The translations under genes were made by a program, and so were the position numbers. Below the pieces are notes generated by a model. It ran no database searches. It had not been told where the DNA came from and saw nothing but the letters and a program-made list of their open reading frames with translations. From an uncultured Candidatus Saccharibacteria bacterium (GTDB taxonomy: Bacteria; Patescibacteriota; Saccharimonadia; Saccharimonadales; Saccharimonadaceae), in the NCBI GenBank assembly GCA_947169915.1, contig CAMVRN010000001.1:89584-153583 (forward strand): a DNA stretch of 64,000 nt. The letters are read 5' to 3'. Within the stretch, counting starts at the first letter, position 1. Every line of letters starts with the position of its first letter. Positions 1 through 64,000 of this stretch are shown here, one piece after another.

Positions 1-187
1 TACGTTCAACGATGTCCTCTGAGGCAATTCCTTCGGCGAGCAAGTCGCTTGCTTTTTTGTACCAAACTGCACTGAGATGAAGGATACTTTCTTGGCCAAT
101 GTAGAGGAACTCATGTTCGCTCTTCGTCGGAATCGATGCTGAATAATACTCATCTGGAATTAGATAGCAAAGGTCCTTTTTTCTCAT
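1..187 (-). CDS. Partial unknown protein, N-terminal 62 residues
   Basis: The gene runs off the left edge. It starts at the ATG at 187, preceded by a strong GGGAGGG ribosome binding site, and the visible protein begins MRKKDLCYLIPDEYY. It is hydrophilic, with no signal peptide or membrane segment, and I recognise no family in the visible part. A consensus promoter lies 50 bases upstream. The strong SD with a real leader resembles the gene at 340-978 and the one at 48014-48631, all of unknown function. Coding status is well supported by promoter, SD and an open frame; function is unknown. Confidence 0.7.
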   Translation of the reverse strand, partial: MRKKDLCYLIPDEYYSASIPTKSEHEFLYIGQESILHLSAVWYKKASDLLAEGIASEDIVER

Positions 188-237
188 GTTACCCTCCCTG
201 TTTTTAATGATGCTCCGTTTATAACGGCTATGCTTTT

Positions 238-266
238 ATTATATCATATTTTTACTATTTTTTCAA
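238..266 (-). promoter_or_regulatory. Promoter of the left-edge gene
   Basis: Reverse strand: TTGAAA, 17-base spacer, TATAAT. Predicted start about 40 bases before the ATG at 187, leaving room for the GGGAGGG site. Confidence 0.8.
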
Positions 267-275
267 GATAAGCAT

Positions 276-300
276 AAAAAACGCCCCTTGGGAGGGGCGG
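276..300 (-). terminator. Rho-independent terminator
   Basis: On the minus strand a GCCCC/GGGGC stem is followed by six T. It ends the transcript of the 340-978 gene. Confidence 0.75.
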
Positions 301-339
301 AGAAGGGGGAGGCGCTACAGCTAGCGCGGGGTGCGGAAC

Positions 340-978
340 TCAAGCAGCGTCGATAGGACTGGGCTGGCCAGAGATGCAGAAAAGCATACGGTCGGCTTTG
401 TCTCGGTCCGGAATGGACTGGGTGTAATAGTTCAGGTAGAGCCTGAAGTAATCCAGATGGGTTTTAAAAAACTCATAGTCCTCGGTCCGGAACACGGTGA
501 ATCCTTCGGGAACAAAGTCGATAAGATGCTGGCCAGATTGGTCGTAGACGCGAATTGTGAGAGCCGCGCTCTTAATTCTGACTTCTTCATCTTCTTCCTC
601 TGTATCTGCTTTAACTTTCGCAAGTATTCCCGAAATAAAACGGTCGGGATTTTCCATAAAACAGGTTATGCGATTTCCGGTCTTGAACGTAGGTTTCTCA
701 AACAGACAAGGTTTTGATTCGGCACCTTCAGCGATTTTTCTGATTTCACGCGCCTTAAAGGTGGAATCTTCTACGTCCTGCAGGAATCTTTCACGACGGT
801 GGAAATCGGTTTCGGTTTTAACTTTTGCGGACATTTTCTCCGCATGTTTCTTCCAGAATCTGGCAAGAAATTGAAGGTTTTCCTTCCCCAGATTGACCAT
901 GTCGCGACGGTTCCTAAGATTGAGGTTTTCAGAGTTAACACTCCAAGGCATGAAATCATCGAAATAATCTCCGTGCAT
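340..978 (-). CDS. Unknown soluble protein, 212 aa
   Basis: I do not recognise this protein. The start is set at 978 because AGAAAGGGGTGATATT directly precedes that ATG; an upstream in-frame start would add 13 residues without a better site. The first half is rich in Lys/Arg/Glu and probably helical. A very acidic patch (TEEEDEE) sits near the middle, followed by an alternating hydrophobic stretch (IRVYDQSGQHLIDFVPEGFTV) that looks like beta structure. No signal peptide or membrane segment. It has its own promoter and terminator, so it is monocistronic. Confidence 0.7.
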   Translation of the reverse strand: MHGDYFDDFMPWSVNSENLNLRNRRDMVNLGKENLQFLARFWKKHAEKMSAKVKTETDFHRRERFLQDVEDSTFKAREIRKIAEGAESKPCLFEKPTFKTGNRITCFMENPDRFISGILAKVKADTEEEDEEVRIKSAALTIRVYDQSGQHLIDFVPEGFTVFRTEDYEFFKTHLDYFRLYLNYYTQSIPDRDKADRMLFCISGQPSPIDAA

Positions 979-1043
979 AATATCACCCCTTTCTATCTGT
1001 GAATGTACAGCCGTCAAGAGAGACAGCGAATTTTTGTGCTCCT

Positions 1044-1072
1044 ATTATATCACATATTTTACATCTAGTAAA
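1044..1072 (-). promoter_or_regulatory. Promoter of the 340-978 gene
   Basis: Reverse strand TTTACT, 17-base spacer, TATAAT. The same TTTACT -35 recurs upstream of lemA and the AbrB-type gene. Confidence 0.75.
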
Positions 1073-1083
1073 TAATATTTATT

Positions 1084-1108
1084 CAAAAAACTGGCCCTAA
1101 GCCAGTCT
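1084..1108 (-). terminator. Terminator after typA
   Basis: ACTGGC/GCCAGT stem followed by TTTTTT on the minus strand, six bases after the typA stop. Confidence 0.85.
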
Positions 1109-1113
1109 TTCAT

Positions 1114-2928
1114 TTAATAAGCGCGATTTTCCCTTTTTCGCTTAATCGGGTCGAGCTGACGTTTGCGTAGACGTAGTGATTTTGGTGTGACCTCTAGAAG
1201 TTCGTCGTCTAGGAGAAAATCAAGACATTGTTCGAGCGAGAGTTGAGTATATGGGGTGAGCTGGATTGCTCCGTCAGATGCGTGCGTACGCATGTTTGTT
1301 AATTGTTTCTCTCGGCAGATATTGAGGTCGATATCTTCTTTTTTGTTGCTCAGACCAACAATCATACCTTGATAGACAGGTACTTGCGGCGGAATAAATA
1401 GCGTACCGCGGGCCTGAGCCATATCAAGGGCGTAAGCGGTCGAAACGCCAGATTCGAAAGCAATCAGCGCACCATTTCTTTCTGGTTTGTATTTAGATTC
1501 AACTGGTTTGTATCCTTTTGGAATACTAGACATAATGACCGTACCCTTGGTCGCAGTCAACAGATTATTCCTGAGACCAATGAGCGCAGAGGTAGTTATT
1601 TCATATGTGAAACGAGTGGAACCCGTCGAAGTAATTTCAGTAGACTTTAAGTCGGCCTTGCGAATGCCTAGCTCTTGAGATACGGCGCCGACATATTCAG
1701 AATCAACCTCAATAGTGAGAGATTCGACTGGTTCGGATTTGATGCCGTCGATGTCTTTATAGACGACTTCTGGGCGCCCTGCTTCAAGCTCATAGCCCTC
1801 ACGGCGCATTGTTTCTATAAGAACAGATAGGTGAAGTTCGCCACGTCCAGATACTTTGTAGCCAAGACCATCAGGAATAATTTTGAGAGCGATATTGGTT
1901 TCTAGCTCTCTCTCGAGACGTTCGGCAATTTGGCGAGAAGTAGTAAACTCTCCTTCTTTCCCTTTCAGCGGAGAAGTGTTTGGACCGATATAAATTGAGA
2001 GTGTAGGTGGCTCGAGTTCAATAGTCGGAAGCGCTTCTGGATTATCGCCAGTCGCGATTGTGTCACCGATATTGGCTTTTCCTATGCCAGTAATCGCGAC
2101 AATATCGCCTGCAATTGCTTCTAGCGTCTCTTCTTTACCAAGGCCACGATAGGTAAAAAGGTTTTCAATCTTCGCATTTACGGTTTGGCTTCTACCAATC
2201 AGTTTTACGGATTGACCCTTTTTGAGTTTGCCACGAAAAACTTTGCCGATGGCATATTTGCCAAGATAATTATCGGCAGCAAGAGCAGCAACAAGAAGCT
2301 GAGCACCTTTACCATCATTCTCATCAACTTGCGGAGCGGGAATATCGTTAATGATAGATTCAAAAATAACGCGAAGGTCATTATCTAGGTCGGTAGTTTT
2401 TCCAGCTCTACCTTCGCGTGCAATAGCGTAGTAGATTGGATAATTAAGTTGTGACTCGTCGGTTGCGAGTTCTAGGAACAAATCAGAAATTTCATCTTTT
2501 ACCTCTTCAATACGAGCTGCTGGCTTATCGATTTTATTGATAATAACTACTGGTTTCAGCTTCAAATCGAGCGCTTTTTGAAGAACGAATTTAGTTTGCG
2601 GCATCGGTCCTTCTTGCGCGTCAACGATAAGAAGAACGCCGTCCGCCATGTTGAGTGTGCGTTCAACTTCGCCAGAGAAATCTGCGTGGCCCGGCGTGTC
2701 AATGATGTTGATTTTGTAACCGTCATAAAAAACTGCGGTCTGCTTCGCCGTGATAGTGATTCCGCGTTCGTGCTCCTGGTCGCCAGAATCCATAATGAGC
2801 GTTTGGCTCATTTCGGCCTGATTGTCGCGAAAAGTGTGGGATTGCTTCAAAAGTCCGTCGACGAGCGTGGTTTTACCATGGTCGACGTGTGCAATGATTG
2901 CGACGTTTCTGATTTTGTTCTTGTCCAT
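1114..2928 (-). CDS. typA: Ribosome-associated GTPase TypA/BipA
   Basis: A translational GTPase of the EF-G-like class that acts on the ribosome in assembly and stress adaptation. At 604 residues it has the normal family length. Visible G motifs: AHVDHGKTT at 13-21, RGITI at 55-59, DTPGHADF at 77-84 and NKID at 131-134. Domain II, the EF-G III/V-like domains and the TypA-specific C-terminus (ending RKRENRAY) follow. The ATG at 2928 is only eight bases from a perfect TATAAT, so the mRNA should be leaderless or nearly so. It stands alone between its own promoter and terminator. Identification is secure. Confidence 0.97.
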
Positions 2929-2936
2929 AGTGGACT

Positions 2937-2965
2937 ATTATACCATTATTCCTAATGTTTTTCAA
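2937..2965 (-). promoter_or_regulatory. typA promoter, leaderless
   Basis: TTGAAA, 17-base spacer, TATAAT, then eight bases to the ATG. The expected transcription start falls about two bases before the start codon. Confidence 0.85.
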
Positions 2966-2970
2966 TCAAG

Positions 2971-3000
2971 AAAAAACGGGGGCGTTTTATCGCTCCCGTA
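2971..3000 (-). terminator. Terminator after the membrane thioredoxin gene
   Basis: CGGGAGCG/CGCCCCCG stem (one mismatch) followed by TTTTTT on the minus strand. Confidence 0.8.
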
Positions 3001-3011
3001 TAACCTGTCGT

Positions 3012-3728
3012 TTATTCGTTGCAGGTCGAAATACAGCCTTCGGCAGTCGCAATTTTGTCCATCAAAGCACCGACTTTTTCTTTCCACGCCTCGATACGTT
3101 CTTCTGTCCAATATTCCTCTGGCTCTTTGAGTTCGAGGGTATCTTTGCTGGTTTCCCAATCGTTACCTACAATCTCTCCGTCAACGACGAATGTTGTGTT
3201 TGGAACATAGATTCTTTTTTCACCAACATTATCATATTGGAGATAGTCAGATAAAATTTCTACGAATTTCTTATATGTATCGGTTTCATTCTCGCGGTCG
3301 TTATGGATATTGTAATAATAAATCTCTTTAACCCCTTTTTCTTTTGCGACATCATTCAATAGTTTCGCATAGGCCTGGCACCATGGACATTCTGGGAAAC
3401 CGAGAAAAACGACGCCGGTTCCATTTTCGAGAATCTTTTTCGTTTCTTCTGCGGTCTTAAAAACAAAAACATTGTCAGATTCGACGAGAGAGTATTGGTC
3501 GGAAAAGCGCGAGGCATCCGTTTCAGATAATCTATCAATAGATTTAATTACGAATGGGAGCAAAATTGCGAGCAATATTACGCAAACAACTAGCAAAATC
3601 AAGCCGAACGCTGGATGATATGGTTCGGTCGCATGTACGGTTTTGGGCACATTTTTTGCGGTTGTCTTTCTTTTTGCTGTTTTTGCAGTTTTTGTCTTGG
3701 GAGTTAATTTAGATTTCTTTGTAACCAT
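3012..3728 (-). CDS. Membrane-anchored thioredoxin-like protein
   Basis: The protein is 238 residues. A very basic Lys/Thr-rich cytoplasmic N-terminus (1-36) leads into one membrane segment (FGLILLVVCVILLAILLPFVI, about 41-61). An external thioredoxin-fold domain follows, with the active-site motif CPWC inside GFPECPWCQAYA (about 111-122) and a Thr-Val-Val segment near 180 typical of the cis-Pro side. A C-terminal pair of Cys (GCIST-CNE) may be structural or a relay. Likely a thiol-disulphide oxidoreductase on the outer face of the membrane. A TAAAAT box six bases before the ATG suggests a leaderless mRNA. A distinct DsbA-like protein is encoded at 29353-30042. Confidence 0.85.
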   Translation of the reverse strand: MVTKKSKLTPKTKTAKTAKRKTTAKNVPKTVHATEPYHPAFGLILLVVCVILLAILLPFVIKSIDRLSETDASRFSDQYSLVESDNVFVFKTAEETKKILENGTGVVFLGFPECPWCQAYAKLLNDVAKEKGVKEIYYYNIHNDRENETDTYKKFVEILSDYLQYDNVGEKRIYVPNTTFVVDGEIVGNDWETSKDTLELKEPEEYWTEERIEAWKEKVGALMDKIATAEGCISTCNE

Positions 3729-3734
3729 GATTTA

Positions 3735-3740
3735 ATTTTA
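3735..3740 (-). promoter_or_regulatory. -10 box, leaderless start
   Basis: TAAAAT six bases before the ATG at 3728; no good -35 seen. Confidence 0.55.
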
Positions 3741-3751
3741 ACATAAGTTTT

Positions 3752-3780
3752 TTGTTTTTTAGAAGGTTTTTTGATATAAT
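3752..3780 (+). promoter_or_regulatory. Promoter of the lysozyme/C39 gene, leaderless
   Basis: TTGTTT, 17-base spacer, TATAAT at 3775-3780, seven bases, then ATG at 3788. Confidence 0.75.
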
Positions 3781-3787
3781 AAAGGTT

Positions 3788-5275
3788 ATGGTTCGTACTA
3801 TTAAATCAAAAGGGATTCTATCTGGAATGCTACTTGGTTTGGCATTTCTTCTTTTACCAGCTGGTCAGATTGTCGCAGCTTTGACATGCCCGACGGTCGG
3901 TTCAAATACGTCTGGGTCGACTTCTTCTACCGAAGGTTCTTCTGCGCAACAACCGTCTTCGGAATGTGGTTCAACTGCATCGAACCTAAAGATTTATCTC
4001 AAAGAGCAGGGTTATTCAGATAATGCAATTTGTGGCATCATGGGCAACATAAAGAACGAATCTGGATTCGTTCTAGGAAGAATCCAAGGCAAGTCTCCGT
4101 CCGAGGCAGTCGGGGAAGATTTCCGCGCATATACAAATGGCGTCCGCAACCCCGATTTAATAAGAAATGGTAGCAACTTAGGCTTTGGCTTAGCGCAATG
4201 GACTTCAAGCGGGCGACTTAAAAATCTTCAGAATTATGCTGATTCCATCGGAAAAGGAATAGCGACATTTGATGCGCAAGGGCCATTTTTAGTAAATGAA
4301 TTAACTAATTCTTACAACATGGGTACTTCAAGGATGAATTCTATGAGCCTCGAAGAAGCGACTTTCGTAGTTTATCGAAACTTCGAGATTCCAAAATCAT
4401 CTTTTTGCGTGGGTGAAAAGTGTTGTTCTCAGTCCCAGATTTCCAATGGCAAGTGTAACGGGACAAACACAAATCAAGAAAGGCCTCCAACGAACTATTC
4501 TTCGTTCATCGCGAACAAGAGTAAATACCAGATGGCTTATAAGGCCTTCCAAGGTAGGGTAAGGAGCGCGGAATACGTTCGTGATAGCGTGCCGACGACA
4601 AACTGTACGCAAACGGGTGGTAGCGAAGAAGGCGGCAGTGGAGAAGGTAGTGGCGGAGAAGGTGACGACGGAGAAGGTGGCGGCGGGCAAGTAACTGGCG
4701 GAGAAGGTGCGCTTGGAAAACAAAGTACTAATGGGATGGTCGGCCAATTTGATAGTGGAATAAAGAATGTGGTTTGGAGGACGGATGGCTCGACAATCGG
4801 TTCGTCAGGTTGTTCGCTTATATCTGTCGTGAACGCAAACAATGCTTTGGGAAGGTCAAGTCTCACTCCAAGCACGCTTGCAGGATGGTCAAAGAGTAAT
4901 ATTGGTTCGGCAAACTGGGACAATCTAAAGAAAATGGCACGATACATAGGTTTATCAACCAGTGATTGGTTATGGTCTAGCAAATCGACTGCCGAATCGG
5001 TTAAAATTCAAAAGATTCGTGATACGCTTGCGAGTGGTGGTGTTATTATCGCTGGTGGAGATAGGTCTGGCACAGATTCTTCCTTCTGTACTAGCTCAAG
5101 GATAAATAGTGGCGAGTGCGTCTTCTCTTCTGGCGGTCACTTTGTTACTATCATTGGTATTACGGCAGACAATAAACTCGTAATTGCAAACCCAGCAAAA
5201 GCGAATAATCGTACTTGGATTTTTCCAGCAAGCACGGTTTTGAAATACTCTAACAAAGCAATCAAGGTAAAATAA
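3788..5275 (+). CDS. Secreted phage-tail-lysozyme/C39-like protein
   Basis: The 495-residue protein begins at 3788, seven bases after TATAAT; an upstream in-frame start would lie inside the promoter. A signal peptide (1-31) is followed by a low-complexity Ser/Thr linker. Next is a domain like phage tail lysozyme (about 65-255: IYLKEQGYSDNAICGIMGNI, then NESG with candidate catalytic E91, and GLAQWTSSGR). A Gly/Glu-rich hinge (278-308) leads to a C-terminal papain-like C39 domain with candidate C342 (SSGCSLISVVNA), H451 (GGHFVTIIG) and N468. It probably cuts peptidoglycan, its own or that of a host cell for an epibiont. The stop overlaps the next ATG (TAATG). Confidence 0.85.
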   Translation: MVRTIKSKGILSGMLLGLAFLLLPAGQIVAALTCPTVGSNTSGSTSSTEGSSAQQPSSECGSTASNLKIYLKEQGYSDNAICGIMGNIKNESGFVLGRIQGKSPSEAVGEDFRAYTNGVRNPDLIRNGSNLGFGLAQWTSSGRLKNLQNYADSIGKGIATFDAQGPFLVNELTNSYNMGTSRMNSMSLEEATFVVYRNFEIPKSSFCVGEKCCSQSQISNGKCNGTNTNQERPPTNYSSFIANKSKYQMAYKAFQGRVRSAEYVRDSVPTTNCTQTGGSEEGGSGEGSGGEGDDGEGGGGQVTGGEGALGKQSTNGMVGQFDSGIKNVVWRTDGSTIGSSGCSLISVVNANNALGRSSLTPSTLAGWSKSNIGSANWDNLKKMARYIGLSTSDWLWSSKSTAESVKIQKIRDTLASGGVIIAGGDRSGTDSSFCTSSRINSGECVFSSGGHFVTIIGITADNKLVIANPAKANNRTWIFPASTVLKYSNKAIKVK

Positions 5276-5853
5276 TGGACTACGACCAACCAATACTTTC
5301 AAAAAAGAAAATCATCATAATAGTTGCAGTTTTCTTTGCCCTTTTCGGAGCTGGCTGTGTTGCGTATTTTCTGTCGCAAGGCCCTGGTCAGGATATTCCT
5401 GATACACAGGAGCCGCAATTCGATTTTGCAAAAGAGGGTTCAAAAATTGCAGGAATTCAGATTCTGATGGAAAATGGCGGAATGGTGCAGGGGCAGTTTG
5501 ATAAAGTCGTCACAAGTTTGGATGAGCAATTGTCCGAGTTAGAACCAAACGCAACCTATTTTAACTATGTAGAGGAAAGTCTATCAATTACATCAAGCGG
5601 TAAGACGAGTCTTCCTGAAGTCGAGATTGACGATTCAACCGTTACGGGCAATGCAGAATATGAAGACGACATACCGGACGAAGAGTATGTTCGCGTAGCG
5701 GATGAAGAACTTGAAGAGGATGGACTTGAAAATGAATCGGTGTTTGATACTGTTGGCTTTGTGATGGTTTCAAGTCTTGGTACCGAGTACTTGGTAAGTG
5801 TTTACACAGCTGGCAACCTAAGCACTGCGAACGTAACCGTCGAAAAGAAATAG
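5275..5853 (+). CDS. Membrane-anchored acidic protein
   Basis: This 192-residue protein starts within the stop of the preceding hydrolase (TAATG), so translation is coupled. One membrane segment (KIIIIVAVFFALFGAGCVAYFL, about 12-33) anchors an outer domain that is strongly acidic in its middle. No family is recognised. A partner or regulator of the upstream hydrolase is plausible from coupling alone; that is inference. A terminator follows directly. Confidence 0.75.
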   Translation: MDYDQPILSKKKIIIIVAVFFALFGAGCVAYFLSQGPGQDIPDTQEPQFDFAKEGSKIAGIQILMENGGMVQGQFDKVVTSLDEQLSELEPNATYFNYVEESLSITSSGKTSLPEVEIDDSTVTGNAEYEDDIPDEEYVRVADEELEEDGLENESVFDTVGFVMVSSLGTEYLVSVYTAGNLSTANVTVEKK

Positions 5854-5861
5854 CGAAATAC

Positions 5862-5887
5862 TAAAAAGGCCCCTTCGGGGGCTTTTG
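5862..5887. terminator. Bidirectional terminator
   Basis: AAAAGGCCCC-TTCG-GGGGCTTTT hairpin with A and T runs on both sides; serves the plus-strand pair and the minus-strand tRNAs. Confidence 0.8.
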
Positions 5888-5895
5888 AAACTTCC

Positions 5896-5972
5896 TGGTG
5901 GAGCCTAGAGGATTTGAACCTCTGACCTTTTCTACGTCAAAGAAACGCTCTAGCCAGCTGAGCTAAGGCTCC
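5896..5972 (-). tRNA. tRNA-Val (GAC)
   Basis: Complete cloverleaf on the minus strand: acceptor GGAGCCT/AGGCTCC, anticodon loop TTGACGT (anticodon GAC), T-loop TTCAAAT and encoded CCA. It is the second gene of a tRNA-Lys-tRNA-Val unit. Confidence 0.95.
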
Positions 5973-5994
5973 GTCTAGGTTGTTAATAGATTTC

Positions 5995-6071
5995 TGGTGA
6001 GCCGGGAGAGGCTCGAACTCTCGACACCGGGCTTAAAAGGCCCGTGCTCTAACCAACTGAGCTACCGGCCC
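5995..6071 (-). tRNA. tRNA-Lys (TTT)
   Basis: Minus-strand cloverleaf: acceptor GGGCCGG/CCGGCTC, anticodon stem CGGGC/GCCCG with loop CTTTTAA (anticodon UUU), encoded CCA. First gene of the two-tRNA unit. Confidence 0.95.
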
Positions 6072-6085
6072 AAAAATCTTTTCTT

Positions 6086-6091
6086 ATTATA
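6086..6091 (-). promoter_or_regulatory. -10 box of tRNA-Lys/Val unit
   Basis: TATAAT on the minus strand, 14 bases before the tRNA-Lys 5' end. Confidence 0.6.
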
Positions 6092-6130
6092 TCACACATA
6101 CAGAAAAATAAAAGAGTTTATTTTTATCTA

Positions 6131-6168
6131 TAAAAATAGGCGCCCTCGCAGTTTTTGAGCGCCTATTT
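6131..6168 (-). terminator. Terminator after the VPDTG surface protein
   Basis: AATAGGCGC/GCGCCTATT stem with T run on the minus strand, just after the stop. Confidence 0.8.
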
Positions 6169-6178
6169 CGACGTGTCG

Positions 6179-7219
6179 CTATTTACGCGACCGGATGTTT
6201 TTGCGATAGTTTTTCTTTTTCGGACGGAGGACAGTGACCGATATGAATATTAAGATGCTTACGAAAATGATAATTGCAGTAGCGATTAAGTCAGTTCTAG
6301 CAATGCTTGTTCCGCCAGAGAACACACCCGTGTCAGGCACGCTCGGGGCAGATGGGCTAGTATATTCGACTTCAAATACGGAGACTGGCGAGAATAATAC
6401 TTCGTACTCAACATCATCGCCTTCTCCCGTTACAGAATAAGCCGTAACGAAGATGGTATATCCTCCGCTCTCTAACCCATAACTAGCGAACGGCAAGGTA
6501 ACAGATTTTGAGCCAGATTCGTATCCTTCTTCTCCTGGCTCGACAATAACCGAGACTGGCTTATCGAATAAATCGTTACCTTCGTCATCAACCGGCATAA
6601 TCTCGATTTTTCCAACTCCGGCGTCGTATTCGATATCGATGATTGGGTCATTGGTTTCTTTGTCGGTTCCCGATTGCTTGACGTTCGATGGGATATAAAA
6701 GAATTCTATTGAATCTTCGTCGTATCCTGCTGAACTAACAGATTTTAATGTAAGAATATAATCGTTGTAAGATAGCGAATGTTCGGCAAGATTAATTGTT
6801 ACGGAACCATCTCCGGTATATATCGTATTCGGGTCAATCGCTCCGCCATTTGGGCTAAATGAAGGAAGTTGAATAGACTGAGGATTTCCTTCGTCGTCGT
6901 CAAAGCCCAGCCAAACTTCGACATACGATGTGTTGTCAAAAGTAAAAGCAGTCGTGACTAGTGGCGATGTAGAAATTACGCCAGTTGCCGGCGATGAGAT
7001 TTCGACAGCTGGAGTTGTGGTACTACTATGGACAACCACTTGTACAGTATCGGTGCCTGCCCCTTTTGCAAATGCATTCTCCGTAGGCAAAAAATAGGCG
7101 AGCACTGTCATGAGCGCCACCAACAATAAGCCAATAATTCCAAGAAGCCTTTTTCTCGCTTTTACCATAACTCTACACTTTTTTGTTTTTAGTTTTTGTT
7201 TGGACCCGTGAGGATTCAC
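6179..7219 (-). CDS. Surface protein with VPDTG sorting-like signal
   Basis: The 346-residue frame opens with GTG at 7219 behind AAGGA. An ATG 17 codons in (7168) gives a tidier signal peptide, so the start is uncertain. A signal sequence (MVKARKRLLGIIGLL.. to AFA) precedes an exported region rich in beta-type sequence, acidic turns and Ser/Thr, resembling stacked Ig-like domains. The C-terminus has the complete cell-wall sorting layout: SVPDTG, a spacer, a hydrophobic segment (LIATAIIIFVSILIFISVTV) and a basic tail (RPKKKNYRKNIRSRK). It is likely anchored by a sortase not in this window. A consensus promoter lies upstream. Confidence 0.8.
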   Translation of the reverse strand: MNPHGSKQKLKTKKCRVMVKARKRLLGIIGLLLVALMTVLAYFLPTENAFAKGAGTDTVQVVVHSSTTTPAVEISSPATGVISTSPLVTTAFTFDNTSYVEVWLGFDDDEGNPQSIQLPSFSPNGGAIDPNTIYTGDGSVTINLAEHSLSYNDYILTLKSVSSAGYDEDSIEFFYIPSNVKQSGTDKETNDPIIDIEYDAGVGKIEIMPVDDEGNDLFDKPVSVIVEPGEEGYESGSKSVTLPFASYGLESGGYTIFVTAYSVTGEGDDVEYEVLFSPVSVFEVEYTSPSAPSVPDTGVFSGGTSIARTDLIATAIIIFVSILIFISVTVLRPKKKNYRKNIRSRK

Positions 7220-7233
7220 GTTTCCTTAATTCT

Positions 7234-7261
7234 AGTGTATACGAAAAAATAGGTTTGTCAA
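7234..7261 (-). promoter_or_regulatory. Promoter of the VPDTG protein
   Basis: Reverse strand TTGACA, 16-base spacer, TACACT, giving a leader that contains AAGGA before the GTG at 7219. Confidence 0.65.
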
Positions 7262-7306
7262 TAGTTTTTATGCTTATTTTTATAAAAGTCAATTATATGT
7301 TGTTTA

Positions 7307-9943
7307 CTATTCCGAGCGGAGCGCTTCAACTGGGTCATGTTTCGCCGCTGAGCGTGCTGGGATAAGTCCGCCAATCAATGTCAAAACAATCGACAGGCCA
7401 ACCAAGATAAGTGCGGCGATAGGGTCAAGCGCGGCACGGATATTAACTCCTGACGCGACATGTGCGAGGATTGTGTTTATTATTGGGATAATGAAATAGC
7501 TAATACCAATTCCGAATAGCCCGGCGAGAAGCCCAACAATAAAGGTTTCGGCATTGAAGATGCTTGAAACATTGTGTTTACTCGCGCCGATTGCGCGTAG
7601 AATCCCAATTTCTTTTTTGCGTTCATAGACGGAGATATAAGTGATAATTCCAATCATAAAGCTTGAAACGACTAGTGAAATTGAAACGAAGGCGATAAGC
7701 ACGTAGCTGACCGCATCGACGATAGTGCGGACTGAATCCATCAATATGCCTGTGAGGTCACTATAATTTATCTCTTGCTCTTTGTCATGTTCGTCGTTGT
7801 ATTTTTTAATGAAATTCTTAAAGTTTTCTTTACCCTCAAAACTGCTGAAGTAAAACCAAAGTGAAGAAGGTTCGTTTAGGTCCTGGTAGCCTAGCGACTT
7901 CAAATTGGACTTTTGGTCACGCTCGGTATTGCTCGAAATTGCAGAAATAACCCTGGTGAGTTCTTCTTCTGTAAAATTGAGCGAAAAGGCATCGTCCATA
8001 CTTCCCTGTCCGGCCATAGCTTGCATGAGTTTGCTCTGGTCAACCGAAATAAGGTCAGAAAAGCTATAGTTGAGTTTTCCCTCTTGCTGGTCGAACTTTG
8101 CGCCAGAGAAGACATCGAGTTCTTTATCTTCGAGCTGTTTTCTAACTACATCGGATTTGCTCGCGCGGTTAATAATCTCTTTAATGAGCTCTGGGTTGTA
8201 GTTGACGCCTTGATCTAGAGCTTCAGCTGTAATCCCTTCCTTTGCAGTGATGACTCCGACAACTTTGAGCTTGATGGCTTTCTCTTCGAAAACGGTTTTA
8301 AGATAGTCTTCATCCTCTGACATGTTCTCGTAAACTTCATACTTATCGTTGTACTTGTATAGGTCGCTTGGGACGATAACGCGGAGGTCAAGGTCAAGAA
8401 ACTCTTCATAATCCATCATTATTGGTTCATTCTTAATATCAGATGATTCGCCAGACATTAGTTTCGCAATCAACGTATCGAGTTCAGAAGTATCCCTAAG
8501 GCCCAGTTCGTAGGCAAGAAAATCGCTTATTGTTCCTTCAGCCCCAATGTTCAGAATCACCTCATTATATTCTTCTGGCCAGCGTCCTGCGAGAACTTCA
8601 TATTGGTTCTCAAGAGTTTCGCGGTCATTGGTCAGAGGAAGATAAACCGACATGGCGCTTCCGGTGAAGTTCGTAATAAAATCGCCTCCAAAGGTGCTTG
8701 AGAATGTATCCATCGGGTTTAGTTTAGCGATTCTGTCCGTTGCGTCGACTGCATAAACGAGTGGCTCAATCCCGTAACCTACGGTAATGGATTTAACGTC
8801 ATTTTCGAGTTCGCTTTGATGTTCGTCGTAATATTGTTTGAACGCTTTAAGATCATTGGTCGCGACCGACTTAATGGCACTTTCTAGAATTGGTATCTCT
8901 ACCGTGTCTTTGCCTTTTTCATCGCGGAGTTTTGAACGCTCGGAAAGCACACGTCCTGATTGAGTCGAATCGTCGGTGGTTTGCATGAGGCTAGCCATAG
9001 AAAATGATTCTTCGGTAATCATCAGCGGGTACGAAACCAATACATCTTGTTCAATACTATCAACGTAGTTTTGGAAGCCGGTAGAAACCGCGAGAATGAG
9101 AGCGATACCTATGATGCCAATACTTCCAGCAAAAGAAACTAGGATTGTGCGAGCTTTTTTTGTTAGAAGATTGTTAAAGGATAGACCAAGAGCGGTTTTG
9201 AACGACATGTGTGTTTTCTTAGACTTTTTCTTGATATCTTCGGCATTAAGTCTTGTCATTTTACCGTTATGGACGTGCGAATCGGAAGTTATCTTCCCGT
9301 CTTTGAGACGGATAATCCTAGTTGAATAGTTACGAGCGAGTTCTGGATTATGCGTCACCATAATCACGAGTTTGGTCTTAGAAATATTTTTCAGAATCTT
9401 CATGATTTGTTCGCTGGTTTCGGAATCAAGAGCGCCGGTAGGTTCGTCTGCAAGCAGAATATCTGGGTCGTTTACTAATGCGCGCGCAATCGCAACTCGT
9501 TGCATTTGCCCTCCAGAGAGTTCCGCTGGACGTTTCATCATGTGCTCGCCCAACCCAACTGCTTTCAAGGCAGCGCGAGCGCGAGTGATTCCCTCACGCT
9601 TAGAGATGCCTGAAAGTGTCAATGCGAGACGAACGTTGTTTAAAATCGTCTGATGAGATATGAGGTTGTAGCTTTGAAAAACAAAACCGATGCGGTGGTT
9701 TCTATATGCATCCCAGTTACTATCCTTGAAGTCCTTTGTCGAAACACCGTCAACGATTAGGTCGCCGGAAGTATATTTATCTAGTCCGCCGATAATATTC
9801 AATAGGGTGGTTTTACCGGACCCGGATGGGCCTAGTATACTTGCAAATTCTGAGTCACGAAAAATAAGTGAAACTGAATTTAGGGCACGTTGCTTAAAAG
9901 TGCCAGTCTTATAGACTTTAGTTATGTTTTTTAACTCTAACAC
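7307..9943 (-). CDS. MacB-like ABC exporter, ATPase-permease fusion
   Basis: An 878-residue single-chain half-transporter. The ATPase comes first: Walker [10 protein letters not shown] at 38-46, signature LSGGQMQR at 142-149, Walker B ILLADEP at 162-168. A first membrane helix follows near 265-285, then a large outer domain (about 290-690) and three C-terminal FtsX-type helices ([20 protein letters not shown] onward, including [15 protein letters not shown]). It is longer than typical MacB (about 650) because of the external domain. MacB-type proteins use a mechanotransmission cycle to move substrates outside the membrane; the substrate here is unknown. Start is GTG behind AAAGGAG. Confidence 0.88.
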
Positions 9944-9960
9944 ATTCTCCTTTTATGTAT

Positions 9961-9989
9961 ATTATATATAGTTGTTATGTTTTTGTCGA
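9961..9989 (-). promoter_or_regulatory. Promoter of the MacB-like exporter
   Basis: TCGACA, 17-base spacer, TATAAT; about 10-base leader carrying AAAGGAG. Confidence 0.75.
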
Positions 9990-10015
9990 GCAAGGACGTA
10001 TGCCTTTATTCATGC

Positions 10016-10021
10016 TATAAT
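10016..10021 (+). promoter_or_regulatory. -10 box
   Basis: TATAAT 18 bases before the ATG at 10040; divergent from the exporter promoter. Confidence 0.6.
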
Positions 10022-10039
10022 GGTAAAAAAGGAGGAATA

Positions 10040-10546
10040 ATGGAAAACGAACAACCAAAAGCTAAAGGTTCAAAAACTATGACTTACGCCATAATCGGTG
10101 TGCTTGCAGTTGCATTGATTGGGGGCGGAATCTTTCTTTTGACCCGCAATAAAGGTGACAACAATGGTGGTAATAGTAGCGATGTTCCAGAAGTTGTTGA
10201 ACCAACCGTTGTTACTGCGGCGGAGCTTAATGGCGAGAGGGCGGTTACGATTGCTTATGGAGATTATGAAGCGATGCAAACGCTTGCAAGTGACATCCAA
10301 AATGGTCGCATGACTGGCAAAATCGTCGAAATTGATGGTATTGTTAGCCACCCAGGTACAAGCTATTCTATTACCGAAGCAAGCGCTGATGGAACTACTA
10401 AAATTGGTACGGTTTTCAATATTAAGGACGGTTCGGCATATCCAGAGGATGGAAAGCGCGCCAGAGTCATTGCAAAAGTTGTTGAAGAAAGTGCTATGAA
10501 TTTCCAGCTTGCAACGCTTAAAGACTTTGTTGAAGAAGTAAAATAA
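10040..10546 (+). CDS. Single-pass membrane protein, unknown
   Basis: The start at 10040 is fixed by AAAGGAGGAATA before the ATG; an open frame extends upstream but contains the promoter. The 168-residue protein has a short charged N-terminus, one membrane segment (MTYAIIGVLAVALIGGGIFLL, about 13-33), an Asn/Gly linker and a compact outer domain of about 110 residues ending VEEVK. The outer domain alternates hydrophobic strands (GKIVEIDGIVSHP, KIGTVFNI, KRARVIAKVV) in a way that could be an OB-like barrel. That fold is a guess. Confidence 0.75.
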   Translation: MENEQPKAKGSKTMTYAIIGVLAVALIGGGIFLLTRNKGDNNGGNSSDVPEVVEPTVVTAAELNGERAVTIAYGDYEAMQTLASDIQNGRMTGKIVEIDGIVSHPGTSYSITEASADGTTKIGTVFNIKDGSAYPEDGKRARVIAKVVEESAMNFQLATLKDFVEEVK

Positions 10547-10561
10547 AATAACAAGCAGACT

Positions 10562-10589
10562 AAAATCCAGCCCTTCGGGGCTGGTTTTC
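10562..10589 (+). terminator. Terminator
   Basis: CCAGCCC-TTCG-GGGCTGG followed by TTTT. Confidence 0.8.
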
Positions 10590-10590
10590 G

Positions 10591-10627
10591 ATAAAAAAAG
10601 AAAGACCTAAAGGTCTTTATTTTTTTC
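10591..10627. terminator. Second, bidirectional terminator
   Basis: AAAGACCT/AGGTCTTT hairpin with A-rich left flank and T-rich right flank; ends tRNA-Leu on the minus strand and backs up the plus-strand gene. Confidence 0.7.
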
Positions 10628-10628
10628 T

Positions 10629-10718
10629 TGGTGCGCCTGACTAGACTCGAACTAGCACAGCACTAAAATGGCCACTACCACCTCAAGGTAGCGTGTCTAC
10701 CAATTCCACCACAGGCGC
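10629..10718 (-). tRNA. tRNA-Leu (GAG)
   Basis: Minus-strand class II tRNA with a long variable arm: acceptor GCGCCTG/CAGGCGC, anticodon stem CTACC/GGTAG with loop TTGAGGT (anticodon GAG), encoded CCA. Confidence 0.93.
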
Positions 10719-10744
10719 ATAATCTGTTAAAGATACCTTTTGAT

Positions 10745-10750
10745 ATTATA
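10745..10750 (-). promoter_or_regulatory. -10 box of tRNA-Leu
   Basis: TATAAT on the minus strand upstream of the tRNA. Confidence 0.6.
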
Positions 10751-10778
10751 TCACACTTATTGAGATTTTTGCAAGGAA

Positions 10779-12506
10779 TTACGGGGTGCGGTTCTTCGTA
10801 ATTTTCTCGACACCCCAGAAGCGAACATCCACAAAGCGGTCAGTTGAGACAACGAGCGAGTTATCTTCAGAAAATGGTTTTACGTTTTTGTCAAAGTAGT
10901 AGCTTAGGTTAACTTGATATAAGCCGATTGCAGGCGCGTCTTCAATCCATCTAGAGACGAATGATTCGTATTTTTGAGTACGAGCATCTTCATCTACCGT
11001 TTCCCTTGCAGAAATAATCAAATCGTCCGCAACCGAGTTGCTGTAGTTGGAGAGGTTTAGCCCGGTTTGGCTTGCCTGTGAAGAATGATAATAGACGAGA
11101 AGGTCTGGATTGGCGCCGAGTTCAACCTCGTATATCAACATGTCGTAATTGCGGTTCGCAATGATGTTAACTAAGAAGTCTTGCCCTGGGTCCTCAACGA
11201 CACGAACTACTTCAAATCCAAGGTTCTCAAGTTGCTCTGCGACGTCTTCTAGGATGATTGGGAAATATCCTGTAGAAATTGTAGCAAGACGGACGGTCTT
11301 TTTGTCGATACCGGCGACCGTATCTTTTGCAAGGGCAATGTTCTTCGCTGGAAGTTCCGGCCATTCGTCGAGATTGATTTGGCTCTTAAGTATTGGGTAA
11401 TCGAGCGGGTGCTCATCACCTATAAGCGAACGAATTTCCGAGACATCTATCCCTGCTTGGACAGCTTTGCGGACGTCACGATTTTTGAATATTCCACTCT
11501 TTGAGTTCATAAATAGGTACACACCAGAGTTGATGGCGGTTTGTTTTTCGTAGAGATTCTTTGATGCAATTTCTTCTGAATCGGTCGGCAATAGTTCAGC
11601 CGTGGCAGAAACTGCACCTTTCTTGATTGCATTTTTGATGTCTTCAGTCGTTAGGTAGGCGTGGACGACAAAACTGTTGATTTTTGGAACCCCTTTGTAA
11701 TAGTTCTCGTTCGCAACAAGATAGACGATAGACTCGCCACTAGTGCCAATAGACTGTTGTGCGTTATAGCTAAATGGACCTGACGAAATCGGATTAGTGC
11801 TGAAACTCGACTCGAGCAAAGTCATAGAATCGGCACCGTCTAGGGCATGCTTTGGAAGAATTGGAAAATCCAAGGCTGTATTAAATTCGGCGTAAATGGC
11901 TGGTAAATCAAAGACGATTTCATTTTTTTCGTTAACACTAACTTTCACGTTGTAAAGATTTGAATAGTATGAAGAAACTTGACCGAGGCCACTGATTAGG
12001 TTGGCCGTAAAGACTACGTCTTCTGCTGTGATTGGCTCTCCGTCGGACCATTTTAATCCGTCGCGGAGTTTCACGGTCCATGTTCTCGCTGAAGAATCTG
12101 ATTTCACATATTCCGCCAAAACATTCCCGACGTGCCCAGAAGAATCGGCGGCGGTTAGGCCTAGGAACATTAATTTCGATAAGGTTTTTTCACTGTTCGT
12201 TGTGGCAAAGAGCGGATTCAATGAGCTGACTTTTCCGAGAGTGGCTTCGGTGTAGGTACCTCCGTTCGTAAAGCCGGTCGTAGAGTATGAATCGTTAAAC
12301 CAAAAGCTCTGGGTTAAAGCGAGCATGAATAGAGCGAAAACGAGAAGTCCCCATTCTAGAACGAATAGACGGACGTCGCTGATGTGCGAAAGACGTCGTA
12401 CAACATTCTTTTTAATGTGAGCTTCGCTAGAAATAACTGCGTCTTCAGAAAGACGAGAAAACTTCCTTAATGCTTTTTGCCCACTCTTTTTAGAAAATAG
12501 TTTCAT
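10779..12506 (-). CDS. Membrane-tethered oligopeptide-type solute-binding protein
   Basis: A 575-residue member of solute-binding family 5 (OppA/DppA type). Typical segments are visible: SSLNPLFATTNSEKTLSKLMF, LKWSDGEPITAEDVVFTANL and RDVRKAVQAGIDVSEI. Instead of a lipobox signal it carries a 46-residue cytoplasmic basic tail and an uncleaved membrane helix (VLEWGLLVFALFMLALT, about 48-65). No Opp permease or ATPase is adjacent, so import of peptides is not shown; sensing or another receptor role is possible. The ATG lies one base after the secG stop, with no SD, so it depends on coupled translation in a secG operon. Confidence 0.88.
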   Translation of the reverse strand: MKLFSKKSGQKALRKFSRLSEDAVISSEAHIKKNVVRRLSHISDVRLFVLEWGLLVFALFMLALTQSFWFNDSYSTTGFTNGGTYTEATLGKVSSLNPLFATTNSEKTLSKLMFLGLTAADSSGHVGNVLAEYVKSDSSARTWTVKLRDGLKWSDGEPITAEDVVFTANLISGLGQVSSYYSNLYNVKVSVNEKNEIVFDLPAIYAEFNTALDFPILPKHALDGADSMTLLESSFSTNPISSGPFSYNAQQSIGTSGESIVYLVANENYYKGVPKINSFVVHAYLTTEDIKNAIKKGAVSATAELLPTDSEEIASKNLYEKQTAINSGVYLFMNSKSGIFKNRDVRKAVQAGIDVSEIRSLIGDEHPLDYPILKSQINLDEWPELPAKNIALAKDTVAGIDKKTVRLATISTGYFPIILEDVAEQLENLGFEVVRVVEDPGQDFLVNIIANRNYDMLIYEVELGANPDLLVYYHSSQASQTGLNLSNYSNSVADDLIISARETVDEDARTQKYESFVSRWIEDAPAIGLYQVNLSYYFDKNVKPFSEDNSLVVSTDRFVDVRFWGVEKITKNRTP

Positions 12507-12507
12507 G

Positions 12508-12735
12508 TTATGCTGGAATTAATAATAGCCCCATAATCGACATGACAAAGATAACCGCAAAAATAATGGTGGCGTTAAAGAGAGATTTATCGATGCCGCG
12601 CCTAGTAGTGTATAATTCGCCGGTTCCACCCAAGCCAGCGCCAAGAGATGCTCCGCGTTGTTGAAGTAGGATAAGTAAGACAACTAGAACTGCCGAAACA
12701 ATAATTGAGATTTGAAAAATGGAAACTAGATTCAT
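12508..12735 (-). CDS. secG: Preprotein translocase subunit SecG
   Basis: A 75-residue protein with two membrane helices and the SecG loop (LQQRGASLGAGLGGTGELYTTRRGID). Length and topology are normal. SecG assists SecYE/SecA in export. The promoter is near perfect, with TATAAT nine bases before the ATG, so the leader is at most a few bases. It is the first gene of a pair with the solute-binding protein. Confidence 0.93.
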   Translation of the reverse strand: MNLVSIFQISIIVSAVLVVLLILLQQRGASLGAGLGGTGELYTTRRGIDKSLFNATIIFAVIFVMSIMGLLLIPA

Positions 12736-12744
12736 GATGATTCT

Positions 12745-12773
12745 ATTATAAGAGATTCGGACCGAGTTTTCAA
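12745..12773 (-). promoter_or_regulatory. secG promoter
   Basis: TTGAAA, 17-base spacer, TATAAT; the -35 lies just past the uvrC stop. Confidence 0.85.
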
Positions 12774-12777
12774 GGAT

Positions 12778-14064
12778 TTAATTATTTCCAAGCTGTCGCT
12801 TGCGTTTCAGAAGGGTGTGGTATGTGATAGCAAAGCGATGCGCCTCTTCATCTATGCGCGCAATTAGGCGAGAAATGTGCGAGTCTTTAGATAGCTCAAT
12901 AGTTTGGAACCCTTGGCTAGTAGGAACGACGATTTTGACGATGGCCGATTTTGAATGGTCGCCGGATTTGTCACGGCCAATAACCGGAATAGTAGCGCTG
13001 TCTTTTACTGCTTGGAGTAAGGGGAGCACACTCGCAACTTGAAGCTCGCCACCGTCTAAGATTATTAAATCTGGGTACTTCCAAGAAGGGTGTTTTAGGC
13101 GCCTTGTTATAACTTCTTGAAGACTAGCAGTGTCGTTATTTTGTTGCTTTTTAAGCTTGAATTTACGATATTCCGAGCGGTCAGACACGCCATTCGTGAA
13201 TACAACCATCGAGGCAACAACATCTTGGCCCGATTGATGAGATATATCGTATCCTTCGATTCGGCGAGGTGGTTCTGGAAGATGCAACATTTTCTGAAGT
13301 TGGAGCAGAGCTTGGTCGGATGATATGTCTAAGAATTCCTTGTCCGAGAAAACAATTCTCTTTTTCAATCCTTTGAGCCCAAAGAGTTCGTTTCGGAGTT
13401 CTGCTGCTCGCTCGTAATTCCCCTTTTTCGCCTCCTCTTTCATCTCATGTTCTAGGTCCTTCAATAGTTTCTGACGGTCCCCTTCGAGGTAGCGAATTAG
13501 GTTGTTGAGGATTTTATGGTAATCCTTTGGTGTCATCTTGCCGATTTCAATTCCTGGCGTGAGTCCTAGATCGGTATCGAGTGTCTTTTTCCCGCTATAT
13601 GGTTTGTCATAGAATGGGAAAATTTTTCTTAGAATACGAAGTGCTGTCGCGATAGTGTTTTTCGCATAGAACGGACCAATATAACGAGCGTCATCGCCAA
13701 GGTTATTGCGAGTCATTGAGACATCAGGGACTTCCGCTTTCGTGTTAATGCGGACAAAACAAACATTCTTATCGTCCCGAAGAAGGATATTCCATTTTGG
13801 CATATAACGCTTTATCATTTCACTTTCAAGAAACAGCGCATCCATTTCGGTATCTACAACAATCCAGTCGGTCATATAGATTTCTTCAACAAGTGCAGCT
13901 GTTTTTGGGTCGCGGTCCTTTGGGTTTTGAAAATATTGACGGACGCGGTTTTTTAAAACGGCTGCTTTTCCGACGTAGATTATTTCGCCAGCCTTGTTTT
14001 TATGAAAGTAAACGCCAGGAGCTGACGGGAGAGTTTTTAGCTTTTGCTTTAACGCATCGTTCAT
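12778..14064 (-). CDS. uvrC: Excinuclease ABC subunit C, short form
   Basis: A 428-residue UvrC, against about 600 in most bacteria. Present: N-terminal GIY-YIG nuclease (PGVYFHKNKAGEIIYVGKA, about 15-33), the UVR motif for UvrB contact (KGNYERAAELRNELFGLKGL, about 212-231) and the RNase-H-like nuclease domain (GYDISHQSGQDVVASMV; EEAHRFAITYH). The chain ends at LLKRKRQLGNN, exactly where the C-terminal tandem HhH DNA-binding region normally begins, so that region is missing. The stop is genuine and followed by the secG promoter. TATAAT seven bases before the ATG implies a leaderless mRNA. Confidence 0.93.
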   Translation of the reverse strand: MNDALKQKLKTLPSAPGVYFHKNKAGEIIYVGKAAVLKNRVRQYFQNPKDRDPKTAALVEEIYMTDWIVVDTEMDALFLESEMIKRYMPKWNILLRDDKNVCFVRINTKAEVPDVSMTRNNLGDDARYIGPFYAKNTIATALRILRKIFPFYDKPYSGKKTLDTDLGLTPGIEIGKMTPKDYHKILNNLIRYLEGDRQKLLKDLEHEMKEEAKKGNYERAAELRNELFGLKGLKKRIVFSDKEFLDISSDQALLQLQKMLHLPEPPRRIEGYDISHQSGQDVVASMVVFTNGVSDRSEYRKFKLKKQQNNDTASLQEVITRRLKHPSWKYPDLIILDGGELQVASVLPLLQAVKDSATIPVIGRDKSGDHSKSAIVKIVVPTSQGFQTIELSKDSHISRLIARIDEEAHRFAITYHTLLKRKRQLGNN

Positions 14065-14071
14065 TAACTAT

Positions 14072-14077
14072 ATTATA
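14072..14077 (-). promoter_or_regulatory. uvrC -10 box, leaderless
   Basis: TATAAT seven bases before the ATG at 14064. Confidence 0.65.
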
Positions 14078-14085
14078 TACTATTT

Positions 14086-14607
14086 CTAATCTTCATCGGC
14101 TTTTAGAGAGTTATGATACTCAGAAATAAGTTCGCTCAAAGACTTATATTCTTCAGGAGCCTCAATAAGTCTGCTGAAGCGTTCCAACGAGTAGTTTTGT
14201 GATAAACCAAAGATTCTTTTGAGCTCCGCAATGCTTTCGTCGTCTACCTCGACGTACGATTCGCTTAGTCTAGCGGCAAGAGTAACTTTACATTCGATTT
14301 CGTAGAGTTCATCTTTTGACAAGTATTCGGCAATGTTTTGATATTCCTCTTCTGGGACGCCAAGTTTCTTGAGTTTTGCTTCGGTTTGGCTTTCTATCAA
14401 GTCTAGAAAACCGCTGAATAGAAAATAATTAGCTTCTTCTAGTGGAACATCGACGCCAACGTTTGTCTCGACTGATGATGGGCGGTCATTTACGGAGGTT
14501 GGGAGACGGTCTAGAATGAGGATTATCAAAATAACAACAAGTACCGCTAGGGTGATTCGTAGCGGGCGGAGTCGTTTGGATTTTTCCGGATTCATTTTCT
14601 CTGTCAC
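14086..14607 (-). CDS. Single-pass membrane protein, unknown
   Basis: A 173-residue protein starting at GTG 14607, seven bases after TATAAT (leaderless GTG). The ATG four codons later is the alternative. A basic N-terminus, one membrane helix (ITLAVLVVILIILILDRL, about 18-35) and an outer, mostly helical, acidic domain (36-173). No recognisable family. Its stop lies immediately before the uvrC promoter. Confidence 0.72.
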   Translation of the reverse strand: MTEKMNPEKSKRLRPLRITLAVLVVILIILILDRLPTSVNDRPSSVETNVGVDVPLEEANYFLFSGFLDLIESQTEAKLKKLGVPEEEYQNIAEYLSKDELYEIECKVTLAARLSESYVEVDDESIAELKRIFGLSQNYSLERFSRLIEAPEEYKSLSELISEYHNSLKADED

Positions 14608-14614
14608 TCAGGTC

Positions 14615-14620
14615 ATTATA
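14615..14620 (-). promoter_or_regulatory. -10 box, leaderless GTG start
   Basis: TATAAT seven bases before GTG at 14607; back-to-back with the enolase promoter. Confidence 0.6.
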
Positions 14621-14658
14621 TCATAGTTTTAGCCCTACAAACTTTGGCGATAGTTTGG

Positions 14659-14664
14659 TATAAT
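14659..14664 (+). promoter_or_regulatory. eno -10 box, leaderless
   Basis: TATAAT seven bases before the ATG at 14672. Confidence 0.65.
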
Positions 14665-14671
14665 AATGCTT

Positions 14672-15952
14672 ATGAATAATTTTACAATTTCTAATATAAA
14701 AGCGAGGCAGATTCTAGATTCACGCGGTAATCCAACAGTTGAGGCGGATGTGTTTTTGGAATCTGGACAGGCGGGTAGGGCGGCCGTGCCGTCTGGCGCG
14801 TCGACTGGGTCAGGAGAAGCACTTGAGCTTCGCGACAATGACTCGAAATTCTACGGCGGAAAGAGCGTCTTAAAAGCCGTCTGGAATGTTAATTCTAAAA
14901 TCAAAGATGTACTCGTCGGAAATAGTGCCGAACAGGCAGTCGTTGACCAAATCATGTTGGACCTTGATGGAACCGCAGATAAGTCTCATCTCGGTGCAAA
15001 TGCAATTTTAGCCGTTTCCCTCGCGACCGCAAAGGCGGTTGCGCGTGCAAAGAAGCTCCCGTTTTACGCCTACGTCGCGGAGCTTGCTGGAACGATGGAC
15101 GAAATGTCTTTACCTCTACCAATGATGAACGTCATGAACGGTGGTGAGCATGCGGATTGGGCGACCGATTTTCAGGAATACATGATTATTCCAAAAGGCG
15201 CAGAAAATATCGCCGATGCCGTTCGAATGGGCGCAGAAGTGTTCCATGCTTTGAAAGCCGTGCTCAAAGAGCGCGATTATCCTGTTACCGTTGGTGACGA
15301 AGGTGGATATGCGCCAAAGGTCCGCGATGGAAACAACGAGCCTCTCGAGTGTATTAAACTTGCTATCGAGCGTGCTGGATACAAACCTGAAAAGGATATC
15401 GCGATGGCGATGGATATCGCAAGTTCCGAATTTTTCGACAAAGACCATTATGTATTGAAGACGAATGGCGAGTGGAAGTCCGCCGATGATTTAACGAACT
15501 GGTATTCATGGATTATTGAGAACTATCCAGTAGTTTCAATCGAAGACGGTCTAGCCGAAAATGACTGGGAGGGATGGAAGATGATGACTTCTCGGCTTGG
15601 CGATAAAATCCAGCTTGTCGGTGATGACTTATTCGTGACAAATACAAAGCTTCTTAAAAAAGGCATAGATGAAAAAGCTGGTAACTCCATCTTGATTAAA
15701 CCAAACCAAATTGGTTCGTTGTCTGAAACAATTAATGCAGTAATGATGGCAAAGAAAGCTGGGTTCCGTACAATCATCTCTCACCGTTCTGGTGAGACTG
15801 AGGACGTTTCCATCTCTCATATCGCAGTTGGGCTTGGAGCTGGCCAGATTAAAACTGGTTCTCTTTCTCGAAGCGAGCGCATCGCAAAGTACAATGAGCT
15901 CATTCGTATTGCCGAGGCGAACTCTCGACTTGGGCTTGCAAAACCATTCTAG
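14672..15952 (+). CDS. eno: Enolase
   Basis: Converts 2-phosphoglycerate to phosphoenolpyruvate in glycolysis. The 426-residue protein shows the full signature set: [17 protein letters not shown] at the N-terminus, [48 protein letters not shown] and SHRSGETED with [14 protein letters not shown] at the C-terminus. The start at 14672 is preferred over the ATG two codons upstream because it lies the usual seven bases after TATAAT. A strong terminator follows. Cytoplasmic, possibly also surface exposed as in many bacteria. Confidence 0.98.
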
Positions 15953-15983
15953 AAAAAAATACCCCCGAGGGGGTATTTTTTTT
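15953..15983. terminator. Bidirectional terminator of eno and ligA
   Basis: AAATACCCCC-GA-GGGGGTATTT hairpin with long A and T flanks. Confidence 0.9.
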
Positions 15984-17988
15984 ATTCGCCGATTAGCCTT
16001 AGGAATTCTTGCTCATTTATAGTCGGAATACCAAGTTTCTTGGCTTTTTCGACCTTGCTGTTTCCCGGTTTTTCTCCGAGAATAAGTGCCGTGGTTGTTT
16101 TTGTGACTGAGCTTGTTACGGTTGCTCCGAGCGAGCGGAGTTTATCTTCGGCCTCCTCGCGACCAAATTTTTCTAGAGTTCCGGAAATTATGTAGCTTTT
16201 GCCTGCAAGAGGAGCAGAAGAAAGGTCATTAAAGGTTGGTTTTAGACCTAGCTCTTTTAATTCTGAGAGCATAGCGAGATTATCCTCGTCGGCGAAATAT
16301 GCTAGGATGCTCTCCGCAACGACTTCGCCAATATCTGGAATCTCTAGGAGCTCATCCTTTTCAGCATTCTGTAGTTTTTCTAGTGATCCAAATTTGTTTG
16401 CAAGAAGAGTAGCGGTTTGTGTACCCACATGACGAATTCCGAGGGCGGTGATAACTTTGTTCAAATCGGCAGTCTTTGATTTCTCGAGGTTAAAAATTAG
16501 TTTTTCTGCGGAAAGGTCTGCGAATCGTTCGAGCGAAGTAAGTTGAGATTTTTTGAGGCGGTATAGGTCGGCGATAGATTTTACTAAGCCTGACTCAACA
16601 AGGAGTGCGACATTCTTTTCTCCTAGACCTTCGATGTTGAGTGCGGGTTTCGACGCATAATATTCGATGCTTCGCTTTAGAATAAAGTCGGACGTTTCCC
16701 CTTTGACGCGGTAGACAACTTCACCCGCTGGTCGCTCGAAACTAAGTTCTGGGTATTGTGTTTTTAAAGCCTTTTCATAATCGAATGGCTCGGTATCGCT
16801 TGGACGAAGGGTGGTCAAAACTTCTTTGACCTGAGGGATAATGTCGCCCGCCTTATAAACAATGACTGTATCTCCGATACGGATATCAAGGCGTTTGATT
16901 TCGTCTGCATTATGAAGCGTTGCGTGTCGAACAATACTTCCGGCTATTTCGACTGGGTCAAAAATAGCGACTGGCGTAGCAGCGCCAGTGCGCCCAATCG
17001 TGATTACGATATCTCGAACTCTAGTTGTCGATTCTTCGGCTGGGAACTTAAACGCGACAGCACCACGCGGAGTTTTACCGATGATGCCTAGCTTATCGTA
17101 GATTTCTCGGTCGTTGATTTTAATAACCATACCGTCTGTATTAAACAGCAATCGTTTTCTGTATTCATCGAGACTGCGAATATATTTCAGCATCTCTGGA
17201 AGTTGCTCGCGAGAGAACACTTTATCTTCGTTTGAAGTGCGAAAACCTAGGGAGCGGATTTTTTCGTACGCCTCATGATGAGTCGGAAGATTTGGCTTGA
17301 CCAAATCATAGGCAATAAACTTGAGGTTTCTGCTCGCCGCGACTTTCGGGTCGAGCTGGCGAATTGTTCCAGCCGCGAGGTTGCGCGGGTTGGCAAATTC
17401 TTTTTCGCCCATTTTTCTCTGATGCTCTTGTATTTCTTCAAAATCTTTTTTAAAAAGAATAATTTCTCCGCGAACTTCGACTTCGCCTGGTTCCGAGATT
17501 CTGAGTGGGATGTTTTGAATAGTACGCACGTTCATGGTAACATCTTCGCCGACAAGACCGTCTCCGCGAGTAACCGCCTGAACGAATAAGCCGTCTTTGT
17601 ATTTCAAAGCACACGCAAGACCGTCCATTTTTATGTCAGTGAAAAATTCCTTAATTCTCCCGCCTGGGATGAGTTTTTCGTTGCGTGTAATCCAATCCTT
17701 AATTTCCTCTTCCGAGAAGACATCGGCGAGCGAAATCATGCGCTTTTCGTGAGTTACTTTCACAAACTTATCGAGCGGCTTGCCTGCGACGCGTTGCGTC
17801 GGGCTATCGGGAGTGATTAATTCTGGATACATTTCCTCAAGTTGGGAAAGTTCGTGCTTAAGTGAATCCGCTGCGGACTCCGACATGATAGATTTGTCTA
17901 GTACGTGGTAGTTGTAGCGGTATTCGTTGATTAATTCTCGAAGTTTTTCGATTCGAGTAATTGCTTCCTCTTTACTTATCTTCTTCAT
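15982..17988 (-). CDS. ligA: NAD-dependent DNA ligase lacking zinc-finger cysteines
   Basis: Seals nicks in replication and repair using NAD. The 668 residues have the usual order: Ia domain (1-70), nucleotidyl transferase with active lysine in KMDG at 120-123, OB fold, zinc-finger region, HhH repeats (for example FGSLEKLQNAEKDELLEIPDIGEVVAESI) and BRCT (LAGKSYIISGTLEKFGREEA onward). The zinc-finger region at 411-438 (QYPELSFERP..YRVKGETSDF) has no cysteine: the expected four positions read Y, L, V and D/F. The start overlaps the preceding gene by 17 bases, and GGAGG lies ten bases upstream. Last gene of the lemA-htpX operon. Confidence 0.95.
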   Translation of the reverse strand: MKKISKEEAITRIEKLRELINEYRYNYHVLDKSIMSESAADSLKHELSQLEEMYPELITPDSPTQRVAGKPLDKFVKVTHEKRMISLADVFSEEEIKDWITRNEKLIPGGRIKEFFTDIKMDGLACALKYKDGLFVQAVTRGDGLVGEDVTMNVRTIQNIPLRISEPGEVEVRGEIILFKKDFEEIQEHQRKMGEKEFANPRNLAAGTIRQLDPKVAASRNLKFIAYDLVKPNLPTHHEAYEKIRSLGFRTSNEDKVFSREQLPEMLKYIRSLDEYRKRLLFNTDGMVIKINDREIYDKLGIIGKTPRGAVAFKFPAEESTTRVRDIVITIGRTGAATPVAIFDPVEIAGSIVRHATLHNADEIKRLDIRIGDTVIVYKAGDIIPQVKEVLTTLRPSDTEPFDYEKALKTQYPELSFERPAGEVVYRVKGETSDFILKRSIEYYASKPALNIEGLGEKNVALLVESGLVKSIADLYRLKKSQLTSLERFADLSAEKLIFNLEKSKTADLNKVITALGIRHVGTQTATLLANKFGSLEKLQNAEKDELLEIPDIGEVVAESILAYFADEDNLAMLSELKELGLKPTFNDLSSAPLAGKSYIISGTLEKFGREEAEDKLRSLGATVTSSVTKTTTALILGEKPGNSKVEKAKKLGIPTINEQEFLRLIGE

Positions 17989-19135
17989 AGTCTAGGAGCC
18001 TCCGGTAGTATAGATATAGATATGCGGTTATATAAACAAACGAGAAGCTTGTCATGAAGAGCAAGAAGAACGGAACTACTGGCCAACCTTGAAGCCAGTC
18101 AACCACGCCTTTGAGCCATAGGTCAATGGTGATTATTGGCAACATAACAATAACCCAGACGAGCGCAAGCACCAGTAAAAGAAAGACGAGGCGGATAATA
18201 AAGCGGATGCGACGTCCGGCCATGATGTCGCTGGCGGTTTTCATGGCAGTCATAGGATAAAGGCCCGGGGCACTTACAGCAATGAGTGCAATGAGCGTGG
18301 AAGAGATAAGATATCCAGAAAGAAGTGATAAGAGCGCTGCGAAGATAAAATAGACTAAGGCATAGAATGGCGTCGATAAGAAGTCAGTTTGAACCGCAGC
18401 AGAATAAGTAAAGATGACGATAAGGAGAGGGATAATTTGAATAAAACCAATTATGAAGACAACGAATGTTGAAATGAGCGGGGTTAACGCATTATAGAAT
18501 CCATCGCGGAGTTTGACCTTTTTGTTTGCTAGGCGATGGCGCAAAAGATAGATTGTAACAAGCCAAATTAACAGGAAGATAATAACTGCAAAAATAGTTT
18601 GCGCTTCGCCAAGCCCGCCAGAAAGTCCGCCCGTTGTGACGGTGGAGATGAGAAGAAGGCCTGCTTTTGCAAAGTTCCCTATTTCCCCGCCAGCAACCTG
18701 TGCTTCTTGGTCTTCAAGAATCTTTTGGAACTGAACATACGTATTTTCGTTCATGATACCAACGAGCACGATATCAAAGATAACAGCAAAAAGAATTAGT
18801 GGAAGGAATAATTTCCAGTTTTTAAAGAGAATCGAAAAAGTGTCGCCGGCATGATGCAGAAGACCTGGTACGGAAAGTTTACGCGCGTAGTCTTCGCGAT
18901 AACTGCGTTTGAAACTTTGGTGCAAACGAACACGCGCTCGTTTTCTGGTCCACATTTTTTCTCGGGCTTTTCGATAGCTTTCTAAAAATGCAGTCTTAAA
19001 TACACCTGCTTTTTTCTCTTTTTTTGTTGTAGATTTTTTTTCTACAATTTTTCTTGCGGGAGTCTTTTTCGATTCAGGCTTTTTTATTGTTTTGGGTTTT
19101 CTGACTGTTTTGGATTTAGAACTTGAACTTGGCAT
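17972..19135 (-). CDS. Multi-pass membrane protein, unknown
   Basis: A 387-residue protein with a very basic 90-residue cytoplasmic N-terminus (Lys/Ser/Thr-rich, then RARVRLHQSFKRSYR) and about six membrane helices. The layout (long helices with a repeated P-rich turn, DLWLKGVVDWLQGWPVVPFF) resembles families annotated as glycerophosphodiester phosphodiesterase membrane domain, but no catalytic motif is visible. It overlaps htpX by 20 bases and ligA by 17, so it is translated within one operon. Confidence 0.8.
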   Translation of the reverse strand: MPSSSSKSKTVRKPKTIKKPESKKTPARKIVEKKSTTKKEKKAGVFKTAFLESYRKAREKMWTRKRARVRLHQSFKRSYREDYARKLSVPGLLHHAGDTFSILFKNWKLFLPLILFAVIFDIVLVGIMNENTYVQFQKILEDQEAQVAGGEIGNFAKAGLLLISTVTTGGLSGGLGEAQTIFAVIIFLLIWLVTIYLLRHRLANKKVKLRDGFYNALTPLISTFVVFIIGFIQIIPLLIVIFTYSAAVQTDFLSTPFYALVYFIFAALLSLLSGYLISSTLIALIAVSAPGLYPMTAMKTASDIMAGRRIRFIIRLVFLLLVLALVWVIVMLPIITIDLWLKGVVDWLQGWPVVPFFLLFMTSFSFVYITAYLYLYYRRLLDYEEDK

Positions 19136-19997
19136 TTTCTAGTCTTTCTATACGTTTTTCAATAGGTGGGTGAGTGGAGAACAGGTTATTAAGTGAACGC
19201 TTTTTGAGCGGGGACGAAATAAACATAGCTTCCGCTGCTGGGTTTTGGTGCTTCATCGGTTGAGCATGACTTTCGAGCTTTTTTAATGCAGATATCATTC
19301 CTTCTGGATAGCGCGTTAGCATTACAGCACTTGAATCGGCTAGGTATTCCCTTTGCCTTGAGACCGCCATTTGAGCAATACTCGCTATTATAGGAGCTAA
19401 GATAGAAGCGGCGAGAATAATTAATAAACCAATTGGACTTGAACTTTCACTATTGCGGCGACGTCCGCTGTAATAAACCATACGCCAACCGATATCGGCA
19501 ATAAAACCTATCACACAAACAAGGCCAAAGACAATAGTAGAAACGCGGATGTCGTAGTTCTTCACATGCGACATCTCGTGCGCCATAACAGCAGTCAGTT
19601 CTTTGTCGTCCATAATATCGATAAGCCCGGTGGTCGCGCAAACTAGCGCATGTTCTGGGTCTCGACCAGACGCAAAGGCGTTTGGCGCTGGGTCTTCCAT
19701 GATATAAACATCTGGCATCGGAAGACCGGAGGTAATAGATAAATTTTCGACAGCGTTATAGAGGCGCGGGTTGTCTTTCTTCTCGATTTTTTTCGCACCT
19801 AACATTGAAACTGCTATTTTTGAAGCTGCGAAATATTGAATAATTGCATAGATAATTGAGAAGCCAAGCATCCAAGCCAGGACGTACCAATTATCAAAGT
19901 ACCAAGCGAAGAGAGCAGAAATCGCGGAAATCAAAACCACAAAACCTATCATAATAAATACGGTATTGCGTTTGTTTCCCGCGATGTTCTTGTACAT
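19116..19997 (-). CDS. htpX: Membrane zinc metalloprotease HtpX
   Basis: A membrane-bound M48 protease for quality control of membrane proteins. The 293 residues carry two N-terminal helices, the conserved segment PAPNAFASGRDPEHALVCATTGL, the zinc motif HEMSH at 140-144, two further helices and the third-ligand segment SRQREYLADSSAV. It follows lemA by 12 bases; the lemA-htpX pair is a common bacterial arrangement. Confidence 0.96.
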   Translation of the reverse strand: MYKNIAGNKRNTVFIMIGFVVLISAISALFAWYFDNWYVLAWMLGFSIIYAIIQYFAASKIAVSMLGAKKIEKKDNPRLYNAVENLSITSGLPMPDVYIMEDPAPNAFASGRDPEHALVCATTGLIDIMDDKELTAVMAHEMSHVKNYDIRVSTIVFGLVCVIGFIADIGWRMVYYSGRRRNSESSSPIGLLIILAASILAPIIASIAQMAVSRQREYLADSSAVMLTRYPEGMISALKKLESHAQPMKHQNPAAEAMFISSPLKKRSLNNLFSTHPPIEKRIERLENAKFKF

Positions 19998-20009
19998 TTT
20001 TGCTCTTAA

Positions 20010-20588
20010 TTAGAATTTAACTTCAGGAGCTTCTGCGATTTTTGCACGCTCAGTTTCAGCAACCTCAAAGTAATCACGAGTTTTAAAGTGACCGATGAGT
20101 TTGTTGATGATGTTGGTTGGGAAGGTCTTAATCTTAGTGTTAAGGTCTTTAGCACCTGCGTTATAGAAACGGCGGGAAGCTTGAATCTTATCTTCAACGT
20201 CTTGAAGTTGCTCTTGGAGCTTGACGAAGTTCTTATCAGATTTGAGTTCTGGATAAGCTTCAGCGATTGCGAAAACGCGAGAGAGGGCGCTTGTCATGTC
20301 AGCTTCTGCTTGAGCTGCAGACTTAACGGATTTTGCGCTCATGACAGCAGAGCGAGCTTCCGTGACACCTTCGAAGACCTCTTTTTCGTGCTTCGCATAT
20401 CCCTTAACTGTTTCGACGACGTTTGGGATAAGGTCGGCGCGGTATTTGAGTTGGACCGTAATGTCGGACCAAGCTTCATTAACACGCTCATCAAGCTTGA
20501 CCAGGCCATTATAGGTTGACCAGAAGGCAGCTATAACGATGAGTGCGATTAATAATATTACGATTAGTACGATTGTACCTGTACTCAT
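20010..20588 (-). CDS. lemA: LemA family protein
   Basis: A 192-residue LemA protein: N-terminal membrane helix (TIVLIVILLIALIVIAAFW) followed by the long helical bundle with TYNGLVKLDERVNEAWSDI, LKYRADLIPNVVETVKGYA, ASRRFYNAGAKDLNTKI and FPTNIINKLIGH. The role is not settled; it is routinely linked with htpX. The start has AAAGGAG, and the promoter is TTTACT-17-TATAAT. First gene of a four-gene operon (lemA, htpX, membrane protein, ligA). Confidence 0.95.
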   Translation of the reverse strand: MSTGTIVLIVILLIALIVIAAFWSTYNGLVKLDERVNEAWSDITVQLKYRADLIPNVVETVKGYAKHEKEVFEGVTEARSAVMSAKSVKSAAQAEADMTSALSRVFAIAEAYPELKSDKNFVKLQEQLQDVEDKIQASRRFYNAGAKDLNTKIKTFPTNIINKLIGHFKTRDYFEVAETERAKIAEAPEVKF

Positions 20589-20612
20589 TATTTTCTCCTT
20601 TTATACATATAT

Positions 20613-20641
20613 ATTATATAGATTTTCGACCTGCAAGTAAA
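20613..20641 (-). promoter_or_regulatory. lemA operon promoter
   Basis: TTTACT, 17-base spacer, TATAAT, followed by a leader with AAAGGAG. Confidence 0.8.
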
Positions 20642-20695
20642 GCGTTTTGAACTCACAGAAAAGCGCGCTTTTTCTCGCGCGTATGAGATAAAAAA

Positions 20696-20837
20696 TGGTG
20701 CACCTAATATCTCCAAATTTAAATTTTTCTAGCTCAATTGAATCGTATGATTTTGATGAACTAAGTAAAGAGCTTAATCGTTGAAAGATGCGCTTCGTGA
20801 TGATTATGTTAGGTGGCAGATGATTCATAGACCATAA
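20696..20837 (+). pseudogene. Possible frameshifted small gene
   Basis: An ATG at 20696 opens a frame reading MVHLISPNLNF..LSKELNR that stops at TGA. Shifting one base at that stop continues as LKDALRDDYVRWQMIHRP and ends at TAA 20835-20837. The two halves join into a plausible helical 47-residue protein, so one base seems lost. It lies in the 318-base gap between lemA and the AT-rich exporter. Nothing else is seen in this gap. No family recognised. Confidence 0.35.
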
Positions 20838-20906
20838 ACTCAGGAAGAGCTTACCCGATAATAGTAAAGTTAAAAAAATTTATTTAAAATATCATAATAA
20901 TACGAA

Positions 20907-21638
20907 TTACTTATTATCACTGACCATTCTTTTTTTAAATACAATAATTGACGATAGAATAATCGCTATGAAATATATTAAGAATACTATTATATGAACA
21001 AGTGTTAAATTACTAAAATCGCTATGTAATGCACCTTGAATTATGTTTAAGCATGCTTCAAATGGCAATGCTTTACATATAATAGCAAATATTCCTCCAA
21101 TTGATTCTTTAGGAAAATACATACCACTTGTAAAACATACTAATTGAACAACTATACTTCCTAAACCACCTGTTCCTTTTTCACTAACTAAACTACCTAT
21201 TAATATACCTAATGATATAAAGAAAATAGAAATAATAATTGATACTAATATCGTTGGTATTATACTAATTGTAAATTCTAATTCCATAGCAATTGCAGTT
21301 ATAAAGAATAAAACATTTTGAATTAGTACTATAGGTAATAATGATAATATATATCCTAAAATATAATCACTTGATTTCATTGGGGAAGTCCCAAGTCTAA
21401 TTAAAAATGATGATGTTCTATCCTTTGCAATTAGTGTAGCAGTAAACAGTGTGATAAATGAGAATCCAAATAATATAATAGATGGTGTGAAGTTTTCTAA
21501 ACGATAGTTTTCTGCTGGAATATCAAATTGTTGAAAGATAAATAATAAGAATAAAGGTAGTACAATTTCAAATATTAAGCTTAAAGGATCTCTAATTAAT
21601 TCTTTAAAGTTTCTTTTTGCAAAATTAATCATTCTCAT
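20907..21638 (-). CDS. ABC-2 type exporter permease
   Basis: A 243-residue six-helix ABC-2 permease (N-terminal cytoplasmic RNFKELIRDPLSLIFEIVLPL; later GTGGLGSIVVQLVCFTSGMYFP, typical of the family). It overlaps the ATPase gene by four bases. Base use differs sharply from neighbours: AT-rich, with many TTA, ATA and AAT codons, and the protein looks Firmicutes-like. I infer recent transfer. Together with the next two genes it forms a regulator-ATPase-permease export operon; drugs, bacteriocins or lipids are possible substrates. Confidence 0.88.
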   Translation of the reverse strand: MRMINFAKRNFKELIRDPLSLIFEIVLPLFLLFIFQQFDIPAENYRLENFTPSIILFGFSFITLFTATLIAKDRTSSFLIRLGTSPMKSSDYILGYILSLLPIVLIQNVLFFITAIAMELEFTISIIPTILVSIIISIFFISLGILIGSLVSEKGTGGLGSIVVQLVCFTSGMYFPKESIGGIFAIICKALPFEACLNIIQGALHSDFSNLTLVHIIVFLIYFIAIILSSIIVFKKRMVSDNK

Positions 21639-22360
21639 TGCAATTCACCTCCAGTTGCAATTGATACAAAAGCATCTTCAAAGTTTTTAGCCTTAGTCTT
21701 TTTTATTAACTCCTCTGAAGTTCCAATATCAACAAGGCTACCATTTGCCATTATGCCAATTCTATCTGATAAATTTTCAGCTTCTTCCATATAATGTGTC
21801 GTTAAAATAATTGTTATTTTGCTTTTTAATGAATTAATAATTTTCCATAATTCCTTTCTTGCAATAACATCTAATCCCAATGTAGGTTCATCTAAAAATA
21901 ATATTTTTGGATTGTTTATCAAACTTATTGCAACGGATACTTTTCTCTGCCATCCACCAGATAATGTTTTTGTTCTTCTATTTAATACTTCATCAAGTTT
22001 GAATTGCTTAATGAGCTCACTAATCTTTTTTTCTTTGTCTTTTATTTGATAAACTCCAGCCATAAATTCTAAATTTTCTTTTATGGTTAGGTTTGGAGCA
22101 ATAGCAGTTTCTTGTGGTGAAACATTTAGTATAGATTTTATCTTGTAGACATCTTTTTTCATATCCATGCCAAGGATTTTAATACTTCCAGAGGTTGGCA
22201 ATATTAATCCTGACAACATTTTTATTGTCGTAGTTTTTCCAGCACCATTAGTTCCTAAAAGTGCAAATATTTCACCTCGTTTAATAATTAAATCAATTTC
22301 ATTTACGACTATTTTATCTTTAAATTTTTTTGTTAACTTTTTTGTTTTAATCGCAATCAT
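21635..22360 (-). CDS. ABC exporter ATP-binding subunit
   Basis: A 241-residue ATPase: Walker A GTNGAGKTT (about 35-43), Q-loop VSPQETA, signature LSGGWQRKV, Walker B ILFLDEPTLGLD and H-loop TTHYMEEAE. This is the class that pairs with ABC-2 permeases (CcmA/NatA-like). AT-rich like its partners and therefore part of the transferred block. It overlaps both neighbours by four bases (ATGA), so the three genes are translationally coupled. Confidence 0.92.
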   Translation of the reverse strand: MIAIKTKKLTKKFKDKIVVNEIDLIIKRGEIFALLGTNGAGKTTTIKMLSGLILPTSGSIKILGMDMKKDVYKIKSILNVSPQETAIAPNLTIKENLEFMAGVYQIKDKEKKISELIKQFKLDEVLNRRTKTLSGGWQRKVSVAISLINNPKILFLDEPTLGLDVIARKELWKIINSLKSKITIILTTHYMEEAENLSDRIGIMANGSLVDIGTSEELIKKTKAKNFEDAFVSIATGGELQ

Positions 22361-22563
22361 TGTTTATTATCTCCTTTTGGGAATACTTTATCAGACAAAT
22401 CTTCAATTGCATCTGCTTTTAATAGCGCAATACCTTTTTCTTTATCACATAGTACGATAATAGAATCCCCAGAATTAATATCAAACATATCCCTTGCTTC
22501 TTTTGGGATTACAATTTGTCCTTTTTCTCCGACTTTAGCAATACCTACAAATTTATCTTTCAT
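22357..22563 (-). CDS. AbrB/SpoVT-type DNA-binding regulator
   Basis: A 68-residue swapped-hairpin AbrB protein: GIAKVGEKGQIVIPKEARDMFDINSGDSIIVLCD is the diagnostic core. It leads the ABC-2 operon, with GAGG ahead of the ATG. A perfect 20-bp palindrome lies between promoter and start, so it probably represses its own operon. The target is inferred from position only. Confidence 0.9.
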   Translation of the reverse strand: MKDKFVGIAKVGEKGQIVIPKEARDMFDINSGDSIIVLCDKEKGIALLKADAIEDLSDKVFPKGDNKQ

Positions 22564-22576
22564 ATAAGCCTCTTCT

Positions 22577-22596
22577 AAGTATAACTAGTTATACTT
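22577..22596. promoter_or_regulatory. Palindromic operator of the exporter operon
   Basis: AAGTATAACTAGTTATACTT is a perfect 20-bp palindrome between the -10 box (22607-22612) and the start codon at 22563, in the correct place for a repressor to block transcription. Confidence 0.65.
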
Positions 22597-22606
22597 TTCA
22601 TACTTT

Positions 22607-22635
22607 ATTATACGCTTATTATTCTTAATAGTAAA
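22607..22635 (-). promoter_or_regulatory. Promoter of the AbrB-ABC-2 operon
   Basis: TTTACT, 17-base spacer, TATAAT, matching the resident lemA promoter in form. Confidence 0.75.
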
Positions 22636-22770
22636 CATATTGAGAACCCGAAGTGTTACGGGCTTTGCAATCTAAAAATTAACCCCAAAATCTGAGATGA
22701 CACAGCACAAGCGCTTATAAGATAATATTCAGGATTACAACAAAATAAGGTCTCCTAGAGCCTTAGATTT

Positions 22771-22800
22771 TGGTGCGAGCGAAGAAACTTTTGACTCTCG
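22771..22800 (-). pseudogene. Degenerate tRNA-Gly 3' end copy
   Basis: The plus-strand string tggtgcgagcgaagaaac closely matches the CCA, acceptor and T-arm side of the tRNA-Gly at 22857, with several changes. No anticodon arm is attached. It looks like a decayed attachment or duplication scar. Confidence 0.45.
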
Positions 22801-22824
22801 CAACGAAGTCCGAGAGTTAGTCGA

Positions 22825-22850
22825 TAAAAAAACGGCTTGTTGGAGCCGAA
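22825..22850 (-). terminator. Terminator after tRNA-Gly
   Basis: CGGCT/AGCCG stem followed by seven T on the minus strand. Confidence 0.75.
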
Positions 22851-22856
22851 TTGATG

Positions 22857-22933
22857 TGGTGCGAATGAAGAGACTCTAACTCTCGACCTCTTCCTTGGCA
22901 AGGAAGCGCTCTAAACAACTGAGCTACATTCGC
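22857..22933 (-). tRNA. tRNA-Gly (GCC), unusual T-loop
   Basis: Minus-strand cloverleaf: acceptor GCGAATG/CATTCGC, D-stem GCTC/GAGC, anticodon stem CTTCC/GGAAG with loop TTGCCAA (anticodon GCC), encoded CCA. The T-loop reads TTAGAGT rather than TTCRANT, so the conserved C56 is A. Its original promoter now lies 102-107 bases upstream, beyond a partial copy of its own 5' half. Functionality is uncertain. Confidence 0.8.
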
Positions 22934-23000
22934 ACGCGGTGCTTGCGCTCAGTTGTTTAGTCTGTCTTTGATTTGGCTCGGGCTTATGCCCTCGGACAGG

Positions 23001-23020
23001 AACTGAGCTACATTCGCACG
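23001..23020 (-). repeat. Partial copy of the tRNA-Gly 5' end
   Basis: aactgagctacattcgcacg is identical to 22917-22936, the 5' end and D-arm of tRNA-Gly. The 64 bases between the copies also carry the D-arm in inverted orientation (gctcagttgtttag near 22945). Confidence 0.75.
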
Positions 23021-23034
23021 TAGTTGTGTTTGTT

Positions 23035-23063
23035 ATTATAACAAAGGGTGGTAAAAATAGCAA
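23035..23063 (-). promoter_or_regulatory. Promoter of the tRNA-Gly locus
   Basis: TTGCTA, 17-base spacer, TATAAT, directly upstream of the partial 5' copy at 23001-23020. Confidence 0.7.
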
Positions 23064-23071
23064 GTTTTTAA

Positions 23072-23077
23072 TAAAAT
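23072..23077 (+). promoter_or_regulatory. -10 box, leaderless
   Basis: TAAAAT six bases before the ATG at 23084. Confidence 0.55.
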
Positions 23078-23083
23078 TGTACT

Positions 23084-23521
23084 ATGCGTAAGCTAATTCT
23101 TTTGATTTTGGTTTTTGGTTTAGGCTTTTTGCTCTGTTATACCATTTTTGTTAATCCTGATTGGTTTAAGAATGGCTTTCACAAAGCAAAAATTGCTGCG
23201 AATGACTGCGATGCGATTGTTGAAGAGATAGAAAAGTATGATTGGGATGCGAAGCTTGCGACCGCAATTATGAAAGCCGAAAGCAAGTGCGATGTGAATT
23301 CCAAAGGTGATACGGATTTAGTTTTTCAGGAGAATGGGCGTGAATATGGTTATTCTGTCGGGGCTTTTCAGGTGCGAATTATACCAGGGCGGGAGGACTG
23401 CGATACTTACGAGTTAAAGAAAAATGTACAATGCGCATACAATATCTATATCAAAGCAGAGCGCGAGTTTACAGATTGGTCAATGTTCAATAACGGAAAA
23501 TACAAAGAATATCTGGAATAA
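23084..23521 (+). CDS. Exported lytic-transglycosylase-like protein
   Basis: A 145-residue protein with an N-terminal signal or anchor (LILLILVFGLGFLLCYTIFV). The mature part has a compact lysozyme-like core: LATAIMKAESKCDVNSKGD, with candidate catalytic Glu in KAESKC, then YGYSVGAFQVRI and a helix with NVQCAYNIYIKA. It resembles short SLT/goose-type lysozymes. Likely cuts or remodels peptidoglycan outside the membrane. TAAAAT six bases before the ATG marks a leaderless mRNA. Second wall hydrolase of the window. Confidence 0.78.
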   Translation: MRKLILLILVFGLGFLLCYTIFVNPDWFKNGFHKAKIAANDCDAIVEEIEKYDWDAKLATAIMKAESKCDVNSKGDTDLVFQENGREYGYSVGAFQVRIIPGREDCDTYELKKNVQCAYNIYIKAEREFTDWSMFNNGKYKEYLE

Positions 23522-23527
23522 AAAGTA

Positions 23528-23553
23528 CCCCCGCCGTAAGGCGAGGGTTTTTG
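23528..23553 (+). terminator. Terminator
   Basis: CCCxCGCC-GTAA-GGCGxGGG stem followed by TTTTT, just before the convergent hppA stop. Confidence 0.75.
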
Positions 23554-23568
23554 GGGGGAGGGAGGGGT

Positions 23569-25725
23569 TTAAATGCCCAGGAACTGGAAGAAATAGTAAT
23601 GGGCAAAAATGGGGGCAAGCATAATGCCCAGCGTGCCGACGATTTTCATGAAAATGTCGATGCATACGGCAACGACGTCTTTCATCCAGTCGCCCATGGT
23701 GTCGCCAACTACGGCGGCATCGTGAGCCATGTTGTAGAGTTCCGTTCCAGGTTCATAGCCTTTGACTAGGGCTGCTTCAAACCGTTTCTTACCGTTGTCG
23801 GCAAGACCGCCGGCGTTACTGAAGTAAATTGCACCTACAAGGCCAACCGGAATCAATCCACTAAGGAAACCGCCCAAGGTCTTCATGCCGAAAGTAAGGC
23901 CAAGGAAGATGGTGGCACCAACAGCGAGAGCGACCGGCGTAATCATCTTTCTGATTGCATTTTCGGTAGCAATCTTGATACAGGCTTTGTAGTCGGGTTC
24001 CTTTTTTCCGTCGACGACGTCCTGGTCTTTGAACTGTTTCCTGCACTCAGCAGCCATATCATCGGCAGCGTCGAGCGTGTATTTCGCAAGCAGACCGCAG
24101 AAGGTGCCCATAAGCCCGGCGCCGAGAAGCAGACCGAGCATTACGTTACCGTTGAGTAAGTCGAGAACCAATTCTCCACCAGCCTTCATTAATGTCGAAG
24201 TCTGCGAGAGAACGACGGCTGCAGCGGAACCAATAGCAAACCCTTTACCAACAGCTGCGGTGGAGTTACCAGTGCCGTCATTTTTGTCTGTAATAACACG
24301 TACTTTCGGCGGCAAGTGACATCCTTCGGCAATGCCGCCGGCATTGTCAGAAATAGGTCCAAATGCATCAGCACTGATTGGTTGCGCAACAAAGCAGAGC
24401 ATACCAAGTGCCATGACAGCTTGTCCATAAGGTCCGCCAATCAGCCAAGCAAGCCAAGAAAGGATTGCGACGACGGCAATTTCCGGGAAACATGAAATCC
24501 AACCGGCAGCTTGCGCGAATGATGCGTAAAGCGCCGAGCCTTGTTTAGCTTTTTCGGTTGCTAAGATACACCACTTGCTTTCGAGGTCGGTAAAGTGTTG
24601 AGCGATAAAACCAATCAACACGCCCGCAACAATACCGCAAACTGTGCTAACAAACGGCGATGCCCAGCCAAGTTTAAACTCAGTGGGCAAAGTAGGCTGA
24701 TTGCTGAACAGGAGCAGCGAAGCGATAAAGCTAGCAACGATAGCGCCACCGGCCGCAATAAACATGGACATGTTCAGCTGGCTCTTCGGGCTCTTGCTAA
24801 TTTTAACGTTCGAAGCGTAAATTAGGCCGATAAGACTACTAATGAGTCCCGCTACAGACATGATAATCGGGAAGGCAACTGTGATGGTTAACATTTCCGG
24901 ATTACCGATGAGCCCATATGCGTTGATAGCAGTGACGATAGCGGTGACTGGCGTAGCTGTGAAGCTTTCGCCGAGGTCAGCCTGGTTACCATCGATGTCA
25001 TTAACGTTATCGCCAACCTGGTCTGCGATACTGGCGGGGTTGCGGGGGTCGTCTTCATCAAAATGCATGAAAACTTTACCAATCAAATCCGCACCGATAT
25101 CGGCAGCTTTGGTATAGATACCGCCAGGCACACGACAGAACATCGCGACCACGGACCAACCTAAGGAATAGGCAGTCAGACGCGTAGCTATGGGGATAAC
25201 TGCTGCTGTTGAAAGGATGCCGTGCCCGGAGGCTGTCGCATCGATGCCAGAAAGCATTGCGACGATAATCAGTCCAAGCACTGATGTGGAGTGAACAATC
25301 AATCCGCAAATCTTGCTTCCCTTCAGTGTAGTATTAACTGTTCTGGTCGTTGCGACGTTCTCATCTTCGTCAATATTGGCAAGGGCAGTGGCAGTCGCAC
25401 GTACATTTGTGTATGTGCCGACGCTCATACCGACAATGACGGAGATAGATGTGCATATAAGGCCTGCTAGGAATGCTAGACCGCCGGCTGTTTCTACGAA
25501 GAGGCTAAGCAAGATAGCAATACCAATCGCAACAGGCACGATGACCTTGAATATAGATTTGGTAAAGACCTTGGAGCCTTCGCGGATGCGTTCGGCCATG
25601 ATAGACATACCGGTTTCTTTTGGGCCTTCGCTTAACCGTTTGACACCTTGATATTCGCGGAACATGTATGCTCCGACGAACGCAATGACGACCAATGAGA
25701 CGTAGTAGATGGGGCCAAGTTGCAT
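23569..25725 (-). CDS. hppA: Membrane-bound ion-pumping pyrophosphatase
   Basis: Couples hydrolysis of pyrophosphate to export of H+ or Na+. The start at 25725 has GGGAG eight bases upstream; a TTG six codons earlier is rejected. About 16 helices are expected over 718 residues. Signatures: YTKAADIGADLIGKV, DEDDPRNPASIADQVGDNV, PISDNAGGIAEG and GNSTAAVGKGFAIGS. Ala in the last motif points to the potassium-dependent class. The usual D-x7-K-x-E motif reads DIGADLIGKVF here, with Phe for Glu, and the DNVGDNVGD segment is altered. The leader is about 100 bases and contains small hairpins. Confidence 0.95.
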   Translation of the reverse strand: MQLGPIYYVSLVVIAFVGAYMFREYQGVKRLSEGPKETGMSIMAERIREGSKVFTKSIFKVIVPVAIGIAILLSLFVETAGGLAFLAGLICTSISVIVGMSVGTYTNVRATATALANIDEDENVATTRTVNTTLKGSKICGLIVHSTSVLGLIIVAMLSGIDATASGHGILSTAAVIPIATRLTAYSLGWSVVAMFCRVPGGIYTKAADIGADLIGKVFMHFDEDDPRNPASIADQVGDNVNDIDGNQADLGESFTATPVTAIVTAINAYGLIGNPEMLTITVAFPIIMSVAGLISSLIGLIYASNVKISKSPKSQLNMSMFIAAGGAIVASFIASLLLFSNQPTLPTEFKLGWASPFVSTVCGIVAGVLIGFIAQHFTDLESKWCILATEKAKQGSALYASFAQAAGWISCFPEIAVVAILSWLAWLIGGPYGQAVMALGMLCFVAQPISADAFGPISDNAGGIAEGCHLPPKVRVITDKNDGTGNSTAAVGKGFAIGSAAAVVLSQTSTLMKAGGELVLDLLNGNVMLGLLLGAGLMGTFCGLLAKYTLDAADDMAAECRKQFKDQDVVDGKKEPDYKACIKIATENAIRKMITPVALAVGATIFLGLTFGMKTLGGFLSGLIPVGLVGAIYFSNAGGLADNGKKRFEAALVKGYEPGTELYNMAHDAAVVGDTMGDWMKDVVAVCIDIFMKIVGTLGIMLAPIFAHYYFFQFLGI

Positions 25726-25829
25726 AGGAATCTCTCCCTTCAAAAAATGTTAAGGTCCTTCTAGAGTTATCTAGATGAGTGAGTTTTTCTCACGTAAGGC
25801 ACACACCCTCCCTAATGTGCATCTTGGAG

Positions 25830-25835
25830 ATTATA
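25830..25835 (-). promoter_or_regulatory. hppA -10 box with long leader
   Basis: TATAAT on the minus strand about 100 bases before the start. The leader includes a GTGAG-AAAAA-CTCAC hairpin (25777-25793) and another TCTAGA dyad; no known riboswitch recognised. Confidence 0.6.
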
Positions 25836-25878
25836 ACACTTACCTCTAAAAAGTGCCAGCATAAGCTGGTTCGGAGAT

Positions 25879-25906
25879 TAAAAAAGAACACCCTTTCGGG
25901 TATTCT
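25879..25906 (-). terminator. Terminator after the DUF2726 gene
   Basis: GAATACCC-GAAA-GGGTGTTC followed by TTTTTT on the minus strand, about 145 bases after the stop at 26052. Confidence 0.75.
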
Positions 25907-25959
25907 ATCGAATGCGTCAAATGTGTGTTTCTGCGTTATTACTGATACGTAGGGGGTAT

Positions 25960-25996
25960 TTTACACGATTCCAATTTTTCTGGCTACGTGTCATTT
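25960..25996. repeat. Dispersed element, copy A
   Basis: TTTACACGATT, 17 unrelated bases, GTGTCATTT. The same two words with the same spacing recur at 27216-27252. The rest of the 25907-26051 gap shows only a TTGCTT-AAT-AAGCAA dyad near 26030. Confidence 0.4.
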
Positions 25997-26051
25997 TTCG
26001 CCATGGAACGATTAGAATGACATGTTATGCTTGCTTAATAAGCAAATTAGA

Positions 26052-26588
26052 TTACTGATTATCGATGCTTCGCTCGATTGTCCGTTTTACGCGAGAGAAG
26101 ATTTGCTCGTCCGTTAGTTCAAGAAATTGCCTTGACCTGACCAGCGGAAAGTTTGCTTCTTTAAATATGCGTTCGACCTCTTGGTCTCGCTTATAACGGG
26201 AAGTCGAGTTGTGCGTATAGTCATCAATTTCTATAGCACAGACCGGTCGCAGTGTCTCCTTGTTCATCAAAACAAAATCAACTGATTTTCCGTTGATATG
26301 CATAAATGCCCATTGTTTGTTTTCTCCAGATGATTCATGGTCGAACAATGCCGAGAGATGAACTTGCGGAATGACATAATATTTTTTTCCGAAAATTCGT
26401 TCCAATACCCTGAAGCATGCCTCTTCGCGGGAAGTCATCAGGTGCTCCTTAGCGGCGTATTTATAAAGGCTATATCTGTCCTCTAAAGATGACTTTTTAG
26501 TCCGCTCGTGGTTTTCTATAAGTAATACGATGACTGCCGCTAGAATAATTGCAGCTATACAAATCACAAAAATCTGGAGCATGTTCAT
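26052..26588 (-). CDS. Membrane-anchored DUF2726 protein
   Basis: A 178-residue protein: one N-terminal membrane helix (IFVICIAAIILAAVIVLLIE, about 6-25), then a DUF2726 domain with VDFVLMNKETLRPVCAIEIDDYTHN and KRDQEVERIFKEANFPLVR. This arrangement of Asp, a Glu-x-Asp and conserved Lys/Arg belongs to a restriction-endonuclease-like fold. The natural substrate is not known. TATAAT nine bases before the ATG gives a near-leaderless mRNA. Confidence 0.88.
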   Translation of the reverse strand: MNMLQIFVICIAAIILAAVIVLLIENHERTKKSSLEDRYSLYKYAAKEHLMTSREEACFRVLERIFGKKYYVIPQVHLSALFDHESSGENKQWAFMHINGKSVDFVLMNKETLRPVCAIEIDDYTHNSTSRYKRDQEVERIFKEANFPLVRSRQFLELTDEQIFSRVKRTIERSIDNQ

Positions 26589-26597
26589 ATTTATCAG

Positions 26598-26603
26598 ATT
26601 ATA
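26598..26603 (-). promoter_or_regulatory. -10 box of the DUF2726 gene
   Basis: TATAAT nine bases before the ATG at 26588. Confidence 0.6.
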
Positions 26604-26653
26604 ACATACATCATTCTACTTGTTGCTAGACAGAAGCACTGCTAAATAGGCAA

Positions 26654-26869
26654 TTAATTCGGTTTCTTCTTATAACGATCGAGTTGAAGAAGCAAAACGC
26701 TTGCGCAACAGAGAAAGCCAACAGCTGTTGAAGCGATTCCTAAATAATAAAACGGCCAATGTATTGTTTCTGTCTCAATCACTAGAGTCCAAGAACCAAT
26801 AATCTGACCGGCTTGGCACAATCCTATCCCGCCAAGAACCATTAAAAGGTGTTTTTGAAATCTTTCCAT
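26654..26869 (-). CDS. Small two-helix membrane protein
   Basis: A 71-residue protein beginning MERFQKHLLMVLGGIG at 26869, preceded by AAGGAG and a TATAAT box. Two membrane helices (about 8-25 and 38-60) and a short basic tail (LDRYKKKPN). The open frame continues upstream but includes the promoter, so the longer form is rejected. Function unknown. Confidence 0.7.
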   Translation of the reverse strand: MERFQKHLLMVLGGIGLCQAGQIIGSWTLVIETETIHWPFYYLGIASTAVGFLCCASVLLLQLDRYKKKPN

Positions 26870-26897
26870 TTTTGCTCCTTGTTGATTCACATCATAT

Positions 26898-26903
26898 ATT
26901 ATA
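26898..26903 (-). promoter_or_regulatory. -10 box of the small membrane protein
   Basis: TATAAT about 28 bases before the ATG at 26869. Confidence 0.6.
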
Positions 26904-26904
26904 G

Positions 26905-27081
26905 CATAAGCATTGTGCCTTACTCTTGCACAAGCACATCGGCAGAAACACATCTACAGAGTTTGATATCAAGACTTGGCATGCTACAGTCGAATACGCA
27001 ACGATAATGCCAAACAAAACAATCGTCTTTCACTTCAGAAATGAAAACGAAGAAACCGTGAAGTTGGAAGAAGCACAATAA
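26905..27081 (+). pseudogene. Possible remnant of a coding region
   Basis: An open frame without a usual start codon near its 5' end runs to TAA 27079-27081. Its second half (STEFDIKTWHATVEYATIM, then FHFRNENEETVKLEEAQ) has protein-like composition. It may be a gene that lost its 5' end or starts at TTG near 26926. No family recognised. The following bases to 27190 hold only a weak GC hairpin at about 27117-27143. Confidence 0.28.
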
Positions 27082-27193
27082 AGCGGAGTGACGGCTTACG
27101 GTCACATGCACAATAAGGGCTCGCTACGGCGGGCTCTTTCTATGGCGTAATAACAAAAGAAGAGTTCGAGCAAAATGCTCTTACTTATACCTT

Positions 27194-27225
27194 ATCGTGT
27201 AAAACAGGTGGGCAGTTTACACGAT
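27194..27225. repeat. 10-bp inverted repeat
   Basis: ATCGTGTAAA, 12 bases, TTTACACGAT. Its right arm is the first word of dispersed element copy B. Confidence 0.6.
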
Positions 27226-27252
27226 TTGCCAGAAAACATAAATGTGTCATTT
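27216..27252. repeat. Dispersed element, copy B
   Basis: TTTACACGATT, 17 bases, GTGTCATTT, as at 25960-25996. Confidence 0.4.
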
Positions 27253-27312
27253 ATTGCATTTTGTATCGTTTACAGTAAAAAACATTCGCATTCAGGACGA
27301 GAAACATTTCCC

Positions 27313-27352
27313 CAAAAAACTTCAAAGCCCCTGATTAACAGGGGTTTTGAAG
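27313..27352 (-). terminator. Terminator after tRNA-Phe
   Basis: CTTCAAAxCCCCTG/CAGGGGxTTTGAAG stem followed by TTTTTT on the minus strand. Confidence 0.85.
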
Positions 27353-27385
27353 CGCGTAATAACGTATCATTATTACACATGTTTC

Positions 27386-27461
27386 TGGTGGCTCCGGTCG
27401 GACTTGAACCAACGACACAAGGCTCTTCAGGCCTCTGCTCTACCAACTGAGCTACAGAGCC
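27386..27461 (-). tRNA. tRNA-Phe (GAA)
   Basis: Minus-strand cloverleaf: acceptor GGCTCTG/CGGAGCC, anticodon stem GAGGC/GCCTT with loop CTGAAGA (anticodon GAA), T-loop TTCAAGT, encoded CCA. TAAAAT at 27474-27479 is its likely -10. Confidence 0.95.
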
Positions 27462-27492
27462 ACACGTAGGTTTATTTTATCACAAGATATGG

Positions 27493-27498
27493 TAAAAT
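27493..27498 (+). promoter_or_regulatory. hisS -10 box, leaderless
   Basis: TAAAAT six bases before the ATG at 27505; divergent from the tRNA-Phe -10. Confidence 0.6.
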
Positions 27499-27504
27499 AA
27501 AAGT

Positions 27505-28800
27505 ATGAAAAAGCTAAATACTTCCCCAATTTCTGGCATGCAGGAGCTTTTGCCCAAAGAGCAGGCCATTTTTAATAACTATAAAGAAACTATCCGGGAA
27601 GTATACCGTCATCATGGTTTTTTGGAGATTGAGACTCCAACTATCGACCGCGCGGAAATATTGTTCGCAAAAGCTGGTGGAGATACAGAAAAGCAAATCT
27701 ATAAAGTTATCAAGACCGAGGAAGCTGCAGACGATGCCGACCAAGCGCTCCGTTTTGACCATACTGTTCCTCTAGCGAGATATGTAGCAGAGCACGAAAG
27801 CAACCTCAGCTTCCCGTTCAAGGTGACGCAAGTGGGACGCAATTTCCGTGGTGAGCGGGCGCAAAAAGGGCGTTTCCGCGAGTTTTATCAATGCGATGTT
27901 GACATTATTGGACGCAATACTCTAGCGGCTGAAAACGATGCAGAAGTAATTTTGACGCTTAATGAGGCGCTTGAGGGGTTGAATTTGCCTGAACGACTAG
28001 TGCGAGTCTCTAACCGAAAGATTCTAGCTGGGTTCTTAGATGAGTTAAATCTGCAGGAGGTAGCGAAAGAAATTCTTTCCATCATTGACCACGCCGAGAA
28101 AGTTGAACCAGAAAAAGTGAAGGCTTGGTTGACCGAACTCAACATTGGCGAGGAGAGAGTAGCACAAGTGTTGGAGTTTATTGAGATTTCTGGAGATGCG
28201 GATACAGTTACGCGAAAGTTAAAGGCGTTTGGTTTTGCGAGCGAGAAGTTTAATGAAGGTGTGGAAGAATTGGCCTTAGTACTTCGTACGCTTTACGGAC
28301 AAGGGTTACACGATTCTGCGATTGGTGACATGAAAATCGTACGCGGGCTAGATTATTATACCGGTACAGTGTTTGAGACGATTATTCCCTCTCGAAAAGA
28401 GATTGGCTCGATTTGCTCGGGTGGGAGATATGAGAATTTGGCCGAACTGTACAGCGACCAAAAGTTCCCAGGAGTTGGTGGCTCAATTGGTTTGACACGA
28501 CTCTTCTTCTTGATGAGTGAGTTCGGGATGATAAAGGGTGATTCCGAAAAACCAGTGGACTATGCGATTATCCCATTTGACTCAACCGAGCGAGAGTATT
28601 GTTTCAAATTTGCTGAGCGCGTACGCGAAAAAGGGTTCAAAGTCGACTTGGTTTGGAGTGATAAAAAACTGGGCGATAAGCTAAAGTATGCAGCAAGCGT
28701 AGCAAAATACGGTATTGTGTTAGGCGAAAACGAAATTCGTTCCGGTGAGTTCATAGCGAAAGACTTCGAGACGGGTGAACAGACTCCGTTCGTATTATAA
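27505..28800 (+). CDS. hisS: Histidyl-tRNA synthetase
   Basis: Charges tRNA-His. The 431-residue class II synthetase has motif 1 (GFLEIETPTIDRAEIL), motif 2 (KVTQVGRNFRGERAQKGRFREFYQCDVDIIG), the histidine-specific segments GLDYYTGTVFE and GGRYENLAELY, motif 3 (GGSIGLTRLF) and the C-terminal anticodon-binding domain. Normal length. Leaderless by its TAAAAT spacing. The next gene follows after three bases. Confidence 0.97.
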   Translation: MKKLNTSPISGMQELLPKEQAIFNNYKETIREVYRHHGFLEIETPTIDRAEILFAKAGGDTEKQIYKVIKTEEAADDADQALRFDHTVPLARYVAEHESNLSFPFKVTQVGRNFRGERAQKGRFREFYQCDVDIIGRNTLAAENDAEVILTLNEALEGLNLPERLVRVSNRKILAGFLDELNLQEVAKEILSIIDHAEKVEPEKVKAWLTELNIGEERVAQVLEFIEISGDADTVTRKLKAFGFASEKFNEGVEELALVLRTLYGQGLHDSAIGDMKIVRGLDYYTGTVFETIIPSRKEIGSICSGGRYENLAELYSDQKFPGVGGSIGLTRLFFLMSEFGMIKGDSEKPVDYAIIPFDSTEREYCFKFAERVREKGFKVDLVWSDKKLGDKLKYAASVAKYGIVLGENEIRSGEFIAKDFETGEQTPFVL

Positions 28801-28803
28801 ATC

Positions 28804-29373
28804 ATGCGCAATCATCTTCTCTCTCAACATTTTCTTCGTAGCCCAAAGCTAGCGTTGATGTTGATTGGACATTCGAATATCAAGAAACGCGACATGGTTC
28901 TTGAAATTGGTGCGGGGAGCGGAGTGATTACGAGTGCGCTTTCGAAGCGCTGCTCTAAAGTTATTGCAATCGAACCGGATGCGAAAACTGCTTCTCTTTT
29001 GAGAAAAAATCTCTCCCGACAAGGGATAGAAAATGTCGAGGTGATTGAGGAGGATTTTTTGGATTATGATTTATCAAGATTGCCGGAAGGATACAAAGTA
29101 TTCTCTAACCCGCCATTCCATCTGAGTTCAAAAATTGTTCATAAGCTAATCGAAAGCGAGAATAGACCGGCTAGTTTTTATCTCATTTTACAGAAACAGT
29201 TCGCCCTAAAACTCATTGCGACAGATAGACATTATACTTCACAGTTAGGTTATGAGCTTTTGGAGCAATACTCAACAAAAATCCGCCTGCCACTTCGACC
29301 GACGGATTTTACACCACCGCCAGCCGTGCCAACGGTGTTATTTGAAGCTAAATTACTTGAGACCCTCGTTTAA
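28804..29373 (+). CDS. Short KsgA/Erm-family rRNA adenine methyltransferase
   Basis: A 189-residue SAM-dependent methylase: QHFLRSPKLALMLIGH, motif I LEIGAGSGVIT, motif II IEPDAK, motif IV SNPPFHLSSKIVHKLI, and the LILQKQFALKL helix. The family normally exceeds 250 residues; the C-terminal RNA-binding domain is missing and the chain ends after the catalytic fold (FTPPPAVPTVLFEAKLLE). NPPF replaces the usual NLPY or NIPF. It follows hisS by three bases. Whether it modifies A1518/A1519 of 16S rRNA or an Erm-type 23S site cannot be told. The 3' end overlaps the convergent gene by 21 bases. Confidence 0.85.
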   Translation: MRNHLLSQHFLRSPKLALMLIGHSNIKKRDMVLEIGAGSGVITSALSKRCSKVIAIEPDAKTASLLRKNLSRQGIENVEVIEEDFLDYDLSRLPEGYKVFSNPPFHLSSKIVHKLIESENRPASFYLILQKQFALKLIATDRHYTSQLGYELLEQYSTKIRLPLRPTDFTPPPAVPTVLFEAKLLETLV

Positions 29374-30042
29374 CATTTGCTTGACTTCGGCCCACTCCCA
29401 GCTTGGGTCGAATCCACCTGTGGAAAACTTTCCAAAGGTGAAGTATGGGAGTCCGTTAGCGAAGTTGCTTGCTCTCATAGTATTGTCGTAAACAAGTGTG
29501 AGTGACGCCTCGTTTTCGTAACAATTAACGAAGCTGTCGCCGAGACCGATTTCTGTACCGATGTTTTTCCAGTAATCGGCTGTCATATCGGTAATCATCG
29601 GTGCAGTCTTTGAATAGCCGATGCCTTTTTCATAGTAATCGGTAAAGAGGTGGTTTACTGCTGCGTGATAGTAATCCCAGAATCGGTTCTCATTTGCGGC
29701 GCAATAAACAGCTTCAGCTGCTGGGCGAGAGTATTCGACTCCTGAACCTTCGTAAAGCATGTCTGTTACTCGGACCTCGTAGGCAATTTTGTTGTCAGCA
29801 AGATATTGCAAGAATTCCTCTTCGTTTTCCTGAATAGTACGAGCGTAGTAGTTACAGTATGGGCACATGATATCGGTGTAGACGATATAATGACGAGTGG
29901 CATGTTCGACGTCGCCAAGCGTCATGCTTTCGTTCCAAATCTTTCCACCAATATCGGCTGGGCGAGTGCTGCTGAAGATAAATAATCCTAAGAATAACGC
30001 GACGATGACGACGAGTATGACGGTCCTAACAACTTTGCTCAT
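29353..30042 (-). CDS. DsbA-like membrane-anchored thiol oxidoreductase
   Basis: The start at 30042 has AAGGAG upstream; an upstream in-frame ATG has none. A membrane anchor (VVRTVILVVIVALFLGLFIF, about 4-23) precedes an external DsbA/thioredoxin domain of 229 residues in total. The active site is CPYC in TDIMCPYCNYYA (about 58-69), followed by the helical insert and GLPYFTFGKF, the cis-Pro loop. It overlaps the upstream membrane gene by 17 bases, so the two are one unit. Likely introduces or exchanges disulphides in exported proteins. Confidence 0.88.
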   Translation of the reverse strand: MSKVVRTVILVVIVALFLGLFIFSSTRPADIGGKIWNESMTLGDVEHATRHYIVYTDIMCPYCNYYARTIQENEEEFLQYLADNKIAYEVRVTDMLYEGSGVEYSRPAAEAVYCAANENRFWDYYHAAVNHLFTDYYEKGIGYSKTAPMITDMTADYWKNIGTEIGLGDSFVNCYENEASLTLVYDNTMRASNFANGLPYFTFGKFSTGGFDPSWEWAEVKQMLNEGLK

Positions 30043-30703
30043 TATGTTTCTCCTTAAAATGTTCACTTTTGATTATAACATACGTTTCTAACCCAAGCTT
30101 TCTAAATACGAGGATGCCAATAATAATGGCAAGAATGTTTAGAACAAGAGAAATGGTTCCAGCAATGGCCGCCGCACCGCTTACTCCAGAAAGAAGTGTG
30201 CCTATTAGTGGGCTAAGGAGAGCAGTTTGGCAAGTTGGGCATCCAGACCCTAGAACAGCGAGACCCGCAACGATAGCGGAGGATTGTATTCCGCTCGAAT
30301 CGTCGGATTTCTTTTCTTTTGAATCTTTTTTAGCTTTCTTTTCTGTGCGCTTGTGTTTTGCAACAATAACAACAAGTGCGACAAGGATAGATTGCAAAAG
30401 GGTAAGGATGAAGGTTAGGATAAAATCACGGAAGTCACGCCCGACGCCAAAGATTTGAAGGAAAGCGTCGCCGATGATTTTAAAAGCACCGCCGAAGTTC
30501 CCGCTTCCGATAAAACTACCTATGAGCTTAAACGAAGTAAAGCCGGTAGCTGATAAAAGATTGATAATTATTCCAAAAATAACGAAGGTCAAGATGAATG
30601 CAATCCAGAAAGATTTTTTCTTGGTCGCAAGCAGTAATCCCCTTCCTGCTAAACCATATTCATCTAAAAACCTCGCAAAATTAAACCTTTTTTCTTTTGC
30701 CAT
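30026..30703 (-). CDS. Membrane protein with CPTC motif, partner of DsbA-like protein
   Basis: A 225-residue protein with about five membrane helices. A charged loop (HKRTEKKAKKDSKEKKSDD, about 117-135) precedes a helix that opens with GSGCPTCQTALLSPLIG. The Cys pair at a membrane surface and the tight link to a DsbA-like gene suggest an electron acceptor or donor for that protein, in place of DsbB, VKOR or CcdA, none of which is seen here. That role is inference. SD AGGAG precedes the ATG, and a TATAAT box lies upstream. Confidence 0.8.
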   Translation of the reverse strand: MAKEKRFNFARFLDEYGLAGRGLLLATKKKSFWIAFILTFVIFGIIINLLSATGFTSFKLIGSFIGSGNFGGAFKIIGDAFLQIFGVGRDFRDFILTFILTLLQSILVALVVIVAKHKRTEKKAKKDSKEKKSDDSSGIQSSAIVAGLAVLGSGCPTCQTALLSPLIGTLLSGVSGAAAIAGTISLVLNILAIIIGILVFRKLGLETYVIIKSEHFKEKHNEQSC

Positions 30704-30725
30704 GTAACTCCTGATTTACTTAACC

Positions 30726-30731
30726 ATTATA
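30726..30731 (-). promoter_or_regulatory. -10 box of the CPTC/DsbA-like operon
   Basis: TATAAT on the minus strand, 22 bases before the ATG at 30703. Confidence 0.65.
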
Positions 30732-30747
30732 GCATAAAAATTTGCGG

Positions 30748-30753
30748 TATAAT
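30748..30753 (+). promoter_or_regulatory. -10 box, leaderless
   Basis: TATAAT six bases before the ATG at 30760. Confidence 0.65.
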
Positions 30754-30759
30754 GGGTGT

Positions 30760-31686
30760 ATGATTTTTCAAGAACCAGTTATTTGTCGTACTCCGAAATA
30801 TGTTGTTGACACTGGAAAACTGGAAAAGCCCGTAAAAGTTGCGTTAACGAACGACTGGCATGTCAGTAAGATTGTTTCTGAAAAACAACTTCGATTCCTA
30901 GAAAAGAAGCTCAAGAAGATTAAACCAGATGTTATTTTGATTCAAGGAGATTTGTTTGATACTCCTTGGTCGCTCGATAACGAGAAATTAGTTAGTGCAC
31001 TCAAGAAGGAAATGAAACTTTGTGCGGAAATCGCAGAGACTATTATGATAATCGGCAATCACGACCAAATCGAGCCGGCTCACCCAGCACCAAAGAATCA
31101 TAAAGAATTTGAATCTTGGCAAAGGCCCGACACAATAAGAGATTGGCAAAAAATTTGCAAAGAAGTTGGCGTGAAACTTCTTCTCGATGATTGGGTAGAG
31201 ATTCGCGGAGTTAGAATATTCGGATTCTTCGAAGACCCGGAATGTTTCTATACTAAACCAGGAGCGCGTCGCGGTGAGAATTATGATGCGATGAAAGAAA
31301 AAATCCGAAACCTTTCTAAGGATGGAAAACTGAAAGCGAGAGATGGAAAAGTTCAGTGGTTTGTTTCTCACGCGCCGATGAGCGATAGTCTTGAAATGGA
31401 AGAATTGAAGGATTTTGACGTGTTCAGCTTTGGGCATACGCATGGAGGATGCGTACCTGTTGGGATAGATTACGTTGTTGATCTTCTTGGTGTGCATGGT
31501 GGTATCGTGGCGCCGTTTCTCAAGTGGTTCCCTAGAAAATATATGCGCGGAAGAGAGCTATTGCCAAATAAAGCTCATCTTATTATTAATTCAGGAATGG
31601 TGATGACGCAAGATAGCGCCCCGAAATGGCTCCATTACATCAATTTCCTAAAGGCGGCCGAGATTACGGAAGTAATTGTTAAGTAA
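30760..31686 (+). CDS. Calcineurin-like metallophosphoesterase
   Basis: A 308-residue protein with the complete metallophosphatase set: NDWHV (D32, H34), GDLFD (G63-D67), GNHD (99-102), VSHAP and FGHTHGG. A basic segment (KWFPRKYMRGRELLPNKAHL) near the C-terminus may help substrate or membrane contact. The start follows TATAAT by six bases. Substrate unknown; this family covers nucleotide, lipid and protein phosphatases. Confidence 0.88.
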   Translation: MIFQEPVICRTPKYVVDTGKLEKPVKVALTNDWHVSKIVSEKQLRFLEKKLKKIKPDVILIQGDLFDTPWSLDNEKLVSALKKEMKLCAEIAETIMIIGNHDQIEPAHPAPKNHKEFESWQRPDTIRDWQKICKEVGVKLLLDDWVEIRGVRIFGFFEDPECFYTKPGARRGENYDAMKEKIRNLSKDGKLKARDGKVQWFVSHAPMSDSLEMEELKDFDVFSFGHTHGGCVPVGIDYVVDLLGVHGGIVAPFLKWFPRKYMRGRELLPNKAHLIINSGMVMTQDSAPKWLHYINFLKAAEITEVIVK

Positions 31687-31713
31687 AAGCGTATTGTTTT
31701 TCGCGCGGAGTGG

Positions 31714-31719
31714 TATAAT
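31714..31719 (+). promoter_or_regulatory. -10 box, leaderless
   Basis: TATAAT six bases before the ATG at 31726. Confidence 0.6.
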
Positions 31720-31725
31720 AGTTTT

Positions 31726-31995
31726 ATGGATTACGAACCTATGCTTCCTTCTCAAATGCAACCAGAAGGACTTCGCTCAACAGCAAAAAATATAATTTAC
31801 GTCATTGGAGGCGTGGGACTTGTTGCGCTCATTGTTGTCGCCTTGGTATTTTGGATTATTCCAATGTTCAACAATGCAAGTGGCGTCGAAGAAGACCCAG
31901 AGAATCCTACAAACTCAACCTCTCAACAGACGCAATACGAACAATGTCTTAGGTCTGGAGGTACTGCCTCGGATTGCCTAAAGAAGCTTAAATAA
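31726..31995 (+). CDS. Small membrane-anchored protein with two cysteines
   Basis: An 89-residue protein: short N-terminus, one membrane helix (NIIYVIGGVGLVALIVVALVFWIIPMF, about 22-48), Asn/Ser/Thr linker and a small tail with paired cysteines (YEQCLRSGGTASDCLKKLK) likely to form a disulphide outside the cell. Unknown function. Confidence 0.7.
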   Translation: MDYEPMLPSQMQPEGLRSTAKNIIYVIGGVGLVALIVVALVFWIIPMFNNASGVEEDPENPTNSTSQQTQYEQCLRSGGTASDCLKKLK

Positions 31996-31997
31996 AA

Positions 31998-32027
31998 GAA
32001 TAACCTCTGCTTGGGGTTATTTTTTTC
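31998..32027 (+). terminator. Terminator
   Basis: AATAACC/GGTTATT stem followed by seven T; the T run overlaps the convergent HD gene stop. Confidence 0.75.
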
Positions 32028-32661
32028 CGAAGCGTTTTTTATTGAATTCGGTTTGAATCTTGTAAAAGCCCTCTGGGGTCGAAGTTATTTCATCGACTTT
32101 TTTGAGAAATGCGTCATATTCTGGAGTGCGAAAATACATTTTCTTATCTCCATAGGCGCCTGGAATGTATTTTCCACGAAGAACGAGACGGATTGTTTCG
32201 ATAGTTTCCTTCTCGGAAAATTCGGGATGGAGAGTGCGGTTATAATCATAGGCACGGATAAGAATCTCGTCGATATCGCAAGAGCGGTCAGCCGATGAAA
32301 CGATTTTTCCATAAAGACTACGCGGGTCACCTTTGAGGCTAGCACGGTGGTCTTCTACTGCTTCCGCCATCGTTTCTATCTCTTCGTCCGTGAAAAAGGC
32401 TTTCAGTGCAGAATCTGCGCGGAGCATTTTTGCGGATTCGAGGTGGTGAGTTTCGTTATCAATAAGGCGTCCAAGGTCATGATAGGCCGCAATAACATAA
32501 ACCATGTCCAAATTAATATCTTCTAGGTCTTGTGCGATTTTCAGGCTGCGCTCGATGACATCAGAAATGTGAGTATCAGTATGGCCTTTAAGCTGATGAT
32601 ATTTTGGGAGGATTTCATTACCGATATATCGGCAAACTTCTGGATTTATCTCTCGTTTCAT
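32017..32661 (-). CDS. HD-domain phosphohydrolase
   Basis: A 214-residue HD protein. The start at 32661 lies six bases after TATGAT; six upstream in-frame codons belong to the promoter. Metal motif: GHTDTHISDVIERS then AAYHDLGRLIDN, and HRAS with SSADRSCD further on. Family members hydrolyse nucleotides, phospholipids or signalling nucleotides; no specificity can be read. Confidence 0.85.
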   Translation of the reverse strand: MKREINPEVCRYIGNEILPKYHQLKGHTDTHISDVIERSLKIAQDLEDINLDMVYVIAAYHDLGRLIDNETHHLESAKMLRADSALKAFFTDEEIETMAEAVEDHRASLKGDPRSLYGKIVSSADRSCDIDEILIRAYDYNRTLHPEFSEKETIETIRLVLRGKYIPGAYGDKKMYFRTPEYDAFLKKVDEITSTPEGFYKIQTEFNKKRFGKK

Positions 32662-32667
32662 AGAAAC

Positions 32668-32673
32668 ATCATA
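32668..32673 (-). promoter_or_regulatory. -10 box of the HD gene, leaderless
   Basis: TATGAT six bases before the ATG at 32661. Confidence 0.5.
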
Positions 32674-32676
32674 GCA

Positions 32677-32706
32677 CAAAAAGCACCCTCCGTGAGAGGG
32701 TGCTTA
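32677..32706 (-). terminator. Terminator
   Basis: GCACCCTC/GAGGGTGC stem followed by TTTTT on the minus strand. Confidence 0.85.
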
Positions 32707-32715
32707 TTATTTTTT

Positions 32716-33516
32716 TTATTCTACTTCTGCTTCTGGTTCTGGTTCGGGTTCGGTTTCTAGGTTGAGGCCGAAGATATCTTTGATGAGAAGTTTCGCTTGT
32801 TCGTACCTAGCAGAATCAAGCTCGCAGCCACCGGCTTGGTCTTCTAGACCAAGCACGAGATAGTTTTTGTAGACTTGGTCAGTATTATGCTCGATAACGT
32901 CTTGGATAGTAGTGCCATTGATTTCTGGAGCAGGTGCGGAGATTGGTTGGCGAATGAATTTCGCGAGGATGATTGGTGCCGCTGTTTCTCCGTAACCACA
33001 GATGGTCGTACCGTTATAAACCTCAGATGTCGTAGTGACACCATTGATGTTAACGGTGAAGGTGTCTGCAGGAGTGTCAGTAAGGTCAACCAAGGTCGAA
33101 GCGATGTCTGTGACTCCTTCTGGAAGGAAGAGGCCCATAGTTTCGTTATAGACGGTAAGGTCGCCAACGGTATAGCCTGGGAAGGTTATGTTCCACATTC
33201 CATCCTCGATGACAGTTCCAACTGGAGTAACATCGTCTTGGTCTATTTGAGACTGTTGTTGGTTATCTGGAGGAGTGGTTTGTCCTTTATCTTCTGCCGG
33301 TTTAGGACGGAGGAATAAGAAGTAGCAAATAATGACAATAACTATGACGCCAATAGCGACCAATGCAAGTATCATTCCTTTGTTGCTGTTTGCTTTTGGT
33401 GATTCAGCGATAGATGGTTGGGGCGCGATTAGGTCAGGGGATGGAGCCTGAGATGCGGTCGGCTCAGGAGTTGGCGCTACTGGAGGTGGCGTCGTTGGTT
33501 GTGGTTGATTGTCCAT
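32716..33516 (-). CDS. Pro-rich membrane-anchored surface protein
   Basis: A 266-residue protein: a cytoplasmic Pro/Thr/Gln-rich N-terminus (1-46), one membrane helix (GMILALVAIGVIVIVIICYFLFL, about 47-69), and an outer domain from about 90 to 245 with beta-type sequence and two Cys (TTICGYG, GGCELD). It ends in an acidic Glu/Pro repeat. No family recognised. Start by AAGGAGA with a TATAAT upstream at 33546-33551. Confidence 0.75.
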   Translation of the reverse strand: MDNQPQPTTPPPVAPTPEPTASQAPSPDLIAPQPSIAESPKANSNKGMILALVAIGVIVIVIICYFLFLRPKPAEDKGQTTPPDNQQQSQIDQDDVTPVGTVIEDGMWNITFPGYTVGDLTVYNETMGLFLPEGVTDIASTLVDLTDTPADTFTVNINGVTTTSEVYNGTTICGYGETAAPIILAKFIRQPISAPAPEINGTTIQDVIEHNTDQVYKNYLVLGLEDQAGGCELDSARYEQAKLLIKDIFGLNLETEPEPEPEAEVE

Positions 33517-33545
33517 ATATTACTCTCCTTGATTATCTTGATTCC

Positions 33546-33551
33546 ATTATA
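33546..33551 (-). promoter_or_regulatory. -10 box of the Pro-rich protein gene
   Basis: TATAAT on the minus strand, 29 bases before the ATG; leader carries AAGGAGA. Confidence 0.6.
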
Positions 33552-33571
33552 GCATAAGAGTCATTATTATT

Positions 33572-33599
33572 GAAAAAAGACGTCCTTTGAAGACGTCTA
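33572..33599 (-). terminator. Terminator after tRNA-Cys/Leu
   Basis: GACGTC/GACGTC stem followed by TTTTTT on the minus strand. Confidence 0.8.
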
Positions 33600-33606
33600 A
33601 CCGAAA

Positions 33607-33691
33607 TGGTGCCCGAGATGGGACTTGAACCCATATGGTAGAGACCATTCGATTTTAAGTCGAACGCGTATACCAATTCCGCCACTCGGGC
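33607..33691 (-). tRNA. tRNA-Leu (TAA)
   Basis: Minus-strand class II tRNA: acceptor GCCCGAG/CTCGGGC, anticodon stem TTCGA/TCGAA with loop CTTAAAA (anticodon UAA), long variable arm, encoded CCA. Its 5' base directly abuts the CCA of tRNA-Cys. Confidence 0.95.
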
Positions 33692-33765
33692 TGGAGGTGC
33701 CGACCGGAATTGAACCGGTGTACGCGGTTTTGCAGACCGCTGCGTAACCACTCCGCCACAGCACC
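33692..33765 (-). tRNA. tRNA-Cys (GCA)
   Basis: Minus-strand cloverleaf: acceptor GGTGCTG/CGGCACC, anticodon stem GCGGT/ACCGC with loop CTGCAAA (anticodon GCA), discriminator T and encoded CCA, as expected for tRNA-Cys. Confidence 0.95.
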
Positions 33766-33774
33766 ATATCTTGT

Positions 33775-33780
33775 ATTATA
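33775..33780 (-). promoter_or_regulatory. -10 box of tRNA-Cys/Leu
   Basis: TATAAT on the minus strand, nine bases before the tRNA-Cys 5' end. Confidence 0.6.
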
Positions 33781-33798
33781 TCACACGAGGTTTTTTTC

Positions 33799-33833
33799 GC
33801 AAAAAATGCGCCACAAAACGAGGCGCATTTTGT
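33799..33833 (-). terminator. Terminator of the candidate small RNA
   Basis: AAAATGCGCC/GGCGCATTTT stem with TTTTTT on the minus strand. Confidence 0.8.
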
Positions 33834-33951
33834 TTGTTTGAGTTTTGGAATTTCTAGGTGGACAAAAACGTTTTAGCCAAGAATAACCTCACACGCTCCC
33901 CACCTCCCGAAACTCGAACGCCTCTCAACGTAAGACCCGTTCGAATTTCTT
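33799..33951 (-). ncRNA. Candidate small RNA, about 150 nt
   Basis: No protein gene fits this stretch, but the minus strand has a good promoter (33958-33985), about 150 bases and a strong terminator. The RNA would contain several possible pairings: GTAAGA with TCTTAC, CGAACG with CGTTCG, and AGGTGG with CCACCT, so it is probably structured. It does not resemble SRP RNA, tmRNA or 6S RNA as far as I can judge, and it is too short for RNase P RNA. The remaining 33986-34114 is AT-rich with nothing recognised. Confidence 0.5.
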
Positions 33952-33957
33952 ACCTTA

Positions 33958-33985
33958 ATTTTATCACAAGCACTAGCGGAGTCAA
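33958..33985 (-). promoter_or_regulatory. Promoter of the candidate small RNA
   Basis: TTGACT, 16-base spacer, TAAAAT; predicted start near 33951. Confidence 0.65.
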
Positions 33986-34114
33986 TATTGATTTTGGTTA
34001 TTTTTTGTGTTCTTACTTTTATTTTTCCCTGTTCGGTTTGTTCGGTTTTTATGGCATTTTTTATTTTTTATTGCAAATAATACTCTTTAATAAACCTTAG
34101 CCCTTGATTTTCTT

Positions 34115-34822
34115 TTATTTTGATAAGATTTTAAGTGGGTTGTCGTTTAATATGACGTCAAGTTTGGCTTCGCCATAAATCTTAGTGAGATTATAAATCG
34201 CATCATCAATTTCATAGAAATCGCGCATATGATGAGTGTCTGTACCAAATGCAAATATCATATCCTTCTTCGCAAGCTTCTTTATTGTTTTTGCAGCGCG
34301 ATGGCCATATTGGCCAATAACGCTTCCAAGATTACACTGGAATAGGACACCTTGCCTTGCAAGCCTCTCCGTAATCGAAAAATCTTTTTGAATGCTCAGA
34401 TAACGTTCCGGGTGTGCTAAAACTACGATATATCCTTCGGCTTGTAAATCAAAGAAGATTTCTTCGTATCCTTCAAAGGAGCCAGTCATGGGTAGCTCGA
34501 CGAGAAGATACTTGCTGTCGGCGAGGGTGGAGATTTTTTTATTCTTTAGTAGGGTGCCAATTTCTCTGTCGATATAGATTTCATTCCCAATATATAGTTC
34601 GATATCGATATCGCTTTCTTTCATGAGCTTCTTGAGTTCATGAAGGAGTTTTAAATTGTCGCTTTTAGGGCTGTTGTAGATTGTCTCTTGAATGTAATGA
34701 GGTGTGACAATTAGTTTATCTACACCATGATTAGAGAGTTCTTGAAGAATCTCTAAACTTTCGTCAAAGGTTTCTACCCCGTCATCTACGTCGGGGAGAA
34801 GATGAGAGTGGATATCAATCAT
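34115..34822 (-). CDS. CpsB/YwqE-type PHP tyrosine phosphatase
   Basis: A 235-residue PHP-family phosphatase. Metal-binding residues: MIDIHSHLLPDVDDG (His4, His6 region), TPHYIQ, the Glu in GNEIYID, VLAHPERY and FGTDTHHM. In Gram-positive capsule systems this enzyme dephosphorylates the BY-kinase encoded next to it. It follows that kinase gene by three bases, supporting the same pairing. Cytoplasmic. Confidence 0.93.
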   Translation of the reverse strand: MIDIHSHLLPDVDDGVETFDESLEILQELSNHGVDKLIVTPHYIQETIYNSPKSDNLKLLHELKKLMKESDIDIELYIGNEIYIDREIGTLLKNKKISTLADSKYLLVELPMTGSFEGYEEIFFDLQAEGYIVVLAHPERYLSIQKDFSITERLARQGVLFQCNLGSVIGQYGHRAAKTIKKLAKKDMIFAFGTDTHHMRDFYEIDDAIYNLTKIYGEAKLDVILNDNPLKILSK

Positions 34823-34825
34823 GAT

Positions 34826-36193
34826 TTATTTCTTGTGGTTCTCGTCGTAGTAACCGCCGTAATAGCTGTAGTAGTGATTGACTTTGCGGTCGATGTCGTT
34901 AACTACAACACCAGCAATCTTGGCGCCGACTTTTTCTAGCGCGTCCTTAGTAGACATGAGAGCTTGGTGAGGAGTCTTGCCATTTCTTGCAACGATAATA
35001 GTTTCGTCGGTTAGGGTAGACATAATGATTGGGTCAGCAACGGCACCACATGGGGCGGAGTCGAAAATGATTAAATCATAGTCTTTCTTTAACGCTTCGA
35101 TTAGGTCTTTGTGCTTATCGGAAGAAAGGAGTTCTGCTGGGTTAGGAACTAGAGTACCCCGAGTAAGCAGTGAGAGATTCTTAATGCCAGTAGCTTGAAT
35201 ATAGAGATTGCGGTTCTTGAGGTAGTCAGCAAGAAGGTTGGTAAGACCGATAGTGTTTGGTCTCTTAAAAATGCGGTGTTGACGACCTTTGCGAAGGTCG
35301 CAGTCAACGAGAAGAACTTTTTCTCCAGCTTGCGCAAAGGCAGCGGCGAGGTTCGCAGCAACGAAGCTTTTACCTTCGCTTGCGACGGAACTTGTTACTT
35401 GGATAGTTTTAACTTTTTTATCGATGGAAGTAAATTGGAGGTTGGTACGGAGAGAGCGAATAGATTCGCTAACGATAGACTTCGGGAATTTCTTAACTAA
35501 GACTTCGGAGGTGTCTTCTTTGAGTTTGACGTCACTCTTGATGATTTTACCTACGATAGGAAGTTTAATGCTTTCTTCGAGAGTATCGGAGTATTTAATA
35601 GAATCGTCAAAGTAGAAGATAACGAACGCTACACCGGCAACTGCCGCGATAGATAAGACGGCGGCGATGGCGATATCTCGCAAGGTTGTATTGTTGGAAG
35701 GTTTCTGAGCAACTTCGGCGGTTTCTAGAATAGCAACGTTATCGAGGGTCTTAATTATGTCTGTCTTATTAGTGAAGACGTCAGCGATAGAGTTAGCAAT
35801 TCGAGATGCGAGTTCTGGGTCTTTGTCTGAGACTGTGATTTTAAGGATGGTCGTGTCGGAAATAGTAGAAACCTTGACACTTTTAGCAAGAACATCTGGA
35901 GTAGTATCGAGTCCGAGGTCAAAGATTACTTGTTCAAGAACGGTTTTACTTTTTGCGATAACACTGTAGGTACTGGTAAGTTTTTGGTTAGCGTTAATCT
36001 CGCTCAAAGTTGCTGCAGCGCTTGAGGAGTCAGATTGCAATAAAGCGACTTGAGAAGAAGACTCGTAAAGCGGAGTTTTGATATTCGTGTCATAATATGC
36101 GACCGCAGAGACGGCAATAATAGGCAATGTGATTAATGCCCAGAGAAATTTTTTGAGGTAGGATAGGAATTCCTTGATGTCTAACTCTTCCAT
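34826..36193 (-). CDS. Wzz/BY-kinase fusion for surface polymer export
   Basis: A 455-residue single-chain polysaccharide co-polymerase. Wzz-type N-terminus with two helices (about 15-31 and 173-193) flanks an external domain. The C-terminal bacterial tyrosine kinase has Walker A around SSVASEGKS (about 268-276), A' LLVDCDLR and B LIIFDSAPC. A tyrosine cluster (HYYSYYGGYY) ends the chain and is the expected autophosphorylation site. In many Gram-positives these are two proteins; here they are fused as in Gram-negative Wzc. The PHP phosphatase gene follows. Confidence 0.93.
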   Translation of the reverse strand: MEELDIKEFLSYLKKFLWALITLPIIAVSAVAYYDTNIKTPLYESSSQVALLQSDSSSAAATLSEINANQKLTSTYSVIAKSKTVLEQVIFDLGLDTTPDVLAKSVKVSTISDTTILKITVSDKDPELASRIANSIADVFTNKTDIIKTLDNVAILETAEVAQKPSNNTTLRDIAIAAVLSIAAVAGVAFVIFYFDDSIKYSDTLEESIKLPIVGKIIKSDVKLKEDTSEVLVKKFPKSIVSESIRSLRTNLQFTSIDKKVKTIQVTSSVASEGKSFVAANLAAAFAQAGEKVLLVDCDLRKGRQHRIFKRPNTIGLTNLLADYLKNRNLYIQATGIKNLSLLTRGTLVPNPAELLSSDKHKDLIEALKKDYDLIIFDSAPCGAVADPIIMSTLTDETIIVARNGKTPHQALMSTKDALEKVGAKIAGVVVNDIDRKVNHYYSYYGGYYDENHKK

Positions 36194-36203
36194 AATATCT
36201 TTT

Positions 36204-36232
36204 ATATTATCATTTTTTAGTTATTCTGTCAA
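36204..36232 (-). promoter_or_regulatory. Promoter of the BY-kinase/phosphatase operon
   Basis: TTGACA inside the 3' end of the LCP gene, 17-base spacer, TAATAT, ten bases to the ATG at 36193. Leader at most three or four bases. Confidence 0.7.
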
Positions 36233-37429
36233 TTCTATGTTATTATTCTCTGCCGCTTCAGCCTCTGCTTTAGCCTTGGCTTCTGCTTCGGCTCTAGCTT
36301 TCTCTTCTTCCTCAATTTGTTTGGCTGTTTTAAGATACTCAACAATTTTGTCGTGAGCATCGTCAATCGTTTCTTGGTTTGGAATCATGACATAGAGGTC
36401 TTGACCTGGCATAGAGTAGGTTGGTTGCGAGGAACCGGTTCCGTCTAGGCTGATAGACTCAATTTTCCAGTTTGTGCCGGAGAAGAGTTGGAACTTGATG
36501 ATGTCTAGCATTTCTGCGTAAGTGAGGCTTGTTTCGAACATACCGTCGGCGGCACGAAGAATATCTGGAAGCTTAAGAATGTAGGCTGGGGTTGTGACCT
36601 TGGCGATAATCTTAGAGATTACTTGTTGTTGGTTTTGTCCGCGGTGACGGTCGCCAGTTTCATAGGCATATCTTTCGCGAGAGAAGGCAAGAGCACATTT
36701 TCCATCCACGTGTTGAGTACCGGTCGTAAAGTGACAGCTCTTGTCAGTGTGCGGAGTTAAATCTTGGTCGGAATAAATATCGATACCATCAATAGCGTCG
36801 ACGATATCTTTGAGGGCATCAAAGCCAACTTTTATCGTGTCGTCGATTTTTACATCAAGGATATCTTCGACGGTTTGCTTGCTCATATTAATACCGTAGA
36901 TACCAGCGTGAGTAAGCTTGTCACGGAGCCCAGTAGTGCCGTGAAGTTGGACATAATAATCGCGCGGAATAGAGATTAAAAGAATTTTAGAGGTTGTCGG
37001 GTTAACGACGGTGACTATGTTGACGTCACTACGAGCGCTCTCGTCAGAAACGCTAGTACGAGAATCGCTACCAGAGATATAAAAGACGATTGGTTTGTCG
37101 CCAAAATTAGTCAAATTCTCCTTCTTCTCTTCTTTTTTGTCGTCTTCTTCTTGATGGGAATCGCTAGAAGCGTTCTTTAAGAAATTAGTGAAAGAGTCGA
37201 TATATCTATATATAAAGAATCCAGCAATTGCGGAAATGATAAATGTGACGATAGCTGCGATGAGGACCGGGTGTTTCGTTGGCGTGTGTTCTCTTGCTTT
37301 TTTCTCTATTTTATTTTGTTTTACTTCTTTCTTTTTTGAATCGCTTACCTCTAGTTCTTGAGACAAAATTTTTTCGATTTCTTCAATCGAGTCTTTTTTA
37401 GGACGCCTAGAGGTTGTCTTTTTTACCAT
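36221..37429 (-). CDS. LytR-CpsA-Psr family glycopolymer transferase
   Basis: A 402-residue LCP protein: 50-residue basic cytoplasmic N-terminus, one membrane helix (PVLIAAIVTFIISAIAGFFIY, about 53-73), then the LCP domain with SDSRTSVSDESARSDVNIVTVV, LISIPRDYYVQLHG and LTHAGIYGINMSK, including the conserved Arg/Asp residues that bind polyprenyl-phosphate. It attaches wall glycopolymers to peptidoglycan. The C-terminus is an Ala/Glu/Lys repeat. A 22-bp inverted repeat covers the start codon. It lies upstream of the BY-kinase pair, consistent with a surface-polymer cluster. Confidence 0.92.
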   Translation of the reverse strand: MVKKTTSRRPKKDSIEEIEKILSQELEVSDSKKKEVKQNKIEKKAREHTPTKHPVLIAAIVTFIISAIAGFFIYRYIDSFTNFLKNASSDSHQEEDDKKEEKKENLTNFGDKPIVFYISGSDSRTSVSDESARSDVNIVTVVNPTTSKILLISIPRDYYVQLHGTTGLRDKLTHAGIYGINMSKQTVEDILDVKIDDTIKVGFDALKDIVDAIDGIDIYSDQDLTPHTDKSCHFTTGTQHVDGKCALAFSRERYAYETGDRHRGQNQQQVISKIIAKVTTPAYILKLPDILRAADGMFETSLTYAEMLDIIKFQLFSGTNWKIESISLDGTGSSQPTYSMPGQDLYVMIPNQETIDDAHDKIVEYLKTAKQIEEEEKARAEAEAKAKAEAEAAENNNIELTE

Positions 37430-37445
37430 ATTGTCAAATATGGTA
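37424..37445. promoter_or_regulatory. Inverted repeat over the LCP gene start
   Basis: TACCATATT, four bases, AATATGGTA. It covers the ATG at 37427-37429, and a TATGAT box (37445-37450) touches its outer end. Could be an operator or an RNA hairpin hiding the start. Confidence 0.5.
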
Positions 37446-37473
37446 TCATAAAAGTCTCTTTACGTCAAATAGC

Positions 37474-38787
37474 TTAGGCTTCTGACGCGTCCGATTTTCC
37501 AGACTTATCGTCACGATAAGAGAACATGATTGGCGTGCCAATAAATGGGCAAGCCTCGCGGAGTTTATTTTCGAGGAAGCGTTTCCAGGACCAGTGAAGA
37601 GTAGAGAGTCCATGGCCATGAACGACGAACCAAGGTGGGCAGGTGTCGGTTTGGACGATGTACTTCGGTTTTGGACGTGTGTTTTTGAGGCCGGCAGGTG
37701 GATGTTCAAGGATAGCTTGATTTAAAACCTTGTTGAGGTCACTGGTTTTTAGCTCAGTATGGCGTGCTTTGTCGATTTCTAGAGCAAGCTCAAAGAGTTT
37801 TGTGACATTCGCGCCGGTTTCTGACGAAGTAAGGAGAACTGGCGCGAATGGAAGGAAGTTAAAATCATACTCAAGCTCATCAAGAATCTTATCAGTATTT
37901 TCAACAAGGTCGGTTTTAGTAAGAACTACAATGATGCCTTTTCCCGCCTCGACGATTTGTCCAGCAAGAGATTGGTCTAGTTTCGAATGGGGTTCAGTGC
38001 CATCTACGAGAAGTGCACAGATATCTGATTCTTCGATTGCAGAAAGAGTACGGATTGCGGAAAATTTTTCGATACCGACTTCGCGCTTACCTGGTTTGCG
38101 AAGGCCGGCAGTATCAAGAATCTCTAGGTCACGCCCCTTGAAGCGGAGTTCTACGCGGTTAATGTCGCGGGTTGTGCCCTGCTTTGAGCTGACAATGGCT
38201 TGTTGCTTCTTGGCGAGGGAGTTGAACAAACTGGATTTTCCGACGTTTGGACGACCAATGAGTGCGATTTTTAAAGTGTCTGTTTTTTGCTCGCGGACAA
38301 CTGGGATGTTTTCTGTAATTGCCGATTTAAGGTCATTGATTCCCTGACCGGTGGTTGCGGAGACGCAGAATGTCTCTTCGGGTTTGATACCAAGAGAGCG
38401 GAATTCGTTAGTATCTAGGGAGGCGCCGAGGTCGGATTTGTTAAGGATTAAGAAGACTGGCTTTCTAGATTTTAGAGTCATCTTGGCAATGCGTTTGTCT
38501 TTTTCGCTAGGATAAAGTGTAGAATCGAGAGTGAGAAGAATTAGTTCGGCGGAATCAATCGCATCGGCGATTTGGGTTTGGATTGAGGCTTCGAAGTCGT
38601 CGCTTGCGTCTTTTAGACCGGCGGTATCAACCATGAGAAATCTATCGTCAATTCTTGCAGTGACGCTATCGCGGGTGGTTCCTTCTTCGCGTGCAACAAT
38701 CGCGATGTTTTTATGTGCAAAGCGATTGAGCAAGCTAGACTTACCCGCATTAGTTTGGCCAATGAGTGCAACGATAGGGAGTTTCAT
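37474..38787 (-). CDS. der: Ribosome-assembly GTPase Der (EngA)
   Basis: A 437-residue double GTPase needed for 50S assembly. First G domain: GQTNAGKSSLL (10-20), DTAGL, NKSD. Second: GRPNVGKSSLF, DTAGLRKPGKR, TKTD. The C-terminal KH-like domain follows (HPPAGLKNTRPKPKYIVQTD). The first P-loop reads GQTNAGKS rather than the common GRPNVGKS. TATAAT seven bases before the ATG implies a leaderless mRNA. Confidence 0.96.
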   Translation of the reverse strand: MKLPIVALIGQTNAGKSSLLNRFAHKNIAIVAREEGTTRDSVTARIDDRFLMVDTAGLKDASDDFEASIQTQIADAIDSAELILLTLDSTLYPSEKDKRIAKMTLKSRKPVFLILNKSDLGASLDTNEFRSLGIKPEETFCVSATTGQGINDLKSAITENIPVVREQKTDTLKIALIGRPNVGKSSLFNSLAKKQQAIVSSKQGTTRDINRVELRFKGRDLEILDTAGLRKPGKREVGIEKFSAIRTLSAIEESDICALLVDGTEPHSKLDQSLAGQIVEAGKGIIVVLTKTDLVENTDKILDELEYDFNFLPFAPVLLTSSETGANVTKLFELALEIDKARHTELKTSDLNKVLNQAILEHPPAGLKNTRPKPKYIVQTDTCPPWFVVHGHGLSTLHWSWKRFLENKLREACPFIGTPIMFSYRDDKSGKSDASEA

Positions 38788-38794
38788 GTGTATT

Positions 38795-38800
38795 ATTATA
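38795..38800 (-). promoter_or_regulatory. der -10 box, leaderless
   Basis: TATAAT seven bases before the ATG at 38787. Confidence 0.65.
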
Positions 38801-38820
38801 ACATGAATCAGACTAAAACG

Positions 38821-39810
38821 CTAGACGTTAAAGCGGAATTCAACAACGTCGCCGTCGCGCATTTCGTAGGTTTTGCCCTCTGTGCGCATGAGACCCGCCT
38901 CGCGCACGGCTTTTTCTGAGCCGAGGCGTTTTAGGTCGTCATAATTGCAGATTTGAGCGGAAATAAATCCGCGTTCAAAGTCGGAGTGGATTGTTCCAGC
39001 AGCCTCAGGAGCAAGCGAACCTTTTTTGATGGTCCAGGCTCTACATTCTTTTTTTCCAGCAGTGAGAAAGCTTTGAAGACCAAGCGTGTCGTAGGCGGCC
39101 TTAATGAGCTCACCAAGTGCATCCTCTTTTACTCCATAACTTTCAAGGAACTCTTTTCTTTCATCCCGATTCATGTCGGCCATTTCCTCTTCAAGCTTCG
39201 CGTTAACAAAAACCGCACGGGCGGGTTTTACGAGGCCAGAAAGCTTGGATTTCAAGTCGGAATCCGTGAGTCCTTTTTCGTCAACATTGAACATGTAGAT
39301 TACTGGCTTGTCTGTCAGGTATTGAACGAGGTCATCGCTCGGGTCTTTCTTCCTTTTGGCGGCGATTTTCTCTTTGGTTTCATCGTCGGCAAGCTGGAGT
39401 TCTAGATTGATGATATCAATATCGTCTTTTGCTTGTTTTAAGATATCGTCTTCAGGTTTACTATCGGCACGGACAATATCGTTGTTGATAAAAGCACGGA
39501 CTACGTGGCAAATGGCATGGCATTCGCGAATATGCGCAAGGAACTTGTTCCCAAGCCCCTCACCTTTTGAGGCTCCGGCAACGAGACCGGCGATATCGAC
39601 GAATTCGACAGTAGCAGGAACGACTTTGTCTGTTTCGTACATTTTTGCAAGAACGTCGAGTCTTTCATCGGGAACCGGAACGATACCGACGTTTGGCTCA
39701 ATCGTAGCAAAGGGGTAGTTTGCGGCGAGTGCGCCAGCGTTTGTAAGTGCGTTAAATAACGTCGACTTTCCGACGTTAGGTAGTCCAATAATACCTATCT
39801 TTAAATTCAT
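38821..39810 (-). CDS. ychF: Redox-responsive ATPase YchF/OLA1
   Basis: A 329-residue Obg-family protein. P-loop IGIIGLPNVGKSTLFNALTNAGA, ANYPFATIEPN, DIAGLVAGASKGEGLGNKFL, the NVDE motif that replaces NKxD and favours ATP, and a C-terminal TGS domain (TIHSDFERGFISAQICNYDDL). The start at 39810 follows TATAAT by seven bases; 14 in-frame codons upstream are rejected. Ribosome-associated. Confidence 0.96.
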   Translation of the reverse strand: MNLKIGIIGLPNVGKSTLFNALTNAGALAANYPFATIEPNVGIVPVPDERLDVLAKMYETDKVVPATVEFVDIAGLVAGASKGEGLGNKFLAHIRECHAICHVVRAFINNDIVRADSKPEDDILKQAKDDIDIINLELQLADDETKEKIAAKRKKDPSDDLVQYLTDKPVIYMFNVDEKGLTDSDLKSKLSGLVKPARAVFVNAKLEEEMADMNRDERKEFLESYGVKEDALGELIKAAYDTLGLQSFLTAGKKECRAWTIKKGSLAPEAAGTIHSDFERGFISAQICNYDDLKRLGSEKAVREAGLMRTEGKTYEMRDGDVVEFRFNV

Positions 39811-39817
39811 ATCTGTT

Positions 39818-39823
39818 ATTATA
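39818..39823 (-). promoter_or_regulatory. ychF -10 box, leaderless
   Basis: TATAAT seven bases before the ATG at 39810. Confidence 0.65.
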
Positions 39824-39898
39824 ACATAATTACCGTTGCTATGATAGCTCATAATAATCTTCGAATCGCTTAATTTTCGTTTGTCCGTGTCTCTATGA

Positions 39899-39904
39899 TA
39901 AAAT
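39899..39904 (+). promoter_or_regulatory. -10 box
   Basis: TAAAAT upstream of the GGAGGG site and the ATG at 39928. Confidence 0.5.
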
Positions 39905-39927
39905 GGAGAAAAACAATGGAGGGTTTT

Positions 39928-40434
39928 ATGGAAAATAAATCGAACAATAAACTAGTAATCACACTTCTCGCTGTGTTAATTGTTGCCGTGTTGGGAGTCG
40001 GTGGATATTTTATAGTGAAGGATTTAAACAATAAGAACAATTCGAATAACTCTAGCGAATCAAATTCAAGCCAAAACGCTAGTCAGCAAGAAAGCTCAAG
40101 CAAGAGCACGACTCCAGAAGTTAACGGAGGTCAAACCACTGACAGTGAAGAAATAGAAGCAGGAATTACTTACGCAGAAATCCGTGGCCAAGATTTTTAT
40201 ATCGAGGCGCAGATTAATGGTCAAGTTACTGGGACGTGTGATATCTATCTAACGCCAGTTGATGGCGTCCAAGGCCAATATGATGATGACGAAATCGAGA
40301 TTAGAAACAAGGTTAGTATCTGTGAGGAGGATTTTTCGCTTAAAGGTACCAATCCTGGCGAGCACATCGTAAGAGTAGTGATTAAAGCTACTGATGGACG
40401 CACGAAAACTTTGGAGAAGACGGTCAATCTTTAA
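39928..40434 (+). CDS. Single-pass membrane protein with Ig-like outer domain
   Basis: Start at 39928 chosen for GGAGG five bases upstream; ATG at 39916 is the alternative. The 168-residue protein has one membrane helix (LVITLLAVLIVAVLGVGGYFI, about 9-29), an Asn/Ser-rich linker (about 34-72) and a C-terminal domain of about 90 residues with a regular strand pattern and two Cys (TGTCDIYL, VSICEED). The last half (NPGEHIVRVVIKATDGRTKTLEKTV) looks Ig-like. Function unknown. Confidence 0.75.
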   Translation: MENKSNNKLVITLLAVLIVAVLGVGGYFIVKDLNNKNNSNNSSESNSSQNASQQESSSKSTTPEVNGGQTTDSEEIEAGITYAEIRGQDFYIEAQINGQVTGTCDIYLTPVDGVQGQYDDDEIEIRNKVSICEEDFSLKGTNPGEHIVRVVIKATDGRTKTLEKTVNL

Positions 40435-40442
40435 CTCTACTT

Positions 40443-40477
40443 TAAAAACTCCCGTGGACTTACGGGAGTTTTTTTAT
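40443..40477. terminator. Bidirectional terminator
   Basis: AAACTCCCGT/ACGGGAGTTT stem with A and T flanks, between convergent genes. Confidence 0.85.
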
Positions 40478-40487
40478 TGGTAGTTTT

Positions 40488-42806
40488 CTAGGCGCGGCGT
40501 TTATGGAAGAGGAGATATCCGATAAGTGCAACGATGAAGATTGCGCCGGCGCAACTTGCAATGGTTGCTGGTTTGGGCGTTGCGGTGTTAAACCCTGTGT
40601 TTGGGACAAGAGGAACATCTTCCTCCTCGCTTCCCTCTTCGCCTTCATCGGGTATAGGTTGTTCTTCGTCTTCGGCCCAAATAGCATAGATAGTGTCTAG
40701 GTCTTCTAGTAAGGTTTCGCCGTCAATGATATCTGGTTCTGTCGCGTTTGGCGTGGTTGCGAAGCCGACGAAATGCATGTTGTCTTCGTGGGATACTGGG
40801 TTACCAAGAATTTCTATTGCTTCGTCATAGGAGAATGTTGTTCTCCATCCATTATACGATAATCGAACGTTGATTCTTTCGGAACCGCCTATGCCTCCGT
40901 TCGGGAAGAAACCTCCGTTGCCGATTGCAAGAAGTTTGTATTTTAAAACTGATGTAAAGACAGAATCTTCGCTAACGATATAGGTCGAATCAATGCCCGA
41001 GGTAGCGGTAGTAAAGACTCCGTTCTGGTCTATCCAACCTGCATGTTCAACGTATGGGCAAGCATGCATGACGGCCATACCGTAGAAAATATGACCTCGG
41101 CCAAGAGAGCTTTCGTAGGTCGTGATACTTTGGTCATCTAGCATAAATGCATCTCCAGTGACTACGAAGGTTACGGAAACTGGTTCGTCATATACAGCGT
41201 AAAGGGTTCGTCCGTCAAGCCATTCTGCTAAGGTGGCTGAGCTATCTTTCCCTTCTTTAACTTCTGGGTCCGGTTCGGTGGCGTTTGGATTAACAGACCA
41301 GCCAACGAATTTTTTAGTTGCGTCATCGGTTTTTGGGTCGATTGGAGTTTCGAATTGGTCAAATGGATTAAACTTGGCTAGATATGATGTTTCCTCATCA
41401 TTAAATGGACTATGGCCACCATTGTAGTCTAGTAGGATGGCTACCATGCCTCGATATTGCGCATAAACCGTCATCGGTTCCTCTCCTACTAACAGTGAAC
41501 TGTGTATCTCGCCGTCTGGCTCTGTCGCCCAAGCCGAGAAGAGAATTGAATCGTCGCCAATTTGAAAGTCTTCAAAACTTCGATAAGCGATATCGTCACC
41601 AATCGGAATTACAACATCCTTTGTCGAGCTCTGGGTCTCGTCAATATTAAACCAGACATCCTCATGATTAACGTCGAAAGTGACGGTCGTAGTCGAGGCT
41701 CGGCGCACGCCAGCGTTAAAGCTGATAAATGCTCCAGACATTTCGCCGAAACGAATATAGTATGTCTCACCGGCCTCCATTTCATAATAGACATGGACGT
41801 CACCACCGGTCATTGGGTCGATATATTGTTCGTGTTTTAGAGTATGGTCACCTTCGTCTAAAAGTCTAAGCATTGCTTCGCGGCTATCACTAGGTTCCGC
41901 CTCGACACCGTCGGTATAAATTTCATACCAGCCATCTTCTTCGGGAGTGAATTTGTATACTGGTATAGAAACACCGGCCGTGACGGCGTATTCTTCATCT
42001 ACAAACATCTCGTCTTCGACTTTTGTTGGATTGTATTTCCATTCTGCGTAGACTTCAGTGTAGTATTGTCCGATTGGAGTCTCGGAAGTATAGCGTTCTC
42101 CTCTACCAAAGTTTTGAGTCGTCCAGCCAACAAAGTCATAACGATTTTCGATTCGGTATGGGTCTGGGGCTAATGGCCTAAATGTATCGTTGACATCATA
42201 TTCCATCATGACATAGGAATACTGTTCACCGTCGGGTGCTTCCCAAGCTCCTCCGTTGATATAGTAGGCCACGTATGCTTTGTCACTCCAGACTGCCCAT
42301 AGGTCCGTGCCGATGGCGGCTGCAGTTGTTTCGCCAACTTCAACATTAGCTACAGTTGCTTCCTCTGAAGTCGACCAGCCAACAAAGACATAATCTTCTC
42401 TATCGCTAACTGGCATAGTATGGTCATCGAAAGCATCTCCTCGATAATAAGTGTTAGTGCGCGTTTGAGATTCGCCTTCCTCAAAATGTCCTTCTCCTGC
42501 TTTAACATGCATTGTGATGTTGACATAGCGGTCACTTGAACTGCTCAAAAGCTGCGGTTTTTCGCTAGTGCAAAAGCCAAAAAGGAAACTATCGACGCCT
42601 TCTGGGCAATATGCATGATTTTTGTCAGCAAGCTCTCCGCTGAGTTGCTGCCATAATTCGCTACTCTGCTCGTCGCTAAGTTTTTCTTCCGCTTCGTTAG
42701 TAGTAGCACTAACGTTTTGGGCGGGCAATAGTTGAATCGTGGACACTAGACTAAAAACTAGTGATAGAAAAACAAGCCCGACCTTTTTAAAAAATTTTGT
42801 TTCCAT
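40488..42806 (-). CDS. Large repeat-rich surface protein with VPNTG anchor
   Basis: A 772-residue exported protein. The signal peptide (KKVGLVFLSLVFSLVSTIQLLPAQNVSA) is followed by several Listeria-Bacteroides-type repeats, seen as repeated YxVNGG/VGWSTxxxAT units (DYVFVGWSTSEEATV, YDFVGWTTQ, KKFVGWSVNPNATEPD, HFVGFATTPNATEPD). A central region (about 255-370) may be a separate beta domain. The end has LVPNTG, a hydrophobic segment (ATIASCAGAIFIVALIGYLLF) and HKRRA, the layout of a sortase substrate. Probably an adhesin. SD AAAGGT; TATAAT upstream. Confidence 0.87.
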   Translation of the reverse strand: METKFFKKVGLVFLSLVFSLVSTIQLLPAQNVSATTNEAEEKLSDEQSSELWQQLSGELADKNHAYCPEGVDSFLFGFCTSEKPQLLSSSSDRYVNITMHVKAGEGHFEEGESQTRTNTYYRGDAFDDHTMPVSDREDYVFVGWSTSEEATVANVEVGETTAAAIGTDLWAVWSDKAYVAYYINGGAWEAPDGEQYSYVMMEYDVNDTFRPLAPDPYRIENRYDFVGWTTQNFGRGERYTSETPIGQYYTEVYAEWKYNPTKVEDEMFVDEEYAVTAGVSIPVYKFTPEEDGWYEIYTDGVEAEPSDSREAMLRLLDEGDHTLKHEQYIDPMTGGDVHVYYEMEAGETYYIRFGEMSGAFISFNAGVRRASTTTVTFDVNHEDVWFNIDETQSSTKDVVIPIGDDIAYRSFEDFQIGDDSILFSAWATEPDGEIHSSLLVGEEPMTVYAQYRGMVAILLDYNGGHSPFNDEETSYLAKFNPFDQFETPIDPKTDDATKKFVGWSVNPNATEPDPEVKEGKDSSATLAEWLDGRTLYAVYDEPVSVTFVVTGDAFMLDDQSITTYESSLGRGHIFYGMAVMHACPYVEHAGWIDQNGVFTTATSGIDSTYIVSEDSVFTSVLKYKLLAIGNGGFFPNGGIGGSERINVRLSYNGWRTTFSYDEAIEILGNPVSHEDNMHFVGFATTPNATEPDIIDGETLLEDLDTIYAIWAEDEEQPIPDEGEEGSEEEDVPLVPNTGFNTATPKPATIASCAGAIFIVALIGYLLFHKRRA

Positions 42807-42837
42807 TTTATGACCTTTGTTTATTTTTGTGTGGAGC

Positions 42838-42860
42838 TACAAAGCTTTGTATATATTATA
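42838..42860 (-). promoter_or_regulatory. -10 box and palindrome upstream of the VPNTG protein
   Basis: TATAAT at 42855-42860 (minus strand) followed by the 14-bp palindrome TACAAAGCTTTGTA at 42838-42851 in the leader, possible operator. Confidence 0.5.
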
Positions 42861-42892
42861 TATGCTTTTTATTAAAACACAAATGGTTATTG

Positions 42893-43102
42893 TTAATTAA
42901 AATATTCCAGTTGGTCACCATAGCTTTGTGCAACTCGGTCACCCAAGCGGTTCAGAACACTAATGTCGATTATTTCGTCGTGCGGATGATTTTTAGAGTA
43001 TTGTCTTTTGAAACGAGCAAGCTCAGTGTTCGCTTCTCGCCAATCGCGGACACCGACACTATGTCTTGAACCGTTTCTGGTAGAAATAACCAATTCGTAC
43101 AT
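42893..43102 (-). CDS. Small unknown protein
   Basis: A 69-residue soluble protein (MYELVISTRNGSRHSVGVRD onward) with TATGAT six bases before the ATG, the same leaderless spacing as neighbours. It starts with a beta-hairpin-like segment followed by a helix (WREANTELARFKRQYSK). It might bind nucleic acid from its basic charge, but that is a guess. Confidence 0.6.
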   Translation of the reverse strand: MYELVISTRNGSRHSVGVRDWREANTELARFKRQYSKNHPHDEIIDISVLNRLGDRVAQSYGDQLEYFN

Positions 43103-43108
43103 ACATAT

Positions 43109-43114
43109 ATCATA
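43109..43114 (-). promoter_or_regulatory. -10 box, leaderless
   Basis: TATGAT six bases before the ATG at 43102. Confidence 0.45.
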
Positions 43115-43121
43115 TAGTATT

Positions 43122-43784
43122 CTAGCTTAATTTGCCACGACGGAGCGTAAGAACCTTGTCGGCTTTCTTTGCGACTTGGCGGGAATGCGTGACAATAATC
43201 ACGATTTTATTGTCTTTATGTGCGAGGTCTCGAAATATTTCAATGATTTTTTCTTCGGTATCCTCGTCTAGGTTGCCTGTCGGCTCGTCCGCCATAATGA
43301 TTGGCGAATTCGAAGCAAGGGCGCGAGCGATTGCGACGCGTTGTTGTTGACCGCCGGAAAGTTTACCAATTAAGCGTTTCCCTTCTTCGGCGGTTATGCC
43401 GACCTTTTCGAGATACTTATTTGGGTCCTCTTTACGATTATCGAAAGCCATAGCGACTTCTACGTTTTCTGCGGCGGTCATATATTTTATGAGGTTGTAG
43501 CTTTGAAAGACTATGTTAACGTATTTGAGGCGGAATTCTTGGCCCGTAATCTGACGGAGGCTTTTTTTGTTGAATTTTACATCTCCTTCTTGAAGTTTAT
43601 CGAGAGCGGAGATAAGACTTAAGAAGGTCGTTTTTCCAGAACCAGATTCGCCAACGATGGCATAAATTTTTCCGGATTCAAACTTGGCGCTGACATCATT
43701 CAGAACCTTCTGTAGGCGGTCGCCGTTTTGGTAACTATAGGAAAGATTTTCTACCGATAGAATATTCTTCTTTGTTTCCTTCAT
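43122..43784 (-). CDS. ABC transporter ATPase of the LolD/MacB class
   Basis: A 220-residue ATPase: Walker A GESGSGKTT (about 43-51), signature LSGGQQQRV, Walker B PIIMADEPTGNLD, H-loop VTHSRQVA. It follows its permease gene by one base and pairs with it to form an MacB-like complex from separate chains, unlike the fused protein at 7307-9943. Confidence 0.93.
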   Translation of the reverse strand: MKETKKNILSVENLSYSYQNGDRLQKVLNDVSAKFESGKIYAIVGESGSGKTTFLSLISALDKLQEGDVKFNKKSLRQITGQEFRLKYVNIVFQSYNLIKYMTAAENVEVAMAFDNRKEDPNKYLEKVGITAEEGKRLIGKLSGGQQQRVAIARALASNSPIIMADEPTGNLDEDTEEKIIEIFRDLAHKDNKIVIIVTHSRQVAKKADKVLTLRRGKLS

Positions 43785-43785
43785 A

Positions 43786-45339
43786 TTATTCCTTTCCTGC
43801 TAAGATTTCTTTAGGTTGGTAGTGCATGATACTAACGGATGGAAGAATGAGTGCGAGAATAATAACAAGATAGCCTGTAGCGAATAGCAGTATATAATCG
43901 ATTGGTTGTGCATTAATGTCGAGTTCGATTTTCTTTCCCTCGCGGCTGGCGTTCACAATATCTTTCATGTTTCCGCCGTCAGGCATGAATGGGAAACTGT
44001 CTGTTCTTGAGCCACGAGAATTGTTGCCACCAGGTCCGTCAGGCATACTACCGCCCATCATCGCACCAGGACGACCAAAATTTTGTTCCGATTGCTGGCT
44101 TGATGACGCGGTCTGGCTTTCCACGATACTTTTTCCGAGTGTGGTGGCGAAAATGGTGCCAGTAACGCTGGCTAAGGCAAAGCCGAGTGTTCCTACTATG
44201 AGGAGTTCGGTAGCGATTTGCCCGATAACATTTTTCTTGCTTGCGCCAAGGGAAGTTAAAACGCCAATTTCGTAACGACGGTCTTTGACATTAATCGAAA
44301 CGATGAGGGTAATGATTACGATTGCAGCAATAATAACGATAATAAGGATTGTGTCAGCAAAGCTTCCGACAGATTCTATAGAACCAGCAAGACTGTCATA
44401 TTCAGATGTATCGACCGCAAACTTCAAATTGTTTTCAAAGAGCTCCGAGAATTCGATATTTGCTTTTTCAACGAACTCATCAGCGTAGTCGGAATTGACC
44501 ATGTAGAACTTCACGTTGCCGACGCTGTAGTTGCCGTTGTTATATTCTTCAGTGTTGAAGAATTTAGCAGCAGTTTCGGTGTTCATATACATCGTATTGG
44601 CATTTGCACGTTCAGAAGAGGTATCATAAATACCGATGACCGTTAAGTAGATGCTTTTTTCTGTATAGATGTTTTTGATTTTGAAGGTATCGCCAACTTT
44701 GAGAGAATTTAGTTCAGCAAATTCATAAGAAATCATTACAGAGTCAATAGAATCTTCGTCGAAGTAGGTACCTTCTTTTATTGTGAGAGTTCCGTCTTCA
44801 ACGCCGTCAACATACGCATAGGCGTTAGTGCCCGTGATGATAATGTCGGAGTCGAGCGTAGAGTCGTCCGAAGAGGAATCCATATTTCCGAACATACCAG
44901 GCGTTCCCGGCATGTTGCCGTTCATCATATTACCGCTCGGTCCTTTGGTTTCCACAGTTTCCATGTTGTAAGAATTGGCCGACACAGTGATTTCGTAAGA
45001 ATAGTCCTTGATATAGTCAGCATATGTCGAGACGATTTCGTTCGCGGTTTCGACGTTGACGCTAGGGCGGCTCATCTCTTTGAACATTTTGCTTGGGTCG
45101 CCACCTTTTTCCATCTCCGATTTTTGATTCTCGCGAATGGTTTCCATATCAGCCTGGAGAGAAACAGTTCCTCCAAGAGTTGATTTCGCATAGTCCATCT
45201 GCGCTGACACAGCGGATTTAACGATGAAGGCCGCAAGGACAAGATTTGCCATCACGAAAAATATCAGCGTTAATAATATGGTTCTTCCGAGCTTGCGCTT
45301 GATGGAAAGCCGGCTCCTTTTTAGCATATTTTTGAACAT
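43786..45339 (-). CDS. FtsX/MacB-type ABC permease
   Basis: A 517-residue permease; start at 45339 by AGAAAGG, with 11 upstream in-frame codons rejected. Helix 1 near residues 17-40, an outer MacB-PCD domain (about 45-315), then helices around 325, 375 and 475-500, with the cytoplasmic motif DRRYEIGVLTSLGASKKNVI. Two low-complexity Met/Gly/Pro-rich loops (near MMNGNMPGTPGMFGNM and FGRPGAMMGGSMPDG) are unusual. Export of peptides or signalling across the membrane is likely; substrate unknown. Confidence 0.9.
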   Translation of the reverse strand: MFKNMLKRSRLSIKRKLGRTILLTLIFFVMANLVLAAFIVKSAVSAQMDYAKSTLGGTVSLQADMETIRENQKSEMEKGGDPSKMFKEMSRPSVNVETANEIVSTYADYIKDYSYEITVSANSYNMETVETKGPSGNMMNGNMPGTPGMFGNMDSSSDDSTLDSDIIITGTNAYAYVDGVEDGTLTIKEGTYFDEDSIDSVMISYEFAELNSLKVGDTFKIKNIYTEKSIYLTVIGIYDTSSERANANTMYMNTETAAKFFNTEEYNNGNYSVGNVKFYMVNSDYADEFVEKANIEFSELFENNLKFAVDTSEYDSLAGSIESVGSFADTILIIVIIAAIVIITLIVSINVKDRRYEIGVLTSLGASKKNVIGQIATELLIVGTLGFALASVTGTIFATTLGKSIVESQTASSSQQSEQNFGRPGAMMGGSMPDGPGGNNSRGSRTDSFPFMPDGGNMKDIVNASREGKKIELDINAQPIDYILLFATGYLVIILALILPSVSIMHYQPKEILAGKE

Positions 45340-45361
45340 AAAATACCTTTCTTGGTACAAA

Positions 45362-45367
45362 ATTATA
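45362..45367 (-). promoter_or_regulatory. -10 box of the two-gene ABC operon
   Basis: TATAAT on the minus strand, 22 bases before the ATG at 45339. Confidence 0.6.
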
Positions 45368-45413
45368 ATCAAAAATACTTAAATAGAAGTTAAAAAATTT
45401 TATGCTTTTAGGT

Positions 45414-46619
45414 CTAGATGTTGACGAATGTTTTTACGAGTTTGTCGCTTTCGCGTTTGACGTGAGCGGTGTATTTCTTGGCGTGTTTGAACCCGTTTTT
45501 AACCTCGTTAAGGACTTTTCTGCGGTCGGAGGTTGCGCCTGGGAGGGTTTCAATAAATTCAACGACGGCGTCTTTGATGCCTTCTAGAACTTCGAGTTGG
45601 TCAGGTTTTTCTGCAAGGTTGCACATATCGTAGTAGGCGTTCAAAATTCCTTTGACGTTTTCACCTTTTTTAATTTCTGCTTTAATTGCACCGGAAACTT
45701 CTGTAATTTCTTTTAAATCCGCGGCGCTTGAGCGGAAGCTGCAGACAAAATGTTTCTTGTCGATTTCTGGAATGCGTTCTGGAAGGTCGGAAAGACATTT
45801 AAGCCAGTTGATTGAATCTTCAAGAATCTTTGAGTCGTCATTTGCTTCGAAGTTAATCTTGTCACTGTTCAATAGTGCCCAAGCAGTTCCGACGCGTGGC
45901 CAGAAGATTGAGAAGACTTCATCCCTAAACCATTTTTGTGCTTTTTCGGTTTCTGGAACAGCGTGCCAGATGATATTCAAAACGTCACCCGCAGTCCAGA
46001 AGGTGTGATAGTTGTGAGTAGTTGAGAGGATGTATTTGACGACTGGAAGAAGTTCATCATAGTTGCTTAGTTCGTCGTTCGCACCAAGGAAGAAGTCGAT
46101 TTGTCTGTCGGTTAATTCATCTTTCATGATTTTGTCGTAGACTACGCGATTGGCTTTTTCGTCGAAGACGAGCCAAGCTGGGTATTCAAAGAGACTGTCA
46201 AAAATCTTTAAATCGTCTTTTGTAACGATACGTTTTTCTTGAGTCATGATGAGTGAATCGATTGGTGCGTGGAATTCTTTTTTGAGAAGTTCTGGAAGAG
46301 TTTGACGACCTTCGCCCTCGTTCGCTTCGCTAAATAAAGTGTTTAACAGTGCAACAATTTCGGATTTTTTGAGATGCTCGATAATGTATTTAATGCGGTA
46401 AAGCATGATTGCAAAGTCGGCATTCTTTTGTTGTTGTTCGGAAATCGCCCAAACATCACGTTGTTTGAAACGAATGAAAATTTCTGCATCTTGCCAAATA
46501 GCTGGCGTGATGTCCGGCCTAATATCAAAGATTACATAAGCAATCAAAGATTGTGCGAGATATTCTTGGTCGTAGTTCTCGAAGAAACGTTTGAAGTATT
46601 CTGGAATGGTCGGTATCAC
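45414..46619 (-). CDS. Unknown soluble helical protein
   Basis: A 401-residue protein starting at GTG 46619, which overlaps the PAP2 gene stop (GTGA) and has GGAGG upstream, so it is co-translated with it. The sequence is aromatic and acidic, mostly helical, with no signal peptide, membrane helix or catalytic motif I recognise (it opens MIPTIPEYFKRFFENYDQEY and ends KRESDKLVKTFVNI). Charged helices at the C-terminus could form a coiled coil. Function unknown; the coupling to a lipid phosphatase is the only clue. Confidence 0.8.
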   Translation of the reverse strand: MIPTIPEYFKRFFENYDQEYLAQSLIAYVIFDIRPDITPAIWQDAEIFIRFKQRDVWAISEQQQKNADFAIMLYRIKYIIEHLKKSEIVALLNTLFSEANEGEGRQTLPELLKKEFHAPIDSLIMTQEKRIVTKDDLKIFDSLFEYPAWLVFDEKANRVVYDKIMKDELTDRQIDFFLGANDELSNYDELLPVVKYILSTTHNYHTFWTAGDVLNIIWHAVPETEKAQKWFRDEVFSIFWPRVGTAWALLNSDKINFEANDDSKILEDSINWLKCLSDLPERIPEIDKKHFVCSFRSSAADLKEITEVSGAIKAEIKKGENVKGILNAYYDMCNLAEKPDQLEVLEGIKDAVVEFIETLPGATSDRRKVLNEVKNGFKHAKKYTAHVKRESDKLVKTFVNI

Positions 46620-47332
46620 TTTTCCTCCTTTTCTTTAATTGGTTTTTTCGTTGATAAGGCATAACCTAGAGCAGCGAGAAGTGTAGCGCCGATAAATATC
46701 CCGCCCATGATATCTGTAAACCAGTGGACGCCGGAAAGCAAGCGGCCACCAACAGTAACAATCATGAGAAGAGCAAGGAAAATATTTACGAGTCTAGCAT
46801 GTTTTAGCTCGAGGAAGTTTTTAGTAAGCATCATCGCGCTACCGCAGAGGGTTATAGCAAATAGTGTATGCGATGACGGGAAGGAAGGTTCGAGAACTCC
46901 ATCCATCAAGACTGGACGGTAATTAACAATAAAGACTTTTTCGAAAACTGCATAGACAGCGGCAACTGCGAGATAAAAGACAATGAGAAGTTTTAACTCG
47001 CGGTCAATTTTTCCGAGACTCTTTCGCTTGAAGAGTTGGACAAAACCAGTGATGAAGAAGAATGCGACTGGAAGGAAGAGCATGTAGCCAGAAATCTTGG
47101 TGATTTTGTACCACATGTCATTGATGCCAAGTTCGTTATACGAGAAGTAGTTACGTACGGTTTCGTTGAGGAAGCCAAGACCGACGCTTGAGTTTTCTGG
47201 GCCGATTGGGCGAACGCCAATGTTTTTGACGATGAGCGTGAAGATGGTCGCGAGAAGCGCAAAAAGTCCGAGCGCGATTAATAGTTTTTTAGAGGCGTTT
47301 TTGTTTGCGGTAGTAGTTTCCAATTCTTTCAT
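46616..47332 (-). CDS. PAP2-family membrane phosphatase
   Basis: A 238-residue protein with six helices and the acid-phosphatase triad: K-x6-RP (KVFIVNYRP), PSSHT, and R-x5-H-x3-D (GRLLSGVHWFTDIMGG). Such enzymes remove phosphate from undecaprenyl pyrophosphate, phosphatidate or related lipids at the membrane surface. The start lies six bases after TACAAT (leaderless). It overlaps the next gene by four bases. Confidence 0.92.
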   Translation of the reverse strand: MKELETTTANKNASKKLLIALGLFALLATIFTLIVKNIGVRPIGPENSSVGLGFLNETVRNYFSYNELGINDMWYKITKISGYMLFLPVAFFFITGFVQLFKRKSLGKIDRELKLLIVFYLAVAAVYAVFEKVFIVNYRPVLMDGVLEPSFPSSHTLFAITLCGSAMMLTKNFLELKHARLVNIFLALLMIVTVGGRLLSGVHWFTDIMGGIFIGATLLAALGYALSTKKPIKEKEEK

Positions 47333-47338
47333 ATATCT

Positions 47339-47344
47339 ATTGTA
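47339..47344 (-). promoter_or_regulatory. -10 box of the PAP2 gene, leaderless
   Basis: TACAAT six bases before the ATG at 47332. Confidence 0.5.
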
Positions 47345-47367
47345 TCATTTTTTACCACTGGCCGTGA

Positions 47368-47373
47368 TATAAT
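47368..47373 (+). promoter_or_regulatory. -10 box of the acetyltransferase gene
   Basis: TATAAT 21 bases before the ATG at 47395, followed by AAGGAGG. Confidence 0.65.
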
Positions 47374-47394
47374 GGTAGTAATCAAGGAGGTTTA

Positions 47395-47982
47395 ATGGAA
47401 AGATTTAAGTTGGAATTCCCAACAAAAGCTCGCGAAGCAGATGCTATGGATTTTTTGCGCGAGTTTATTGAAGTTAATACTGTGATTCATGGTTCTGGTG
47501 GTTTTGATTTATATATGGATGATTACGATGGATGGCTAGAGCGACTCGAAGAAGACCGTACTCGCACTCCAACCGAAAACCGTGTTCCGGCAGAAACTTA
47601 TTTTCTAATTCGCGAATCTGACGACAAGATTGTCGGTATTATTAACATCCGCCTGGTACTCAATCACGCACTCTGGAACTTTGGCGGAAACATTGGTTAC
47701 AGTATTCGTCCGAGCGAAAGAAAGAAAGGCTATAACAAAATCAATCTCTTCCTCGGTCTTTGCGTTTGCAAGAATCGCGGAATGGAAGCGGTTTTGATTG
47801 ATTGCGAAAAGCGAAATCTTCCGGCCGCACGCAGCGTTCAGGCTCTCGGCGGAAAACTCCTCTATGAATATTTGGATGAAGAACTTGGGTTTGAGATTCA
47901 AAACTACGTAATTGATGTTCGCCATGCTCTAGATACTTATGGCGAAAAGTATTCAGAAATGATGTTTGAATACCCAGAGTAA
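47395..47982 (+). CDS. GNAT-family N-acetyltransferase
   Basis: A 195-residue acetyltransferase. The acetyl-CoA motif is NIGYSIRPSERKKGYNKINLFLGLCVCKNRGMEAVLIDCE, followed by NLPAARSVQALGGKLLYEY, typical of GNAT enzymes that modify small molecules or protein N-termini. A strong AAGGAGG site precedes the ATG. Substrate unknown. Confidence 0.92.
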   Translation: MERFKLEFPTKAREADAMDFLREFIEVNTVIHGSGGFDLYMDDYDGWLERLEEDRTRTPTENRVPAETYFLIRESDDKIVGIINIRLVLNHALWNFGGNIGYSIRPSERKKGYNKINLFLGLCVCKNRGMEAVLIDCEKRNLPAARSVQALGGKLLYEYLDEELGFEIQNYVIDVRHALDTYGEKYSEMMFEYPE

Positions 47983-47987
47983 GATGA

Positions 47988-48017
47988 GAAAACCGCCCGG
48001 AGGGGCGGTTTTTTTAT
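47988..48017. terminator. Bidirectional terminator
   Basis: ACCGCCC-GGA-GGGGCGGT with A and T flanks between convergent genes. Confidence 0.85.
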
Positions 48018-48631
48018 TTAATCTGAATCCAAAGATATTTGCGCAAATCGACAGGGCCGCAAAAGTATTTCTTGTCGCGATAAGTTGAAACAATCACGCT
48101 CGTTGAACAGGCACCGTCAGAATCGTTCGGTTTTTCGAACCAGACCACTTCGCCGAATTCGCTCAGGCTGTGTTGCTCGATGCCGACATAACGATGACCT
48201 TTCCAGGGAATAGCGACGATAGTGTCATAACCTGCTTCGGCCAGAAAATCTTGCCAGTGTTTAGCATCGAATCGTCTATGAGACTTGCGCTGAGGCCAAT
48301 GACCGGTTGATTCGTAAATCTTCCAGGCACAGTAGCTAGTCGGGTGCTTGATAACAAAATTGCTCTGGTCAGTGATAAGCGTGTAGCTTCCAATCGTGTC
48401 GTCTTCTTCCCAGTCGGCAAATTTGTCGTCACAATAGGGCCACGGATAGGTATCGAAGTAGTAATAGGTGTCTTGATACTGTTTCGTCCTTTGTTGTGCG
48501 ATAGACGATTTCCAGTATCTGCGGGCCGCGTGGCGGTAAAGTTTGCGATATATCCGCCTGAGTGGCGCACATTTGTTCCATTTATCACAGGACATTTTTG
48601 CCCAGTGATTAACTGCGTAGAGTCTATCCAT
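48014..48631 (-). CDS. Unknown aromatic-rich protein
   Basis: A 205-residue protein with unusual Tyr/Trp content (YQDTYYYFDTYPWPYCDDKF) and a middle segment resembling a papain-like fold (STGHWPQRKSHRRFDAKHW; then IPWKGHRYVGIEQHSLSEFGEVVWFEKPN). Six Cys are present. No signal peptide. The start has GAGGGAGGG, a strong SD like that of the first two genes of the window. I do not recognise a family. Confidence 0.7.
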   Translation of the reverse strand: MDRLYAVNHWAKMSCDKWNKCAPLRRIYRKLYRHAARRYWKSSIAQQRTKQYQDTYYYFDTYPWPYCDDKFADWEEDDTIGSYTLITDQSNFVIKHPTSYCAWKIYESTGHWPQRKSHRRFDAKHWQDFLAEAGYDTIVAIPWKGHRYVGIEQHSLSEFGEVVWFEKPNDSDGACSTSVIVSTYRDKKYFCGPVDLRKYLWIQIK

Positions 48632-48686
48632 AATTCATCCCTCCCTCTATTCGTTCGGACTCAGATTATTAAAGAACTATGTATAT

Positions 48687-48692
48687 ATTATA
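48687..48692 (-). promoter_or_regulatory. -10 box
   Basis: TATAAT on the minus strand, 55 bases before the ATG at 48631. Confidence 0.5.
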
Positions 48693-48749
48693 CCATTTTT
48701 ATTCAATAATGTAAAATAGATTATGTTTAACAGAGGTAATAAAAATAAG

Positions 48750-48765
48750 ACGCTATATTTAGTGT
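48750..48765. promoter_or_regulatory. NrdR-box-like site 1
   Basis: On the reverse strand ACACTAAATATAGCGT, 14 of 16 positions of the known NrdR consensus ACACwATATATwGTGT. It lies just upstream of the -35. Confidence 0.65.
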
Positions 48766-48775
48766 ATTTTGGGTA

Positions 48776-48805
48776 TTGACAGACACTATATATAGCGCGT
48801 ATAAT
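48776..48805 (+). promoter_or_regulatory. Promoter of the NrdD-like gene
   Basis: Perfect TTGACA, 18-base spacer, perfect TATAAT. Confidence 0.88.
48783..48798. promoter_or_regulatory. NrdR-box-like site 2
   Basis: ACACTATATATAGCGC, 14 of 16 to the NrdR consensus, inside the promoter spacer. Centres of the two boxes are 33 bp apart, about three helical turns, as is usual for NrdR pairs. Confidence 0.7.
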
Positions 48806-48858
48806 CATAAGCAGAATCGATTTGAAATAAATAACTAACCCAAAATAGGAGAGATTTT

Positions 48859-49302
48859 ATGAAAAATATTGTTTATTTTGAGCCTTCAGATACTGTCAAA
48901 TTTGACATCGAACGCTACGAAAACTCACTAAATAAATATGCAAAAGTACCACGCGGAGCAATCGAAGAGGCGGTGAAACAGCTCGACGAATACGAAACAC
49001 TACATGTTAGTCGTTTGGTTTCTACGGGCGTTGGACTTATCGAGCAATTCAGCGATGAAGACTCTGCTCGCAAATATTACGACGACCATAGCAAATACTT
49101 TGGCGAAAAGTTTGAAAGACTTCGCCGAATCACAGGGTATCTTGTTGGTACTTTGGACCGCTGGAACGACGGAAAGAGAGCTGAGGAAAGTCAACGCGTA
49201 AAACATTCTGTGAATTCCTGCGTCGACGACCTCGTCCGCAATGCGAAACTTCAAGACCAAATGCTTGCCTATAATGCGGCTTACGCTGGAAAAACTGAAT
49301 AA
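48859..49302 (+). CDS. Small protein with NrdD-like segment, NrdR-controlled
   Basis: A 147-residue soluble protein. Residues about 85-115 (FERLRRITGYLVGTLDRWND, then GKRAEESQRVKH) resemble the C-terminal part of anaerobic ribonucleotide reductases just before the glycyl-radical site, but the radical motif and catalytic cysteines are absent. The N-terminus (VKFDIERYENSLNKYAKVPRGAI) could be a short regulatory domain. Two NrdR-like operators bracket the -35, which independently links it to ribonucleotide reduction. SD AGGAG. Possibly an accessory or regulatory part of an NrdD system; a remnant is less likely because its control region is intact. Confidence 0.7.
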   Translation: MKNIVYFEPSDTVKFDIERYENSLNKYAKVPRGAIEEAVKQLDEYETLHVSRLVSTGVGLIEQFSDEDSARKYYDDHSKYFGEKFERLRRITGYLVGTLDRWNDGKRAEESQRVKHSVNSCVDDLVRNAKLQDQMLAYNAAYAGKTE

Positions 49303-49326
49303 CGCCCCAAGATTTTGGCTAAAATG

Positions 49327-49351
49327 TAATCCCCCGGAAGGGGGATTTTTA
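49327..49351. terminator. Bidirectional terminator
   Basis: AATCCCCC-GGAA-GGGGGATT followed by TTT, between convergent genes. Confidence 0.85.
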
Positions 49352-50470
49352 TAGGGCGTCTAGGAGATATCCGGCAAGAATAATTGTTCCGAGGCTGAAG
49401 ATAATCGCTACGACGTTTTTTAGATGTAGCCATTTCTCTGAGTTTAAGTTAGCGATAAATTCGCGGATGAGGGCACTATTGTGATAATACCATGGGGATT
49501 TACTACCAATACCCTCGACATCCGTAAAACCTGCTTGGGCAGCAATCACTCCAGCTCTGAATACATGGTAGGCTGAGGTTGCGAATGCAACGTGGTCGGT
49601 GGTTTTAATTTTCTTCTTCGAAAAGCGAAAGTTTTCTAAGGTAGTTTTCGACTCGTCCTCGGCGATAATCAGACTTTCCGGAACGTGTTTTTCTAGAAGA
49701 TAATTCTTCATCGAAGTCGCCTCGGCAATTGGTTCGTCTAGCCCTTTTCCGCCCGAAGGAACAAAAACTAGTTCCCTCTTCGTCTCCTTCTTTTGAAGTT
49801 TGGCAAATTCGCGAGCGCGGTCGATGCGCCCGCGAAGAAGTCCTGCTGGTTTACCATCTTCTCGGACATGGCAACCAAGAATAATCATATAATCCTTATC
49901 GAAAGTCGGAATATGACGGCGAGCTTTGATTGAGACGTAAAAAGTAGCAAAGAGGAGACACTCGAAATAGCTGACAAGAATCGCAAAAAGACTTTCTATC
50001 CAGAGCGAGAAACAGTAACCTTCATAAGAATGGACGTTCATAAAATGGTCGAGAACATCGTACGAAAAGAATACTGCGGAACTACCAATAAGAAGCACGA
50101 TGCAAAGGAGAAATCCAAGAAGATTCGGGAGACTTTTCCCCTCTTTTTTCAAAAGAACCGTGTTTGAAATAATGGCATATATGAAGAAGAATGGAAGAAC
50201 TAGAAGCGTGTTAACGTTCGCAAAACTCGTGAATGAACTAATGATGAAGCCGAGGACATGGTACAACTCAAAAGGAATGTCTGGTTGCCAAGTTAAAACG
50301 GAAATAAGGTTGGAAAGAAAACACACTGAAAAGAAAATTATACTAGCAACAAGAGAGATGTTTTTATAAGAATACATCGTTCGACGAGCACTTCTTCTGA
50401 GCGCGCGAACGCTGATTGCAATCAAAACTAATTGTAAGACGATAAATGCAATTTCGATTGCTAGATACAT
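49349..50470 (-). CDS. YdcF/SanA-type DUF218 membrane protein
   Basis: A 373-residue protein with five or six N-terminal helices and a DUF218 domain: MIILGCHVREDGKPAGLLRGRIDRA, VFVPSGGKGLDEPIAEA, IIAEDESKTTLENFRFSK and FATSAYHVFRAGVIA. Relatives take part in envelope polymer or peptidoglycan steps. A last helix ends the chain. TATAAT six bases before the ATG implies a leaderless mRNA. Confidence 0.9.
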   Translation of the reverse strand: MYLAIEIAFIVLQLVLIAISVRALRRSARRTMYSYKNISLVASIIFFSVCFLSNLISVLTWQPDIPFELYHVLGFIISSFTSFANVNTLLVLPFFFIYAIISNTVLLKKEGKSLPNLLGFLLCIVLLIGSSAVFFSYDVLDHFMNVHSYEGYCFSLWIESLFAILVSYFECLLFATFYVSIKARRHIPTFDKDYMIILGCHVREDGKPAGLLRGRIDRAREFAKLQKKETKRELVFVPSGGKGLDEPIAEATSMKNYLLEKHVPESLIIAEDESKTTLENFRFSKKKIKTTDHVAFATSAYHVFRAGVIAAQAGFTDVEGIGSKSPWYYHNSALIREFIANLNSEKWLHLKNVVAIIFSLGTIILAGYLLDAL

Positions 50471-50476
50471 ATATAT

Positions 50477-50482
50477 ATTATA
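50477..50482 (-). promoter_or_regulatory. -10 box of the DUF218 gene, leaderless
   Basis: TATAAT six bases before the ATG at 50470, overlapping the folD stop region. Confidence 0.6.
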
Positions 50483-51286
50483 CTATTTTTGGTTTTGAGA
50501 TGCGAAAATAACATTCTCGAAGAGAACAGAGACGGTAAGTGGCCCGACGCCTCCGAGTTTTGGGGTGATGGCGAGAATGTCGTCGCGAGAGCGAACCTCT
50601 TCATCGACATCGCCCATGAGTACACCTTTTTCTGAAGCAGTGCCAGCGTCAACTACCACGGCGCCAGATTTAACTTGCTCGGATTTTATAAGGTGAGGAA
50701 CACCGGTTGCAGAAATGATGATGTCGAAGTTTTTTAGCTCATCGAGGTTCGAGCCACGATGGAAGAGCTCAACATTGAGGCTTGAATTAGTGAACATGCG
50801 AAAAAGTGGGGCGCCTACTAGGCGTCCGCGCCCAACAAGAGCGATTTTTTTGTCATCGAGCGTAATGTCGTAGCCAGCAAGGAGCCAGTTGATGGCGGTA
50901 GCGGTAGCGGAGTCAAACTTCCCTTTTCCGGAAAGACCATCAACATCTTTTTCTGGAGTGATAAGCGAAACGACTTCGTCGGTCGCATCTTTATCGATTA
51001 ACGGCAACTGAACAATCATGCCAGAAATCGAAGCGTCGACATTCGCTTCCTTGATTTTGTTTTTTAGCTCATCAAGGTTTTTTGCAAAGAAATCAACAAC
51101 TTCGACGCCAATATCCTCGCCGTATTGTTGTTTTAGAGTAACGTATTTTGTGATGACTGGGTTATCGCTGTCGCGTAAAATGAGGAGTTTTGGAAAAATC
51201 TTGCGCCCACGAAGAGAGCGCACAAGATGCGCTTGTCGTTCTTTGACAAAACCCGCGAGTTCACGGCCAGATAATTCCTTTACCAT
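50483..51286 (-). CDS. folD: Methylenetetrahydrofolate dehydrogenase/cyclohydrolase
   Basis: Bifunctional one-carbon enzyme. The 267-residue protein has the catalytic Lys motif YVTLKQQYGEDIGVEV, GMIVQLPLIDKDATDEVV with PEKDVDGLS, and the dinucleotide site ALVGRGRLVGAPLFRMF. Slightly shorter than the usual 280-300. TAAAAT eight bases before the ATG. It is the only clear cofactor-metabolism gene in the window, which fits a reduced metabolism. Confidence 0.94.
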   Translation of the reverse strand: MVKELSGRELAGFVKERQAHLVRSLRGRKIFPKLLILRDSDNPVITKYVTLKQQYGEDIGVEVVDFFAKNLDELKNKIKEANVDASISGMIVQLPLIDKDATDEVVSLITPEKDVDGLSGKGKFDSATATAINWLLAGYDITLDDKKIALVGRGRLVGAPLFRMFTNSSLNVELFHRGSNLDELKNFDIIISATGVPHLIKSEQVKSGAVVVDAGTASEKGVLMGDVDEEVRSRDDILAITPKLGGVGPLTVSVLFENVIFASQNQK

Positions 51287-51294
51287 GTTAAAAT

Positions 51295-51300
51295 ATTTTA
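51295..51300 (-). promoter_or_regulatory. folD -10 box
   Basis: TAAAAT eight bases before the ATG at 51286. Confidence 0.5.
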
Positions 51301-51330
51301 TAAGATTTTTAAGATAAAATCAAGGAGTGG

Positions 51331-51336
51331 TATAAT
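51331..51336 (+). promoter_or_regulatory. -10 box, leaderless
   Basis: TATAAT six bases before the ATG at 51343. Confidence 0.6.
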
Positions 51337-51342
51337 TGAAGC

Positions 51343-52047
51343 ATGATTACTATTTCTCATGTCACGAAAAAATACGGAAACAAAAAAGCGCTTGATGATG
51401 TCTCGTTTGAGGTTGAAGATGGAGAGATTTTCGCCTTTATTGGACATAACGGCGCCGGTAAAACTACATTAATTAAAGCCATCGTTGGAATTCACGATTT
51501 TGACGAGGGCGAGATTCTAATTAATGGCAAATCGATAAAAAAGGACCCGATTGTCTGTAAAAAAATCATGGCATACGTGCCAGACAACCCAGAACTTTAT
51601 GAGAATATGAAGGCGATTGACTTTATCAACTTCATTTGCGATATGTACGATGTCGATGCGAAGACTCGCGAGAAGAACATTAAACGATATGCTGAAATGT
51701 TCGAGATGACTGAGAATTTAGGAAACGAGATAAAGTCTTTCTCGCACGGCATGAAGCAGAAAGTCGCACTCATCGCAGCGCTTGCGCATGACCCGAAAGT
51801 TTTGATTATGGATGAACCGTTCGTCGGGCTCGACCCGAAAGCAATTTTCGACATGAAAGAGTTGATGCACGAAATGATAAAAGACGGAAAAACGATTTTC
51901 TTTTCCACACACATCCTTGACGTTGCGGAAAAGCTTTGTTCGAGAGTGGCAATCGTAAAGAAGGGTCAAATCGTCAAAGTCGGCAAGATGAAAGATGTAA
52001 AGGGCGATAGGTCGCTCGAAAAAGTATTCTTGGAGCTTGAGAAATAA
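51343..52047 (+). CDS. ABC exporter ATPase
   Basis: A 234-residue ATPase: Walker A GHNGAGKTT (34-42), signature FSHGMKQKV (a variant of LSGGQ, common in this subclass), Walker B VLIMDEPFVGLD and H-loop STHILDVAE. Belongs to the group that works with large ABC-2-like permeases. Its stop overlaps the next ATG (TAATG). Confidence 0.93.
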   Translation: MITISHVTKKYGNKKALDDVSFEVEDGEIFAFIGHNGAGKTTLIKAIVGIHDFDEGEILINGKSIKKDPIVCKKIMAYVPDNPELYENMKAIDFINFICDMYDVDAKTREKNIKRYAEMFEMTENLGNEIKSFSHGMKQKVALIAALAHDPKVLIMDEPFVGLDPKAIFDMKELMHEMIKDGKTIFFSTHILDVAEKLCSRVAIVKKGQIVKVGKMKDVKGDRSLEKVFLELEK

Positions 52048-53657
52048 TGAAGATTCTTAGTTTAGTTCGAGCTTCCATGACGGAGGGGATGGATATTTTC
52101 AAAATGAAGAAGAGCGGGAAGGGTGCAAAAATTTTCGCCGCATCGGTTGTGTTTTTGGCAATTTTTGGATGGGCTATGTCTGTGCTTGCTTCGCTTAGAG
52201 CAATAAACGGCGAAGTGATGATTTTATCGATGGCCGTAGCAATTGCTTCGCTTCTAACTTTTATCGAGGGAGTTTATAAGTCGGGTAGTCTACTTTTTAA
52301 CTGTCGCGACGACGACATGCTTTTGTCGCTACCGATTTCTCGAACAAAAATCGTAGCACTGAGAGTGTTCAAGTTTTATGTTTTTGAGCTGGCTTTTAAT
52401 TCACTGATTCTACTTCCAGTCATTCTCGCATTTATACTCACAGCTCCACATGGAATATCTTTTTGGCTAGTGTCGGCAGTGATGGTTTTATTTGTCCCAA
52501 TTCTACCGATGGCACTTTCGTGCGTGATTGGTGCACTTATTGCTGAATTCTCTTCAAGATTCAAGAAGCACAATCTAATATCTGTCATTCTCGCTTTTAT
52601 ATTCATGCTCGGCGCAATGTATGTTTCTTTTTCAGCGGGTTCGTTTACGGATAATATTGGAGAATATGCGGGCGGGATTAGCGGGACAATTAATCAAGTC
52701 TATTATCCTGCGCGAGCGTATGTCGAAATGACTGAACAGTTTAATTGGATAAAATTCGCGGCGTTCTTTATCATACATTTCGTAGTTGCATTTGTTGCGA
52801 TTCTATTCATTTCTAAGGTCTACTTTAGAATTAATTCAAAAGTTAAGACCGTACGCGTCAATACTAAATTAGAAAAGATTCAGACTGGGGCAAAAATCAG
52901 AAAGCCGTTCTTTGCGCTAATGAAGAAAGAACTTAATCGATTCTTTAGTTCACCAGTGTTTGTAACGAATGCTGGATTTGGGCTCGTCCTGTTTCTAGTT
53001 GGCGTAGTTCTAATCTGTATTAAATTTGATGACCTAGGTTCCTTGCTTAATACCATGTCTGATACGGAAGAAGAAATCGCAATATCTCTTGAGGAAATAC
53101 GTCAATATTTGCCGACTGCTACGTTTGTATTAGTGGCGTTTAGTAGCTTGATGTCGTTTCTGACGGCTACGATGATATCTCTAGAAGGAAAGGCACTTAA
53201 TCTCACAAAAACTCTGCCAATTAGCGCGAGAAAAGTCTTGCTCGCAAAAATCGCCACTGCGCTTACGATTGTCTATCCGCCAATCTTAGTCGGGATTATC
53301 GCGATGGCTATTCGCTTTCAATATGGAATTATAGAGAGTATGCTGCTCATTGTTGCGGGACTAGCTCTTCCCGCAATTACCGAACTTTTCGGAATTCTTG
53401 TTGATTTAAAACACGCGCAACTCGATGCAGAAAACGATGCCGAGGTTGTCAAACAAAGCACATCAACAACGATTGCGACATTCTTTGGACTTGGCGGCTC
53501 GCTCGTGGCTATTGGCGCTATGATTGCGCTTTCGTTTACAATTGGGCAACAATTAGGACTGGTCGCGATTGACGCAGCCCTAGTCGTAGTGCTTGGATTA
53601 ATGTATCTTCGCTTCAGAAAAATTTGCGAAGAAAGATTTAGTCGGCTTCAATCTTAA
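52047..53657 (+). CDS. Large ABC exporter permease
   Basis: A 536-residue permease with about 12 membrane helices in two halves joined by a cytoplasmic region (KVKTVRVNTKLEKIQTGAKIRKPFF). It shows LLFNCRDDDMLLSLPISRTKIVALR and EGKALNLTKTLPISARKVLLAKI, the paired coupling segments of this family of putative ABC exporters. Coupled to the ATPase gene by TAATG. Its 3' end overlaps murB by 20 bases on the opposite strand. Confidence 0.88.
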   Translation: MKILSLVRASMTEGMDIFKMKKSGKGAKIFAASVVFLAIFGWAMSVLASLRAINGEVMILSMAVAIASLLTFIEGVYKSGSLLFNCRDDDMLLSLPISRTKIVALRVFKFYVFELAFNSLILLPVILAFILTAPHGISFWLVSAVMVLFVPILPMALSCVIGALIAEFSSRFKKHNLISVILAFIFMLGAMYVSFSAGSFTDNIGEYAGGISGTINQVYYPARAYVEMTEQFNWIKFAAFFIIHFVVAFVAILFISKVYFRINSKVKTVRVNTKLEKIQTGAKIRKPFFALMKKELNRFFSSPVFVTNAGFGLVLFLVGVVLICIKFDDLGSLLNTMSDTEEEIAISLEEIRQYLPTATFVLVAFSSLMSFLTATMISLEGKALNLTKTLPISARKVLLAKIATALTIVYPPILVGIIAMAIRFQYGIIESMLLIVAGLALPAITELFGILVDLKHAQLDAENDAEVVKQSTSTTIATFFGLGGSLVAIGAMIALSFTIGQQLGLVAIDAALVVVLGLMYLRFRKICEERFSRLQS

Positions 53658-54663
53658 CTGGTTCGGGTTCAATATCTAAATCAAATTTATCTTTGACAGC
53701 TTTTTTGATTTCTGCGACGGCTTTTTCCAGGTCGGCGTAGGACTTGGCGGAGTCGTTAATGAGAATCAGAGCGGCTTTGTCAGAAACGGTGAAGCCGTGG
53801 AAATTTTTGCCTTTGAGGCCAGCGTCTTCTAGAAGCCAACCAGTGTTGACTTTATATTTTCCGTCAGGAGTTTTTCGCATCGGAACGCCTTTTTTCTCGG
53901 CTTTTTTTGCTTCAGGTTCGTCTAGCAAAATGTTTTTAAAGAAGCTGCCGGCAGAGGCGGTGGTTTCTGGGTCTGGAAGCTTATCGGCGCGAATTGCGGA
54001 AACGGCCTTACGGATGGACATCGGAGAATAGTCCTTAATATTATGCGCGTCGAGGTAACTCTGGAGAGAATTGTAGAAAGGTTGTTTCAGTTCCCTTTCG
54101 GCGAAACGGAAAGTCGCGGAGAGAATAAAATAACGACCTCTGTCTTTTCCGGAATTAAAAATTGAGTGACGATAAGAGAAGTCGCAATCTTTGGCGTCGA
54201 TTTCTTTATACTCGTCGATGAGCGAATCATAAACTTCAACGCTAACGAGCGTGTCTTTTGCTTCTTGACCGTAGGCGCCAATGTTTTGAACTGGGGCGGC
54301 CGAAACGGTGCCTGGGATTTTTGACATGGCTTCGATGCCGGAAAAACCTTTGTTTGTGACAAATTCTACAAAATCATCCCAGACTTCTCCACCATAAGCT
54401 TTGACCAGTAATTCATTCTTAGATTCTTCGAGAACTTCGATACCTTTGATATGGTTTCTGATGATGGCGCCGTTAAATCCGTTATCTTTTCCGAGTGAGT
54501 TAGCGCCGAGACCTAAGTAGTAAAATGGGAGGCCTTTTTCTTTGACGAAGCCAAAAGCGTCGCGAGCATCGTCAATTGACTCGATATCAATAACGAACTC
54601 CGCGGGACCGCCGAGGCGCATGGTAGTTATTTCTGATATAGGGATGTTTTCTCGAATAATCAT
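53638..54663 (-). CDS. murB: UDP-N-acetylenolpyruvoylglucosamine reductase
   Basis: Second step of peptidoglycan precursor synthesis, FAD-dependent. The 341-residue protein has TTMRLGGPAEFVI, LGLGANSLGKDNGF, GIEAMSKIPGTVSAAPVQNIGAYGQE, YRHSIF and SAGSFFKNILLDEPEA, with the C-terminal segment GLKGKNFHGFTVSDKAALILIN. Normal E. coli-like length. TATAAT six bases before the ATG (leaderless). Its presence indicates the cell makes its own wall precursor. Confidence 0.95.
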   Translation of the reverse strand: MIIRENIPISEITTMRLGGPAEFVIDIESIDDARDAFGFVKEKGLPFYYLGLGANSLGKDNGFNGAIIRNHIKGIEVLEESKNELLVKAYGGEVWDDFVEFVTNKGFSGIEAMSKIPGTVSAAPVQNIGAYGQEAKDTLVSVEVYDSLIDEYKEIDAKDCDFSYRHSIFNSGKDRGRYFILSATFRFAERELKQPFYNSLQSYLDAHNIKDYSPMSIRKAVSAIRADKLPDPETTASAGSFFKNILLDEPEAKKAEKKGVPMRKTPDGKYKVNTGWLLEDAGLKGKNFHGFTVSDKAALILINDSAKSYADLEKAVAEIKKAVKDKFDLDIEPEPVKIEAD

Positions 54664-54669
54664 GGCTAT

Positions 54670-54675
54670 ATTATA
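54670..54675 (-). promoter_or_regulatory. murB -10 box, leaderless
   Basis: TATAAT six bases before the ATG at 54663. Confidence 0.6.
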
Positions 54676-54698
54676 GCATAGGGGAAGTTTTAATATGA

Positions 54699-54704
54699 TA
54701 CAAT
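54699..54704 (+). promoter_or_regulatory. -10 box
   Basis: TACAAT eight bases before the ATG at 54713. Confidence 0.45.
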
Positions 54705-54712
54705 GGAGTGTA

Positions 54713-55363
54713 ATGGCGGAGAAAAAGCATAATCTTCTTGTTAAGATCTTCCAAAAATATACGGATGAAGAAAGTGAACTAGAAACATATCAGGCGATAG
54801 GGATTTTGTTGTTGGTTTTTGTCGCCGCGGGCTGTATCGGCTGGGTTTGGGAATTTATCGTCAAGTTTGTTGCAGGAGGGTTCAACGGCTTTTATGTTAC
54901 GGGTGGGAATTTGTTGCCTTGGATAAATATGTACGCTTACGGAGCAATCATAATCCTTTGCATGGCACACAAGTTAAAACGAAGCAAGGCTGTCATTTTT
55001 GGAGTGTCGACAATTGCGATGGGGGTGTTTGAGCTGGTTGGAGGATGGTTAATTTATGTAATCGGAAATGGGACAAGATATTGGGATTATACCAACGAGT
55101 GGTATGGGATTGGACATATAAATGGTTTTGTTTGCCCGGTAAGTGCGATGGCGTTCGGCCTTGGAGCGCTAGCGCTAGTATATGGATTAATGCCGTTTCT
55201 GGTAAAACTTGCGAGTAAATTCTCTAGAAAAACTTTTCTCACGCTCGCAGTTTCTCTCTTTGTCATGATTGTTACAGACGAAGTCGTAAACCTCGGGTTG
55301 AGATGGAGCGGACTACCGTCAGCGATGGATTTCTATTCGTCGATTGGGTTTAAATACTCTTAA
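54713..55363 (+). CDS. Putative ABC-transporter type IV (CmpB-like) membrane protein
   Basis: A 216-residue protein with five or six helices. WVWEFIVKFVAGGFNGFYVTGG, ELVGGWLIYVIGNGTRYWDY and HINGFVCPVSAMAFGLGALAL are the conserved parts of a widespread membrane family sometimes named putative ABC-transporter type IV. No ATPase is next to it. The start at 54713 follows TACAAT; six upstream in-frame codons overlap that box. Function unknown. Confidence 0.82.
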   Translation: MAEKKHNLLVKIFQKYTDEESELETYQAIGILLLVFVAAGCIGWVWEFIVKFVAGGFNGFYVTGGNLLPWINMYAYGAIIILCMAHKLKRSKAVIFGVSTIAMGVFELVGGWLIYVIGNGTRYWDYTNEWYGIGHINGFVCPVSAMAFGLGALALVYGLMPFLVKLASKFSRKTFLTLAVSLFVMIVTDEVVNLGLRWSGLPSAMDFYSSIGFKYS

Positions 55364-55399
55364 TTTTACGTTTTACTAGCGCAAAATAGAGAAGTGTGG

Positions 55400-55405
55400 T
55401 ATAAT
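55400..55405 (+). promoter_or_regulatory. -10 box of tRNA-Lys(CTT)
   Basis: TATAAT 16 bases before the tRNA. Confidence 0.6.
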
Positions 55406-55421
55406 GTTCTTTGTGATTTTT

Positions 55422-55498
55422 GGTCCGGTAGCTCAGCTGGTTAGAGCACGAGCCTCTTAAGCTTGGTGTCGAGGGTTCGAGTCCCTCCCGGATCACCA
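55422..55498 (+). tRNA. tRNA-Lys (CTT)
   Basis: Plus-strand cloverleaf: acceptor GGTCCGG/CCGGATC, anticodon stem CGAGC/GCTTG with loop CTCTTAA (anticodon CUU), T-loop TTCGAGT, encoded CCA. Its last six bases overlap the end of the recombinase remnant, marking the border of the accessory island. Confidence 0.95.
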
Positions 55499-55813
55499 AC
55501 AGGTAATTTGGCCTGTTTTTACGCCTGAAATTAGAGTCTGAAACGGTTCTTTATGTCTGTAAAGGACCGTTTTTTGTTGGTCAATTTCGAGGTTCAAGAA
55601 ATTTTCGGCAGTTAGCTTTGATTTGCTTGGATCCACGATTTTCTCGTTAATTTCCGTTAGCTCATCATCCAGCTTTGCCATTTCTAATTGCCTTGCATCA
55701 ATTTGCTGTTTGATGCGGTCTTTGGCCGGTTTAGGCGCATCCTTGCCGAGTTCAGTATATTGCTCGGCAAGTGCGTCTATCTGGCGTTGTTTGTTATTCT
55801 TTTTGGCCTGCAT
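55493..55813 (-). pseudogene. Serine recombinase C-terminal remnant
   Basis: This 106-residue frame is the C-terminal coiled-coil part of a large serine recombinase: KAKxNNKQRQIDALAEQY-like helix, KDRIKQQIDARQLEM and the typical SKLTAENFLNL, then LNLEIDQQKTVLYRHKEPFQTL, which normally lies further on. The catalytic and zinc-ribbon domains are absent, and the jump between the two LNL segments suggests an internal deletion. It ends in the tRNA-Lys 3' end. Likely the wreck of the integrase that brought the island. Confidence 0.7.
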
Positions 55814-55941
55814 ACTACACTTCTTTGGTAAAAACTACCAAGTTTTACATCGGCGTAGGCAGACCTTCTTAGGCTGTTGTAAATATATAATTGACTTATG
55901 CTTATTGTAGGGTACAAATGGCATAAAATTAGATAAAGCCC

Positions 55942-55970
55942 TTGCATTCTTTTGTAAACTGCATTATGAT
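55942..55970 (+). promoter_or_regulatory. Promoter of the three-gene island operon
   Basis: TTGCAT, 17-base spacer, TATGAT, then a leader with AAAGGAG before the ATG at 55997. Confidence 0.7.
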
Positions 55971-55996
55971 GGTTGAAATAAAAGGAGAAAGCCAAT

Positions 55997-56515
55997 ATGG
56001 CAAGCATAAAAATACAATTAAACCAATCGTTTATAGAAGTATCTGGCAGCGAGGACTTCGTGAAAGAGCAGTATGAGGAGCTTATAAAAAAATGCCACTT
56101 CTATGAGAGAGCAGAACATGAAGGAATCTACTCATCTAGCCATGAACAAGAAAATGGGAAAAGTGCTGGGCTTGTTTACGTTGAAAAAGATCTAGAAAAC
56201 TTCTTTTCTATAAATGAAAACGGCATCGTTAATATTAACATGCCTGTTCCAGGAAACAATAAAGCTGAAAGGATTAAAAGCTTAGTACTATTGATTGGAT
56301 ATGCAAAGAGGGATGAATGGATACCTTTTGCGGCTATTGCCGAGGAATGCAAAAGACAAGGCTGCTGGGATTCGAAAAATTTCGCATCTTATATCAAGCA
56401 ACTTGGCTCGAATGTCATGATAAACGGAAAAAACAAAAATAAATCCGTTAGGTTGACAGCAGTTGGTATAGAAGCGGCTAAGAATAAGATTAAAAGAATG
56501 TTTGGAGAGGACTAA
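55997..56515 (+). CDS. Unknown island protein A, winged-helix-like C-terminus
   Basis: A 172-residue soluble protein. The N-terminus (SIKIQLNQSFIEVSGSEDF, then VKEQYEELIKKC) looks like two strands and a helix; the C-terminus (VLLIGYAKRDEWIPFAAIAE, then SKNFASYIKQL) resembles a winged-helix domain. The third gene of the operon encodes a protein with the same plan, so the two are paralogues. SD AAAGGAG. Not a family I can name; similar short proteins with this N-terminal motif occur near defence genes, a recollection that needs a search. Confidence 0.72.
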   Translation: MASIKIQLNQSFIEVSGSEDFVKEQYEELIKKCHFYERAEHEGIYSSSHEQENGKSAGLVYVEKDLENFFSINENGIVNINMPVPGNNKAERIKSLVLLIGYAKRDEWIPFAAIAEECKRQGCWDSKNFASYIKQLGSNVMINGKNKNKSVRLTAVGIEAAKNKIKRMFGED

Positions 56516-56518
56516 ATT

Positions 56519-57298
56519 ATGAAAGATGATATTGAGAATCTATTAGATGGCTTACCTGTTGAATTAGTACAAAGGTTAATAGATAGGTATGAAAAAGCAT
56601 CTTTAGCTTATTGCTATAATAATTGGTCTAATCTTTTTTCTGAAAGTGGTTGTTTTTCGGAAATTGTGTTTCGCTTAACGCAGTGGCATTGTTTTGGCAA
56701 ATATACGGAAATCGGTGAGCGTCTAGAAGATTTCAATATAGATGCTCTTAGAAAATTCGAAAGCACGTCAAAACAAAAGGCGCCAGATGAGTGGAGAATA
56801 ATTATTCCTCGCGTGTTATTCGCGATGCGTCAATTCAGAAATGCTCGTGGCGACATGCACGAAACTTTAATTAGCCCTAATTTTATCGATTCGGAATATA
56901 TCTATTCTAGTATGGAGTGGTTACTTTGCGAAATATTGAGGCTAAAATCAGGCAAAAGTCGGGAAGAGATTAACTTGGTTATCAAAAAGATTGAAGCGCA
57001 TTACGCACCAATGGTGTGGGATAGTGGAACTACAATGAGGGTACTTTCCACCAAGTTGAGTTGTCGCGACCAAGTGTTAGTTTTACTCTATAGCTGCCAA
57101 GAGGCACAAACAGTAGAAGAGCTGTTACGTGAAACAGAGTATGTTTCAAAAAGCAGGTTTAGGAGTACTATTTTGGGAGAGTTACACAAACAGCGGCTTA
57201 TCGAATATGATGGCGAAAAATGTAAAATCTCACCATTAGGCATTATCGAGGCAGAAAAAATAATTAAAAACTGGATGGAAAAAAATGGAAAAGAATAA
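56519..57298 (+). CDS. Unknown island protein B
   Basis: A 259-residue protein in the middle of the operon, three bases after gene A and overlapping gene C by 14 bases. The first 150 residues are helical and aromatic (VELVQRLIDRYEKASLAYCY; PDEWRIIIPRVLFAMRQFRN, ARGDMHE). The last 75 look like a winged helix (VLVLLYSCQEAQTVEELLRE, FRSTILGELHKQRLIEYDGE, KCKISPLGIIEAEK). R-N-ARGDMHE resembles a motif region of abortive-infection-type helical proteins, but I cannot assign a family. Confidence 0.72.
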   Translation: MKDDIENLLDGLPVELVQRLIDRYEKASLAYCYNNWSNLFSESGCFSEIVFRLTQWHCFGKYTEIGERLEDFNIDALRKFESTSKQKAPDEWRIIIPRVLFAMRQFRNARGDMHETLISPNFIDSEYIYSSMEWLLCEILRLKSGKSREEINLVIKKIEAHYAPMVWDSGTTMRVLSTKLSCRDQVLVLLYSCQEAQTVEELLRETEYVSKSRFRSTILGELHKQRLIEYDGEKCKISPLGIIEAEKIIKNWMEKNGKE

Positions 57299-57818
57299 TT
57301 TTTTATCAATTAAGATCAAGCTTGGTGCTGCGGAATTTGAAGCTAAGGGGCCTATTGAGGATGTGAAAGCTTCAAGGGATTCTTTTCTGGGCTTCATTAA
57401 GGAATGCTCAGAACAGTTACCTTTGTTGCATACTGACTCTAGAATGATAGCAGAGACCTCTCAAGACGGCGCTATCATTGAAAATAAAGAAATTGATTCA
57501 AATCATGACATATCCTATAGTTCTTTTAATGAAATGAAACGCAAGTTAAACTTATCCAGTAATACAGACCTTGTTATGGGGGCAGCTTATTATTTAAGTA
57601 CTCATGAGGGAATGGGGACGTTTACTTCGCAAGATATAAAGGAGCTTTTCCAAAGAACAAAGAATAGAACAAAAATTAATATTTCCCAATTCATAGCACA
57701 AAATATAAGCAAAGGGTTAATCGAGGAAGTGGGGATGTCTGATAAAAAACAAAAAGAATATCAAATATTAGACTCTGCAAATGAATGGCTGCAACAACTA
57801 GGAAAAGCAAAAGACTAA
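57285..57818 (+). CDS. Unknown island protein C, paralogue of A
   Basis: A 177-residue protein. SIKIKLGAAEFEAKGPIEDV and SFLGFIKEC align with SIKIQLNQSFIEVSGSEDFV and ELIKKC of protein A. The C-terminal part (DLVMGAAYYLSTHEGMGTFT, then SQDIKELFQRTK and INISQFIAQNISKGLIEEVG) is winged-helix-like. It overlaps gene B by 14 bases. Two paralogous sensor-like proteins around a larger one suggest a complex. Function unknown. Confidence 0.72.
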   Translation: MEKNNFLSIKIKLGAAEFEAKGPIEDVKASRDSFLGFIKECSEQLPLLHTDSRMIAETSQDGAIIENKEIDSNHDISYSSFNEMKRKLNLSSNTDLVMGAAYYLSTHEGMGTFTSQDIKELFQRTKNRTKINISQFIAQNISKGLIEEVGMSDKKQKEYQILDSANEWLQQLGKAKD

Positions 57819-57854
57819 TGTGGTGTTTATATACTCTGACCAAAGTATCGTTTT

Positions 57855-58064
57855 TTATTCGCTCGCGATTAAATCTCCCACCACATTAATGTTTTGCATA
57901 AGAGCATTTAGGCGTTCAACGATACGTTTTTGTCCAGCTAGCGGCGGCAGCGGCATAATCGTAGCAATGATTTTTTCTTTTGAAATGTTTGGTTGAGCAG
58001 CGCCGGCCGCACAAAGTACGGCGACGATGCTAGCTATAATGATTATTTTCTTTTTCATACGCAT
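57855..58064 (-). pseudogene. HsdS C-terminal fragment joined to a signal-like sequence
   Basis: The frame starts MRMKKKIIIIASIVAVLCAA, then continues AAQPNISKEKIIATIMPLPP and LAGQKRIVERLNALMQNI. The second part is the conserved end of type I specificity subunits of the common (EcoKI-like) kind, different from the intact hsdS at 60211. The signal-like start has no business on an HsdS, so this is a deletion junction. Its ATG overlaps the preceding remnant stop (TAATG). Confidence 0.6.
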
Positions 58065-58290
58065 TAGTACGGGTGCTTGCGTTCGGGAGTTTTACTGGCA
58101 AGTTTGGTGCCGACGATTGTGATGATACTAGACAGGGCATCGCTGAGGTTATTGATGGTATCGGAGATAAATAATTGCGATGGAAGTTTGAAAGGAAACC
58201 GACGATTGCCTTAAAACCGACTAGTAGCAGGTTTGCGCAATTGCTGATGAGGCTGGTTTTAACGACGACTTTTTCACGGTGGGGTTTCAT
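58064..58290 (-). pseudogene. Cation diffusion facilitator fragment with frameshifts
   Basis: MKPHREKVVVKTSLISNCAN and LLLVGFKAIVGFLSN match the N-terminus of CDF metal transporters. In other frames the match goes on as SIAII, then ISDTINNLSDALSSIITIVG and TKLASKTPERKHPY before TAA, so at least two frameshifts are needed and the rest of the gene is missing. It starts one base after the DUF262 gene stop. Confidence 0.7.
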
Positions 58291-58291
58291 A

Positions 58292-60202
58292 TTATTTATT
58301 GGCAATTTCTTGAAGTGCTAAGTTTAATAGTTTTATGTTGAATTCTCTGTTATTTGATGATAACTCCCAAGTATTCTGATTGACGTCAGCGAGCTTTCGT
58401 TCTGGAAGGTTGAGTGTTTGGATTTTTTCGTTTTTATAGTATTCTGAACCGTCTGCCAATGACTGAATTAAATATTCCCAGTTTGAGCCTAGGACTTTTC
58501 TGGCGTTTTTGTATTTTTCCAGTTTATCTTTAATTTCATCTGAGTTGGCAGAGGAATTCATTTGTTTATCTAATAGACTAAGGTTTTCAAATCTAAATCT
58601 TTCAGTATCAAAATCTTCGGGTCTAAAGAATTTGTTTTTCTTACTTTGCCAATTAGATAATCTATCAGAATTTTCATATTCTAATACACTATATAAATGC
58701 TCAATAGAAAAGTTCTCGCCAGCTAGAATGTATTGCAAATATTCGCTGAAGTCATGAGAATTATCGGCAGTTTTGTCCAGAAAACTTTCTTGACACCCCA
58801 TGACTACTTTTATTAGTCTTGAATAATCTTTAATATTGATATTTGAGACGTTTTTGTGGTCATTGTAGTTTAAATTGAAGATGTCTTCAATGGCGATGTT
58901 TGTTAAAATATCTAAAATTGAATTATTGTATTCACCTTTTTCGTTGACAGATATATTATCAATTAACCCTATTGTTCTTTTAGTGCTACTGCGAATGTAA
59001 TTCCAGATGAGAGTAAGATTTATTCGTTTAGATATAGTATTGAGCTCGTCTAACGAAATTGCGTTGGTGCCAGGATTGTATATATCATTATTGCCTGAAT
59101 AGTCGTGTCTTGTTTTGAACAGTTCGGTCAAGATTTTTAGTATATCTGAATATTTCTCGTATTGAAGTAATACCCAGGATAGATATAATGAAGAGCTTGG
59201 GTCTAGGCCAATATCCATGTTGGCGAAGTATTTGTAAATCGTTTCAAAATCAGATAAGTATTGGACGAATTTTTCAGTAAACTCTTTGGCTTTTATAGCG
59301 TCGTTAAATACCTCGTTTTTATAGAAAGACATCCATTTGCCTACGCCGGTTTCTGGAAGTGTTAAGATATTGTTATCGTTTTTATAATAGGCGTTGAGGA
59401 AAATATAGATAACATTATTGATGCCGTGCTTGTCACGGTCTTCACCGTAAGCTTTATAATCTTCTAAATCTGTACTTAAGCCAGGATAATTGGCGATTTT
59501 GGCAATTTGTTGCTTGATTTCAAAGATGTTATCTCCGGTTTCTGCTAGCCTGATAGATTGAGAGAGAATGGAATAAAAAATGTCAGCTTGGGTTAATTGA
59601 ATAGATAAGGAATTGATGTTTAGAAAGTATTTCAGAGATTCGCTGATGTTACTATACTCTAACGAAATAAGTTTTACATTGTTTAGAATGTAGTTATAAA
59701 GGCCATCATACCAGCTTTCCTGATATCCACTCCAGGCATTATCTATTTGACTATTAATTCTGTCTATGGTTTTGGATATATCAACACTATAGCCTTGTGA
59801 ATTGAAATGATTTTCTAGACCGAGGTTGTATTTTAATTCTTCTGTTAAGTAAAATTCTTCCTGAAGGACGAATTCGTCATCGGAAAATAGTAATTTTGCG
59901 TTAATATCTTTAACCTCGTCGGAGCATTTTTGAGAGAGGATGGACAAGATGAGGATTAAACTCGTCAAACGTTGCTGACCGTCAATAACGTCATTGACTT
60001 TGGCTGAGCAGAAAGCCAAAGTGCCAATAAAGTAGTCGGATGAAGGGTTGTTTTTATACTGGCTAAATATATCATCTATAAATTTGTAGAGGTTTCTACC
60101 ATCGTTTTCCTGACCCCAGACATAATCTCTTTGATAATATGGAACGTTTATAATCTTATATTTGTTAAAGATTTCTTTTACGCTAATAAAATCATGCTTC
60201 AT
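58292..60202 (-). CDS. DUF262/DUF1524 (GmrSD-like) restriction-type protein
   Basis: A 636-residue protein. The DUF262 N-terminus has VPYYQRDYVWG (about 20-30), DYFIGTLAF and VIDGQQRLTSLILILSIL (about 70-87); the DGQQR motif belongs to the ParB-like nucleotide-using fold of GmrS/SspE/BrxU-type proteins. The C-terminal region has IEHLYSVLE and RFRFENLSLLDKQMNSSANS, matching the EH and NLTLL-NSSAS motifs of DUF1524 HNH nucleases, although the usual IEHILP is altered. Fourth gene of the operon, nine bases after hsdS, with AGGAGG. Confidence 0.85.
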   Translation of the reverse strand: MKHDFISVKEIFNKYKIINVPYYQRDYVWGQENDGRNLYKFIDDIFSQYKNNPSSDYFIGTLAFCSAKVNDVIDGQQRLTSLILILSILSQKCSDEVKDINAKLLFSDDEFVLQEEFYLTEELKYNLGLENHFNSQGYSVDISKTIDRINSQIDNAWSGYQESWYDGLYNYILNNVKLISLEYSNISESLKYFLNINSLSIQLTQADIFYSILSQSIRLAETGDNIFEIKQQIAKIANYPGLSTDLEDYKAYGEDRDKHGINNVIYIFLNAYYKNDNNILTLPETGVGKWMSFYKNEVFNDAIKAKEFTEKFVQYLSDFETIYKYFANMDIGLDPSSSLYLSWVLLQYEKYSDILKILTELFKTRHDYSGNNDIYNPGTNAISLDELNTISKRINLTLIWNYIRSSTKRTIGLIDNISVNEKGEYNNSILDILTNIAIEDIFNLNYNDHKNVSNINIKDYSRLIKVVMGCQESFLDKTADNSHDFSEYLQYILAGENFSIEHLYSVLEYENSDRLSNWQSKKNKFFRPEDFDTERFRFENLSLLDKQMNSSANSDEIKDKLEKYKNARKVLGSNWEYLIQSLADGSEYYKNEKIQTLNLPERKLADVNQNTWELSSNNREFNIKLLNLALQEIANK

Positions 60203-60210
60203 ATATCCTC

Positions 60211-61482
60211 CTAGTATTGATATGTATAATTATCTATTAATTTTTGATTGTAATTGACTTTGCCTGATAAATAGAGATAGGAAATATAATTGATGGCTAG
60301 AGTATAATGTCTGCCGTTTTCTTCCCAAATATAATCTTCGCCTGCGGCAACTTCTAGACAGGGGAGGAGGATGATTTCGCGTCCGACTCTCGTAGAATTG
60401 GGCAACCAACTGTAATTGTATATACCGTTGCGACATACTTTCGTAATGGTTTTTGCTAGAAATAGATTGAGTTCCTTGCTGCTATTCATCTCCTTTTTTA
60501 ATTTTTCCTGTTTTGCGATTAGCCTAAAAACGCTTCCGTGTGTGTCCATCAAAACAAAATCGTAGTCGTGATAGAAGCATAGGCCAAAATGCATTGAATA
60601 TGTAAGATAATTATTCATTTTTTTTAATTCAGTTTCGCTATTTTTCTCTAGAAATCCCGATATGCCGTTGTTTTTCTCACTTTGCGTAATCAGCGCTATA
60701 GGGTGTTCATTGTCTTTTTCATTGGATATGTTCAGTGCTTTTTTGTTGGTAGATAGCTGATTTCTACTATCAAAAACAAAAAGTGAATCAAGTGAGAAAC
60801 TTTTCCAAGAAACTAGTGGTTTTTCTTTTAGGTATTCTGCTTCATATTTTGCTTTTTCTGCTTCATATTTTGCTTTTTCTGCTTCATACAGGCGAATGGT
60901 TTTTTGTTCGCGTAATTCTTTGGCTTCGTCCATTAACTTTTTGATATAGTCCACGGCTAAAGTATAATGTCTGCCGTTTTCTTCCCAAATATAATCTTCG
61001 CCTGCGGCAACTTCTAGACAGGGGAGGAGGATGATTTCGCGTGGGAATGTATCTTTAGTCACTGCATATGTTTGGTTGAAAATGCCATTTGCAAAGATGG
61101 TCGTGATAATGGTGGCAGCAAATTGCGCACACTGTTTATTATTGACAAATAATTCTTTTAGTTTTTCATTTTTATAGTGTAGTAATGCATTATGTCCTGT
61201 GGAGACGATATCGTAGTCGTGGTAGAAGCAAGTTCCTGCTCCACCATTTCCATTTGATGCTATTGTCAAATAATTACTTACTTTCTTTTGAAGTATTTCA
61301 TTGTCAATTGGTAGATAATTGACTATTCCATTATTGAATTTTCCAGCTGTAACATTTGCTATATATCCTTCTGTTGGCTTGCTAACTGGGTTATACTGTT
61401 TTGCTGTTTTGGATAGTTTATGAGCTCCGCTCAATTCAAATAGGTTATCCAGTCTAAATGCTTTCCAAATAACTTCGCTCAT
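60211..61482 (-). CDS. hsdS: Type I-like specificity subunit with two target domains
   Basis: A 423-residue HsdS of the compact type seen with type IIG/BcgI-like systems. Two halves (1-180 and 225-400) each begin WKxFxLDxLF and each end REIILLPCLEVAAGEDYIWE plus NGRHYTLA, which is identical in both at the DNA level. A helical linker (182-222) carries a repeated EAEKAKY heptad. Each half should read one half of a bipartite target. Coupled to hsdM (two-base gap) and to the DUF262 gene. Confidence 0.88.
   Translation of the reverse strand: MSEVIWKAFRLDNLFELSGAHKLSKTAKQYNPVSKPTEGYIANVTAGKFNNGIVNYLPIDNEILQKKVSNYLTIASNGNGGAGTCFYHDYDIVSTGHNALLHYKNEKLKELFVNNKQCAQFAATIITTIFANGIFNQTYAVTKDTFPREIILLPCLEVAAGEDYIWEENGRHYTLAVDYIKKLMDEAKELREQKTIRLYEAEKAKYEAEKAKYEAEYLKEKPLVSWKSFSLDSLFVFDSRNQLSTNKKALNISNEKDNEHPIALITQSEKNNGISGFLEKNSETELKKMNNYLTYSMHFGLCFYHDYDFVLMDTHGSVFRLIAKQEKLKKEMNSSKELNLFLAKTITKVCRNGIYNYSWLPNSTRVGREIILLPCLEVAAGEDYIWEENGRHYTLAINYISYLYLSGKVNYNQKLIDNYTYQY
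60301..60382. repeat. 82-bp direct repeat, copy 1
   Basis: Identical base for base to 60961-61042. Encodes the end of the second HsdS half (residues about 368-396). Confidence 0.95.
60836..60888. repeat. 21-bp tandem repeat in the hsdS linker
   Basis: Two and a half copies of tctgcttcatattttgctttt on the plus strand, each encoding one seven-residue turn (EAEKAKY) of the helix between the two target domains. Confidence 0.93.
60961..61042. repeat. 82-bp direct repeat, copy 2
   Basis: Identical to 60301-60382, displaced by exactly 660 bp, which equals 220 codons, so recombination between them keeps the frame. Confidence 0.95.
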
Positions 61483-61484
61483 TG

Positions 61485-62969
61485 TTAGTCCTCGCTCAGA
61501 ATATTGACAATGTATTTTTCAAACGAGCCATCTTCGTCTTTGAAGTTATTATTTGCTTCATCTATAAGTTTCTGCTTTTCGGATAACATCTTTTTAATGG
61601 TAATATTTTCCAGCGTAATGTCAGCTTCTTCTTTGTCGGTCTTGATTCGGCTTGGATTAATTTGGGCGACAATCTCAAGTTCTTTATTTACTTCGTAGAA
61701 ATTGTTCCAGTTTCTGACGAATTGAGAGCTTGTAGTTTCAACTGATTTATTTTTCATTTTCTCAAAAAGTTCTTTTTTCTTTTTTTCATAGGTATGGTTC
61801 TTATCTACGAGACCGCTATCTTTCAAATAAATATAGCCAGTGTCTGTAAAATTGTAATACCTAATCTTATCGTCGGCAGAGTGTGGTTTATCTACGTTAA
61901 AGACAAAAATTGAAGCTGGCTGAGATTTGCCGCTGTCGGTAAACAAATCGTCTTGCATTTTAATGACGGATTCTAAAGTAGCGATATTTAAAATTCTTGA
62001 GAAGATGTCTTTTTTCTGACCAAATTTTTGTGGAGGAATAATTACGATAACCTTGGTGCCAGTCTCTGAATTTCCACTAATTAGTGAGATGTTTTTTTCA
62101 ACGATTTCTAGTGGTTTGTATTTGTCTTCGTAAGGGGGATTAAGGATTGCTTTGGTTGGCTGAATTCTTTCTTCTTGTTCTCCATTTTTAATTTTGAAGG
62201 AGGACTTTTCTAGTTTTAAAACATCTTCATTAAACAATAAGTGGTAGTTTAGTGATTTTAGTAGGAAATTAGCGAGACACAAGGTGACCATTTTTGAATC
62301 TACGTCACTCGCAATGATAGAGTTGTAGAGCTTTTTCTGATATTTGTTGTATTCTTCTTGGGTGATTAACTTGTTTGAAAGATCTTTATTCATGTCATTT
62401 AGCATTTTAGAATAGGAGAGCAAAGAGAATAGTCCAGTACCGCTACACAAATCAGCTATGATATCTTTTTTGTAATCTATATCTGCCAGGTCAATCATTA
62501 GTTGGGCTGCGAATACGGGAGTTAAGACGATACCGTCATCGCCAGTTTTGGCTTTTTTGTCTATTTCCATATAAAGGGTCTCAAAGAACAAATCTGATGG
62601 TTTGATGATGATGAAATCTTTTGAGATGAAATCCTCTACGAATTTTTTGAATTCTTTACGATTGCTGTCTAATTTCGTGTTGACACCTGCGATAGTTTGT
62701 AGTGAATCAAAGATGGCTGCTTTTGTTTTTGGGAGTAGGTTGAGGCTCTCAATGCCTTGTTTGGCCAGACTGATTAATTGATCGATTGGTCTAGTCTTTT
62801 CATCTGTGAAATTAATAATTGATGTCAGCTTATTGACGTTTTGAAAATCTGTATTGGTTTTTAGACAGAAAATAAGCATTGCGATAAAAATAGTTTTACT
62901 GTTTCTATTTATTTCTGGATCTAATTCATAAATACGTTGATTAAGGCTTTTGATTTGACGTAGTTCCAT
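61485..62969 (-). CDS. hsdM: N6-adenine DNA methylase, HsdM-like
   Basis: A 494-residue gamma-class adenine methylase. A helical N-terminal part (1-130), then VLTPVFAAQLMIDLA (148-162), SAM motif I ADLCSGTGLFS (172-182) and catalytic NPPY (277-280). It lacks the N-terminal length of many HsdM but matches the group that pairs with short HsdS. Second gene of the operon, 20 bases after the nuclease gene, with AAGGAG. Confidence 0.92.
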   Translation of the reverse strand: MELRQIKSLNQRIYELDPEINRNSKTIFIAMLIFCLKTNTDFQNVNKLTSIINFTDEKTRPIDQLISLAKQGIESLNLLPKTKAAIFDSLQTIAGVNTKLDSNRKEFKKFVEDFISKDFIIIKPSDLFFETLYMEIDKKAKTGDDGIVLTPVFAAQLMIDLADIDYKKDIIADLCSGTGLFSLLSYSKMLNDMNKDLSNKLITQEEYNKYQKKLYNSIIASDVDSKMVTLCLANFLLKSLNYHLLFNEDVLKLEKSSFKIKNGEQEERIQPTKAILNPPYEDKYKPLEIVEKNISLISGNSETGTKVIVIIPPQKFGQKKDIFSRILNIATLESVIKMQDDLFTDSGKSQPASIFVFNVDKPHSADDKIRYYNFTDTGYIYLKDSGLVDKNHTYEKKKKELFEKMKNKSVETTSSQFVRNWNNFYEVNKELEIVAQINPSRIKTDKEEADITLENITIKKMLSEKQKLIDEANNNFKDEDGSFEKYIVNILSED

Positions 62970-62989
62970 TTAAGCTCCTTGATTTAGTA

Positions 62990-64000
62990 TTATTCTTCAG
63001 ATTCTTTTTGGACTGGGATGTAAACCTTTTTTAGAGGGAACATATCGCGATATTTTTCATCTAACTTATCGTAATATTCCAGAAATAGTTTTACAAACTG
63101 GACACCATTAATACCTCTAATGATTGGGTTTTGTTCTAGATAATCTTTTGCATCTTTTGAATAATCTGAAAGGGCGACAAAGAATCCGTAATCTCCTTCA
63201 CGTAATGAACCTTTTAAGTTCCGGATGAGAGGCGATGAAATCTTTGAGTCTTGGCTTTTGGCTTGAACAACAATTCTTGGTGGCAGTTGTAATTCTCCTT
63301 GATAAGCAACGATGTCTTTACCTTCATCGCCCCCATGTTGTGAAATTTTTGTTCTATACCCCATTGCCTCTAATACATTTGCAACAAGTTCTTCGAAATC
63401 ATAGCCTTTAAGCTGTCTACTAATTTCTTTGATTATAAAATCTGTTGTGCTTTCTTGAATTTCTTCAGCTGTTACAGCTACGCTTTCGTCTTCTTCTGAA
63501 ATATCATTCACGACGTTGTTTTCTATGGCGGCCATGAATTCGTTCGCGTAGTTTTTTACCGTAAAAAGAGTTATAAAAGACCCAATTTCGTATAGTGCGC
63601 CTTGAGAAAAAGCGGTTCTTGGAAGTTGCTTGAGCCATTTTACTTTTCTTTGATGTACATAGTGGTTTGCTTTGCTATTAAAAGTGTAATCGCTTTCTAC
63701 TGTACCTATATTAATCATACGGTCACTTTTAGAAGGAAAAACTACATAATCACCAATTTGCATTTCGCAGGTAAATCTAAATAGAGTTCCGGAATTAGTA
63801 GCAATATTGCCTTTCTTAGCGTCTGGGTAGGTTGAGGTATATTTTTCTCGGAATGCGTCTCGGTTTTTTTCTACATTAGATAAATCACCGATTTTTTCCC
63901 AACCTATGGCAAGTGTATTTCTTTGCAGAAACAGATCATCGTTTATTTCTGGAGTGTGAATGCCCCAAATGTGTTTTTCTTCCATTATTTCGTTATTCAT
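62990..64000 (-). CDS. Mrr-like restriction endonuclease
   Basis: A 336-residue protein reaching the right edge; the ATG at 64000 may or may not be the true start, and M6 is an alternative. The N-terminus (HIWGIHTPEINDDLFLQRNT; QIGDYVVFPSKSDRMINIGT) looks like a modified-base or EVE/PUA-type reader. The C-terminal Mrr catalytic fold has YDFEELVANVLEAMGYRTKI (200-219), GGDEGKDIVAY with candidate D229, and VQAKS with Q246-A-K248. It leads the operon, so it probably cuts on behalf of, or beside, the methylase-specificity pair. No HsdR translocase is visible inside the window. Confidence 0.88.
   Translation of the reverse strand: MNNEIMEEKHIWGIHTPEINDDLFLQRNTLAIGWEKIGDLSNVEKNRDAFREKYTSTYPDAKKGNIATNSGTLFRFTCEMQIGDYVVFPSKSDRMINIGTVESDYTFNSKANHYVHQRKVKWLKQLPRTAFSQGALYEIGSFITLFTVKNYANEFMAAIENNVVNDISEEDESVAVTAEEIQESTTDFIIKEISRQLKGYDFEELVANVLEAMGYRTKISQHGGDEGKDIVAYQGELQLPPRIVVQAKSQDSKISSPLIRNLKGSLREGDYGFFVALSDYSKDAKDYLEQNPIIRGINGVQFVKLFLEYYDKLDEKYRDMFPLKKVYIPVQKESEE

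What the first reader, a model, noticed from the sequence alone, without database searches (positions are those of the whole stretch)
58292..64000. Hybrid restriction operon: Mrr nuclease, HsdM, HsdS and DUF262/DUF1524
Seen: four tightly spaced genes on one strand encode an Mrr-like nuclease with a reader-like N-terminus, an adenine methylase, a two-domain specificity subunit and a GmrSD-like protein. Known: type I systems use the HsdR motor for cleavage; DUF262/DUF1524 and Mrr proteins usually restrict modified DNA (type IV). Inference: this operon joins a modification-guided module (M+S) with two nucleases of the type IV kind and may be a new hybrid in which methylation marks self and either nuclease acts without a translocase. 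It sits in a mobile island and is the best candidate for an undescribed system.
Basis: partly seen in the sequence, partly recalled or inferred. Interest (0 to 1): 0.72.

Follow-up and report, generated by a model that had tools for sequence, protein, structure and literature searches.

The report
Methylase beside two modification-reading nucleases
A tiny symbiotic bacterium carries one operon that combines a DNA-marking enzyme stripped of its own cutting domain with two separate DNA-cutting enzymes of the kind that attack modified phage DNA; it looks like independent defence genes gathered side by side, not a proven new machine.

Summary
Four tightly spaced minus-strand genes (58292-64000) encode an Mrr-type nuclease, an adenine methylase, a two-domain S subunit and a GmrSD-like protein. 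The window ends at a contig end. The next contig overlaps it by 55 bp and starts with ordinary genes, so there is no hsdR, and none passed cut-off elsewhere in the genome.

The labels change. The methylase is not HsdM. It is the methylase half of a BcgI-like (type IIB) enzyme without the N-terminal nuclease that nearly all detectable relatives carry. The Mrr protein is PADLOC candidate PDC-S02, an EVE/YTH-like modified-base reader fused to an Mrr catalytic domain.

The hybrid interpretation is weak. Among 80 PDC-S02 loci none has these partners. The family sits next to type I, type III, BREX or Eco57I-like systems, or alone. A related Saccharibacterium carries an 87%-identical copy in the same tRNA-Lys hotspot without M, S or GmrSD. 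No sampled relative of M lies beside a DUF262 or EVE-Mrr gene. A phage also carries a nuclease-less M·S pair alone. Best reading: a solitary type IIB-like methylase combined with two independent type IV nucleases. Rewiring to a trans nuclease is possible but unsupported.

The parts
62990..64000 (-). EVE/YTH-like reader (about residues 10-161) + Mrr PD-(D/E)xK nuclease (about 195-305); PADLOC PDC-S02
   Evidence: Mrr_cat E 1.6e-23; PDC-S02 E 3e-126; D225, D229, Q246, K248 invariant in 41 homologues; AF2 model and PDB fold search: MspJI/AspBHI for the whole protein, EVE (2p5d, 1wmm) and YTH structures for the N-terminal domain
61485..62969 (-). BcgI-like N6-adenine methylase lacking the N-terminal nuclease domain
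   Evidence: intact ORF, motifs DLCSGTG and NPPY; best homologues are BcgIA-like fused RM proteins; N-terminal PD-(D/E)xK extension of 111-255 aa in nearly all relatives, absent here
60211..61482 (-). BcgIB-like specificity subunit with two target-recognition regions and a coiled-coil spacer
   Evidence: BLASTP E 2e-14 over nearly full length to the S subunit of a BcgI-like system in a genome of the same family; Methylase_S E 2e-4
60955..61042 (-). 88-bp internal repeat of S, copy 1 (end of first recognition region)
   Evidence: 98.9% identical to 60295-60382
60295..60382 (-). 88-bp internal repeat of S, copy 2
58292..60202 (-). Single-chain GmrSD-like (DUF262 + divergent DUF1524/HNH) type IV restriction enzyme
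   Evidence: GmrSD_N E 9e-25; DGQQR motif present; HNH-like H (IEHLYS) and N (FENLSLL) present, HxxP proline missing; PADLOC HEC-06 E 5e-17
55422..55498 (+). tRNA-Lys(CTT), edge of the defence hotspot
   Evidence: ARAGORN; same tRNA and flanking permease border the hotspot in L031

Best explanation
A composite defence operon in a tRNA-Lys hotspot, built from functionally independent modules. M and S form a solitary type IIB-like methyltransferase that marks adenines at a bipartite site but has lost the fused nuclease, so it does not restrict. EVE-Mrr reads a modified base, one that M does not make, with its EVE/YTH-like domain and cuts modified invading DNA with its PD-(D/E)xK domain. GmrSD is a second, nucleotide-dependent nuclease for hypermodified DNA. 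Shown here: gene content, domain make-up, missing nuclease, lack of conserved linkage, purifying selection on Mrr. Inferred: all activities and their independence.
For: EVE/YTH reader plus MspJI-like nuclease fold. Mrr occurs alone in the same hotspot of a sister genome with dN/dS about 0.06 between the two copies, so it is maintained without M/S. EVE-Mrr is a promiscuous neighbour of type I, III, BREX and Eco57I-like systems or of none. Most relatives of M carry a nuclease; this M does not. A phage locus (L162) has a nuclease-less M-S pair with no partner nuclease. Precedents: GmrSD-family genes embedded in a type I operon but acting separately (PMC11411939); EVE-PD(D/E)XK fusions and EVE proteins with type I RM (PMC7641849); auxiliary nucleases in BREX loci (PMC12839542).
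Against: The four genes are packed with 2-20 bp gaps, with plausible ribosome-binding sites, which fits co-function. The same roughly 20-bp Mrr-to-M spacing occurs in a type I operon of Butyrivibrio, so Mrr repeatedly takes the first position. A methylase without a nuclease gives no obvious defence benefit to a 0.77-Mb genome.
Confidence: 0.6

Rival explanations
1. Rewired type IIB system: M and S recognise the site, and a trans nuclease (EVE-Mrr or GmrSD) replaces the lost fused nuclease and cuts unmethylated DNA. This is.
For: M lacks the nuclease that nearly all relatives have; two nucleases share its operon; a frameshift-split BcgIA with nuclease and methylase as separate ORFs exists in a prophage-like region (L145).
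Against: EVE-Mrr is kept without M/S in the sister genome and is not paired with any other BcgI-like M found; no extra domain that would dock on M or S was seen; reader and nuclease folds point to modified targets.
Confidence: 0.15
2. Degenerating or transient assembly: M-S is a decaying or phage-derived leftover (anti-restriction methylase) carried along in a hotspot where defence genes turn over.
For: The hotspot holds remnants: an HsdS fragment at 57855-58064 and a possible recombinase fragment beside the tRNA; no relatives of M in sampled same-genus genomes; a nuclease-less M-S pair in a phage.
Against: All four ORFs are intact with the expected main motifs; M starts at a proper ribosome-binding site rather than mid-domain debris.
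Confidence: 0.15
3. SspE-like coupling: adenine marks laid by M-S stimulate the DUF262 NTPase of GmrSD, so that it acts only in marked cells and against unmarked DNA.
For: SspE models also match the DUF262 part (E 7e-9); such coupling is known for SspE with phosphorothioate marks (own knowledge).
Against: HEC-06 and Orf5 models match better than SspE; no other M-GmrSD pairing found.
Confidence: 0.08

Closest known systems
Type IIB restriction-modification enzymes (BcgI, BsaXI)
   Same: Methylase core and two-domain S subunit; relatives found by search are BcgIA/BcgIB-like pairs
   Different: The N-terminal PD-(D/E)xK domain (BsaXI residues 1-192, PMC11997821) is absent
PADLOC PDC-S02 / EVE-PD(D/E)XK modification-dependent nucleases (Bell et al. 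2020, PMC7641849)
   Same: Full-length match E 3e-126; EVE/YTH reader plus Mrr nuclease
   Different: Located first in an operon with M-S and GmrSD; usual neighbours are type I, III or BREX genes or none
GmrSD family type IV enzymes (GmrSD, BrxU, TgvAB)
   Same: DUF262 with DGQQR and a DUF1524-like C-terminus
   Different: C-terminal domain divergent (below Pfam cut-off, HxxP proline missing); no close relatives found
Vibrio cholerae VPI-2: GmrSD-type TgvAB embedded in a type I RM operon (PMC11411939)
   Same: Type IV genes embedded in a modification operon
   Different: There a full type I system with HsdR is present; here the modification part has no nuclease and an EVE-Mrr is added

Membership tests
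Type I restriction-modification | HsdR translocase-nuclease in or near the operon | tested here: not met
   Continuation contig C2 has none; HSDR_N absent from the genome; SWI2_SNF2 no hit over cut-off
Type I restriction-modification | HsdM with N6_Mtase/HsdM_N domains | tested here: not met
   M matches neither Pfam family at E<0.1
Type IIB (BcgI-like) | BcgI-type methylase core with motifs I and IV | tested here: met
Type IIB (BcgI-like) | BcgIB-type S subunit encoded next to M | tested here: met
   E 2e-14
Type IIB (BcgI-like) | N-terminal PD-(D/E)xK nuclease fused to the methylase | tested here: not met
   10 residues before the aligned helical domain, versus 111-255 in nearly all relatives
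Type IIB (BcgI-like) | Cuts both sides of a bipartite site | not testable with these tools
   needs biochemistry
EVE-Mrr type IV (PDC-S02) | Modified-base reader domain | tested here: met
   N-terminal model best matches EVE (2p5d, 1wmm, 2hd9) and YTH structures, TM 0.4-0.5
EVE-Mrr type IV (PDC-S02) | Intact Mrr PD-(D/E)xK site | tested here: met
   D225, D229, Q246, K248 invariant in 41 sequences
EVE-Mrr type IV (PDC-S02) | Cleaves only modified DNA | not testable with these tools
   no assay; PADLOC lists the family as a candidate only
GmrSD | DUF262 domain with DGQQR | tested here: met
GmrSD | DUF1524 HNH nuclease domain | tested here: inconclusive
   E 0.02, below cut-off; H and N present, proline of HxxP replaced

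The most novel reading that the evidence does not exclude
A type IIB-like M-S complex that lost its nuclease domain and now directs, or licenses, a separately encoded EVE-Mrr or GmrSD nuclease: a restriction system without a translocase in which site recognition and cutting lie in different proteins, possibly acting on both unmarked and phage-modified DNA.
Probability: 0.13. Interest if true: 0.7.

Novelty: new variant of a known kind. Interest (0 to 1): 0.36.

Why it matters
It joins a nuclease-free BcgI-type methylase with two modification-reading nucleases in one operon, in a host with a genome of under 1 Mb. It also shows that PADLOC's PDC-S02 is an EVE/YTH-reader-Mrr fusion that attaches to many different modification systems. 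That supports the general idea that type IV nucleases are collected beside RM systems to catch phages that escape by modifying their DNA. If M·S really directs one of these nucleases, it would be an unusual split restriction design.

Tried and rejected
Hidden hsdR past the window: rejected. M as HsdM: rejected (no Pfam HsdM_N/N6_Mtase; relatives BcgIA-like). Single-sequence viral scan for M: no relatives; for Mrr: one weak, unhelpful locus. S and GmrSD in plasmids: none, or DUF262-only matches. M, S and GmrSD had no PDB sequence match beyond chance. A search for relatives of the component genes in up to 345 genomes of the order, 380 of the phylum and 291-391 Clostridia gave no second example of the four-gene order. 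An attachment-site repeat of the tRNA 3' end was not found in the window or the first 40 kb of C2. Promoter-like sites were no more frequent than in shuffles. Structures of M and GmrSD were not predicted, because no eligible alignment was available and a single-sequence model would be unreliable.

Full report
Observation. The window contains four intact minus-strand genes in the order Mrr - M - S - GmrSD, separated by 20, 2 and 8 bp; clear Shine-Dalgarno sequences precede M and GmrSD. Pfam gives Mrr_cat for the first, GmrSD_N (with a weak GmrSD_C) for the last, a borderline Methylase_S for the third and nothing for M.

Beyond position 64000. The window is G000:C1:89584-153583 and C1 ends there. 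The first 55 bases of C2 are identical to the last 55 of C1, and the sequence occurs nowhere else in the assembly, as expected of two contigs that meet at a k-mer junction. C2 continues with a zinc-ribbon gene, YjbR, a cyclophilin-like gene and a metal ABC transporter, not with hsdR. Independent support for the join: the same YjbR and cyclophilin-like genes neighbour the Mrr gene in a sister genome. HSDR_N has no hit in the whole genome. SWI2_SNF2 and N6_Mtase have no hit over cut-off. The assembly is 96% complete, so absence is strong but not absolute.

What M and S are. tblastn hits of M are type IIB (BcgIA-like) RM proteins of plasmids and phages, usually followed by an S gene. In Clostridia (391 genomes) 20 genomes had relatives, mostly of 594-723 aa. 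Aligned to M, most carry 111-228 residues before the helical methylase domain, usually with a P-(D/E)...(E/D)xK motif. Among 41 distinct relatives in viral contigs, 38 have such an N-terminal extension of 148-255 aa. The window's M has 10 residues there. The exceptions are informative: L145 is a frameshift-split copy with the nuclease as the adjacent ORF, and L162 is a phage locus beside ribonucleotide reductase genes with a 484-aa M and an S but no nuclease, most simply a self-protective methylase. S aligns over nearly its full length with the S subunit of a BcgI-like system in a genome of the same family. So M·S is a type IIB-like methylase that fails the nuclease criterion; it should not be filed as a working type IIB enzyme.

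What the Mrr protein is. It matches PADLOC PDC-S02 at E 3e-126. Its catalytic residues are invariant in 41 homologues. AlphaFold2 with that alignment gave mean pLDDT 87.6. PDB matches for the whole protein start with MspJI and AspBHI, both modification-dependent nucleases. The N-terminal domain alone (pLDDT 90.3, pTM 0.85) matches MJECL36, PH1033, THYN1 (DUF55) and several YTH domains, at TM 0.4-0.5; the first three are EVE-type structures by my own knowledge, and YTH domains bind N6-methyladenosine. EVE-PD(D/E)XK fusions and EVE proteins associated with type I RM operons were described by Bell et al. (PMC7641849).

Is the linkage conserved? One scan of 84,980 species genomes found 129 relatives of the Mrr protein, of which the best 80 loci were kept. 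None encodes a relative of the window's M, S or GmrSD. At most 16 of 35 loci with 7 kb on both sides have any adenine-methylase-like gene nearby; those include type I, type III, BREX and Eco57I-like systems, with R, Res or BREX components alongside in the type I, type III and BREX cases. The plasmid homologues show the same: Subdoligranulum Mrr-HsdR-HsdM-HsdS and Butyrivibrio Mrr-HsdM-HsdS-HsdS-nuclease-HsdR. The closest relative, 87% identical, is in Candidatus Saccharibacteria RGIG4410 (roe deer omasum). It lies in the same hotspot bounded by tRNA-Lys(CTT) and the same permease, without M, S or GmrSD beside it; M gave no match in that genome (no positive control). Between the two copies dN/dS is about 0.06. 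Conversely, neither the sampled Clostridia loci with relatives of M nor five GmrSD-relative loci show the pairing.

Mechanism. The parsimonious reading is a stack of independent modules: a marking enzyme plus two nucleases that attack modified DNA. The precedent is the GmrSD-type TgvAB pair embedded in a V. cholerae type I operon, where both systems act separately and tgvAB is 17 times more common than that arrangement (PMC11411939). Auxiliary PD-(D/E)XK and GmrSD nucleases are common in BREX loci (PMC12839542). If so, EVE-Mrr must not read the mark made by M. The rewired-nuclease reading remains possible because M lacks a nuclease and has two at hand, but nothing here ties them functionally.

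Origins. The operon is AT-richer (33-36% GC) than the window (42%). Nearby remnants (an HsdS fragment at 57855-58064 and a possible recombinase fragment at 55493-55813 beside the tRNA) show gene turnover at this site. S carries an 88-bp, 99% identical internal repeat that could allow recombination between its two recognition regions.

Limits. Sampling of the order, phylum and Clostridia was partial. The viral and genome scans use short conserved peptides and miss divergent relatives. Metagenome contigs could not be searched. No activity has been shown for any protein.

Noticed in passing
window 57855-58290: Fragment of an HsdS-like specificity gene (Methylase_S E 3e-5) downstream of what looks by eye like a broken cation-efflux gene start: debris of an earlier type I system in the hotspot.
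   Followed up: partly
window 55493-55813: Coiled-coil ORF abutting the tRNA-Lys 3' end that resembles, by eye, the C-terminus of a large serine recombinase; possible remnant of an integrative element (no Pfam support).
   Followed up: no
window 55997-57818: Three co-directional plus-strand genes of unknown function (one weak DUF6429) between the tRNA and the operon, AT-rich; possibly another small defence cassette.
   Followed up: partly
L031:15015-16340 and G000:C2:423-671: A reverse-transcriptase gene with a helix-turn-helix gene upstream in the sister hotspot is followed by about 250 bp of apparently non-coding DNA, 84% identical to a stretch in C2 of the window's genome where no RT was seen nearby. 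The C2 stretch has no Rfam match.
   Followed up: partly
window 60295-60382 and 60955-61042: 88-bp, 98.9% identical repeat inside the S gene, able to recombine and delete or swap a recognition region.
   Followed up: partly
L055: PDC-S02 EVE-Mrr gene directly after a BREX PglX-PglZ-BrxL run; the family attaches to BREX as well as to type I and III systems.
   Followed up: partly
L162:5027-7541: Phage locus beside ribonucleotide reductase genes carrying a nuclease-less BcgI-like M and S pair: a likely self-protection methylase.
   Followed up: partly
L145:6127-9231: BcgI-like RM gene split by a frameshift into separate nuclease and methylase ORFs, while a near-identical copy in the same genome (L146) is unsplit.
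   Followed up: partly
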